Origin: Myxococcales bacterium
Lineage (GTDB): Bacteria > Myxococcota_A > Polyangia > Fen-1088
Length of the DNA stretch: 43,972 bases
Direction of reading: 5' to 3'
Assembly: GCA_003153015.1 (NCBI GenBank)
Contig: PMBS01000041.1
Coordinates: forward strand, 1-43,972
Of this stretch, positions 1 through 43,972 are shown in pieces. Within the stretch, counting starts at the first letter, position 1. Each line of letters starts with the position of its first letter. Position numbers and translations under genes: made by a program. The notes below the pieces were generated by a model, which did no database searches, had not been told where the DNA came from, and saw only the letters and a list, made by a program, of their open reading frames with translations.

Positions 1-2
1 GG

Positions 3-1118
3 GCGACGGGCGGCGCGACCGGCGGCTCTGTCGGCGGCACGAGCGGCACATGCAACCCGACGGACGCCGGAACCGTGACCAGCGCCGGGAACCCCAATGG
101 CTCGTGCAGCGCCGGCGTTCCCGCCAGGGGCCAACCTGTCGACACCTCCAATCCGACGACCGTGGTGGGAACCGGCAGCGAGGCAAGCTGCACCTTCAGC
201 AAGCTCCAGGCCGCGGCGACCGCAGGCGGCATCATCACCTTCAACTGCGGGAGTTGCCCGGTCACCATCTTGGTCACCGCCACGCTCAACCTGCCGACGA
301 CCAAGAACACCGTCATCGACGGCGGCAACAAGATCACCCTCGACGGTGGCAATGCCGTGCAGATCCTGAGGTTCGATAGTGCGAATTTTCAAGCCAACAC
401 CATGGGACTGACGCTGCAACACATCACGATCATCAATGGCAAAATGACGCCCACCCTGGCTATCCCCGTTGCTCCGGCGCCCTGTTCACAGGGATGGGAC
501 GACGGCGAAGGCGGTGCCCTATACATGCGGGATGGCAACCTCACGGTTATTGATTCGATTTTCATGAACAATCAGGCTGCTCCTCTCGGGCCCGACACGG
601 GCGGCGGCGCCATCTATATTCTGGGAAGCAAGAACGGCGTACTCATTGTCGGAAGCACGTTCAGCAACAACAGCGCTAGCAACGCCGGTGCGGTGGGATG
701 CCTGTTCGCCGAGCTGGATGTCTACGACAGCTTGTTCACCAACAACACGGCCATCGGCCACGATAACAACAGAGACGACGCGACCCTGTGTTCCGTGATC
801 AACAACGGCCAGAACGAGGTTGGATCGGGCGGGAACGGCGGCGCGCTATACAGCGACGGTCAGTCAGTGAACATCACCCTCTGCGGGGACGCAATTCTCA
901 ACAACAGCGCTGGTGTAAACGCCTTCGGCGGCGGCCTCTTCTTCACCAGCAACGACTTCGGCGGGACTCTCTCCATCGCCGATACCACGATGACGGGAAA
1001 CACCGGCGGGCATTGGACGGTGGTTTCCACTGGCAGCGTCACCAACGCCGGGACCGCGGTCGGCACCAACGCGAAGAGCATCACCATCTCGAACTCGACC
1101 CTGCAGGGCGTCCCCTAG
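3..1118 (+). CDS. Right-handed beta-helix secreted protein, 5' end cut by the window
   Basis: The reading frame is already open at the window edge, where it reads a Gly/Thr/Ala/Ser-rich linker (ATGGATGGSVGGTSGTC), so the N-terminus lies outside. After a Cys-containing segment the chain becomes a parallel beta-helix type sequence: short turns with Asn/Gly ladders such as VIDGGNKITLDGG, LTLQHITIINGK and SIFMNNQA repeat about every 22-30 residues. This pattern is typical of pectate-lyase-like and polymorphic outer-membrane-protein-like folds, which act on or bind extracellular polysaccharide. No catalytic motif can be assigned with confidence. A GTG inside the frame at 75 could be mistaken for the start, but the linker before it has the same composition as other lipoprotein linkers in this window. 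The stop is TAG at 1116-1118. Confidence 0.75.
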   Translation, partial: ATGGATGGSVGGTSGTCNPTDAGTVTSAGNPNGSCSAGVPARGQPVDTSNPTTVVGTGSEASCTFSKLQAAATAGGIITFNCGSCPVTILVTATLNLPTTKNTVIDGGNKITLDGGNAVQILRFDSANFQANTMGLTLQHITIINGKMTPTLAIPVAPAPCSQGWDDGEGGALYMRDGNLTVIDSIFMNNQAAPLGPDTGGGAIYILGSKNGVLIVGSTFSNNSASNAGAVGCLFAELDVYDSLFTNNTAIGHDNNRDDATLCSVINNGQNEVGSGGNGGALYSDGQSVNITLCGDAILNNSAGVNAFGGGLFFTSNDFGGTLSIADTTMTGNTGGHWTVVSTGSVTNAGTAVGTNAKSITISNSTLQGVP

Positions 1119-1156
1119 CCCGTCCCAGCCAGAATATGTAGCACCAAAGGCACGAC

Positions 1157-2200
1157 ATGAGATCCCTTCGATTTGTTGCGCGAACAATTCCTCTTGCGGG
1201 GCTGTTGGCAACCGGCGGATGCGGCGCCGGGTCGTCGACCTCGGGCAAGGACTCAGGCGGGAGCAAGCCGAGTGACTCCAGCGTCGACAGCGGCAGCAGC
1301 GACGCCAGCGGCGGAGACTCGACGACTACCGACGTGGCCAACGTGGCCACGCCAAGCAATGTGGTGAACGACGGCTATGTCACGACAGGCCCATGGGCGG
1401 GATTCGGCTTCACCGCCACCGATCCGGGCGCCGCGCAGATCGTTCCAGACTGCGGCGGCGGCTCTTGCAATCCACCCTTTGTTGGGAAGTATTTCTGCAT
1501 GCACGGGATCGTCACCGGGCGCATGGACTGGACCGGCTTTGCCATGCTGGGCTGGAACGTGAATCAAGACAATGCCGGTGGAGCGGCACTGACCTGGGCC
1601 GTTCCAGAGACCGGCGGACTGATCGTCACCGTTGAGAATCCCAGCAATGCCCTCCTGCGCGTCCAGTTGCAGGGCACGGATCCTCACAGCAGTGCGGATC
1701 GCTGGTGCGCGCCTTTGGTTAGCGGGCAGTTGATTCCGTGGGGGTCGCTGCTGACCAATTGCTGGACCGGTGGCAAGCCCCAGAACCCGCTTGCCCCGGG
1801 AACCCCGATCCAGCAGGCGGCCATCATCGTGCCTGGCCTGCAGACTGACTTGCCGTTCGACTTCTGCCTTGTCGATGTTCAGATCCAGTCAGGACAAACG
1901 AATGTCGACGGCGGCAACGATGGCCCTCTGGCCGCAGAGGCTTCTCCGTCTGGAGAATCGCAAGATGGTGCCTCCTCGGCAGCCGATGTGGCGAACAATT
2001 GTTCGGGGATAACCACCAACGACGCCGGGCCGATTGAGGAATGCCCGTGCGTCAGCGCCGTGGGAGATCCGTCGGGTACGGCTTGCGGAAATGTTGGGCA
2101 GGAGTGTGACTACGAGCCGCACGGATGCGGGACTGTCAACTGTAATTGTGAGGCGACGGATGCAGGTGGTCAGTGGTTGTGTTTCCAGCTGATGTGCTGA
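1157..2200 (+). CDS. Cys-rich putative lipoprotein with a carbohydrate-binding-like domain
   Basis: The product is 347 residues long. The N-terminus (MRSLRFVARTIPLAGLLATGGC) has basic residues, a hydrophobic stretch and a Cys at about 22 in a somewhat degenerate lipobox. A Gly/Ser/Asp-rich linker runs to about residue 65. The central part (about 70-250) has the look of a beta-sandwich domain: WAGFGFTATD, FVGKYFCMHG, WTGFAMLGWNVNQ, then hydrophobic strands and FCLVDVQIQ. This resembles the galactose-binding-like modules common on myxobacterial surface proteins. A C-terminal segment of about 65 residues carries about ten Cys (ECPCVSAVGDPSGTACG and following), probably a small disulfide-rich module. 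An AAAGG-type ribosome site precedes ATG 1157. It lies 38 bp after the beta-helix gene in the same direction, so the two may be co-transcribed. No enzymatic function is claimed. Confidence 0.7.
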   Translation: MRSLRFVARTIPLAGLLATGGCGAGSSTSGKDSGGSKPSDSSVDSGSSDASGGDSTTTDVANVATPSNVVNDGYVTTGPWAGFGFTATDPGAAQIVPDCGGGSCNPPFVGKYFCMHGIVTGRMDWTGFAMLGWNVNQDNAGGAALTWAVPETGGLIVTVENPSNALLRVQLQGTDPHSSADRWCAPLVSGQLIPWGSLLTNCWTGGKPQNPLAPGTPIQQAAIIVPGLQTDLPFDFCLVDVQIQSGQTNVDGGNDGPLAAEASPSGESQDGASSAADVANNCSGITTNDAGPIEECPCVSAVGDPSGTACGNVGQECDYEPHGCGTVNCNCEATDAGGQWLCFQLMC

Positions 2201-2214
2201 GCGCTACAATCCGG

Positions 2215-2240
2215 GCTTCCCCCACCCCTATCGGGGAAGC
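2215..2240. terminator. Hairpin between convergent genes, probable bidirectional terminator
   Basis: A perfect 8-bp stem (GCTTCCCC at 2215-2222 with GGGGAAGC at 2233-2240) encloses a 10-nt loop. It sits just after the stop of the Cys-rich lipoprotein gene and before the 3' end of the convergent minus-strand gene. There is no clear T-tract, so it may work only with help. Confidence 0.45.
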
Positions 2241-2315
2241 GCAGCTGACACCTAGGATTTCGCAGGCAAGAAACCTGGGATGGGGACCATAGCCACCGGG
2301 CCGCAGCAACGTCGG

Positions 2316-3155
2316 TCAGCGATGTCCGCCGCCGCGACCACCGCCAAGACCACCATGACCGCTGAAGCCGCCATGCGAGCCGCCGCCAACGCCGCCCCCG
2401 TGGAATCCGCCCCCAGTACTGCCGCGATAGCCGCTGACAGAGTGAGCGGCGCCGCCAGCGCTCCCGCGATAGCCCCCGCCAACGCTCCCGCGATAGCCGC
2501 CGAAAGCGCCGCCGCGAGAGCCGCCAAGCGCGCCGCCGCGGTATCCGCCGTTAGCGTGGTAGCCGCCCCCGCCGCGATAGCCCCCGCCGTAGCCACGATA
2601 TCCGCCGCCGTAGCCGGCATGATAGCCACCACGATATCCGCCCCAACCATACCCGGCCCGGTGGAGGCCGCGATACCAGCCGAAGCCTAAAGGACCGCGC
2701 AGACCAAAGTATGGATACGGGCCCCAGCCCCAAACCCAGGGCGCTGCCAGCCACATCCATCCGTAGCTGGGGTAGTACACATAGGCATAGGGAGAGGCAT
2801 CGTAGTACGTCCCTTCGTAGGCGTACTGGTCTCCGTAAGGCATCCAGATCCAGCCATACTGATCCGTATACACCCACTGGCCCCCGGCCGTGGCCGGCGC
2901 CGGCGCTGCCCCAGCAGGTTGCTGAACCTGAGGCTGCGCCTGGCCCTGGGCCTGAACTGGCGGTGCTGGCGGCTGTTGCGGCGGCGCAGGAGGCTGCATG
3001 TCCGGCGCCGGCGTGGCTGGCTGCACCGCTTGCGGCGCAGCGCCAGGGTCTGGAACCTGGCTCGTCGAAGCCCCGACAACGCTCACATCCTGGGCTCGAG
3101 CTACGCCGAACCCCAAGAGCAAGAAACACAAAGAGGCAGTCAGCTTGGTCTTCAT
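2316..3155 (-). CDS. Secreted YXW-rich and Gly/Tyr/Arg-rich repeat protein
   Basis: The open frame extends further upstream, but ATG at 3155 starts a clean signal peptide (MKTKLTASLCFLLLGFGVARA followed by QD), giving 279 residues. A Pro/Ala/Gln-rich linker (about 25-105) leads into an aromatic block with WVYTDQYGWIWMPYG and YVYYPSYGWMWLAAPWVWG, a pattern known from small secreted proteins of proteobacteria annotated as YXWGXW-repeat proteins. The last 110 residues are a low-complexity GGYRG / GGGYHGG tail. The protein is almost certainly exported and probably binds envelope material or ligands through the aromatic and Arg/Gly parts. Function is unknown. GGGGTGG upstream of the ATG can serve as ribosome site. 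Confidence 0.7.
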   Translation of the reverse strand: MKTKLTASLCFLLLGFGVARAQDVSVVGASTSQVPDPGAAPQAVQPATPAPDMQPPAPPQQPPAPPVQAQGQAQPQVQQPAGAAPAPATAGGQWVYTDQYGWIWMPYGDQYAYEGTYYDASPYAYVYYPSYGWMWLAAPWVWGWGPYPYFGLRGPLGFGWYRGLHRAGYGWGGYRGGYHAGYGGGYRGYGGGYRGGGGYHANGGYRGGALGGSRGGAFGGYRGSVGGGYRGSAGGAAHSVSGYRGSTGGGFHGGGVGGGSHGGFSGHGGLGGGRGGGHR

Positions 3156-3322
3156 GGCACCACCCCAAATATGAGACGATCGTGTGCTTGCTTTTGTTCT
3201 ACAACATATCCTGCGATAGTCGATGAAATCGCTATCTCGCGTCAAGCAAACAGCCCTCACTGACGCGGATCATCGGCGCCCTTATGCCACTGCGCCACGG
3301 CCGCTCCGCTCCGGGGCGGGAA

Positions 3323-3349
3323 CCCGCAGCCCCGCCCGGAGGCTGCGGG
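3323..3349 (-). terminator. Hairpin downstream of the 36-bp-repeat lipoprotein gene
   Basis: CCCGCAGCC (3323-3331) pairs perfectly with GGCTGCGGG (3341-3349) around a 9-nt loop. It lies 19 nt beyond the stop codon of the minus-strand gene that ends at 3368. No T-run follows, so termination is inferred from position and stem strength. Confidence 0.45.
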
Positions 3350-3367
3350 ACGGACCAGCCATCCGTC

Positions 3368-4657
3368 TCAGTTGCTGACGAACGAAACGTCATCAATGGT
3401 CAAATTGATGCCCGTGCACCCTAGCTGACCACCGTCGCCCACCGGCGCGGGCGACTGGAACTGCCATTGCAGTCCCACGATCTCGTTCGCGATGGCCGCC
3501 TGGGTGGTCAGCTGTCCGCCACTCAGATTCGCAAAGGGGACGGAGACCACGCCCGAGGTACTCGTCAGCTTCGTGCCCGGGAATACGTAGCAGCCGGATG
3601 TGCATCCGCCCACCTGCCCCGGACCTGCGGGTTTCTCGTCGAAGGTCTGGACCTGGAAATAGAGATCACAACCTGCGACGCTTCCGCCCAATGTAAACTG
3701 CACTCCGGTGTAGATTGTCGTGTTTACACATGCATCGAACGACATGCCACCGTTAGCAAAGTCGCCTGCTGCCACGGTGCCAGCCAGCACCAAGTTCTCG
3801 CTGGTCGTATTGACGGTCGCGTTCATCGTGCTGTTGGATGGTGCGTAGCTAAAAATGCTGCCTGACAGGGCGCCAATCGTTCCCCACTTGCCACCTCCAA
3901 CAAGTGGGTGCCATCCGGCTAGTCCGGTTGCCGAGAAATCCGTAATCAGCGGCGTGGTGGGTGAAACGCCTGGCGTGCACGTGGGCGCAGTCCCCGTGGT
4001 CCCGCCAGCAGTAGCCCCACCTGTGCCTGTCGTACCGCCAGTGGTCGTCGTGGTCCCGCCTGAATTGGTCGATCCGCCGGAACCAGTCGACCCACCTGTG
4101 TCGGAAGATCCGCCAGAGCCAGTCGACCCACCTGTGTCGGAAGATCCGCCAGAGCCAGTCGACCCACCTGTGTCGGAAGATCCGCCAGAGCCCGTGGACC
4201 CGCCTGTGTCGGAGGATCCGCCGGAACCAGTCGACCCACCTGTGTCGGAAGATCCGCCAGAGCCAGTCGACCCACCTGATGCGGTAGTTCCTCCCGAGCT
4301 TTGCGACCCGCCTGATGCGGTAGTTCCTCCTGAGCTTTGCGACCCACCTGACGCGGTAGTTCCTCCTGAGCTTTGCGACCCGCCTGACACGGTAGTTCCT
4401 CCTGAGCTTTGCGACCCGCCTGATGCGGTAGTTCCTCCTGAGCTCTGCGACCCACCTGATGCGGTAGTTCCTCCTGAACTTTGCGACCCACCTGACGCGG
4501 TAGTTTCTCCTGAGCTGGACGAACCACCCGAGCCTTTGCTTCCGCCAGAGGCCTGGTTGCCGCCACTCGTCTGGGTGCAATTCGCGGTTGCTGCAGCGAG
4601 GGCCAAACATCCGATCCACGTGGTGATCGTCGGACAAGTCGTTGCTGTCTTTCGCAT
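3368..4657 (-). CDS. Putative surface lipoprotein: long tandem-repeat linker and CBM-like jelly-roll domain
   Basis: The product has 429 residues. The N-terminus (MRKTATTCPTITTWIGCLAL...ATANC) is a plausible export signal with a candidate lipid-attachment Cys near residue 27. Residues about 45-190 are two families of 12-residue repeats, seven of the TTASGGSQSSGG type then five of the STGSGGSSDTGG type, encoded by an array of 36-bp units. The C-terminal domain (about 220-429) begins CTPGVSPTTPLITDFSATG and ends with LTIDDVSFVSN, with strands containing W, Cys pairs and FQVQTF. This is the pattern of CBM11/CIA30-like galactose-binding folds that end in a ...DDVxF strand. The likely role is display of a glycan-binding domain away from the outer membrane. 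AAGGGG precedes the ATG. No catalytic residues are evident. Confidence 0.75.
   Translation of the reverse strand: MRKTATTCPTITTWIGCLALAAATANCTQTSGGNQASGGSKGSGGSSSSGETTASGGSQSSGGTTASGGSQSSGGTTASGGSQSSGGTTVSGGSQSSGGTTASGGSQSSGGTTASGGSQSSGGTTASGGSTGSGGSSDTGGSTGSGGSSDTGGSTGSGGSSDTGGSTGSGGSSDTGGSTGSGGSSDTGGSTGSGGSTNSGGTTTTTGGTTGTGGATAGGTTGTAPTCTPGVSPTTPLITDFSATGLAGWHPLVGGGKWGTIGALSGSIFSYAPSNSTMNATVNTTSENLVLAGTVAAGDFANGGMSFDACVNTTIYTGVQFTLGGSVAGCDLYFQVQTFDEKPAGPGQVGGCTSGCYVFPGTKLTSTSGVVSVPFANLSGGQLTTQAAIANEIVGLQWQFQSPAPVGDGGQLGCTGINLTIDDVSFVSN
4095..4526. repeat. Minisatellite of twelve 36-bp units in a lipoprotein linker
   Basis: Five units of one type start at 4095, 4131, 4167, 4203 and 4239. 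They are directly followed by seven units of a second type starting at 4275, 4311, 4347, 4383, 4419, 4455 and 4491. Units differ by a few mostly synonymous bases. The repeat keeps the frame, each unit coding 12 residues. Copy number is likely to vary between strains by slippage or recombination. Confidence 0.9.
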
Positions 4658-4709
4658 TTTTCTAACCCCTTCGTGAGATATCGTGTCACCTCAAGTCTGG
4701 GTGGCCACA

Positions 4710-6743
4710 CTACCTACCAGCATTGTCCGCCTTCGACAAGGTGGCCCCATCACCACCCCGAATGGCGCGTCGAAGAGCAGCGCTTGCGGATGACCTCCGA
4801 GCGAACCCCAAGGCAAGCAAACTGAGCAAGCCTGCCAGGGTCGAACCCGACGGCCCGCCCGCCACGCGGCAGCCGCAGCCTCCAATCTCCCCAGAATTGC
4901 TGGCTCCGCTGGTCCCTGCGCCGCCTGCCCCACCCATGTTGCCGCCGCTGTTCGCAGCGCCACCAGTAGGGCCACCGCCAGCAGCACCGCCGGCTGAGCC
5001 TCCCATGCTCGCGTTCGTGCCGCCAACCGCGGCAACCACACCGCCGATTGCGTTGACACCGCCGCTTGCCACCAGACCACCCGAGCCCAATGAACCGCCC
5101 GCGTTGGACCCGCCTACGACAGTCGCGCCGCCGGTCCCAGGCACCGTGCTGGTCGTGCCACCCGTAGCCTTGCTACCCCCGGTGTTGGGCAAGCCCCCAG
5201 TCCCAGTCATCACGGTCCCACCGGTTCCCGTCACGCCACCCGCAGCTTGGGTGCCGCCGCTGCCGGCGATCGTACCCCCCGTGGCTTTCGAACCGCCGCT
5301 AGTGGTGCCACCGAGTGCGGTCGAGCCCCCGGCAGAGGTGGTCCCGCCCCTGGCCGTGGCGCCACCCGTCGCGGTCGAGCCCCCAGCAGAAGTGGTCCCG
5401 CCCCTGGCCGTGGTGCCACCCGTTGCATTCGATCCTCCGGTACTCGTGGTACCGCCTGTTCCGGACGCCCCGCCCGTCGCAGGGGTGGTCCCGTTGTACT
5501 CATAGGCGCCGATATCGGGGGTGTTGGACCGGGTGGCAGGATTGAAACACCTCGCAACGCCGCCGATGCTCGCAATGTAGGCATAGTCAATCGTGTAGCT
5601 CCACCAGCTTGCTCCGCCTGGGCTGCCACTCTTGATGCACTTCGCATCAAATCCGATATCCTGCGTGGGAGCACCGGAAGCGGTTCCCTTGTCCACAATG
5701 TTCGCCGTCGCGGACGAGGTCAGATGAAAATCTGGATTCGCGCCCGCCGGATTCACGAAGAATGGTGTCGCCGCATTGGCATTGACCGCATAATTCGTCG
5801 TTTGCGTCGGCAATGGTCCGCCAAATGCGGTCTGCGTGTTGTTGTACCCACTGGCCGCAGCCAGGTTGTTCTGAAACACTGCTCCGCTTTTCGCCGTCGC
5901 ATCCGAATAGTAGATTTCACCCGGAGCTGCCGGTAGGCCCTGCGCATCGCTCGGCTCCAGACCATCGTGGTAGCAAGTATTGTTCACTACGTGCGACCCA
6001 GGACAATTCACCCGAATGCACGAACCGCCGTTGCGAAAGCCGATATTGTTTTCAAACAAGGCGCCGGTGCTGCTTTGGTCCAGGATGAAGCCGCTACCGT
6101 CCGAATGGTGAGATGATATGTCGATGTTCTCGAAGGACACGTTTCTGCGAATGATGTTGTCTTGGTAGCTGCCACCGGCGGTATACAAATTGACCCCACT
6201 TGACCAGGAGGGCTGCAGATTCCCATTGTGGGCAACGATGCTTTGTTGAATCAACACACCCGTCGCCTTGTAAAAGGCGATGCCGTTGACGCCATTGCCG
6301 TCCGCAATGCAATTGATGAACTGAATGTGGCTCGAAGGAGTGTTCCACCCGTTGGAGAAGCCGCTGGACTGCCAGTTGCGCGAGGCGATGCCGTCGAAAA
6401 TTACGTACTGCACCGAGGCGTTGGGCTCCGCGCCACAGCCGACCCCGCCTCCGCCGTCGAGGATTGGCAGCTGGCCGTCAACCGCCTTGAAGGTAATCCA
6501 TGCCCCCGAATTGCCGCTGGCCCCATTGCGAATGTACTGACCTGAGTACGTTCCGCCGAGAAGATAGATAGTGTCACCTGGCTGAAATGCCTTGCCGCTC
6601 GTGTTGTAGTCGAGGGCGCAAGGCGCTGCTTGGGTGCAGGCCGCGCTGGCGAGTCCGCTGGGGCCGTAGTAATACGACGCGGCATGGACCGCGGGCGCGA
6701 CGAGCACGGTGGCCAGCAATGGCGAAATGATCAGCGGCTTCAC
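4710..6743 (-). CDS. Right-handed beta-helix (polysaccharide-lyase-like) protein with MYXO-CTERM tail
   Basis: The product has 677 residues, starting at GTG 6743 with AGGAG upstream. A signal peptide (MKPLIISPLLATVLVAPAVHA) precedes ASYYYGPSG. Residues about 25-420 form a beta-helix: GDTIYLLGGTYSGQY, YVIFDGIASRNW, HIQFINCIADGNG, GVLIQQSIVAHNG, SGFILDQSSTGALFENN, HVVNNTCYHDG, and the closing DIGAYEYNG. This order is like secreted pectate lyase and PL9-like proteins, but I cannot assign the catalytic Lys or Ca ligands. A Gly/Thr-rich linker (about 420-615) follows, then CGCRVAGG, a hydrophobic stretch (LAGLLSLLALGF) and ARR. That layout is the MYXO-CTERM sorting signal of Myxococcota, implying processing and surface anchoring. 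About 25 residues follow the Arg pair, longer than usual. It is divergent from the GH8 genes next to it, which suggests a shared role in glycan breakdown. Confidence 0.82.
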   Translation of the reverse strand: MKPLIISPLLATVLVAPAVHAASYYYGPSGLASAACTQAAPCALDYNTSGKAFQPGDTIYLLGGTYSGQYIRNGASGNSGAWITFKAVDGQLPILDGGGGVGCGAEPNASVQYVIFDGIASRNWQSSGFSNGWNTPSSHIQFINCIADGNGVNGIAFYKATGVLIQQSIVAHNGNLQPSWSSGVNLYTAGGSYQDNIIRRNVSFENIDISSHHSDGSGFILDQSSTGALFENNIGFRNGGSCIRVNCPGSHVVNNTCYHDGLEPSDAQGLPAAPGEIYYSDATAKSGAVFQNNLAAASGYNNTQTAFGGPLPTQTTNYAVNANAATPFFVNPAGANPDFHLTSSATANIVDKGTASGAPTQDIGFDAKCIKSGSPGGASWWSYTIDYAYIASIGGVARCFNPATRSNTPDIGAYEYNGTTPATGGASGTGGTTSTGGSNATGGTTARGGTTSAGGSTATGGATARGGTTSAGGSTALGGTTSGGSKATGGTIAGSGGTQAAGGVTGTGGTVMTGTGGLPNTGGSKATGGTTSTVPGTGGATVVGGSNAGGSLGSGGLVASGGVNAIGGVVAAVGGTNASMGGSAGGAAGGGPTGGAANSGGNMGGAGGAGTSGASNSGEIGGCGCRVAGGPSGSTLAGLLSLLALGFARRSSASAALRRAIRGGDGATLSKADNAGR

Positions 6744-7094
6744 GTCTTGCAGCTCCTAGCGAGATTCCATGCTACTGCCCACGGGGTGCCTATGCTACTC
6801 CTCGCAAGGTCGCCAGCTGTCCGGTCGCGTCAGCCGCCCTTAGCGCGATCCGTCACGAGTGAACTTGAGGCCCCGACGGAAGCCACTGCTGGCCAGGCAG
6901 CGCCTCGTGCCGCGGTTCACCCACGAACGAAAGTCTGGCTGCCATTCCCAAGGCCCGGAGCCACAGGTTGCCGCATAGAGATAATCATGCCCAGTCTCCT
7001 CCCCAACCCGCGGTTCCCATTCGGTTCACCTTTCCTGTTAGCTCAGCAGGGTGCTATCGTTAAATGCGGCTCTTTGGGCTGCAGGCGAGTCGCC
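6744..7094. other. Divergent intergenic region, likely promoters for the beta-helix and GH8 genes
   Basis: This 351-bp gap separates divergently transcribed genes and so should carry promoters for both. It stays open in the frame of the GH8 gene, but that part shows no signal peptide or homology to the second GH8 paralogue and is best read as untranslated. A weak TATCGT box precedes the GH8 start with a poor upstream hexamer. I see no palindrome or RNA motif strong enough to call. Confidence 0.4.
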
Positions 7095-10000
7095 ATGATT
7101 CAATCTTCGCATAGCCGCCGACTAAGGGCAGAGCTGCGCCACATCGCAGGCGCTGCATGGAACGTAACGCGCTGGTTCTTGCTGAGCGCAGGCATGCTCC
7201 TAGCGCTGTGGAGCTGCAACTCCCATCCCATGGCGAGCGGGACACCCGGCCGTGCCTGGGCTTACGAGCCACCCGACGCGGCCATTGCCTCCTCAGGCGG
7301 TACCACGCAGGTTACGACGACCGCCTCTTCCACCCCGCGGAACCCGTTTGCGACCGGGTCAGGCGGTAGCACGGGCGGCGTGGCAGCTTCCGGCGGCGTG
7401 GAGGCGTCGGGGGGCGCGGAGGTGTCTGGCGGCGCGGAGGCGTCGGGCGGCACGCCTGCCGGCGGTACCACGAGGATTGCAACGACCGGCCCGACCGGCG
7501 GCGCAACCGTTCCCGATGCCGCCGTGGCCCCACCTCCCGACACTCGGCCGCCGCCGCCTGACCTGCCGCCGGACCAGTCGATCGAAACCTTCTCCTGTCC
7601 CATCGGTCAGGTGCGAATGCACGTACGAGACATCTGGTCGAGCACGGTCAACCCGACCATGAACACCATGTCTGCTCCCCCGTTGTCGGTTGTCGTCATC
7701 AGGCCAACCGGGAGCTATGTCCAGTACGGTGCGCGCCAGGACGCAGCCAACTGTTCTTGGTATTCGGTGTGCATCCCCAACACTGTCGCCACGATCCAGA
7801 TCAAGCCGGTCGGTCCTGATGGCTGCCCAGCCAACAACGCCTCGGGTGCCTTTGATATTTCGAAACTAGCTCCCACCAGCCCGGACATTTGGCTCGACTA
7901 CACTGGCCCATCCAGCACCCTGGCCGCTGATTACAGCGCCTATCCCAATGCCAATGTGGGCGCGCAGAAGTTCCGCCTCACCAACGACAAGACCCTGGTC
8001 GCTTCCGAGGCATGCCCGCCAGGGCAACCCGATCAGTCTGTCCCCACTGGCTACATCAAGGTCCACTTCCGCTGGCCTTGGGGCGATCCGCAATTGACTC
8101 ACTTCCCGGGCTCGGCCTGTGGAAAGCTCAAGCTGGGCTACGACACGCCCCCCTACCCCAGCAGCCTGAAAGTCACTGGGGTGGGCTGCGAGATGCAGGC
8201 TCTGCTCGAATACCAAGACGGCAATTGCCCCTGGTACTTCGTGCTCATCCCCACGAGTTCTTGGACAAAGACCGCCGCGAACCCGGTGAACATCACCTTC
8301 CGTTACCCCGACGACAGCGTGGGCCTGTGGACACCGAATCTGCCCCTGCCCGTGCTCACCCCCGGCGTCAACGAATACTGGATTGGCTACGCGGGCGCGC
8401 CCGACAACACAGCGGCATCCATGCCAGTGTGCATGGACTGGTCGCAAGATCCACTCACCTACTACTTCTACACAAAGAACCCCGGTCCTGGGTATGAGCA
8501 CTGTGGCGGGTCCACTGGCCCAGTCGATCCGTGCCGGCCGCCGGTTCCATCCAACTTCCACACGGTGCACTTCCGCTATATCTGGGCCGGACAGAAGACG
8601 TTCACATTCTTCCCCAAACCCGCGCTCATGCCCCCGTGGATGGAAATGGAAGTAACCAGCAACAAGGTCATTTGCTTCCGCGAGGCCGATCGCCCGTGGT
8701 ACAATTGTCCTGTCCCCGACAAATTCTTTGTCGCGGGTGCTACCTGGCGGGCAGTGGACAAAACCCATAGCCCCGAGTGGAACACCGTCATGCCGCGTCC
8801 CTTCCCCGACACACCCAACGAATACTGGCTGCGCTGGGACTACGGCAAGCCCGACATCCCAGCCACTAGTCGTTTCAAGTTCTTCACCTACTATCCCGAT
8901 GCAACCAACGGTGACTGGTCCGCCACCAGCAACTGGAACGACGGCGCCTGCGCGCCCAAACCGCCGGCCACGCCGGTCATCGTCGGATTCGACTTCGGGG
9001 GTTGGTTCCCCTACGCCAGCACCAACTACCTCTATCCCAACGGGGGATCGTTGGCCTACGTCTATCAGGAAGTGGCCAAGGTCCAGGACCTGCTGAATGC
9101 CTTCGTGTTCGAGCGCTACTTGATCTGGCGAGACAACTACGTCACGGCCACAGACACGGTGTGCGGCGCGGGCACCGCGCGCATCAAGACCGACCCGCCC
9201 AAGACAGTCAGCGAGGGCCAGGGCTATGGCATAGCCATCTCGGCCGCGATCGGCGACAAGCCAACCTTCGATGCCCTATGGAAATTCACCAGGCACTTCC
9301 TGTCTCAATCGGCCAAGAAGTACTGTGGCGGGCTCATGGGGTGGATGTGGGACGGCAACATTGCCTGCCGTCCGCTCGATACGCCCTGCGATCCAGACAC
9401 TGGCGCATGCGGTGGCAACCAGGACAGCGCATTCGATGGCGATGTGGACATCGGCATCGGCCTGGTGTTCGCGGCCCTGCAATGGCCCGAATACCAGCAG
9501 AACGCAATCGACTGGCTGGTCAAGATGGAATGCGAAATCAATACCGTCTACGACGGGAAGTGGAACTACCCGACCAACGGCGACACCTGGGACAAGACCG
9601 ATTGCTCGGGCTACCAGGCCACTGGCCCCAGCAAGCCGTGCTCGTATGTCAAGGGCGTCCCCACCAACATGTTCCTGGACTACTTTCCGCCCGGCTATTT
9701 CAGGGTTTTCGGCGATTTCCTTGCTGCCAAGCTGGGCAGCACTCAGACGGCAGCGAACGGGCAAACCCACCGCGACTTCTGGTACAAGACTGCCGAGACC
9801 GTGTATGAGCTGCTTGAGCGGTGCTACAACCAGACCGGCGTCAATCCCGGCCTGGTGGGTGCAGACGGCAACATCGAGACGCCTTGTTCTGCGGCGAGCG
9901 CAGGAACCTACGAAGAGCTGCGGTCACTCTGGCGCGTGGGCATCGATGCGGCTTGGTTTGGCGACAACACGTCGCTGCCGGAGAACACTGCAAAGTCTTC

Positions 10001-10388
10001 GTCCCACTACCCGACCAAGACCCGCATGCAGGCCAAGATCGACAACACACAGGAGTTCTTCAACAACTTCTACAAGAAGAATCCGGTCGAGCCCAATGCC
10101 AACCGCTTCTCGTCGATTTGCGACTCGCTGCACGGCGATGGCGCCGTGGCCGCCTGCGACCCGGCCTTTGGTCACAACTCGTACACGGTCAACATGGCCA
10201 TGTGCAACTACGTCAGCGTGTTCAACGATGGCGGGGCCACGACTCAGGACATCCGGCAGGAGGCTCTCGAAGAGGCCGTGTCAACCACCGTCGAGAATGA
10301 TCGCTACTTCCAGGAATCGCTCGGCGTATACTCTATGCTCTTCCTGTCAGGCAACTTCCCCAACCCGCTGACGGTGCCGACCAAATAG
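7095..10388 (+). CDS. GH8-family glycoside hydrolase (cellulase-like) with three N-terminal binding-like modules, copy 1
   Basis: The start ATG 7095 is chosen because MIQSSHSRRLRAELR aligns with the start of the paralogue; the product has 1,097 residues. A hydrophobic segment (WFLLSAGMLLALWSC) ends in a Cys, so it is probably lipid-anchored. A SGG/ASGG linker follows, then three related modules at about 171-271, 319-433 and 488-585, each with a VHxRxxW start, a WY...P centre and an EYW/IWL...Y end, resembling starch- or glycan-binding beta-sandwiches. Residues about 645-1090 form a GH8 domain: SEGQGYG with the expected general acid Glu707, FDGDVDIGIGL with Asp781/783/785, and RVGIDAAWFGD with Asp951 where the family base lies. 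GH8 enzymes are inverting endo-beta-1,4-glucanases, xylanases or chitosanases; the substrate cannot be told here. Many Cys suggest disulfides, fitting export. Confidence 0.85.
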   Translation: MIQSSHSRRLRAELRHIAGAAWNVTRWFLLSAGMLLALWSCNSHPMASGTPGRAWAYEPPDAAIASSGGTTQVTTTASSTPRNPFATGSGGSTGGVAASGGVEASGGAEVSGGAEASGGTPAGGTTRIATTGPTGGATVPDAAVAPPPDTRPPPPDLPPDQSIETFSCPIGQVRMHVRDIWSSTVNPTMNTMSAPPLSVVVIRPTGSYVQYGARQDAANCSWYSVCIPNTVATIQIKPVGPDGCPANNASGAFDISKLAPTSPDIWLDYTGPSSTLAADYSAYPNANVGAQKFRLTNDKTLVASEACPPGQPDQSVPTGYIKVHFRWPWGDPQLTHFPGSACGKLKLGYDTPPYPSSLKVTGVGCEMQALLEYQDGNCPWYFVLIPTSSWTKTAANPVNITFRYPDDSVGLWTPNLPLPVLTPGVNEYWIGYAGAPDNTAASMPVCMDWSQDPLTYYFYTKNPGPGYEHCGGSTGPVDPCRPPVPSNFHTVHFRYIWAGQKTFTFFPKPALMPPWMEMEVTSNKVICFREADRPWYNCPVPDKFFVAGATWRAVDKTHSPEWNTVMPRPFPDTPNEYWLRWDYGKPDIPATSRFKFFTYYPDATNGDWSATSNWNDGACAPKPPATPVIVGFDFGGWFPYASTNYLYPNGGSLAYVYQEVAKVQDLLNAFVFERYLIWRDNYVTATDTVCGAGTARIKTDPPKTVSEGQGYGIAISAAIGDKPTFDALWKFTRHFLSQSAKKYCGGLMGWMWDGNIACRPLDTPCDPDTGACGGNQDSAFDGDVDIGIGLVFAALQWPEYQQNAIDWLVKMECEINTVYDGKWNYPTNGDTWDKTDCSGYQATGPSKPCSYVKGVPTNMFLDYFPPGYFRVFGDFLAAKLGSTQTAANGQTHRDFWYKTAETVYELLERCYNQTGVNPGLVGADGNIETPCSAASAGTYEELRSLWRVGIDAAWFGDNTSLPENTAKSSSHYPTKTRMQAKIDNTQEFFNNFYKKNPVEPNANRFSSICDSLHGDGAVAACDPAFGHNSYTVNMAMCNYVSVFNDGGATTQDIRQEALEEAVSTTVENDRYFQESLGVYSMLFLSGNFPNPLTVPTK

Positions 10389-10399
10389 TGCCATACCAA

Positions 10400-13300
10400 A
10401 TGACCACGCTTCAATCTTCGAATAGCCGCTGTTTCGGGGCAGAGCTGCGTCAAGTCGTGCGCGCGATGTGGAACGTAACGCGCTGGTTCTTGCTGAGCGC
10501 AGGCATGCTCCTCGTGCTGTGGAGCTGCAACTCCCATCCCATTTCGGAGGGGACACCCGGCCATGCGTGGGCTTACGAGCCACCCGACGCGGCCATTGTC
10601 TCCTCAGGCGGTACCACGCAGGCCACGACGACCGCCTCTTCCATCCCGCGGAACCCGTTTGCCACCGGGGGACGTGGCACAGGCGGCGTGGTAGCGTCTG
10701 GCGGCGTGGAGGCCTCCGGCGGCGCAGAGGCGTCTGGCGGCGGGGGGGCGTCTGGCGGCGGGGAGGCGTCTGGCGGCACGTCTGCAGGCGGTACCACGAG
10801 GATTGCCACGACCAGCCCCACCGGGGGCGTAGTTGTTCCCGATGCCGCAGTCCCACCTCCCGACACCCGGCCGCCGCCGCCTGACCTGCCGGCGGACGTG
10901 AGCGAAAACTACACCTGTCCCACAAGTGACGTGCGCATACACGTACGAGACATCTGGTCGAGCACGGTCAACCCGACCATGAACACGATGTCGGCTCCGC
11001 CCTTGGGGGTTATCGTCATCGACCCAGTAGCCAACTGGTTGCAGTACGGTGCGCGCCAAGACACAGCGAACTGTTCTTGGTACTCGGTGTGTGTTCCCAA
11101 GACCATCACCAAGTTCGAGATCAAGCCGATCGGTCCTGACGGCTGCCCCAGCGGCAACCCCTCGGGCAATTTCGATGCCTCGAAACTGGCGCCCACGAGC
11201 CCAGAGATTTGGCTCGACTACACCGGCCCGTCCAGTACCCTGGCCGCTGACTACGCCAACGCCAATGTCGGCGCCCAGAAGTTCCGCCTCACCAACGACA
11301 AGACCCTGGTCGCTTCCGAGGCATGCCCGCTAGGGCAGCCCGATCAGTCTGTCCCCACTGGCTACATCAAGGTCCACTTCCGCTGGCCTTGGGGCGATCC
11401 GCAATTGACTCACTTCCCGGGCTCGGCCTGTGGAACGCTCAAGCTGGGCTACGACACGCCCCCCTACCCCAGCAGCCTGAAAGTCACTGGGGTGGGCTGC
11501 GAGATGCAGGCTCTGCTCGAATACCAAGACGGCATTTGCCCCTGGTACTTCGTGCTCATCCCCACGAGTTCTTGGACAAAGACCGCCGCGAACCCAGTGA
11601 ACATCACCTTCCGCTACCCCGACGACAGCGTGGGCCTGTGGACGCCGAATCTGCCCCTGCCCGTGCTCACCACCGGCGTCAACGAATACTGGATCGGGTA
11701 CGCGGGCGCGCCCGACAACACGGCGGCATCCATTCCCGTGTGCATGGACTGGTCGCAAGATCCCCTCAGCTTCTATTTCTACACAAAGAACCCAGGTCCT
11801 GGGTATGAGCACTGCGGCGGGGCCACCGGCCCGATTGATCCGTGCCGGCCGCCGGTTCCGTCCAACTTCCACACCGTACACTTCCGCTACATCTGGGCCG
11901 GACAGAAGACCTTCACGTTCTTCCCCAAGCCCGCGCTCATGCCCCCGTGGATGGAAATGGAAGTAACCAGCCACAAGGTCATCTGCTTCCGCGAGGCCGA
12001 TCGCCCGTGGTACAATTGTCCCGTCCCCGACGCGTTCTTTGTTGCGGGGGCTACTTGGCGGGCAGTGGACAAGACCCACAACCCCGAGTGGAACACCGTT
12101 GCGCCGCGCCCCTTCCCCGACACGCCCAACGAATACTGGCTGCGCTGGGACTACGGCAAGCCCGACATCCCAGCCACTAGCCGTTTCAAGTTCTTCACCT
12201 ACTATCCCGATGCAACCAGCGGCGACTGGTCCGCCACCAGCAACTGGAACGACAGCGCCTGCGCGCCCAAGCCGCCGGCCACGCCGGTCACCGTCGGATT
12301 TGGGTTCGGAGGCTGGTTCCCCTACGCCAGCACCAACTATCTCTATCCCAACGGGGGATCGTTGGCCTACGTCTATCAGGAGGTGGCCAAGGTCCAGGAC
12401 CTGCTGAATGCCTTCGTGTTCGAGCGGTACTTGATCTGGCGAGACAATTACGTCACGACCACGGACACGGTGTGCGGCGCGGGCACGGCGCGTATCAAGA
12501 CCGACCCGCCCAAGACAGTCAGCGAGGGCCAGGGCTATGGCATGGCCATCGCCGCGGCCATCGGCGACAAGCCGACCTTCGATTCCTTGTGGAATTTCGT
12601 CCGGCATTTCCTCTCACAATCCGCGGTGAAGTACTGTGGCGGTCTCATGGGCTGGATGTGGGACGGCAGCATTCCCTGCCGCCCGCTCGATTCGCCCTGC
12701 GATCCGACCAAGGAGAACTGCAGCGGACAGCAAGACAGCGCGTTCGATGGTGACGTCGACATCGCCATCGGGTTGGTGTACGCGGCCCTGCAATGGCCGG
12801 AGTACACCCAATTCGCCACCGACTGGCTGGTCAAGATGGAGTGCGAGATCGACACCAAGGCCGACGGCATCTGGAACTACCCCACGGAAGGGGACACCGG
12901 GCCCAAGAACTGCCAGGACTATCCCAACAAGCCCTGCTCCTACCAGACCGGAGTCATGTCGGTGAACGTGCACATGGACTACTACCCGCCGGGCTATTTC
13001 CGGGTCTTCGGCGATTTCTTGGCTGCCAAGCTGGGCAGCACTGCACAGGCGGCCAACGGGCAAACCCACCGCGATTTTTGGTACAAGACCGCAGAGACGG
13101 TCTACGAAATGCTTGAGCGTTGCTACGATCAAGCGGGGTTGCAGCCGGGACTTGTCGGGCAATCAGGTAGTTCTTTCACTACGCCTTGTTCCGAAGTTGG
13201 AGGTCCATCTGGACCGTACGAGTGGGAGCGCTTCTTGTGGCGCGTGGGCATCGACGCTGCCTGGTTCGGCGACAATACTAGCCTGCCGGAAAACGCCCCC

Positions 13301-13696
13301 AACTCCTCAAAGCACTATCCCGGCAAGACGCGCATGCAGGCCGAGATCGACAACGTACAGAACTACTTCAACAGTTTCTACAAGAACAACCCGGTCGAGC
13401 CCAACGCCAACCGATTCTCGTCCATTTGTGACGTGCTGTCACCGAGTGGCACTGTCACGAATTGCGACCCTGCCAATGGCCATAATTCCTACACCGTCAA
13501 CTCGGCCATGTGCGCGTATGTCAGCGTGTTCAGCAATGGCGGGGCCACGACCACGGACATCCGGCAGGAGGCCATTGAAGAAGCCGTATCAACCACCGTC
13601 GAGAATGACAAGTACTTCCAGGAATCACTCGGCGTGTATTCCATGCTGTTCTTGTCAGGCAACTTCCCGAATCCGATGACGGTGCCCACCAAATAG
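10400..13696 (+). CDS. GH8-family glycoside hydrolase with three N-terminal binding-like modules, copy 2
   Basis: This is a tandem paralogue of the preceding gene, 1,098 residues from ATG 10400 (MTTLQSSNSRCFGAELR). A GTG at 10388 overlaps the upstream TAG by one base and is an alternative start. It has the same order: membrane-anchor or lipoprotein-like WFLLSAGMLLVLWSC, a SGG linker (shorter and differently repeated), three glycan-binding-like modules, then the GH8 domain. Catalytic signatures are kept: SEGQGYGMA with Glu709, FDGDVDIAIGL with Asp783/785/787, RVGIDAAWFGD with Asp952. The central modules are nearly identical to copy 1, while the first module and the GH8 domain have diverged clearly, including a changed Cys-rich loop (CDPTKENCSGQQ). 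It probably shares a transcript with copy 1. The diverged catalytic part hints at a different substrate or product range; that is inference. Confidence 0.85.
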   Translation: MTTLQSSNSRCFGAELRQVVRAMWNVTRWFLLSAGMLLVLWSCNSHPISEGTPGHAWAYEPPDAAIVSSGGTTQATTTASSIPRNPFATGGRGTGGVVASGGVEASGGAEASGGGGASGGGEASGGTSAGGTTRIATTSPTGGVVVPDAAVPPPDTRPPPPDLPADVSENYTCPTSDVRIHVRDIWSSTVNPTMNTMSAPPLGVIVIDPVANWLQYGARQDTANCSWYSVCVPKTITKFEIKPIGPDGCPSGNPSGNFDASKLAPTSPEIWLDYTGPSSTLAADYANANVGAQKFRLTNDKTLVASEACPLGQPDQSVPTGYIKVHFRWPWGDPQLTHFPGSACGTLKLGYDTPPYPSSLKVTGVGCEMQALLEYQDGICPWYFVLIPTSSWTKTAANPVNITFRYPDDSVGLWTPNLPLPVLTTGVNEYWIGYAGAPDNTAASIPVCMDWSQDPLSFYFYTKNPGPGYEHCGGATGPIDPCRPPVPSNFHTVHFRYIWAGQKTFTFFPKPALMPPWMEMEVTSHKVICFREADRPWYNCPVPDAFFVAGATWRAVDKTHNPEWNTVAPRPFPDTPNEYWLRWDYGKPDIPATSRFKFFTYYPDATSGDWSATSNWNDSACAPKPPATPVTVGFGFGGWFPYASTNYLYPNGGSLAYVYQEVAKVQDLLNAFVFERYLIWRDNYVTTTDTVCGAGTARIKTDPPKTVSEGQGYGMAIAAAIGDKPTFDSLWNFVRHFLSQSAVKYCGGLMGWMWDGSIPCRPLDSPCDPTKENCSGQQDSAFDGDVDIAIGLVYAALQWPEYTQFATDWLVKMECEIDTKADGIWNYPTEGDTGPKNCQDYPNKPCSYQTGVMSVNVHMDYYPPGYFRVFGDFLAAKLGSTAQAANGQTHRDFWYKTAETVYEMLERCYDQAGLQPGLVGQSGSSFTTPCSEVGGPSGPYEWERFLWRVGIDAAWFGDNTSLPENAPNSSKHYPGKTRMQAEIDNVQNYFNSFYKNNPVEPNANRFSSICDVLSPSGTVTNCDPANGHNSYTVNSAMCAYVSVFSNGGATTTDIRQEAIEEAVSTTVENDKYFQESLGVYSMLFLSGNFPNPMTVPTK

Positions 13697-13720
13697 GGCA
13701 GCGCTTCTGCCCTCTGCCCC

Positions 13721-14176
13721 TCAGGGGACCGTCCCAGGGGCGGCGTCCCCGACGGCTTGGTCGTTGCAGTTGAAGCTTTTGGAGAGGTCGCTTGAGCAGA
13801 GCACAACTTTCTGCTCGGGGGTCACGCACACACCCGTGTCGTCGCTTCCGCTTGGGCAGACACAGGTCGTGCCGTTCTGGCAGCGGTCATCAAGCACCGC
13901 CCCGCAGACGCAGAACCCCGCGCTGATCGCTGTGCAAACATTGACCGGGCCAGCATGGTCGCGCGTCTGGATGCACTGTGCCTCCGCGAGGCAGGCGCCA
14001 CCACACCCACATGCCTCACCAGGTGCCCCGAGGCCAGCGCTGCACGCAGCATCAGCCAGCAAGCTCCCCGCGTCGCCAGGAGCTTGTGATCCCGAGCACC
14101 CGCAGACGAACACAATGGCCGTAAGCCTCGCCAGTGTGCCGTTGCTCATCACTATGCGGTGGCTCGCCTTCGTCAT
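13721..14176 (-). CDS. Small Cys-rich lipoprotein
   Basis: The product has 151 residues. The N-terminus (MTKASHRIVMSNGTLARLTAIVFVCGC) has a hydrophobic stretch ending in a candidate lipobox VCGC. The start at 14176 is supported by AAAGAGG upstream; a second ATG lies nine codons in. The mature part holds about 16 Cys in patterns such as CGCGGAC, FCVCG and TCVCPSG, much like the EGF- or metallothionein-like Cys-rich tails of myxobacterial lipoproteins. It converges on the GH8 pair with a gap of only 24 bp. No function is recognised. It may be a structural surface protein with many disulfides. Confidence 0.6.
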   Translation of the reverse strand: MTKASHRIVMSNGTLARLTAIVFVCGCSGSQAPGDAGSLLADAACSAGLGAPGEACGCGGACLAEAQCIQTRDHAGPVNVCTAISAGFCVCGAVLDDRCQNGTTCVCPSGSDDTGVCVTPEQKVVLCSSDLSKSFNCNDQAVGDAAPGTVP

Positions 14177-14333
14177 CGTTGTGCCTCTTTCCCAACCCTG
14201 CTCGTCCCCAGATACTGGCCTGGATCGGTCTAGCGTATCACCTAGATTGGACCAAGAGCCTCCGTCCCTGTCAAGCGTCCCCTCGCCCTCCTTGCCGTCC
14301 TACTGCCGGTGCTCCGCCGACAGTTCCAAGCAA

Positions 14334-14501
14334 CTAGAGCACCGAACGGTTTGAATGCTGGGCAGAATCGAAGACTTGCGGGCGCACGGGAAACTCGCCT
14401 CTCCCCGCGCAGCGGGCGCAGCGGGGAGAGGGAATCGGACAGGTGCTCGGGCATCACAACTCCTGGATTTCACGGCGGAGTCAAACCGTTTGGTGCTCTA
14501 G
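14334..14501. repeat. 168-bp inverted-repeat element with CTAG ends (MITE-like)
   Basis: The two ends are inverted copies of each other over 21 bases with one mismatch (14334-14354, reading CTAGAGCACC then GAACGGTTTGA, against 14481-14501). Near the centre is an 11-bp perfect stem (CCTCTCCCCGC 14398-14408 with GCGGGGAGAGG 14421-14431). No ORF fits inside. The element fills most of the 412-bp gap (14177-14588) between the Cys-rich lipoprotein and the sulfatase gene. Outside it I see only the presumed promoters of these two divergent genes. It could be a non-autonomous transposon with CTAG as target duplication, or a palindromic RNA element. Confidence 0.65.
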
Positions 14502-14588
14502 GCGGTGACCCCAGGCCGCGGACGTTCATTCGGCACCACCGGGGACAGATGGGTGCCATGTCCCTGACAACTGCGCTAAAAGAGGCCC

Positions 14589-16811
14589 ATGTCTCGTGTT
14601 TCTTTCGGTCTCGCCGCACCCGTCGTCGCTTGCCTCGGCCTCGCCTGTCAGCGTGCGCCTCTGCCCGCGCACGCGGCATCGCCCTCTTCCGCGGCGTCGC
14701 CCAAGACGGCCCAGCCGGCCGCGCCGCGACTGGATGAGTCCGGGCCGCGCGTGGATCTGCTGGCCAACCGGGCCATGTGGCACCTGTTTCAGCGTGGCCT
14801 GGTCATTCCTCTTGGCAGTGAAGGATTCAGGAAGTACACGCAGGAATACACCAGCCCCTGGCGAGGGGTGAGCAAGCTGCAAGATCGCGCCGGTCGCGTC
14901 TTGGGCTCCACCACGAGCAGCTTGCGCTTCCCCTGGGACGGCGAAATTGGGGCAGCCACCATCGTTGTGCGCATGAGCGGCGATGCCGGACAGCGGCTGT
15001 CGCTGCGCCTGAACGGCAGGCCTTTGAAGCCCGCCGCCCTGACCAGCGGCTGGCAGGCAGTGGCGGTCAATGTGCCGGCCGGCGTGCTTCGCGTCGGCGA
15101 GAACGATCTCATCATCGCAGTGGCCAGAAAGGGCGCGCTCTTTCACTCGCTGGAGGTATTCGCCGGGCCGGCACCCGAAGCGGGCGACGCCTGGCCGGCC
15201 TCGTCCCCGGTAATTGCGGCCAGCGTGGCCGGGCAAGAAAAGGCCGCTCTCGCCGGATTTCGCCGCTATGCCATGCTGCTGGAAGTCCCGCGCCAGTCGT
15301 TCCTGGTACTGGAAACCGCGGCGCCGCAGGCAGCCGCACACCTGCGCGTTTCTGCGCGACCCGAGGGTCAGCCAGCCCAGATCCTGCTCGACGAAACCCA
15401 AACCCCGGGGCGCTGGCAGCCCCATACGCTTTCGCTGGCGGCCCTGGCTGGGAAGCTGGTGGCGCTTGAACTCGCCGTGGTTGACGGCGGCGATGGACTG
15501 TGGGCCTCGCCGCGCATTCTACTGGCTGCGGCGCCGTCGCTTGCACGCCCCAAACCAGTACGCAATCTGGTACTGCTCATCGGCGATGCCCTGCGCGCCG
15601 ACAGCCTCGCGCTCTACCACCAGAGCAAGGTTCTCACCCCGCGCATCACCGAGGCCGGCCGCAAGAACGGCGTGGTCTTTCTCAACACCGAGGCCGCCTC
15701 GCCTTCATCACCGCCTTCGCATGCCAGCATCCAGAGCGGCACCTTGCCGCGCGTGAACGGCATCCTGGGCGACAAGGCCAAGCTCAACCCGGGCACGCCG
15801 ATGATCAGCGCCGTACTGGGCGAAGAAAGGATCGCCACCGGCTACTACGGCGACAATTCATTTGCCATGGGCCGGCTCAAGACCGCATCCAAGTGGACCG
15901 CGTATCATCAGCCCTCGCAGGAAGGCAAAGGTGGGGGCTGCCCTACCCTGGTCAAGATGATGCTGGGCTTCGCCGACGAGCAGATCAAGGCAGGACGACG
16001 CTTCTTCCTGTCGTCGATAGCCTTCGAACCGCACACCCCGTACATCTATCACCAGGGCATTACCGAACACTACGTGAAGGGCGAGTTCGACCCGGCCATC
16101 GGCAAGAGCCCCGACGGCGTCATCCTGACTGCCATCGTGAAGGGCAAACTGCCCATGACCCCGGCGCGCTGGCAGCAACTGCGCGGGCTCTATGACGGCG
16201 AGGTCGAATACCTCGATCAGTGTTTCGGCACGCTGGTCGACGGGCTGGCGGCGCGGGGCCTGCGCGACAACACCGCGGTCATCTTGCTGGCAGACCACGG
16301 CGAGGGATTTTTCGAGCACGGCAGCCTGGGCCACGCCTATGGCCACTGGTTCGAGGTCACGCAGGTGCCGCTGGTAATGTGGGTTCCGGGCCTCACCGAC
16401 AAGGAGATCACTGTCGACACGACAGTCAGCCACGTGGACCTGGCGCCCACCATCCTGGATCTTCTGGGTCTGCCGCCCGAGCCGCGCATGCAGGGAGAGA
16501 GCCTTGTACCGATGGCCCTGCGGCAGGGACCGTGGACACCGCGTGTGGTGCCGGCGGAATACGGCCGCAGCTACTCGCTGCGCGCCGCCAATCTGCGCTA
16601 CATCGTGGACTATTCCGGCAAGGAAACGCTCTTCGATACAGTCGACGATCCTATCGAGAAGACCGACGTCAAGAACCAGCGCCCCATGGCCTTGCGCTAC
16701 CTGCGTGACTGCGCTGGCTTCTACCTGGCCCATCGTACCCGCTGGCACACGGCCACCTGGGGCACGCTCAACAATCAGACAGAGGAATTTGTGAAAGCAA
16801 CGGGGGGTTAG
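14589..16811 (+). CDS. Sulfatase-family (alkaline phosphatase superfamily) lipoprotein
   Basis: The product has 740 residues from ATG 14589, with AAGAGG 6 nt upstream. The signal [20 protein letters not shown] gives a lipid-attachment Cys at 20. Residues about 50-310 hold beta-sandwich material ([26 protein letters not shown]). From about 320 comes the sulfatase core: [13 protein letters not shown] (metal site), [11 protein letters not shown] at about 372-382 (nucleophile region), [19 protein letters not shown] at about 560-577 with metal-binding Asp/His, and [16 protein letters not shown]. In the C/S-x-P-x-R activation motif the Ser is present but Arg is replaced by His, so formylglycine maturation is doubtful; related myxobacterial proteins with SPSxxPSH motifs may act as phosphoester or phosphoglycerol hydrolases. 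The protein is likely at the envelope. The substrate is unknown. Confidence 0.82.
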
Positions 16812-16832
16812 AATGCCTTCGGCCTTTCGGCC

Positions 16833-17747
16833 CTAGCTCGCGGGCTGGCGCTTGCGGCGGATGAGTTCCAGTTCGCTCTCGGAGAAGCTGTACTGCTGGC
16901 CGCAGAAACTGCAGCTGACCTGAGCCTGGTTGTCCTGCAGGATCATCGCCTGCAGATCCTCATTGTGGAGCATTTCCAAGGTGGAGGCGGCGCGGGCGCG
17001 GCTGCACGAGCAGGCGAAGGTGACCGGCCGCCTTTCGAGTGTCTGCAGACTCTCCGCCACCGGCCCCAGCAGCCGGCGAGCCAGGGTCTCGGCGTCAATG
17101 ACGCCCGCCGCTTCGAGCAGCACCTGACTCAATCGCTGGTCATCCAAGGCCTGGCGAATGAACTCGACCAGGGCCGCGCCCTCGGCCTGGGGCAGGGTCT
17201 GCACCAACAGGCCCGCTGAGGCGATGACCTCGCCCTCGCCGTCCACCAGCGTATCGCAACGAAGCACGCTGTCGATCTGCTCGCTGGTCGAGAGATAGTT
17301 CTCCACATCACTGTCGATCTCCCCGGTCTGCAGCGCGGTCTGACCGGCGTAGTTCTGTGCCAGGCCCAGATCGCGGATCACGTTAACCACGCCCTTGTTT
17401 CCCACGGCCTCGGCCAGCGACAGGCGGGCCAAGTCGGATGCGCCGACCCAGGGAACTGCGCCGGGATGCCTGAGGTAGCCGCGCGCCCGACCGGACGAGC
17501 GCGCGTCCACAGTGATGCTGCCGAGCGGCCCATTGCCAAGAATCTGCAGGGTGACCTGTTCCTCGTCTTTGGTCAGCGTGGCCAGGGTCAGCCCCGCGGT
17601 GACCGCGCGACCCAACGCAACCGCGGCCACTCCCCGCAGGTGGTGCCGGCCTGCGATCTCGCGCACGGTCTGGGTCGTGATCGCGGCCACGACCCGAGCA
17701 CGGTTGCGTTCCAGCAAACAGCGAATGATCTCGTCGTGGTCGGTCAC
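16833..17747 (-). CDS. hslO: Redox-regulated molecular chaperone Hsp33
   Basis: The 304-residue product has the full Hsp33 layout. It is a cytosolic holdase that is switched on when oxidative stress oxidises its zinc-bound cysteines. The zinc ligands are all present: Cys246 and Cys248 (FACSCSRAR) and Cys279 and Cys282 (CSFCGQQYSF). Family landmarks include LGNGPLGSITVDA in the N-terminal domain, GNKGVVNVIRDLG, and DSDVENYLSTSEQI before the linker. GTG 17747 is the start. It lies 26 bp downstream of the winged-helix membrane protein gene in the same direction, so the two are probably one operon. It converges with the sulfatase gene, 21 bp away. The assignment is firm. Confidence 0.95.
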   Translation of the reverse strand: MTDHDEIIRCLLERNRARVVAAITTQTVREIAGRHHLRGVAAVALGRAVTAGLTLATLTKDEEQVTLQILGNGPLGSITVDARSSGRARGYLRHPGAVPWVGASDLARLSLAEAVGNKGVVNVIRDLGLAQNYAGQTALQTGEIDSDVENYLSTSEQIDSVLRCDTLVDGEGEVIASAGLLVQTLPQAEGAALVEFIRQALDDQRLSQVLLEAAGVIDAETLARRLLGPVAESLQTLERRPVTFACSCSRARAASTLEMLHNEDLQAMILQDNQAQVSCSFCGQQYSFSESELELIRRKRQPAS

Positions 17748-17773
17748 GTCTCGGCCCTGTCAGTGCGGATCGC

Positions 17774-19144
17774 TTAGTCCTTCGAGGAAAACACGATGGC
17801 CCCCGGATCCCGTTCGCGTCCCGAGGCCTGGGTACGGGCCTTGTCGACATCCGCAAGCTCCTCGGCGATACGCGGGAAGGCGTAGCGGATCTGGCCGTTG
17901 TCGTCGGTCACCACATCACCGCCCAGGGCCACCAGATCCTGGGACAACGCTTTGGCCGCGGCAGGCTCGGGCGCCAGTTCCTCGACCGACGCGGCTTGGC
18001 CCTGCTTGGCCAGCACGGTTTGCAGCAGGCGCCGGCGGGCGTTGCGCCTGCGCCGGCCCGGCTCGCGCGCCCGCTCGGCCAGCCAGCGACCAAGCGGAAC
18101 CGCGAACAACAGCGACGAGAACAACAGGGGATAGTCGTGCAACAGGAACTCCTGCCCAGGGAACGAAGTGCGCATGCCGGCCTCGAAGGCCGGTACGATC
18201 CAAAACGGCGCCAGCAGATTGAACCCGTTAAACAGGCTGATGGCCACGTTGGTACCGGTGCGGTTTCCGGTCAGCGCCGGCCTCGATTCCAGGCGCTCCC
18301 AGGCCCGGTGCACAACGGGCTCGGGTTGCTGGCCCAACTCCGCCGTCTTGCGAATGTCTTTGAACACGTAGACCACCACGCCCCCATCGGTGACCTCGGG
18401 CTCGCCGCCGTAGTTGACCAGCAGACGGGTGGCCTCCTCCTCGGCACGGGCAAAATCCCATCCCATCAGCATCACCAAGTCCACCGCGGCGATGCGGCCA
18501 TTCTTCTGCCGGATGTAGGCCAGGGTTTCCTTTTCTTCCGCCAACGGATCCACCGGCGGCTTGCCAGGCCCGAAGACGAACTCGAAGACCTTCTTGTAAA
18601 GTGGCTTGTCCGGGGGCCGGCGGCGGCGGCGGCGGTAGGGGCCACCGTCGAAGCTTGGACCCCAGCCCCACATCCAGAAGAGCGGCCAGGCGAAGTCGAT
18701 GTCTCCCCCCCCGCTGTCGCGATCATCCGAGCTACGCCGCGCAAATAGCACCGCGATCAGCATCGCGACGAACAAGACGAAGTACACGACCAGCGTCGTC
18801 ACGATGGAGATCTTGAAAAGGAAGGTGAACCCTCTCCACAGCGCATTCCCGACCTTGGCCAGTTTCTCGCGCAGCGGCACCGCATCCCTGCGCGTGAATG
18901 ACGGATCGAACTGATAGATGAGCTCGCCGCTCTCGGTAGCTGCGAGATGACTGTGAAATTCCTTGAGCAAGCCGCCAAGCGCATCCTCGGCGACCGGCAC
19001 CGGAAGGCCGGACTTGGCGACCGCGTCGGCTTTGGTCAACTGGCCGCCCTGGCCCTTCAGGGCGTCGAGCAGAATGCGGCGCGCCTCGATCTCGGAGTAC
19101 GACTTGGTTGCAAAGGTGGTATCGGCCCCCATGCTCCCTGTCAT
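17774..19144 (-). CDS. Conserved membrane protein with winged-helix-like domains
   Basis: The product has 456 residues; ATG 19144 or ATG 19132 could start it. Residues about 15-75 (YSEIEARRILLDALKGQGG through ELIYQFDPSF) look like a winged-helix fold, and a second similar segment (about 205-265: AYIRQKNGRIAAVDLVMLMG to DGGVVVYVF) and a third near the C-terminus (about 370-430) repeat the pattern with an acidic wing ending in Tyr/Phe strands. Transmembrane segments lie near 108-132, 285-310 and 325-350. An Arg-rich stretch (RRRRRRPP) follows the first. I do not recognise the family by name. Repeated small winged-helix units around membrane segments suggest protein-protein contacts at the membrane rather than DNA binding. 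It heads the presumed operon with hslO. Confidence 0.7.
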   Translation of the reverse strand: MTGSMGADTTFATKSYSEIEARRILLDALKGQGGQLTKADAVAKSGLPVPVAEDALGGLLKEFHSHLAATESGELIYQFDPSFTRRDAVPLREKLAKVGNALWRGFTFLFKISIVTTLVVYFVLFVAMLIAVLFARRSSDDRDSGGGDIDFAWPLFWMWGWGPSFDGGPYRRRRRRPPDKPLYKKVFEFVFGPGKPPVDPLAEEKETLAYIRQKNGRIAAVDLVMLMGWDFARAEEEATRLLVNYGGEPEVTDGGVVVYVFKDIRKTAELGQQPEPVVHRAWERLESRPALTGNRTGTNVAISLFNGFNLLAPFWIVPAFEAGMRTSFPGQEFLLHDYPLLFSSLLFAVPLGRWLAERAREPGRRRRNARRRLLQTVLAKQGQAASVEELAPEPAAAKALSQDLVALGGDVVTDDNGQIRYAFPRIAEELADVDKARTQASGRERDPGAIVFSSKD

Positions 19145-19248
19145 GCCTTACATTGGCGCAATCGCCAAGAGGTTCTCGCCCTGATCCCGCGGCAAGGGCA
19201 GCGACGCCACCGGGCGCCTCGCAGAAGGCCGTCGTGGCACGCCGACGG

Positions 19249-19276
19249 TTGCACGGCCGCCGCCCGCGGCTATATT
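19249..19276 (+). promoter_or_regulatory. Candidate sigma-70 promoter of the histidine kinase gene
   Basis: TTGCAC (19249-19254) and TATATT (19271-19276) are spaced by 16 bp, about 50 bp before the GTG start. The -10 box matches five of six consensus bases; the -35 matches only the TTG. It lies in the divergent gap between the membrane protein and kinase genes. Confidence 0.4.
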
Positions 19277-19325
19277 CATTGGGTAAGCGCCTGCGCGGCA
19301 GGATTCGGGCGCGGAAAGGTATCCA

Positions 19326-20417
19326 GTGGACGAGAGACTCGCCGCAGAGTTGCGCCAGATGGACACGGCAATTGCAGCGATGGCTGATGGCCTGGTGCTC
19401 TACGCACCCGACGGAAAGATCCAACGCATCAACCCAGCGGCCGAGAGACTTCTGGGACTGCCCAGTGACCAAGCCGACCTGTCGATCGAAGAAAGCCTGC
19501 GTGGCCTGAGGGTGCTGACCATCGATGGCAAGCCAGTCGCACCCGAGCAGCGACCAACCGCGCGCGCCTTGCGTGGCGAGGCCGTGTACCACGAGGTGCT
19601 CATCCTGAACGGGCCACCTCCGCACGGACGACGTTCGGTATCGGTCAGTGCAATCCCCATCAGAGGAGCAGACGACAAAGTGGACGCGGTGGTCGCTACC
19701 TTGGTCGAGGTCACGCGCTGGCAACAGGTCCAGGAACAGCGTGATGACCTGGTCCGCACGGTGTCGCACGAACTGCGCACGCCCCTGTCCGTCCTGCTCT
19801 TGCAGGCGCAGATGCTGCAACGTTCGCTCGCACCAGGGGATCGCCATGCCAAGCGCGTGGCCACCATCATTGCCAACGGCCAGCTCCTGGCCACCATGAT
19901 CCGGGACCTGGTGGACTCGGCTCGTCTGGAAAGCGGCCAGCTCCAGCTTGTCCGGAAACCCATCGACCTGCAGATCTTCATCACCAGACTGGTTGAGCGG
20001 CTGGCAGCCGACCTGCCCACGGAACGTATCCGGGTGTCTTTCGACGGACGTCTGCCGTCCCTGCCGGCTGATCCCGACCGGCTCGAACGCATCCTGGCGC
20101 ACCTGCTCAGCAACGCGCTCAAGTACTCCAATTCGCCCGACGAGGTCTTCCTCCACGCAAGCTGCGCCGACGGGTTGGTGAGCATAGCGGTCACCGACCA
20201 CGGCGTCGGCATTCCCGGGCAGGAGCTGCCCCACTTGTTCGAGCGTGGCTCGCGAACCAGGGACGGAAGCCAGCAGAAAGCCCTGGGCCTGGGGCTCTAC
20301 ATCACCGCCATGTTGGTGCGCGCGCATGGGGGCCGCATCGAGGTCGAAAGCGAGGTCGGCAAGGGCAGCGTCTTTCGCGTCTACCTTCCCGTCGACGGGG
20401 CTGCGCCGGTGCGGTAG
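19326..20417 (+). CDS. PAS-domain sensor histidine kinase, orphan
   Basis: The product has 363 residues and starts at GTG with GGAAAGG upstream. Residues about 8-125 form a PAS domain (AAMADGLVLYAPDGKIQRINPAAERLLG). The HisKA motif VSHELRTPLS has phospho-acceptor His148. The ATPase part has HLLSNALKYS (N box), DHGVGIPGQELPHLFERG (G1/F) and ALGLGLYI (G2), ending GGRIEVESEVGKGSVFRVYLP. There is no membrane segment, so it should sense a cytosolic ligand or redox or light signal through PAS. No response regulator is next to it, as is common for myxobacterial two-component kinases. It converges on the helicase gene with 7 bp between stops. Confidence 0.92.
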   Translation: MDERLAAELRQMDTAIAAMADGLVLYAPDGKIQRINPAAERLLGLPSDQADLSIEESLRGLRVLTIDGKPVAPEQRPTARALRGEAVYHEVLILNGPPPHGRRSVSVSAIPIRGADDKVDAVVATLVEVTRWQQVQEQRDDLVRTVSHELRTPLSVLLLQAQMLQRSLAPGDRHAKRVATIIANGQLLATMIRDLVDSARLESGQLQLVRKPIDLQIFITRLVERLAADLPTERIRVSFDGRLPSLPADPDRLERILAHLLSNALKYSNSPDEVFLHASCADGLVSIAVTDHGVGIPGQELPHLFERGSRTRDGSQQKALGLGLYITAMLVRAHGGRIEVESEVGKGSVFRVYLPVDGAAPVR

Positions 20418-20424
20418 CGCGGTT

Positions 20425-22701
20425 TCAGTAGCGCGAACGCCCGCGCACCGGCACCAACGCCCGTCGGATGGGCTCAACCTCGTCGGGGTAGCAGGCCAAA
20501 CGCTGCGCAATCTCCGCCGGGCGCGCACCTGCTGCCACACGCTTGGCGACGGTTTCCACAATATCCGCCCGGATGGCGCGGCCCCCAATCACCGGAAATC
20601 CCATGGCTGCGTAGGTCGCGTCGCTTACCTCGGAACTGGGCAGGAACGACACCGCGTCGGATCTGGGTGGCTCGAGCCGGCGGCCCATCTCGGCCTGGCA
20701 AAGCAGAGAGCGCTCGCGCAGCGCCGAGGGCTGCAGCAGCCTGGCTGAGAACACCACCTGCTGGCCCACGCGCACGCCGGCGCGGCCGAACGCGCTGCGA
20801 TCGCGTGGTGCCAATTCGCGCACCTGCTCGCGCGCATGAGCGACCAGAACCGTGCCCAGCCCCTGTTCGAGTTGATAGGCAAGCCCACGCCCCGCCGCTC
20901 CCAGGCCGGCCAGTCGTTCGTCACGCAGGGGCGCCAGCAGTTGTGCCACCCAATCGCGAGTCCAGGCCAGCAGCCGCCGGTGCAGACGCAGTCGTTGGCC
21001 GGCGCCAAGGTCGTCCACAAGCAGCGTGATCTCGGGCCGCAAGCGATCCACTCCCGCTGCCAGCCGCGCCAGCACCCGATCGCCGTCCAGAATGCGACCA
21101 ACATCGTCCAACCGGAAGCGCTCGTGTGCCGCCGCCACCAACCCCTCGATCCAGCGCGGAATCTCTGCGCTTGCGTCGGCGTCCTCACGCCGGGTTTCGG
21201 CCGGCGGCACCACCGCGCGCAGTTGCTCGCCCAAAGACCCGTCGCGCGGCCCGCGCGAGCGCGTACGCCGAGATGTGGGATCCACGAAGCGCGCTACCAA
21301 GCGATCGTGCAAGGCATCGCTCAGACGATCTTCGATGGCCCGCGCGCGTTCCTGCCATGCCCGGGCATCGTTCACCCAGCGCGTGTGGTGCGTGATGTAT
21401 GTCCAAGTCCGGACGAAGGCCATGCGCGCCAGCAGGGTGTCGATATCACCATGCGCATCGTCGAGCGGGTCGACATGGCATCGGATCCAGTCCTCGGCCA
21501 ATCCCTGGCGCGGTCCCTGAAGTTGCAAGAACACCGAGCGCAGAAGCTGGAAGTGGTCGTCAAGCTGTAACTGGCGATAGTCAGGAATCTGGCAAACCTC
21601 CCAGAGCAGGCCGACGCTCTCGGCGTCCCGCGTGCGGGCCATCACCTCCCGGTCTTGAGCCAAGCGCAAAAGGGCGCGCGTGTCTTCGGCCCCGTCCTGG
21701 AGTTCGAGGCAGGCGGCAAAGGGCCGCTGGCGCAAAGACGCCACCAGCGCGTCCACCGAGCTAGTGTCGAGATCGCGGCTGCGCCAAAGAATCCGCCTTT
21801 GTACCGGGAAGCGATGGTCTTCGATGGCGTGGCTGACCGCGGCCGGTAGCGGCGGCAGCGGCGCCAGGGTGGCAAAACGACCGTCGTTGTGGTGCCGTCC
21901 AGCGCGCCCTGCGATCTGCGCCAGTTCGGCCTCGTCTAGCTCGCGTGTCTGCCGGCCGTCGAACTTGCACAACTCGGCAAACGCCACGCAATCCACGTCC
22001 ATATTGAGTCCCATCCCGATCGCGTCCGTCGCCACCAGATAGTCGACTTCGCCGGCCTGGTAGAGAGCCACCTGCGCATTGCGCGCCCGCGGCGACAATG
22101 CGCCCAGCACCACCGCAGCGCCGCCCCGCCGCACGCGCAGCCGTTCGGCCAGGCGGTACACGGCACCAGCCGAAAAGGCAACTACGGCGGTGCGCGGAGG
22201 AAGGCCGCGCAACGGCAGGGCGCCTGCGCCCAAAAGGCGTGACAGGCGCGGCCGCCGATCAATGACCGTCGTGGGCACCAATCGCTCCAAGATGGGCCGT
22301 ATGGTGTCGGCGCCCAAAAACCAGGTTTCCTGCCGACCGCGCCCGTGCAAGAGCCGATCGGTGAACACATGACCGCGCTCGCGGTGGCCACACAACTGGA
22401 CCTCGTCGATGGCGATGAAATCCACCTCCCGCTCTATTGGCATGGCCTCGACCGTGCAGACCCAGTAGCGTGGCCGCGGCGGCAGACGCTTCTCTTCCCC
22501 GGTGACCAGGGCCACCGCCCCCTCGCCGACCCGCGCGGTCACCCGGTCGTACACTTCACGCGCCAGCAGGCGCAGGGGCAAGCCGATCATCCCGCTTTCA
22601 TGCTGCAGCATCCGCTCGACAGCGCGGTGGGTTTTCCCGGTGTTGGTGGGACCCAACTGGGCGGCGATGGACTGCGCACCGCTGGCACGGGGTGGATGCA
22701 T
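20425..22701 (-). CDS. SUV3-type DExH RNA helicase
   Basis: The product has 758 residues. Walker A is LGPTNTGKTHRA (residues 16-27) and motif II is DEVQ at 99-102, the forms characteristic of the SUV3/mitochondrial degradosome helicase family rather than DEAD-box proteins. Later motifs include VAFSAGAVYRLAERLR, LSPRARNAQVALYQAGEVDYLVATDAIGMGLNMDVD and ELAQIAGRAGRH. A helical C-terminal region of about 350 residues follows, longer than human SUV3's tail. Such helicases unwind RNA ahead of exoribonucleases; in bacteria they are mainly known from alphaproteobacteria and a few other groups. The 76-bp hairpin repeat occupies nearly all of its upstream leader, so its expression may depend on that structure. 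Confidence 0.85.
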   Translation of the reverse strand: MHPPRASGAQSIAAQLGPTNTGKTHRAVERMLQHESGMIGLPLRLLAREVYDRVTARVGEGAVALVTGEEKRLPPRPRYWVCTVEAMPIEREVDFIAIDEVQLCGHRERGHVFTDRLLHGRGRQETWFLGADTIRPILERLVPTTVIDRRPRLSRLLGAGALPLRGLPPRTAVVAFSAGAVYRLAERLRVRRGGAAVVLGALSPRARNAQVALYQAGEVDYLVATDAIGMGLNMDVDCVAFAELCKFDGRQTRELDEAELAQIAGRAGRHHNDGRFATLAPLPPLPAAVSHAIEDHRFPVQRRILWRSRDLDTSSVDALVASLRQRPFAACLELQDGAEDTRALLRLAQDREVMARTRDAESVGLLWEVCQIPDYRQLQLDDHFQLLRSVFLQLQGPRQGLAEDWIRCHVDPLDDAHGDIDTLLARMAFVRTWTYITHHTRWVNDARAWQERARAIEDRLSDALHDRLVARFVDPTSRRTRSRGPRDGSLGEQLRAVVPPAETRREDADASAEIPRWIEGLVAAAHERFRLDDVGRILDGDRVLARLAAGVDRLRPEITLLVDDLGAGQRLRLHRRLLAWTRDWVAQLLAPLRDERLAGLGAAGRGLAYQLEQGLGTVLVAHAREQVRELAPRDRSAFGRAGVRVGQQVVFSARLLQPSALRERSLLCQAEMGRRLEPPRSDAVSFLPSSEVSDATYAAMGFPVIGGRAIRADIVETVAKRVAAGARPAEIAQRLACYPDEVEPIRRALVPVRGRSRY

Positions 22702-22717
22702 GGGACAAATACTATGG

Positions 22718-22793
22718 CGCGTGGGGAGCCCGCCGGCTTTGCCGGCGGCGTACCATCGCGGGAGGGCATGGGAACCCTCTCAGGGTTCCCATG
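22718..22793. repeat. 76-bp dispersed double-hairpin repeat, copy A
   Basis: It carries two perfect stem-loops: CCGCCGGC/GCCGGCGG (22730-22737 and 22741-22748, loop TTT) and CATGGGAACCCT/AGGGTTCCCATG (22767-22778 and 22782-22793, loop 3 nt). It fills the gap between the Wzt-like gene, whose stop begins at 22794, and the helicase ATG. It matches copy B (27232-27307) at 71 of 76 positions, with one of the changes in the first loop and one in the second, so the first stem is preserved in both. Confidence 0.85.
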
Positions 22794-23552
22794 TCAAGGA
22801 ACCGTTCTCGCGCCAGCGCTGCGGCCCGAACAACTCCGGTAGGCGCGCGCCACCTCGGCCGCTGCCCCGTCGGCCACGACCTTTCCTTCGTCCAGCCAGA
22901 TCAGCCGATCGCACTGCGAGACCAGGTGGTCCAGGTTGTGCGAGACGATCACCGTGGTTACGCCTCGGCGCATGAGTTGCTGCAGCCGCTCCTGGCTCTT
23001 GCGCTGGAAGAACTCGTCGCCCACGCTCAGGATCTCATCCAGCAGCAAGACCTCCGGTTCCACCTCGGTGACCAGGGCGAAGGCCAGCCGCGCGTACATT
23101 CCAGAAGAGTAGTTCTTCACCGGGGTATCGAGAAACTCGGTCATCTCGGCGAACTCCGCGATGCCGGCCAAACGCTCCTTGGTCCGCGCCGTCGAGAACC
23201 CGAGCAAGGTCCCCACCAGATAGCAGTTCTCGCGTCCGGTCATCTCGGGATGAAATCCCACGCCTAGCGCCAAGAGCGGCACCACGCGCCGACGTGCCAC
23301 CAGCCGGCCCCGGTTGGGGATGATGATCTGGCCCAGTACACGCAGCAGGGTGGACTTGCCCGCCCCGTTGCGGCCGATGATTCCGACCGACTGGCCCTCG
23401 CCAATGGAGAGCGACACCCCGTCCAGCGCCGCAACCACCGCCGGCCGGCGGCGGTCGAACATGTGGGCCAAAGCCTGCTTGAGGGTACGGTGGCGCAGGT
23501 TCGTGTCGCGGAACCAAACGCTGACGTCATGAAGTTCGAGAGCAGGCGGCAT
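22794..23552 (-). CDS. ABC transporter ATPase, Wzt/polysaccharide-export type
   Basis: The frame is open further upstream but ATG 23552 is chosen: it starts MPPALELHDVSVWFRD, the normal beginning of this family, and lies 5 nt past the permease stop. The product has 252 residues. Walker A is GIIGRNGAGKSTLL, the signature is YSSGMYARLAFAL (the SSGM variant typical of Wzt/TagH/RfbB) and Walker B is VLLLDEILSVGDE, with the switch His in IVSHNLDHL. It powers export of a lipid-linked polysaccharide (O antigen or similar) across the inner membrane with the adjacent permease. It lacks the C-terminal carbohydrate-binding domain some Wzt proteins have, so chain-end recognition is not expected. Confidence 0.9.
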   Translation of the reverse strand: MPPALELHDVSVWFRDTNLRHRTLKQALAHMFDRRRPAVVAALDGVSLSIGEGQSVGIIGRNGAGKSTLLRVLGQIIIPNRGRLVARRRVVPLLALGVGFHPEMTGRENCYLVGTLLGFSTARTKERLAGIAEFAEMTEFLDTPVKNYSSGMYARLAFALVTEVEPEVLLLDEILSVGDEFFQRKSQERLQQLMRRGVTTVIVSHNLDHLVSQCDRLIWLDEGKVVADGAAAEVARAYRSCSGRSAGARTVP

Positions 23553-23557
23553 GAGGG

Positions 23558-24334
23558 CTAGAAGTAGAAGTAGAACTTGTGACGGAGCGATCGATAAAGG
23601 ACAGTTCCCAGCACGATCACACCAACGCCACTGGCCAGACTGACCCCCCAGTCTAGGGACGACGGCCAGACGCCGTAGTAGATAGGCTTCTGAAACAGCG
23701 CTGCCCAGTAGCAAACCGGATTCACCGTCAGCCAAATCTGCCCAGCCCGGCCAGACAGGGTTGCCGGCTTGAAAAACACGGTGGAGGAGAACAAGGCCAG
23801 CATCAGCCCCATCTGCACGATGGGCCGAATGTCACGAAAGAACACGAAGATCACGGAAAGACACAGACCGGCGCCCGCCGTGATCAGCACCCAGACCAGC
23901 ACGCTGAAGGGCAGGATCAGCATCTGCAAATGCCAGGACGCATGGAAGACCTGCAACACCGCCAGCAAGGTGACGAAGCTGACCAGAAAGTCGGTGAGCT
24001 GCGCGCCGAGCTCGCTGGCCGGAAAATAGAAATAGGGGACGCAGAACCCCCGGGTGAAAACCGCGCTCGACGCGATGGACGCGGTCATCGCGTCGCAAGC
24101 CTGCTCGAAGAAGCGCCAGGGTACCAGGCCGGCGAACAGGTACACAACGAAGTCGCCGTAGTTCGACCGGTTCACCACCGCGAACACTAACCCGAGCATC
24201 ACGAGAAAAAGCGCGGGCTGCAGGATGTTCCAGGCCAATCCCAGGGCGGCGCCCCGGAAACGGAGGCGAACCAGATCCCTGGTGTGGAGCAGAAGGAAGG
24301 TGCGCTGGGTCCGCAAGGCTTGACTTCCTAGCAT
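23558..24334 (-). CDS. ABC-2 type permease, Wzm/polysaccharide-export type
   Basis: The product has 258 residues with about six membrane segments. TTG 24373 would add 13 residues, but ATG 24334 has AGGG just upstream. The sequence RDLVRLRFRGAALGLAWNILQPALFLVMLGLVF and the later FFRDIRPIVQMGLMLALF and NPVCYWAALFQKPIYYG are characteristic of the inner-membrane half of O-antigen or teichoic-acid exporters. It is transcribed before its ATPase with tight spacing, so the two make one transporter. No glycosyltransferases flank them in this window, so the exported glycan is unknown. A hairpin covers its ribosome site. Confidence 0.9.
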   Translation of the reverse strand: MLGSQALRTQRTFLLLHTRDLVRLRFRGAALGLAWNILQPALFLVMLGLVFAVVNRSNYGDFVVYLFAGLVPWRFFEQACDAMTASIASSAVFTRGFCVPYFYFPASELGAQLTDFLVSFVTLLAVLQVFHASWHLQMLILPFSVLVWVLITAGAGLCLSVIFVFFRDIRPIVQMGLMLALFSSTVFFKPATLSGRAGQIWLTVNPVCYWAALFQKPIYYGVWPSSLDWGVSLASGVGVIVLGTVLYRSLRHKFYFYF

Positions 24335-24337
24335 GAA

Positions 24338-24357
24338 TCCCTGCCCGGTGGCAGGGA
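24338..24357 (-). promoter_or_regulatory. Hairpin covering the ribosome site of the Wzm-like gene
   Basis: On the coding strand TCCCTGCC and GGCAGGGA form a perfect 8-bp stem with a 4-nt loop, and the 3' arm carries the AGGGA ribosome site four bases before the ATG. If the mRNA leader includes it, translation start would be reduced or controlled. Confidence 0.45.
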
Positions 24358-24498
24358 AGGGGTACAATGGCAAGAAGGCCTGCGTTGCCTCTATGGGTGC
24401 ATCCTCGATCTAGCGCATCCGGTATCGCGCTCGCCCACGCGACCCGCGATCCGCGGGCCGGCCCTTCGCCCGGCCCGGAATCTCCCGACGGGCTGTAG

Positions 24499-25794
24499 CT
24501 ACGGCGTACAGCCTCCCTCCTCGCAGTGTGAACCCATCAACACGGATACTGGCCAGACGTTCGCGCAAGACTGATCGAGCGCCACTTCCTGACCGCCCGT
24601 GCAAGTGACTTTGTAGAAGTCGCCCGCGTAGTCATACGCCACGCTCCCTACGGTTGCGCCGGAAGCGTCCATCACGGTTATGTTTCCTACGCCGTTGTAG
24701 AAGTCGTTCCCGTTGAACTCCGTCGAAAAACACGTCGAGCCGGCCTTCTTCACGGTCAGGGTTCTGTCATCAGTTTGCGGGTTGTGGACCATGATCTCGG
24801 TTACCCCGTTGCTGTAACAGCTGTTCGAGCTGCCGGTGGCCAAATCCGCCTGCGAGGTACAGCTTCCACTTTCGACGCAGTCGGCGCCGAGGTTCTTCAG
24901 ACAGTCCGGCAGCTCGCACACGGGAGGACCGCAGACGCAAGCTCCAGAGGATGTCGTGCCGGTGTCGCCGCCGCTGCCTCCCGAGCCTGTCCCGCCCGCC
25001 CCGCTACCAGTGCCTCCCGCGCCCGCCCCACTGCCGCTGCTGCCTCCCGAGGCTGTCCCGCCCGCCCCACCACCGCTGCCTCCCCTGCCGCCCGTGCTGC
25101 CTCCCCCACCGCCGCTGCCTCCCCGGCCGCCCGCGCTGCCTCCCCCACCGCCGCTGCCTCCCCGGCCGCCCGTGCTGCCTCCCGCGGCGCCCGCGCTGCC
25201 TCCCCCACCGCCGCTGCCTCCCCGGCCGCCCGTGCTGCCTCCCGCGGCGCCCGTGCTGGTCCCGCCTCCGCCACCACCCGTCGTGCCCGTGCCAGTTCCG
25301 CCAACGCAGACGCAACCTCCGGTGGATGTCCTGCCGGTATCGCCGCCGCTGCTGCCCCCGCTGGCGTTCGTCCCGGTCCCGCCGCTGCCGCCGCTGGCAT
25401 TCGTGCCGGTCCCGCCGCTGCCGCCGCTGGCGTTCGTGCCGGTCCCGCCGCCATTGCCGCCTGAGGCTGTCGTGCCGGTATTGCCGCCACTGCTGCCCCC
25501 GCTGGCGGTCGTGCTGGTCCCGCCACTATTGCCGCCCGAAGCAGAAGATCCGCCGGAACCCGGGGCCCCGCCGCTGGCCGTCGTGCTGGCCCCGCCGCTG
25601 CCGCCCTTGGCAGCCGTGCTGGTCCCGCCGCTGCTGCCACCTGAGGCAGCCGTGCTGGTCCCGCCACTGCCGCCCTTGGCAGCCGTGCTGGTCCCGCCGC
25701 TGCTACCACCCGTGGGTGTTGTGCTGGGGCTCTTAGCGCAGCCCTGCGCAACCGCGAAAAGGCCAACGATAACCAAGGCACCTACTTTTCTCAT
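24499..25794 (-). CDS. Lipoprotein with long Gly/Ser/Thr repeat linker and Cys-containing C-terminal domain
   Basis: The product has 431 residues; AAGGAGAG lies before the ATG. The signal (MRKVGALVIVGLFAVAQGC) gives a lipid Cys at 19. Residues about 25-285 are low complexity: GGTSTAA, GTNASGG and GGRGGSGGGGGSAG repeats, with two short Cys inserts (GCVCVGG and ACVCGPPVCELPDC). The C-terminal domain (about 295-431) has strands VTEIMVHNPQTDDRTLTVKK, FNGNDFYNGVGNITVMD and GSVAYDYAGDFYKVTC, with six Cys. I do not recognise it. It probably stands on the outer membrane on a stalk-like linker. The antisense strand is also open over much of the linker because of the repeat composition. Confidence 0.7.
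   Translation of the reverse strand: MRKVGALVIVGLFAVAQGCAKSPSTTPTGGSSGGTSTAAKGGSGGTSTAASGGSSGGTSTAAKGGSGGASTTASGGAPGSGGSSASGGNSGGTSTTASGGSSGGNTGTTASGGNGGGTGTNASGGSGGTGTNASGGSGGTGTNASGGSSGGDTGRTSTGGCVCVGGTGTGTTGGGGGGTSTGAAGGSTGGRGGSGGGGGSAGAAGGSTGGRGGSGGGGGSAGGRGGSGGGGGSTGGRGGSGGGAGGTASGGSSGSGAGAGGTGSGAGGTGSGGSGGDTGTTSSGACVCGPPVCELPDCLKNLGADCVESGSCTSQADLATGSSNSCYSNGVTEIMVHNPQTDDRTLTVKKAGSTCFSTEFNGNDFYNGVGNITVMDASGATVGSVAYDYAGDFYKVTCTGGQEVALDQSCANVWPVSVLMGSHCEEGGCTP
25040..25260. repeat. Tandem 39-bp and 21-bp repeats in a Gly-rich lipoprotein linker
   Basis: Units of 39 bp start at 25097 and 25136 and recur with 21-bp insertions farther on (for example from 25175). They encode GGSGGGGGSAGGR-like segments. 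The length suggests frequent slippage or recombination. Confidence 0.7.
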
Positions 25795-25911
25795 GTGCTC
25801 TCCTTCTCATTCACGGGGATCGTTCGGGCTACCCGTCCGAGGCGGAATTATAGGACAGGATACTCCGCTCGGCATGCCCACGCTAGCACGTGACGACGGG
25901 CAGAGCCCTGG

Positions 25912-27105
25912 CTACATCTTGTAGCGCAGGAACCTCACGCGCGGTGCCCCGGAGATCTCGACATAGAAGCCGAAATCGAAATCGATGAGACCTGCCCGCA
26001 CCAGCTGGTGTGGCGGATTAGGAAACGGCTGGGCCTGCTTGAATGCCTCGATGGCCGTGTCGTCAAGGAAGTCCACCCCGGAGGTCTGGGCCACCGAGGC
26101 CTTGGCCAGCGAGCCATCGGAACGAAGCTGGACGTGGACCAGCGTGAAACGATCCTGCGCCCCGTAGATGGCGCCCGTAGGATCACGGCGCTGGTACTCC
26201 TGGCCCGCCTTCCAGTGGTTCTGCACCTGCTCCTTGACCCGGTTGAAGAAAGTGGCGAACTTCCAACGCTTGGCATTGAGCGCCGTCTCCTCGCCCTCGT
26301 CAACGTCGCGCAAGTAGTCCTGGGTTCCGCTGCCCACCGCGCGCGCGACCTCCTCTTCCGAGGGCATGAGCGAGGCCAAGCCGGGGCCGGGCGAGAACAG
26401 GGGCTCGCCTTCGCGTGCCAGCGACTGAGCCCGACGCGGCCCACCGCCGCCGGACGGGGCGTAGAGTCCCTCGGGATCCGATGGTCCCGGGACCGGTTCG
26501 CCCGTGTCGCCAGGAACTTTGTCGCGATCGCCCGGGCTTGACAAGGCGCTCAGCCTCCTGTGCGGCGGTGTGCGCATGGCTAAGGCACCCGCCGATCCCG
26601 GCGGCCGAGGCGAACTCGCCTGCTCAGGCACCGCTGCCCGGTTGCGATCGCCCTCCCCGCGTGACCGTTGCAGCTCGTTGGGATCGAACTTGCCGTACTT
26701 GCGGGTTTCGTGCTCGACCGAGGAATCGTACTCGGCAGCAAAGCGCGCGCTCTCGGGCCGCTTCTCCTCGCGCGGCCGGGCCAAGTCCACTACCTGCCCA
26801 GGTGCCTTGGTCGACTCTTCCTCCTTCTTCAACTGCTCCTGTTTTGCCTTTTCCTCCAGGCGCTCCATGTCGGCGATGAGCTTGCGCGCGGTATCATCGT
26901 CAACCGTACTAACCGATATGGGCTCGGCCGGGCCCTCGGCCGCAGCCCGCTGCCGCGCCGCCACAATGTCGGCATCGCGCGGGGCCCAGATGTGGAGCAC
27001 CACCCCGGCCACCAGCAGGAGTTGCAAGTGGATGAGCGCGGCCAGTGCGGCCCATCGGCCGAGCGAGGAGCCTTTCCGTCGCTGGGATGAATCGAAGATG
27101 GCCAT
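25912..27105 (-). CDS. TonB-family energy transducer protein
   Basis: The product has 397 residues. It starts with a short cytosolic part and one transmembrane segment (about 18-41, WAALAALIHLQLLLVAGVVLHIW), as TonB has. A long periplasmic Pro/Glu/Arg-rich and charged coiled region (ERLEEKAKQEQLKKEEE) follows. The last ~110 residues match the TonB C-terminal fold: FFNRVKEQVQNHWKAGQEY, FTLVHVQLRSDGSLAKASVAQTSGVDFLDDTAIEAFKQAQPFPNPP. Such proteins couple proton-motive force to outer-membrane receptors or, in myxobacteria, to motility and transport machines. ExbB/ExbD are not adjacent. It could serve the BtuB-type receptor in this window, but that is only proximity of about 8 kb. Confidence 0.85.
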   Translation of the reverse strand: MAIFDSSQRRKGSSLGRWAALAALIHLQLLLVAGVVLHIWAPRDADIVAARQRAAAEGPAEPISVSTVDDDTARKLIADMERLEEKAKQEQLKKEEESTKAPGQVVDLARPREEKRPESARFAAEYDSSVEHETRKYGKFDPNELQRSRGEGDRNRAAVPEQASSPRPPGSAGALAMRTPPHRRLSALSSPGDRDKVPGDTGEPVPGPSDPEGLYAPSGGGGPRRAQSLAREGEPLFSPGPGLASLMPSEEEVARAVGSGTQDYLRDVDEGEETALNAKRWKFATFFNRVKEQVQNHWKAGQEYQRRDPTGAIYGAQDRFTLVHVQLRSDGSLAKASVAQTSGVDFLDDTAIEAFKQAQPFPNPPHQLVRAGLIDFDFGFYVEISGAPRVRFLRYKM

Positions 27106-27189
27106 GGCGCCGAACCCGCCTTACACCCACTATTGTAGCGGCTTTTCCTCGGAGACCAACAACCACTGTATGGTAAGCACGTCCACGTC

Positions 27190-28107
27190 ATGAGCCGCCC
27201 CGTTCAACCTGGCAAGCCCAAGCGGCCTAGTCGCGTGGGGAGCCCGCCGGCTTCGCCGGCGGCGCACCATCGCGGGAGGGTTTGGGAACCCTCCCAGGGT
27301 TCCCATGCTAATGATCGGCCAGCGCAACTAGTTGAACGCGACCTTCTGCATGGGGTGGGTCGCGCTGTGGCAGAATTCGACCTCATCTCAGAGGGTGACC
27401 GGATCTTGGTGGCGGTTTCTGGTGGAAAGGACAGCTATTCCCTACTCGCTGTTTTGGAGACGCTGCGGCGGCGGGCGCCAGTTAGCTTCGAGCTTCTGGC
27501 TGTGCACCTTGACCAAGGCCAGCCGGGCCACGATCCCGCACCGCTTGCCGAGTGGCTGCGTACCCATGGGTTCGACCACCGCATCGTGCGCGAAGACACC
27601 TATTCAATAGTGGTCGACAAGATCCCTGAAGGCGGCACCTACTGCTCGCTGTGCGCGCGCCTGCGCCGCGGAATCCTCTACCGCCTGGCCCGCCAACTCG
27701 GGTGCACGAAGATTGCACTCGGTCATCACCGCGACGACGCGGTGGAAACTCTGCTGCTCAACATCTTCTTCGCAGGCAAGCTGGCCGCAATTCCTGCGCG
27801 CTTGCTCAGCGACGATGGCGCGTCCATCGTCATTCGGCCGCTCATCTATTGCGCCGAAGCAACCTTGGCCCGCTTCGCCAAGAACCAGCGCTTTCCCATC
27901 CTGCCCTGCCACCTGTGCGGCTCGCAGCCCGATGCCCAGCGAAAACAGATGAAGGCCCTGCTGTCCCGCCTGGAAGCCAAGCACCCCAACTTGCGCCAGA
28001 CCATGTTGGCGGCGCTGGGCAATGTGAATCTGTCTCACCTGTTGGATCGCAAAGCGGGCGATGTCATTCACCGCGACAGCGGCGCGCCGCTGAGAACACA
28101 GAGGTGA
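27190..28107 (+). CDS. ttcA: tRNA-cytidine(32) 2-sulfurtransferase (TtcA)
   Basis: It modifies cytidine 32 of certain tRNAs by ATP-dependent thiolation with a [4Fe-4S] cluster. The PP-loop is SGGKDSYSLL; GHHRDDAVETLLLNIFF follows. The cluster ligands are Cys153 and Cys156 (CSLCARLRRG) and the second Cys of CHLCGSQPDAQR (residue 243). The core aligns from LVERDLLHGVGRAVAEFDLI onward. The only usable starts upstream are ATG 27190 and GTG 27235, so translation must pass through, or begin at the edge of, the dispersed 76-bp repeat, giving the odd residues VGSPPASPAAHHRGRVWEP. The ribosome site is not obvious. It is divergent from the TonB-family gene. Confidence 0.92.
   Translation: MSRPVQPGKPKRPSRVGSPPASPAAHHRGRVWEPSQGSHANDRPAQLVERDLLHGVGRAVAEFDLISEGDRILVAVSGGKDSYSLLAVLETLRRRAPVSFELLAVHLDQGQPGHDPAPLAEWLRTHGFDHRIVREDTYSIVVDKIPEGGTYCSLCARLRRGILYRLARQLGCTKIALGHHRDDAVETLLLNIFFAGKLAAIPARLLSDDGASIVIRPLIYCAEATLARFAKNQRFPILPCHLCGSQPDAQRKQMKALLSRLEAKHPNLRQTMLAALGNVNLSHLLDRKAGDVIHRDSGAPLRTQR
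27232..27307. repeat. 76-bp dispersed double-hairpin repeat, copy B, inside the ttcA reading frame
   Basis: Stem one is CCGCCGGC/GCCGGCGG (27244-27251 and 27255-27262, a TTC loop). Stem two is TGGGAACCCT/AGGGTTCCCA (27283-27292 and 27296-27305). Copy A is at 22718-22793. This copy lies in the open N-terminal part of ttcA and directly follows a CTAG. Confidence 0.85.
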
Positions 28108-28336
28108 GAGGAGAGGACACGGAGACGGAGCTGAGGGGGCGGCCGAAAGGAAATTCAACTGATACTTTTTAGCTTGGTATCTATCTATGGGTAATGATGA
28201 GGGATTCTTCATACGCTGGCGACCACAAGTCTGCCCCAGGCGAAAAAGAAACGTGCCGGCTGTACTTCCCCCTCTAACGTTGAGATTCGCTATCATCTTT
28301 GGTAGCTGCGTCACGCACGCACATACGGGGACGAAC

Positions 28337-29770
28337 ATGAAAGCAAATCACTCGAAACTCTGGCTGACTCTTGCACTCCTGCTCGCGATGGGATGCGGGG
28401 CACGAACACCGCTCGACGACTGGGAGACACCGGCTAGCCCGGGCGCCGGCGGAACCACTTCCCAGAGTGGAGGCACAAGCGGAACCTCCGCAAGCCTTGG
28501 GGGCAGTCTCGCAACCGGCGGCCAGGGCGACGGCGGGCAAGTCGCGACCGGCGGACGCGGCGGGCAAGTCCCCTTCGGCGTCGGCGGTACCGTGGTCGGC
28601 GGCCGCGGCGGGCAAGTCGCGACTGGCGGGACCGGCGGACAAGTCCCCTTCGGCGTCGGCGGTACCGTGGTCGGCGGCCGCGGCGGGCAAGTCGCCACCG
28701 GAGGGACCGGTGGACAAGTTGCCACCGGCGGACGCGGCGGGAATATCCCAGACGGCGGCATCATAGTTGGCGGACGCGGCGGCGCGGGCGGGACCCCGCC
28801 ACTCGGTGGCACCGTGATCGGCGGACGCACCCGCGGGTCCGGCGGGCAAGTCGCTGCTAGCGGCGGCGCGGGCGGGACCCCTCCACTCGGCGGCACCGTG
28901 ATCGGCGGACGCACCCGCGGGTCCGGCGGGACAACCCCATCGGGCGGCACCGTGGCCGGCGGACGCACTGGAGTGACCACCGGGCCCATCCCCTTGGGCG
29001 GCACCATAGTCGGCGGACGCGGCGGCGCGGGCGGGACCACGCCACTCGGCGGCACCGTGGTCGGTGGACGCGGCGGCACCGCTGGCTCGAGCACCGCGGG
29101 TGGAACTGGGGCTGCGGGTAGCGGCGGGACGGCCGGCACCACGTGTGTAGGTTTGGCTCCCAATGAAGAACTGATCGACGACATGAATGATGGTGATCGC
29201 TTCATCCCGCAGGTCAACGGACGTGCCGGGGCCTGGAAAGACAGCGACGACGGCACTCCGGGCGCAACCATGTTCCCCGATCCAGCGGGACTATTCACCA
29301 TGACAGACACAGGCGACGCCTGTCGCAAGTACGCGGCCTACGCGTACGGTGGGCCCTTTGTAGACACGGGCGCTACCTTTGGGTTCGGGATCGGCGGCCC
29401 GTACAACGCATCCGCGTACACAGGCATCAGTTTCTGGGCAAAGATCGACGGCGGCACATCGTCGGGCTTGCGGGTCGCGTTCCCCGACAAGGACACCCAG
29501 CCTGATGGCGGGCTCTGCCAGCCGGGCGTCGCGGGTCCGACACAGTGCTGGGACCACTACGGCAAACGCATTACCAACCTCACCACGTTTTGGTCGAAGT
29601 ACTTCGTCGACTTCTCTTCACTCAGCCAGGACGCGTGGGGGCGCCAGGGAACCGCCTTCGACCCGTCGACCATCTACGAGGTGCAGTTCCAGATTCCGGT
29701 CGACGCCAAGTTCGGGATTTGGATCGACGACGTCGCGTTCTTCACAGGTTACTTCGGTCCCACACCCTAG
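28337..29770 (+). CDS. Surface lipoprotein: Gly-rich repeat linker and CBM-like C-terminal domain
   Basis: The open frame begins at 28187, but ATG 28337 starts a lipoprotein signal (MKANHSKLWLTLALLLAMGC) and gives 477 residues. Residues about 35-270 are Gly-rich repeats such as GGTVVGGRGGQVATGGTGG. The C-terminal domain (about 275-477) starts CVGLAPNEELIDDMNDGD and has GGPYNASAYTGISFWAKIDGG, ITNLTTFWSKYFVDFSSL, TIYEVQFQIP and IWIDDVAFFTG. This matches the CBM11/CIA30-like jelly roll found repeatedly on Polyangia surface proteins and shares the ...IDDVxF ending with the lipoprotein at 3368-4657. The TAG stop lies inside the left inverted repeat of the next element. A glycan-binding surface role is inferred. 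Confidence 0.75.
   Translation: MKANHSKLWLTLALLLAMGCGARTPLDDWETPASPGAGGTTSQSGGTSGTSASLGGSLATGGQGDGGQVATGGRGGQVPFGVGGTVVGGRGGQVATGGTGGQVPFGVGGTVVGGRGGQVATGGTGGQVATGGRGGNIPDGGIIVGGRGGAGGTPPLGGTVIGGRTRGSGGQVAASGGAGGTPPLGGTVIGGRTRGSGGTTPSGGTVAGGRTGVTTGPIPLGGTIVGGRGGAGGTTPLGGTVVGGRGGTAGSSTAGGTGAAGSGGTAGTTCVGLAPNEELIDDMNDGDRFIPQVNGRAGAWKDSDDGTPGATMFPDPAGLFTMTDTGDACRKYAAYAYGGPFVDTGATFGFGIGGPYNASAYTGISFWAKIDGGTSSGLRVAFPDKDTQPDGGLCQPGVAGPTQCWDHYGKRITNLTTFWSKYFVDFSSLSQDAWGRQGTAFDPSTIYEVQFQIPVDAKFGIWIDDVAFFTGYFGPTP
28545..29090. repeat. Gly-rich degenerate tandem repeats in a lipoprotein gene
   Basis: Units reading GGTVVGGRGG, GGQVATGG and GGTPPLGGTVIGGRTRG recur, several at nearly identical nucleotide sequence (for example the two GGTPPLGGTVIGG copies near 28790 and 28875). 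The frame is preserved. Confidence 0.7.
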
Positions 29771-30794
29771 CACTACTGACTGAAATTCGGACCGAGCCGG
29801 CGCGTCGCGAGGAGCCCTGGCCGCGACGAGCGACGAGGGAAGATACTCGACGTATTGTGCAGCGATGCTAGCTGACGTTCTATCGGGTGAAAGTCCCGTC
29901 GGCGTAGCCCTCCCAGGGAGCGCCGTAGTCATATCTGCTGTCAGGACGGGTGACCAACCTGACAAAAGCGCAGACGTAAAAGTCCTCGTGGGCTGGCGCA
30001 CGGGTACGCCCGTGCCTCGGTCCGATCCGCCAGGAGGGCGAGCAAACGGACAGGCCGCAGCGAAGGTGAATAGCCGCAAGCGAACCAGGAGACCCCGAAA
30101 TAGTATTCCCGCCCGAAGCGGATGGCGGGGGAGTCGAGCGCGCCGAGCCTCAAATACGTGGGCGAAGGCCATCGTCGTCGGTGAAGAGTACATCTGGGAA
30201 CAGGCAGCCGACGAGCACTCCGGGGGCATAGAGGACGGCATGTCAGGAAAGAGCGGGCAGCGAAAGCACGGAACCACTCGCGGGTCGCCTAGGCGCTCCC
30301 GCACAGCGAAGGCGTTGCGCATAATCGGCACTGCCGAGAAAACGCGACGTGCCTGCGAGTGGGGCGGATGGGGCCGGTTAAGCGTCGATGGACCGGGACA
30401 GAACAACCCGGACCGGAGCGAGGGCCCCTGGGGTAGAGCGGCGGGTGCCGCTCGCATGGCGGCGTCACACCGAGCCGGCTTCCTCGACTCTGATCGAGGT
30501 TTTCGGTGCGGCCACGGAGGACGCGAGCGTCGGAAGCAAACCCGAGAACGAGCAGGGCATGCCGGGAGTGGGCTTAACCTGCACGGACAAGGGGCAGGCC
30601 CCGACGGAAAGGCCAGCCTTGGAGCCGTACTGGGGAAAACTCGCCGTACGGAATCTTAGGGGGGACGATGGAAACGTCGGCATCATTCGAAGTCCGGTCC
30701 GCGCCATCGTCCTACCCGACTGACTGAGGAGCGAGAAAGCGGACAGGGCCCGCAGCAGCGACGGCGACGGGAGAATTTCAATCAGTAGTGCTAG
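29767..30794. mobile_element. Inverted-repeat element with CTAG ends, split by a group II intron
   Basis: The outer 22 bases at 29767-29788 and 30773-30794 are inverted copies with one mismatch; each ends in CTAG, then CACTACTGA and TGAAATTC. About 25 bases inward both arms also carry GCCCTG-CCGC. Without the intron the element would be 164 bp, close to the 168-bp CTAG-ended element at 14334-14501. No transposase is encoded. It may be a MITE-type element that took up an intron, or a structured target that group II introns favour. The left end includes the stop codon of the lipoprotein gene. Confidence 0.6.
29857..30720 (+). ncRNA. Probable ORF-less group II intron (ribozyme)
   Basis: The 3' part fits the group II catalytic core closely. 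Domain V is 34 nt (30622-30655): it starts GAGCCGTA with the AGC triad, has a GAAA tetraloop and ends CGTACGGAATC. Domain VI follows, with GGACGATGG (30663-30671) pairing perfectly to CCATCGTCC (30704-30712), an unpaired A at 30714 seven bases from the end as branch point, and a 3' end CCCGAC. The 5' side begins GTGCAG at 29857 and soon shows CGGGTGAAAGTCCCG, a usual domain I hairpin; GAGCGGC/GCCGCTC pairs at 30436-30453. No reverse transcriptase is encoded in domain IV; the long frame here (29865-30659) reads the ribozyme itself and has no family features. Any mobility would need a protein from elsewhere. Confidence 0.8.
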
Positions 30795-30852
30795 TCACCT
30801 GACAGCCGCATCTCTCTCTCCTGACCTCCGCGCTCGATGGTGAGCTCGCAGC

Positions 30853-33318
<2,466 letters not shown>

Positions 33319-33370
33319 GGTTTGCAGACTAGCAGAAACGATCCCATGACCAAACAAATCGGTTGAGTCC

Positions 33371-33384
33371 GTCAAGCGCTTGAC
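33371..33384. promoter_or_regulatory. 14-bp perfect palindrome between lon and the B12 operon
   Basis: GTCAAGCGCTTGAC is a perfect palindrome that overlaps the -35 box of the btuB promoter and lies about 53-66 bp before the lon start. It could be an operator for a dimeric regulator of one or both genes. No known factor is assigned. Confidence 0.4.
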
Positions 33385-33408
33385 AGATCCCGCCGCGAAG
33401 ACTAGTTT
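33380..33408 (+). promoter_or_regulatory. Sigma-70 promoter of the cobalamin-uptake operon
   Basis: A consensus TTGACA (33380-33385) is followed after exactly 17 bp by TAGTTT (33403-33408). The start of transcription would fall near 33415, just before the riboswitch. Confidence 0.65.
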
Positions 33409-33429
33409 GGCGCCGTACTGACAACTGAA

Positions 33430-33640
33430 TACGGACGCGAGCGCGGGGCCTCGACGGCCCCGCTGAAAAGGGAAGCCGGTGCGCACCCAAGGGTGTCATT
33501 CCGGCGCGGTCCCGCCACTGTATGTGGGAAGTCTGTTCCGATATGACCACTGGAGGACAACCTCTGGGAAGGCTGGAGCAGGTGACGCGGCCTTGCCGCA
33601 AGACCCACGAGCCAGGAAACCTGCCCGCGTCAGCCACGAT
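33430..33640 (+). ncRNA. Cobalamin riboswitch
   Basis: Conserved cobalamin aptamer blocks appear in order: AAAGGGAAGCCGGTG (about 33467-33481), TCCGGCGCGGTCCCGCCACTGT (about 33500-33521), GGGAAGTC soon after, and the B12 box AGCCAGGAAACCTGCC at 33610-33625, with GGAGGACAACCTCTGGGAAGG between. An intrinsic terminator follows before the btuB start. The aptamer binds adenosyl- or other cobalamin and should stop transcription of the transport operon when the cofactor is abundant. Exact ends are approximate. Confidence 0.93.
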
Positions 33641-33684
33641 GCCTTTCCCGAGGAGGAAGCGGGCGCCGAGCTAGCAGCTTGCGA

Positions 33685-33716
33685 CCCCCGCTTCCGCCGA
33701 CGGAACGGGGGTTTTT
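33685..33716 (+). terminator. Intrinsic terminator acting as riboswitch expression platform
   Basis: CCCCCG (33685-33690) and TTCCG (33692-33696) pair with CGGAA (33701-33705) and CGGGGG (33706-33711), with a CCGA loop and one bulged C, followed by TTTTT (33712-33716). It ends one base before the ATG of the receptor gene, so its 3' arm also covers the ribosome site and could act on translation too. Confidence 0.85.
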
Positions 33717-33717
33717 C

Positions 33718-35817
33718 ATGGGGTCGAAAAGGGTGCCGGCCGGCGCGGAGATCGCCGACCAAGCCTGCAAGCACAGACTTTCGTTTCCAGGCGCCGCTTC
33801 CGCGGCGGCGGTTCTGTGCATGACCGCGGGCACCACGCGGGCGGCCGAACCGCTCTATGAGACCGTGGTGGTGGCCGAGGCAGGGGCCGGAGACCGGGCG
33901 CGCCAGGATGACGCAGCGTCGTCTTCCATAGTCACGGCCGACCGCACTCCCCGTAGCGCTGAGGACTTGCCCCAACTCCTTTCCGAGCTGCCCGGCGTCT
34001 CGGTCACGCGTTTGGGCGGTCTGGGATCCATGGCCACCCTGTCGCTGCGCGGATCATCGGCCAACCAGGTCGAGGTCTACTTCGACGGCGTGCCGCTCTC
34101 GGCAGCCTCCGGTGGTGGCGTAGACATCGGGCTCATTCCGGTCGTGGATCTCGATTCGGTCGAGGTCTATCGGGGAATGAGCCCTATCGTGTTCGGCACC
34201 TCGGCCATGGGCGGAATTGTGTCGCTTTCGAGCGCCGCCGCAACCGATTCAGGTGCGCGCGCCTACGCGGGCGGCGGCTCTTTCGGGACCGAGTTTGCCG
34301 GGGTGCAAGGACGGTGGGCCGCGAAAAACCTACGCGCGCTCGGCAGCGTGAACGCTTTCAGCTCGGCCGGCGACTTCACCTATCACAACGACAATGCCAC
34401 ACTCCTCGATCCCGACCCCAGCGACGATTCCACACGTCGCCGCCAGAACAATGCCCTCTGGCAGATCGACGGCCTGGTTCACGTAGTGGGGCTTTTGCCT
34501 GGGCGGCGACAGATCTGGGGCACCGCCAGTTTTCTTCACCGCGATCAGGGCGTGCCACCCGTGGGCTCGCTGCTGGCGAGGGGAGCAGCGCTCGGCACCG
34601 ACAGACTGATTGCCACCGCGGCCTACCAGTCGCGCGACGATCTCGGGCTGGGCAGTTCGTTGCGTGCCCAACTCTACACGGTAACCACCTGGCAACGCTT
34701 CCACGATCCCTGCGGTGATCTGTCAGGCCAGCCCACCCAAACGCGGGACCTTTCCACCAGCTCTGGCGCCACGCTCGCTGGCTCGAAGCCGCTTGCTGGG
34801 TGGCTGAGGCTTTCCGCGATTGCCGAAGGCCGCTATGAACGCTTCGATCCTTCGAACGTTCTGTCCGGCGCGGTTTCCATTCCACCTGGCTCGCGTACTT
34901 TTGCTGCCGGCGGCATGGAGGCGCGTTTTCTCGTCCAAGCGCTACGTCTGGCCGTAATCCCGTCGCTGCGCCTGGAGGTGGCCAAGGACGAGATCACGAG
35001 CCCGAAACGCTATCGCCTGATAAACGCTGACACCCGACCCGCCACCTACTGGCTGCCCAACGCGCGCTTGGCCCTCGTGCAATGGGCGAGCGAGCAAGTC
35101 ACTCTGCGCGCAAACCTGGGGCGCTACGGTCGTCTGCCTTCGACGTTCGAGCGCTATGGAGACACCGGCCAAGTCTTGGGCAATCCCAGCCTGGTGCCCG
35201 AGACCGGCACCAACGCAGACCTTGGCGCAAACTGGACTCGCGCAGGCGCGCGGCTGCGGCTTTCGCTCGACGGCGCTCTGTTTGCCGCCTGGGCGCACGA
35301 CCTCATCCAATTCCTTCAGGTCGGGACCCAAATGCGGCCGGGCAACGTTGGTCGTGCGCGCATCCTGGGCGCGGAATTTTCGGCCACCGCCGACTGGCGA
35401 CGCCGCTTTCGGTTCTTCGGGCAAACCACCTTCACGGATGCGCGCGACCTAGAGGACGTGGCCTGTTGCCACAATAAGCAGCTTCCCCACCGGCCTCGCC
35501 TGCGCGCCTACGCGCGGCCCGAGCTGCGCAATCTTGCCCTGGCGGGTCGCTGGCGCTGGGGGCTGTACGCCGACCTGGACGTGACCAGCGGTAACTACCT
35601 CGACTCGCCCAACCTGGTCGAAGTCAACCCGCGTGTGCTCTTCGGTGCGGGTGGGCAGATCAGCGCACCCCACTGGGGGCTGCGCCTAGTGGCCAGCGCG
35701 CAGAACCTGGCCAACACCCCTGTCGTCGATCTGGTCGGCTATCCCCTGCCCGGCCGCTCGGTCTTTCTCACCCTGCAATGGTCCACGCCCGAAACCAACA
35801 AGGAGATTCTGGAATGA
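33718..35817 (+). CDS. btuB: TonB-dependent outer-membrane receptor, BtuB-type
   Basis: ATG 33718 is used; the frame opens at TTG 33679 inside the terminator. The product has 699 residues with an extended signal region ending near TRAAEP. A TonB box follows (ETVVVAE), then the plug domain (EDLPQLLSELPGVSVTRLGGLGSMATLSLRGSSANQVEVYFDGVPL and VDLDSVEVYRGMSPIVFGTSAMGG), and a beta-barrel of about 550 residues ending in SVFLTLQWSTPE. Placement under a B12 riboswitch and before BtuCDF genes makes cobalamin its likely substrate. The terminal strand does not end in the last residues, as a short tail (TNKEILE) follows. The next gene overlaps its stop by ATGA. Confidence 0.9.
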   Translation: MGSKRVPAGAEIADQACKHRLSFPGAASAAAVLCMTAGTTRAAEPLYETVVVAEAGAGDRARQDDAASSSIVTADRTPRSAEDLPQLLSELPGVSVTRLGGLGSMATLSLRGSSANQVEVYFDGVPLSAASGGGVDIGLIPVVDLDSVEVYRGMSPIVFGTSAMGGIVSLSSAAATDSGARAYAGGGSFGTEFAGVQGRWAAKNLRALGSVNAFSSAGDFTYHNDNATLLDPDPSDDSTRRRQNNALWQIDGLVHVVGLLPGRRQIWGTASFLHRDQGVPPVGSLLARGAALGTDRLIATAAYQSRDDLGLGSSLRAQLYTVTTWQRFHDPCGDLSGQPTQTRDLSTSSGATLAGSKPLAGWLRLSAIAEGRYERFDPSNVLSGAVSIPPGSRTFAAGGMEARFLVQALRLAVIPSLRLEVAKDEITSPKRYRLINADTRPATYWLPNARLALVQWASEQVTLRANLGRYGRLPSTFERYGDTGQVLGNPSLVPETGTNADLGANWTRAGARLRLSLDGALFAAWAHDLIQFLQVGTQMRPGNVGRARILGAEFSATADWRRRFRFFGQTTFTDARDLEDVACCHNKQLPHRPRLRAYARPELRNLALAGRWRWGLYADLDVTSGNYLDSPNLVEVNPRVLFGAGGQISAPHWGLRLVASAQNLANTPVVDLVGYPLPGRSVFLTLQWSTPETNKEILE

Positions 35818-37046
35818 CCCATCGACGATTCGATTCTGTTTTTTCCCTTGTGCTTCCTGCAATGCTCGGGCTGGCTTGCGGCAGTGGTGCTGCGCCGGCG
35901 TCAGGCAGCGCCGGCCCAACCGGCTTGGCCGTCATCCACGGCAGCATCGACTACACTTCGTCGCTGCTGTCGCTCGTCGATCCAGCGACTGCCACGGTGG
36001 CGCGCGACAACTGCCTCAACTCGGGCAGCGCACCTCCGCAACTCTCGCAAGCGCTTTCTGGTGACGTGGTCCTACCCAGCGCGCCCTTGCCCGGCCATCC
36101 GCTAGTGCTTATCGATCGCGGCAACAACGCCCTTCTGTGGGTGAACCCCGCGGACTGCAGCGTGACCCGCGAGATCAGCGTCAGCACAGGATTTGCTGCC
36201 GACCCGCATGACGTGGTGGCGGTTGCGCAGAACAAGTTCTACGTGACCCGCTATGCGACCAACCTCAAGCCGAGCGCGGACCTGTCTGACTTCGACGAGG
36301 GCGCGGATCTCCTGATCTTGGACCTCGATCTTGGCAAGCCGGTGGCCCGCATTGACCTTTCCCCCTACGCCACGGGAGCGGGCATCAATCCCAACCCCGA
36401 CCGTGGCCTTGTTCTCGACGGCAAGATCTACATCACGCTCAACAACTTCAGCGCGGATTTCAGCCAGGCCGGGCCCGGTCGCGTGCTGGTGGTGGATCCA
36501 GCGACCGACGCGGTCACCACGATCATCGATCTGCCAGGTCTTAAGGACTGCAGTGCCATCGTGCCGGTGCCGGGGCAAGAAGGAGCCCTGGCTGTGGCGT
36601 GCGGCGGGGCCTTTGCCGACGGTGCTGACCGAGTCAAGGGCTCGGGCGTGGTCTTGATCGACACATCGGTGTCGCCCGCCACGGTACAGCCCCTGATGGC
36701 CGCGGCCTTTGGCCGCCCACTCTCATTCGCCGATCTCGCCGTGGTGAGCCCCACCCTCGCCTTTGCTGTCTTGCCTGGTGACTTTTCGGGCTCGCCTCCC
36801 GATCAACTGTGGCAGTTCGACTTCACCCGGGGCGTGCCGCAGAAGCTGCTCGACGGCGGTACTGACTACGTACTAGGAGGCCTGGTCTTTGATCCAGAAA
36901 CGCAGCGGGTTTTTCTGGGCGATGCCGATGCACAGACGCCCAAGCTGCATGTGCTTGACGTGAGTGTCTGGCCGCCGGCTGAGCTGCCCTCGTTCTCAAG
37001 CGACCCAGCCGCAGGCATGCTACCGCGGAATCTTGGATTGTACTAG
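35814..37046 (+). CDS. Surface beta-propeller lipoprotein, BtuG-like by position
   Basis: ATG 35814 overlaps the btuB stop (ATGA), which shows coupled translation; the product has 410 residues. The signal MTHRRFDSVFSLVLPAMLGLAC gives a lipid Cys at 22. The rest is a repeated-blade beta-propeller (YncE/NHL-like): LAVIHGSIDYTSSLLSLVDPATATV, LVLIDRGNNALLWVNPADCSV, KFYVTRYATNL, ADLLILDLDLGKPVARIDLS, KIYITLNNFSADF, VLVVDPATDAVTTIIDLPG and VFLGDADAQTPKLHVLDV. In Bacteroidetes, BtuG is a propeller lipoprotein that sits on BtuB and binds B12 very tightly. The same fold, anchor and position here suggest an equivalent job. Sequence orthology is not claimed. The TAG stop lies inside a CTAG-ended repeat. 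Confidence 0.8.
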   Translation: MTHRRFDSVFSLVLPAMLGLACGSGAAPASGSAGPTGLAVIHGSIDYTSSLLSLVDPATATVARDNCLNSGSAPPQLSQALSGDVVLPSAPLPGHPLVLIDRGNNALLWVNPADCSVTREISVSTGFAADPHDVVAVAQNKFYVTRYATNLKPSADLSDFDEGADLLILDLDLGKPVARIDLSPYATGAGINPNPDRGLVLDGKIYITLNNFSADFSQAGPGRVLVVDPATDAVTTIIDLPGLKDCSAIVPVPGQEGALAVACGGAFADGADRVKGSGVVLIDTSVSPATVQPLMAAAFGRPLSFADLAVVSPTLAFAVLPGDFSGSPPDQLWQFDFTRGVPQKLLDGGTDYVLGGLVFDPETQRVFLGDADAQTPKLHVLDVSVWPPAELPSFSSDPAAGMLPRNLGLY

Positions 37047-37131
37047 TGCCGCTTGCCCGAAGTTACGAAAGGGTTTCAAACGATGCGCGCAACAATGAGG
37101 GACACTGAAACACGAGGCGAGGCGGCACTAG
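37043..37131. repeat. 89-bp inverted-repeat element with CTAG ends after the BtuG-like gene
   Basis: CTAGTGCCGC (37043-37052) is repeated in perfect inverted form at 37122-37131, and partial similarity continues inward. The left CTAG contains the TAG stop of the BtuG-like gene. It recalls the other two CTAG-ended elements in this window, although its ends are different. Confidence 0.5.
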
Positions 37132-37142
37132 TCTCGATTTAC

Positions 37143-37240
37143 GGAGGGGTGTGCCCCTCCCCCCGTCGGGCGAAGCCCGACGGGTCCCCCCTTCCCCCGC
37201 TCGGCCTTGCGGCCTCGCGGCTCGCGCTTTGCGCTCGCGT
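37143..37240. repeat. Cluster of GC-rich hairpins inside the B12 operon
   Basis: Successive perfect stems are GGAGGGG/CCCCTCC (37143-37149 and 37154-37160) and CCCGTCGGGC/GCCCGACGGG (37162-37171 and 37175-37184, loop GAA), followed by shorter GGCC and GCGC hairpins. The stretch lies between the BtuG-like gene and btuC and has no ORF features. It may slow or partly stop transcription, or be a dispersed repeat of the genome. Confidence 0.6.
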
Positions 37241-37294
37241 GCTACCCGAAGAGCCCCTGTGCATCCCTTCTACGAGTTCTGGCGGGCAGCACTA

Positions 37295-38281
37295 GTGAAG
37301 ACTGCGCTCACATACGCTGTCCTGCTCGTGCTCCTGGTGGGCTCGGTGGCGCTGGCGTTGCTGGTCGGGCACGGCAGTCTGGCCGACCCAGCGCTGCGTT
37401 CGACGTTGCTCGGCTTGCGGGCGACACGCGTAGGGGCAGCCTTGCTGGCAGGCGCGGCCCTGGCCACTGGCGGGGCCGTGGTGCAGGGCGTGTTCCGCGA
37501 TCCACTGGTCAGCCCATCCATCCTGGGCACCACAGCGGGCGCCAGCTTAGGCGGACAGTTGGCCATGCTGGCTTTGGTTTCGGGCTCGCCCTTGGCCAAC
37601 TTGGCGGTCAGCGCCGAAATGGTGTTGCCGCTCGGCTGCCTGCTGGGCGCCGGCCTGTCGCTTGCCATCGTGCTCACTTTCTGTCGCGAGCGCACCGGCA
37701 CGCTGACTCTCATCCTCACTGGGTTCATCCTGTCGTCGCTGTTTCTCGCCCTGTCCAGCTTCATCACCAGCCTGGCACAAGATTCCTGGGACATGAGCCG
37801 AGCCGTGGTGTCCTTCACTTTGGGCGGCGTGGGCGGGGTCAGCACGCGCCAGCTTTTCGCGGTCCTGCCCTTGGTCGGCATCGGCATCCTCGCCTGCTGG
37901 CTGTGGAGCGACAACCTCGACCTGCTGCTTTCCGGCGAAGACGAGGCCGGCAGCTTGGGCGTCGAGGTAGGGCGAGCCCGACGCTGGGCCGTGACCTGGG
38001 TGGCGGTACTGGCCGCTGCCGCCATCGCGGTGGGCGGCAACGTGGGGTTTGTCGGCCTCATCGTTCCGCACACCCTGCGGCCCTTGGTGGGCGTGCGCCA
38101 CCGGCGCCTGATTCCGGCCTGCGCCCTTCTGGGCGGCGCATTCCTCGTCGCCTGCGACGTCATCGCGCGCGTCTTCCCCAGCCGGTCCGAGCTGCCTCTC
38201 GGGGTAATCACCGGCATCATCGGGGCGCCCGTGTTTCTGATTTTGCTGGCACGCTCGCAACGCGAGGTGAGCCATGGCTGA
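37295..38281 (+). CDS. btuC: Cobalamin ABC transporter permease (BtuC/FecCD family)
   Basis: The frame is open from 37151, but that part translates the hairpin repeats. GTG 37295 starts VKTALTYAVLLVLLVGS and gives 328 residues, the family's usual size. About ten membrane segments are visible, with GLRATRVGAALLAGAALATGGAVVQGVFRDPLVSPSILGTTAGASLGG near the N-terminus and GFVGLIVPHTLRPLVGVRHRRLIPACALLGG, the loop contacting the ATPase. The C-terminus overlaps the start of the ATPase gene by 8 bp. It forms the inner-membrane channel for B12 taken up by the receptor above. Confidence 0.92.
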   Translation: MKTALTYAVLLVLLVGSVALALLVGHGSLADPALRSTLLGLRATRVGAALLAGAALATGGAVVQGVFRDPLVSPSILGTTAGASLGGQLAMLALVSGSPLANLAVSAEMVLPLGCLLGAGLSLAIVLTFCRERTGTLTLILTGFILSSLFLALSSFITSLAQDSWDMSRAVVSFTLGGVGGVSTRQLFAVLPLVGIGILACWLWSDNLDLLLSGEDEAGSLGVEVGRARRWAVTWVAVLAAAAIAVGGNVGFVGLIVPHTLRPLVGVRHRRLIPACALLGGAFLVACDVIARVFPSRSELPLGVITGIIGAPVFLILLARSQREVSHG

Positions 38282-39056
38282 CGAAGCACTCATCGAGGCA
38301 CAGGGGCTGACTGTGCGGCGGGGAAATCACGTACTGCTCGACCAGATCTCCTTTTCTCTTGGGGCAGGACAAGTGGTTGCGCTGCTCGGGCCAAACGGCG
38401 CGGGCAAGAGCACGCTGCTCAAGGCCCTGGCCGGCCTGTTGCCATTCTCGGGTGAGCTGCGGCTCGACGGCCGCGAGGCATCCCAACTTGGCCGCCCCGA
38501 ACGCGCGCGCCTGGTGGCCTATGTGCCCCAGCATTCGGCGCTGGATGCGGCCTTGCCAGTACGCGATGTGGTGGCGCACGGTCGCTTCGCCTATCGGGAT
38601 GTCTGGGGTCGGCCTGACCGGCGCGACGATGCGGCCATAGATCGGGCCATGCAGCTCACCGACACGCGCCGGCTGGCCGGCCGATCCTTCAGTCGCCTGT
38701 CCTACGGCGAGCGACGGCTGGTGCTGCTGGCGCGCGCCCTGGCCACCGAAGCGCGCGTGCTCCTGCTCGATGAGCCCACCGCCGCGCTGGATGTGACCCA
38801 CGCACTTGGCTTGCTCCACCTGCTACGGGACCTGGCGAGCCGCGGGGCTCTGGTCATGGTGGCGCTTCATCAACTCAACGAAGCCGCTCAGGTGAGCGAT
38901 CGGGCGCTGCTGCTCGCCAGCGGCCATCTGGTCGCCGCAGGCTCTGCGGCGGAGGTCATTTCTGTCGAGCCTGTGCGCCGGGTCTACGGCGTCGAAATCG
39001 TGCCCGCAGCCCAGTTTGGCTTTCGCACGCCGGCTGAGAAGGACACCCCTCCATGA
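38274..39056 (+). CDS. btuD: Cobalamin ABC transporter ATPase (BtuD)
   Basis: The product has 260 residues. Walker A is LLGPNGAGKSTLLKALAG (about 38-55), the Q-loop is VAYVPQHSAL, the signature is LSYGERRLVLLARAL and Walker B is VLLLDEPTAALDV, with the switch His in MVALHQLNEA. The signature has Tyr instead of the usual Gly, a tolerated change. It energises transport by the BtuC-type permease. Its start overlaps btuC by 8 bp, and its TGA overlaps the next ATG (ATGA), so all three are translated in step. FhuC/FecE-type iron transport ATPases look much alike, and the B12 role comes from the riboswitch and the neighbours. Confidence 0.92.
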   Translation: MADEALIEAQGLTVRRGNHVLLDQISFSLGAGQVVALLGPNGAGKSTLLKALAGLLPFSGELRLDGREASQLGRPERARLVAYVPQHSALDAALPVRDVVAHGRFAYRDVWGRPDRRDDAAIDRAMQLTDTRRLAGRSFSRLSYGERRLVLLARALATEARVLLLDEPTAALDVTHALGLLHLLRDLASRGALVMVALHQLNEAAQVSDRALLLASGHLVAAGSAAEVISVEPVRRVYGVEIVPAAQFGFRTPAEKDTPP

Positions 39057-40000
39057 ACCGCGCCACCCTAGCCAATGCCTGCGCCCTGGCAGCGGCTGTC
39101 GCGTTGACCATTCACTTTGGCCGCAGCCCTGGCCGAGCCATGCCCGGCCACCGAGGCGGCCCACCGACTGCAATAGGTCCGACTGCCAACCCAAGCCTTC
39201 CCGATGCTACCTCCCACCCCGTGCCTTTGCGGCGCTACACCCGCATCGTGTCCACCAATCTGGTCACCGATCGCCTGCTCTTGGATCTGGCCGAGCCTGA
39301 CCGCATCTTGGCCTTCAGTCGCGCTGCCGCCGAGCGGCCGCAGGACGGCTATCGCTATTCCGGCAAGCCGGTTGTCGACGGCTTCGGCCCGGTTGAGGCG
39401 CTGATTGCGTTGCGGCCGGACCTCGTGCTCACCAACAGCTTCGGCACCGCCGGACGCGCGGCCAAGCTGCGTTCAGCTGGCATTGAGGTCTTTGACTTGG
39501 GCGAGTTGCGGGGTGTCAGTAGTTTGCTCAAGGCAGCCAAGACGCTCGCCCAACTGCTGGGGAAGCCCGAGCGCGGCCAGGACTTTGCGCACAGCTTTGC
39601 GCAGCGAATGAACAACGTGGCTGCTGCGCTGGCGGGGCGGCCGCGCAAGACCGCCCTGTTTCTGTCGATAATTGGCAACCAGGTACAAGGCGGCACCACC
39701 GGCACGGCGTTGCACGACGTCCTGACCGCAGGCGGCCTAGTCGATATCGCTGCCGCCCTCTATCGCGACTGGCCTGCCTATTCGGCCGAGCAGCTCCTGG
39801 CTCTGGAACCCGACCTGATTGTGACCAAGCAGGGAATGTCCGCCGCGGTGTGCGCCTTTCCTGGCGCCGACTTCCTGGCCGCCTGCCGCGAGCCCGACCG
39901 AATCATCGAGCTTCCCGCTGAACTGCTCGATGAGCCCGGCCCGGCCATGCTGGAAGCTGCCGAGGCCATCTACCGGCTAGTGTACGGCGAGCAGCAGTAG
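39053..40000 (+). CDS. btuF: Cobalamin-binding periplasmic protein (BtuF-type)
   Basis: The product has 315 residues. A hydrophobic N-terminus (MNRATLANACALAAAVALTIHF) exports it, without a clear lipobox. After a Pro/Gly linker come the two lobes of a class III solute-binding protein: TRIVSTNLVTDRLLLDLAEPDRILAFS, ALIALRPDLVLTNSFG, and the C-lobe TALHDVLTAGGLVDIAAAL, SAEQLLALEPDLIVTKQG with a long helix between. It should pick up B12 in the periplasm and hand it to BtuCD. It is last in the operon; the next gene starts 50 bp on. Confidence 0.88.
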   Translation: MNRATLANACALAAAVALTIHFGRSPGRAMPGHRGGPPTAIGPTANPSLPDATSHPVPLRRYTRIVSTNLVTDRLLLDLAEPDRILAFSRAAAERPQDGYRYSGKPVVDGFGPVEALIALRPDLVLTNSFGTAGRAAKLRSAGIEVFDLGELRGVSSLLKAAKTLAQLLGKPERGQDFAHSFAQRMNNVAAALAGRPRKTALFLSIIGNQVQGGTTGTALHDVLTAGGLVDIAAALYRDWPAYSAEQLLALEPDLIVTKQGMSAAVCAFPGADFLAACREPDRIIELPAELLDEPGPAMLEAAEAIYRLVYGEQQ

Positions 40001-40049
40001 TCACATCGCACTTGGCCTGCGAATCTGACAGAGTCATCGGCAGCTGTTC

Positions 40050-42077
40050 ATGCCGAACCCCGCTGACAAAACCCCTGCTTCCGCCCGCTGGCAGATTGTC
40101 TCGCCCAGCCGCTTGCGCCCTACCCTGTTCGCGCGGCGAAAGTACTGGGCGCATCGCTTTGGCGTAGCGCCGGTCCTGCCCATGTCGCGCGCCGAGATGG
40201 AGCAGCTCGGCTGGGAATGCTGTGACGTCATTCTGGTGACCGGCGACGCCTACGTTGATCACCCGAGCTTCGGCGCGGCGCTCATCGGCCGCGTGCTGGA
40301 GGAACAGGGCTTTCGCGTCGGCATCATTGCCCAACCCGACTGGCGTTCGGCAACCGGGTTCGCCTGCCTGGGCCGCCCGGCCTTCATGTTTGGCGTGACC
40401 GCCGGGAACATGGATTCGATGGTGAATCTGTTCACCGCGGAGAAGCGGGTGCGCAGCGACGACGCGTATTCGCCAAACGCAAAGCCTGGCCTGCGGCCGG
40501 AACGCGCGGTCACGGTCTACGCCCAACGCTGCCGCGAAGCCTTTCCCGACGTGCCGGTGGTCATCGGCGGCATCGAAGCCAGCCTGCGCCGGGTCGCTCA
40601 TTATGATTACTGGTCGGACAAGGTTCGGCGCTCTGTGCTCTTCGATTCCAAGGCTGACCTACTCGTCTACGGCAACGGCGAGCGCCAGGTGGTCGAGATC
40701 GCCCATCGCCTGGCCATGGGCGAACCGGTTGCGGCGATCACCGACGTGCGTGGTACGGCGTTTGCGCTGTCAGCCAAGACACCACGGCCCGGTGAGATCA
40801 ACTGCACCACCGTCAGCGGCAGGCGCGCATACAACGGCCAGGTGATCCGCCTGCCCAGCTTCGAGGCTGTGGCCGAGGATCCAGTCCTTTACGCCCATGC
40901 CTCACGCATTCTCCATCTCGAATCCAACCCAGGCAACGCGCGCACCTTGCTGCAACGGCACGACAACCGCGACCTGTGGGTCAACCCGCCGGCCCTGCCG
41001 CTCACCACAGCAGAGTTGGACGCCGTCTACGATCTGCCCTTTTCGCGCCGGCCCCACCCAAGCTATGGCGGCTCGCGCATTCCGGCGTACGAGATGATCA
41101 AGTGTTCGATCTCGATCATGCGCGGATGCTTCGGCGGCTGCACCTTCTGCTCGCTCACCGAACACGAAGGTCGCATCATCCAAAGCCGCTCGCCCGAGTC
41201 GGTCCTACGTGAGATTGCGTCGGTACGCGAGAAGACACCGGGGTTCACGGGCGTGATTTCCGATCTGGGCGGGCCCACCGCCAACATGTATCGGCTGGCC
41301 TGCAAGAACCCCTTGATCGAGGCTGCGTGCCGGCGGCTTTCGTGCGTCTTCCCAGGCATTTGCCCCAACCTCGACACCAACCACGGCCCGCTCATTGATC
41401 TCTACCGGCAAGCGCGCCAGGCACAAGGGGTGAAGAAGGTCACCATCGGCTCAGGCGTGCGCCACGACTTGGCCCTGGCCTCGCCCGCCTATGTTGAAGA
41501 GCTGGTCAGGCACCATGTGGGTGGCTATCTCAAAGTCGCTCCTGAGCACAGTGAGTCCGGGCCGCTCGACAAGATGTGCAAGCCCGGCATCGCCGCGTTC
41601 GACGAGTTCCGCGTGCTGTTTGAACGCTTTTCGCGCCAGGCGGGCAAGGAACAGTATCTCATCCCCTATTTCATCGCCGCGCACCCAGGCGCCACGCTGC
41701 GAGACATGCTGGAGCTGGCGCTCTGGTGCAAACGCAATCGCTTCCGGCCCGACCAGGTGCAGGCCTTTCTGCCCACACCCATGGCCCTAGCGACCGCCAT
41801 GTACCACACGGGCAAGAACCCTTTGCGTCGCTTGCGCCGCCGCGGCGGCGAAGAGGTTTGCGTGGCTTGCGGTGAGAAAGAGCGCCGGCTACACAAGGCA
41901 TTTCTGCGCTACCACGATCCGGAAAACTGGGCGCTACTTCGCGCTGCCCTTCTCCACCTGGGCCGGCCAGACCTCATCGGCCACGGCCAAAACTGCCTGG
42001 TTCCGCCTGACCACCAGACGATGCGCGGAATCCGTCCCGCCCTGAACAAGCCACGAAGCACGCACCGCCGCCACTGA
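40050..42077 (+). CDS. ygiQ: YgiQ-family radical SAM protein
   Basis: The product has 675 residues. The radical SAM cluster Cys are C360-x3-C364-x2-C367 ([18 protein letters not shown]). Family landmarks include [22 protein letters not shown] at the N-terminus, [37 protein letters not shown], and [19 protein letters not shown] with [23 protein letters not shown] near the end. YgiQ proteins are widespread, and their reaction is not established. The product is cytosolic. No clear ribosome site precedes ATG 40050. It is in the same direction as the B12 operon, but 50 bp downstream and probably only loosely linked to it. Confidence 0.93.
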
Positions 42078-42249
42078 TCGTACCCGCCTTTGCTCGATTT
42101 TGGGGCCGTGAGCCGCCGCGTTCTACGGCCAGAACGTTGACCGCGTCAGCCACCGCCAAACCTACGCAGCTCTGCACAGCCCGCCGCGCGAACGGTTGCC
42201 GGCGCATGGGTCTCTTTCCAAATCCGTCGGAGATAGCTACTCTACTGAT

Positions 42250-43887
42250 ATGGCTGCAACCACACGACTCCCTCGACTCATAGCAATAGTGGCGGTATGC
42301 GCGCTGATGGCAGGAGCCGGGGCATGTGCCAAGACGGTCACCTCTGAGTCTAGCAATGGCGGATCAACTGGCGCCTCCACGACCAATCCGAAAGGGGGAA
42401 CCACGAGCAGCGGCGGCTCCTCAGGAGCCGGCGGCGGCGGGGGCTCTGCAAGCTCCTCGGCTCCCGCTGGCGGCGGCTCCACCAGCAGCAGCGGCGGCTC
42501 CATCAGCAGTGGCGGCTCCACCAGCAGCGGCGGGTCGACCAGCACCGGCGGCACGCAACAATCGGGCGGCGCGACCGCTACCAGCGGGGGAAACACCGTA
42601 GTCGGCGGCACGACTGCCAGCGGGGGCAGCACACGAACCGGCGGCACAACTGGAACCGGGGGAAACACCGGAGCCGGCGGCACGGGTACAAGCGGGGGCA
42701 ACGCCAGTACCGGCGGCGCGACCGGCACGGGCGGCTCCACGACCAGCACCACCGTTCCCTTGCTGCCGCCGCCCAACCCGTGCTCCAACCAGTTCACGAG
42801 CCAGGGGTGCAGGAAAGGCCAAGCGTCGAGCACGTGCGGCGGCATTTGTGCGAACGACTACGGCGGCACTGCCGCCAACGTGTGCCAGGGGGGAAGCAAC
42901 GGCGTCCCCGTGAACTACGCCTGCCCGCAATTCATGCTTTATAGCGATGCGCTGAATCAAGCGGTGATCGCCGACGGCTTTGGGGACAAGCTCAACTACG
43001 CCGTGGTTGGGCACGACATGGACGGCGGCTCGGGTGGCGTTGACAGCGGCCTCCCGGACGCCTGCTGCCAGTGTTACCAACTGGTGTTCGATTATCCGAA
43101 GGAAAACCAAGTCTGGGTTGACCCTGACCATACGCCTGGAACATCTGCGATCAACATCCCGAAGCCCTTGGTGGTTCAGAGCTTCAACACAGCGACCAAT
43201 GGACCCGATGACTTCGACATCTACATGGGCGCGGGCGGCTTCGGCGCCAACAACGGTTGCTATGTGAGCGGCGGAACTTGCCCAGGCGGCCCCTGCATGT
43301 ACAGCGGGTATCCCACCCAAGACGGCGGCATGGTCAAAGCCGTGGGCAACACGTTCCAAAACCCCTGGCCCGATCCGTGCAAGACCTCGGTTACGAATTG
43401 GGTCACCCAGGCCACTCTTACGTCACCGGCCTGCGCGAATGCCGTGACTACCGCGTGCAATCAGATCACCTCGCCCAATGCCAGCATCCAAACCCAGACG
43501 ATCCGCTCGTGCGTGCAGTCGAACGGCGTGAAGGCCGATGACACCGGGCAGATCCCCGGCGACTACCACGTCAACTGGTACATCTGGGTCAAGCGCGTCG
43601 AGTGCCCGACCAGCCTCACCAACATCACCGGCTGCAAGCTCGCGAGCCAGGCACTGCCCAAACCAGATCCGAACGTCGCCACCGTCCCGCAAGCCAAGGC
43701 CGCCGGCTTCCTTCAAAAATCCGGCAGTGGCAGCAACTTCAGCACGACTCAAATGCAGGACTGCTGTATGGCTACCTGCTCCTGGTCGAACAACGTGAAG
43801 GGCACCACGGTCAACGGCTACAACTCGTTCTATTCATGCGACAAAGACGGCGTGCCGTGGACGACCGCCGTCACCCGGACTCAATGA
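42250..43887 (+). CDS. Putative GH45-like lipoprotein with permuted catalytic segments
   Basis: ATG 42250 (MAATTRLPRLIAIVAVCALMAGAGAC) starts a lipoprotein signal; the product has 545 residues. A Gly/Ser/Thr linker runs from about 30 to 170. The rest has GH45 landmarks: NYACPQFMLYSDALNQAVIADGFG, DACCQCYQLVF (about 271-281), VVQSFNTATNGPDDFDIYMGAGGFGANNGC with Asp323 at the place of the family's catalytic acid, and near the end QDCCMATCSWSNNV with Asp504, which looks like the DCCKPSCxW segment that carries the catalytic base. In normal GH45 enzymes DCCKPSC comes first; here it is last. GH45 enzymes are inverting endoglucanases. Twenty or more Cys imply disulfides. No ribosome site stands out. 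Activity is inferred. Confidence 0.7.
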   Translation: MAATTRLPRLIAIVAVCALMAGAGACAKTVTSESSNGGSTGASTTNPKGGTTSSGGSSGAGGGGGSASSSAPAGGGSTSSSGGSISSGGSTSSGGSTSTGGTQQSGGATATSGGNTVVGGTTASGGSTRTGGTTGTGGNTGAGGTGTSGGNASTGGATGTGGSTTSTTVPLLPPPNPCSNQFTSQGCRKGQASSTCGGICANDYGGTAANVCQGGSNGVPVNYACPQFMLYSDALNQAVIADGFGDKLNYAVVGHDMDGGSGGVDSGLPDACCQCYQLVFDYPKENQVWVDPDHTPGTSAINIPKPLVVQSFNTATNGPDDFDIYMGAGGFGANNGCYVSGGTCPGGPCMYSGYPTQDGGMVKAVGNTFQNPWPDPCKTSVTNWVTQATLTSPACANAVTTACNQITSPNASIQTQTIRSCVQSNGVKADDTGQIPGDYHVNWYIWVKRVECPTSLTNITGCKLASQALPKPDPNVATVPQAKAAGFLQKSGSGSNFSTTQMQDCCMATCSWSNNVKGTTVNGYNSFYSCDKDGVPWTTAVTRTQ

Positions 43888-43972
43888 GCCACAGCGTGCG
43901 CACGTCCACCGAGCGCACGCCCACCTTCTCGAGTTGGTTGTGTGCGGCGGGTTGCGCTGTTGCTTGGGGGAA
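43871..43972 (-). CDS. Possible C-terminal end of a minus-strand gene, cut by the window
   Basis: Reading inward from the window edge, an open minus-strand frame ends NQLEKVGVRSVDVRTLWLIESG and a TGA at 43871-43873, with strong third-position GC. It overlaps the GH45-like gene's 3' end by 17 bases. It is too short to name, and chance remains possible. Confidence 0.3.
   Translation of the reverse strand, partial: FPQATAQPAAHNQLEKVGVRSVDVRTLWLIESG

Follow-up and report, generated by a model that had tools for sequence, protein, structure and literature searches.

Group II introns are self-splicing RNAs that can also jump between sites. The retroelement form found in bacteria is marked by an intron-encoded reverse transcriptase (RT) in domain IV (D4), but introns without such an open reading frame (ORF), intron proteins that act in trans, and introns nested in one another are all already known, with phage cases among them (PMC12350094). 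The ORF-less TeI3 introns of Thermosynechococcus elongatus have proliferated and are mobilised in trans by the protein of another intron (Mohr et al. 2010, PMC2882425). In Methanosarcina acetivorans, according to PMC4424553, ORF-less introns home into related introns (Dai and Zimmerly 2003), and the same paper presents C.te.I1 of Clostridium tetani as an independent bacterial ORF-less intron without a closely related RT-bearing intron.

The intron described here lies in a 43,972-nucleotide stretch of DNA from a Myxococcales bacterium (contig PMBS01000041.1, the window) and belongs to a family that resembles each of these systems in part. As in TeI3, its members are RT-less, have good EBS/IBS pairings, have proliferated, and are in some cases nested in RT-bearing introns. 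However, the TeI3 introns go back to a single loss of the ORF from a resident parent and are confined to one genome. No parent can be recognised for this family, which is found in several phyla and has a variant domain V (D5). Nested arrays like those of M. acetivorans are present at loci L272, L277 and L271, but the introns covered by that account come from one archaeal genus, whereas this family is bacterial, crosses phyla, and is also found outside introns, in a MITE and at many other sites. C.te.I1, as it is described there, is a single intron with a repeated DV/VI and alternative splicing, whereas the copies of this family have one D5/D6 each. The domain I core is like that of RF02003 introns from the same bacterial class, but those checked near the relatives of the window intron mostly have an RT in D4 and a standard D5. 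The novelty lies in a broad, parentless RT-less family whose variant D5 is missed by the standard model and whose members are strongly inclined to nest in RT-bearing introns. Among the papers searched, none was found to describe this family.

An RT-less intron with exactly defined ends

Positions 29857–30720 of the window (forward strand) contain a complete group II intron of 864 nt without an RT. An earlier note, made from the sequence alone, had called an ORF-less group II intron here and had suggested checking it against the D1–D4 models. The Rfam model RF02003 (group-II-D1D4-4) matches 29881–30065 (69.9 bits, E 2e-13) and, together with the six-domain fold and the compensatory change described below, bears out the call. 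The boundaries given in the note are exact. In copies of the flanking repeat elsewhere in the same genome (C342:12067–12225, C287 and C212) the segments 29771–29856 and 30721–30793 are contiguous, and because the arms are joined directly in these empty copies both intron ends are fixed to the base, at 29856|30721. Exact empty sites are known in two genomes, namely the MITE here and D1 of a host intron in Bradyrhizobium erythrophlei GAS478. The intron termini are GUGCAG...CCCGAC, so that the 3′ end follows the AY rule, whereas the 5′ end reads GUGCA rather than GUGYG; GUGCA is kept in nearly all family copies (15-copy alignment).

Two long ORFs overlap the intron, one of 264 codons within it (29865–30659, forward strand) and one of 279 codons that extends beyond its 5′ end (29618–30457, reverse strand). 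Neither matches a Pfam family, the frame of the 264-residue ORF is not kept among relatives, no conserved reading frame was found among them, and tblastn detected no RT inside any of the full-length copies. We therefore treat both as chance ORFs and reject a protein-coding element. The RT that marks retroelement-form introns is absent from the window copy, which supports the note's suggestion that an enzyme made elsewhere would be needed.

A conserved six-domain fold with a variant domain V

Folding of the 15-copy alignment with RNAalifold gives 202 pairs, 109 of which are compensated on both sides, with the domains in the order D1 to D6. On the forward strand of the window the basal stem of D1 spans 29863–30270 and includes the RF02003 core, followed by D2 (30271–30365), D3 (30370–30428), a D4 of about 160–180 nt that lacks an ORF, Pfam match or conserved frame (30436–30615), D5 (30622–30655) and D6 (30659–30717).

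D5 has the 34-nt length and AGC triad (30623–30625) that the note described, with a CC bulge, but its loop is a GAAAA pentaloop and not GAAA. In most copies the triad G lies opposite two A's rather than the usual U, with the ordinary U present in L141 alone. The pair just outside the triad, 30622–30655, covaries between C-G (11), A-U (10) and G-C (4), which settles the register and thereby places these A's opposite the G. This unusual pairing could reduce catalysis. The D6 stem comprises 13 pairs (10+3), not the nine first reported, and six pairs of this stem are compensated across 26 copies. The predicted branch point, A30714, is unpaired and seventh from the ...CCCGAC end, as had been noted, and an A is present at this position in every copy. 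Across the same number of D5–D6 copies 98.2% of cells pair and 11 pairs show two-sided change, with a covariation score of 0.313 compared with 0.156 when shuffled (0/500) and 0.03–0.09 for slid controls. Given the loop and the triad G, the note's judgement that the D5 and D6 pairs look intact holds only in part.

RF00029, the standard model, fails to match D5/D6 when 151 bases are searched at a threshold as loose as E<=10. The note would have counted the lack of such a match against an intron; nevertheless, compensatory change proves the D5/D6 fold despite it. The unmatched D5 may be the reason that the family has been overlooked. The standard domain V model was used in a 2022 genome survey (PMC8919778) and was relied on for D5/D6 in a 2025 phage survey (PMC12350094).

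The apical segment of D6, GARACGTCGGCATCATTCGAAG at 30671–30692, is almost invariant across phyla, beyond apparent catalytic need. This invariance is partly ascertained because the scan for relatives used the D6 motif itself, and copies found through the covariance model instead have one to a few changes in the tip. In the RT-less intron copies L143 (JACRCP010000216.1) and L162 an extra palindromic stretch around CAGTATTATGT...ACATAATACTG lies inside D5, and is possibly another tiny mobile repeat.

Guide sequences match the exons of each copy

The final seven bases of the 5′ exon (IBS1, ACGTATT, 29850–29856) pair 7/7 with EBS1 (AATACGT, 30153–30159), both on the forward strand. In each copy EBS1 is 7 nt long and lies three bases ahead of a conserved [CT]GAAGGCC, with that of L141 fitting 6/7 if the spacing is one base less. 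Over the 14 scorable copies the own-partner score is 6.43/7 compared with 3.20/7 for swapped partners, and 0/100,000 permutations reach the observed sum, placing the copies far above chance as a set. EBS3 is the A at 30228, which pairs with the first base of the 3′ exon (T at 30721); the corresponding alignment column, 386, complements 3′-exon position +1 in 15/15 copies and is the sole column to pass the scan. By contrast, an IIA-type delta pairing beside EBS1 fails across copies and was rejected. EBS2 is likely to be near 30104, and is weaker than EBS1 and EBS3: a tentative TATT at 30104–30107 pairs with a tentative IBS2 (GATA, 29842–29845) in the 5′ exon as the top-scoring block of the pairing scan, but this pairing is only partial across copies. 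As each copy has EBS1 and EBS3 sequences that match its own exons, the targets have changed together with the guides, which is the pattern left by RNA-guided insertion.

The window copy lies in a MITE-like element

BLAST against the source genome (5.84 Mb in 385 contigs, 87% complete) reveals that the sequences flanking the intron, 86 nt on its 5′ side and 73 nt on its 3′ side, together constitute a repeat of ~159–163 bp. The filled element extends from 29767 to 30794 (forward strand), with 22-nt terminal inverted repeats (CTAGCACTACTGAYTGAAATTC) and CTAG at both ends. About ten partial or complete copies of this family (terminal inverted repeat CTAGCACTACTGATTGAAATT, ~163 bp) are present in the genome, in the window and on contigs C342, C287, C212, C80, C26, C71, C299, C302 and C301. 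The element is short, multi-copy and bounded by terminal inverted repeats and CTAG, and contains no gene, as is characteristic of MITEs. The location given previously, an intergenic region, is an incomplete description, as the intron sits inside this repeat, which itself is flanked by convergent genes.

A second filled copy, on C353, retains only the 3′ part of the intron, where the contig starts, and has an identical 73-nt arm and different sequence past the CTAG. The arms of filled copies share variants missing from empty ones, indicating that MITE and intron probably moved as a unit, and they seem to have transposed together at least once more. C139, C297 and C250, which end in a filled-type arm, may be further filled copies. 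We rejected an IStron, as the inverted repeats are not at the intron ends but 86 and 73 nt beyond them and the element has neither TnpA/TnpB nor any gene inside. We also rejected a bidirectional terminator, given a loop that is far too long and the recurrence of the unit as a MITE. Elsewhere in this genome an isolated intron 5′ end of about 50 nt follows a different 5′ exon (GGGGGTTTT; C227:4163–4216, reverse strand).

The family is RT-less and dispersed across phyla

Within the same genus, one genome (G005) has a full-length relative that is 76% identical and at an unrelated site, and another (G004) has a 3′ end at 96%; a 3′ end at 79% is present in a different family of the same class (G062). 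When 84,980 species genomes were searched for the D6 tip, 55 stretches were identified, which come from Acidobacteriota, Myxococcota/Deltaproteobacteria, Bradyrhizobium, Rokubacteria, Planctomycetota, Binataceae and unplaced Proteobacteria bins. Fifteen full-length copies of 785–864 nt, all RT-less, are distributed among Myxococcota, Acidobacteriota and Bradyrhizobium, whereas copies in Rokubacteria, Planctomycetota, Binataceae and other bins are partial or 3′ ends. The D1 core matches RF02003 at 57–90 bits within the family.

The distribution is patchy. Strong D5–D6 covariance-model matches number about 19 in 399 evenly drawn genomes of an acidobacterial class, and complete D5/D6 are present in only 4/318 genomes of the window's own class, with a D6 remnant in one more. 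This, together with a tree in which the Bradyrhizobium copy groups with acidobacterial ones (94/91), suggests horizontal transfer. A 5′-truncated, unannotated copy is carried on Bradyrhizobium conjugative plasmids, and no relative was found in 50,697 phage records. Near-identical 3′ ends, about 14 of them in the bin YF1.bin4 and about 8 in a second bin, each have different downstream sequence, pointing to proliferation.

Among the introns examined, none that bears an RT shares the D5/D6 of the family, and RT-bearing loci align with it over short stretches only, up to about 130 nt. The alignable RT-bearing parent expected of an ORF-deletion derivative is therefore lacking among these loci, including the window genome itself, where the note had suggested looking for one and where the intact RT-bearing intron, on C167, is of RF02005 type. 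With a D4 of such small size, this goes against the note's reading of the intron as a derivative.

At L059 (G006:C194, 247–310) a piece of D3 adjoins AGCGGTCCACCGAATTCCGC, 20 bases that almost match the 5′ exon of the G005 copy, representing either a shared target repeat or a rearranged copy. In a Terriglobales bin, an RT-less intron (L164) is followed by about ten tRNA genes in a stretch of about 0.9 kb (2452–3375).

Copies nest in RT-bearing introns

In nine of the 15 full-length copies the spliced flanks match RT-bearing group II introns. L138 lies inside an RT gene that reads through once the copy is removed; L140, L145, L150, L161 and L170 are in the 5′ part of the host D1, L179 is after the host D1 model, and L139 and L177 are between host D5 and D6. 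In B. erythrophlei GAS478 the host is RT-bearing and multi-copy, and about a dozen uninterrupted copies of it are present, the best 99% identical. Nesting also occurs in reverse, with RT-bearing introns between D5 and D6 of RT-less ones (L271 and L276), and RT-less introns are found within RT-less introns (L277 and L272). Because such reverse insertions look identical to 5′ truncation, we dropped the interpretation of D6-only pieces in G002 and G003 as 5′-truncated insertions. The window copy, which sits in a MITE and is not a twintron, and its G005 relative are both outside introns. At L272 (G484:C192) several group II introns form a nested cluster, and a stretch of about 2 kb contains several D5/D6-like matches.

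A candidate helper

Host introns are mostly of the RF02005 (D1D4-6) type. In the acidobacterial class sample a strong RF02005 match is present in 12/14 carriers and 61/285 other genomes (Fisher p 1.3e-6); the counts were made by hand, and nesting itself, a common habitat and phylogeny all act as confounders of this co-occurrence. Across 26 carriers RF02005 is detected in 23, although in some the match is the intron that hosts the RT-less copy, and some RT match is detected in 25, with none in G004, 25% identity in G005, 29% in G194 and a weak match in G205; the carrier MAGs and bins are incomplete. G005 has an RF02005 D1 despite its 25%-identity RT match. The window genome has one intact RF02005 RT-bearing intron, on C167, with a 473-codon ORF that matches RVT_1 (8.7e-36) and has a maturase domain just under the cut-off. 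Our best guess is that help in trans comes from a D1D4-6-type protein. A second RT in this genome (C8:27342–28037, 620-codon frame, RVT_1 in the scanned part) is possibly a defence-type RT, as the stretch around it that was searched contains no match to a group II intron.

Proposed mobilisation and possible origins

We consider it likely that the window contains a structurally intact intron of a non-autonomous RT-less family that is mobilised in trans by RT-bearing introns, probably of D1D4-6 type; splicing, mobility and helper identity are what we infer from the comparisons above. The intron RNA would splice itself out through D5/D6 catalysis, branching at A30714, and would find its DNA target through base pairing of EBS1, EBS3 and probably EBS2. 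Help with splicing, and reverse transcription, would be supplied in trans by the protein of an RT-bearing group II intron. This helper would most likely be of the D1D4-6 type that is also the favourite insertion site, represented in this genome by C167.

The note had also raised the possibility of a fossil, which here would be a dead intron passively carried by MITE transposition. The two filled copies with identical 73-nt arms may indeed have spread by MITE transposition rather than by retrohoming, and no resident RT-bearing parent is known. However, the fit of EBS1 and EBS3 to the present exons is perfect, and where copies differ the guides differ correspondingly. The pairing in D5/D6 is intact, and in an old, dispersed family the sequence changes while compensatory change preserves the structure and the exon-recognition sequences, all of which makes a fossil improbable. 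Loss of the ORF from a resident RT-bearing intron is a known route to ORF-less introns, taken in T. elongatus (PMC2882425), and a recent event of this kind would fit the RF02003-type D1 common to RT-bearing introns of the same class. We think this origin very unlikely here, given that RT-bearing loci align only over the short stretches noted above and that every full-length copy, across phyla, is RT-less with a small D4 and variant D5.

The intron could instead be a fully autonomous ribozyme that splices without protein and moves only by recombination or as a passenger of the MITE, host introns and plasmids. C.te.I1 self-splices, and no related IEP gene is reported from the C. tetani genome (PMC4424553); some carriers of this family have no visible RT, and one 5′-truncated copy is on Bradyrhizobium conjugative plasmids. 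However, the EBS1 and EBS3 of each copy have changed and complement the very site where that copy lies, which is the trace that RNA-guided retrohoming leaves. One bin has many unrelated downstream sites, and we regard full autonomy as unlikely.

Mobilisation in trans can be extended further. SINEs share a tail with LINEs, and it is possible, although we propose this only tentatively, that a cross-phylum lineage gave up its RT permanently and now exploits RT-bearing introns as a hyperparasite that borrows their proteins and inserts into the introns themselves, with the D6 tip as a comparable handle for the borrowed enzyme. The family constitutes a broadly distributed RT-less lineage with a domain V that escapes the standard model used in surveys. 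It provides a natural test of trans-mobilisation and of RNA–protein specificity across phyla, and of how far the catalytic triad can vary. It likewise offers a test of how a self-contained retroelement becomes a protein-dependent intron, a step that has been proposed for spliceosomal introns.

Elsewhere in the window, a Cobalamin riboswitch (RF00174, 100.5 bits) at 33422–33642 on the forward strand precedes a 712-codon ORF at 33679–35817.
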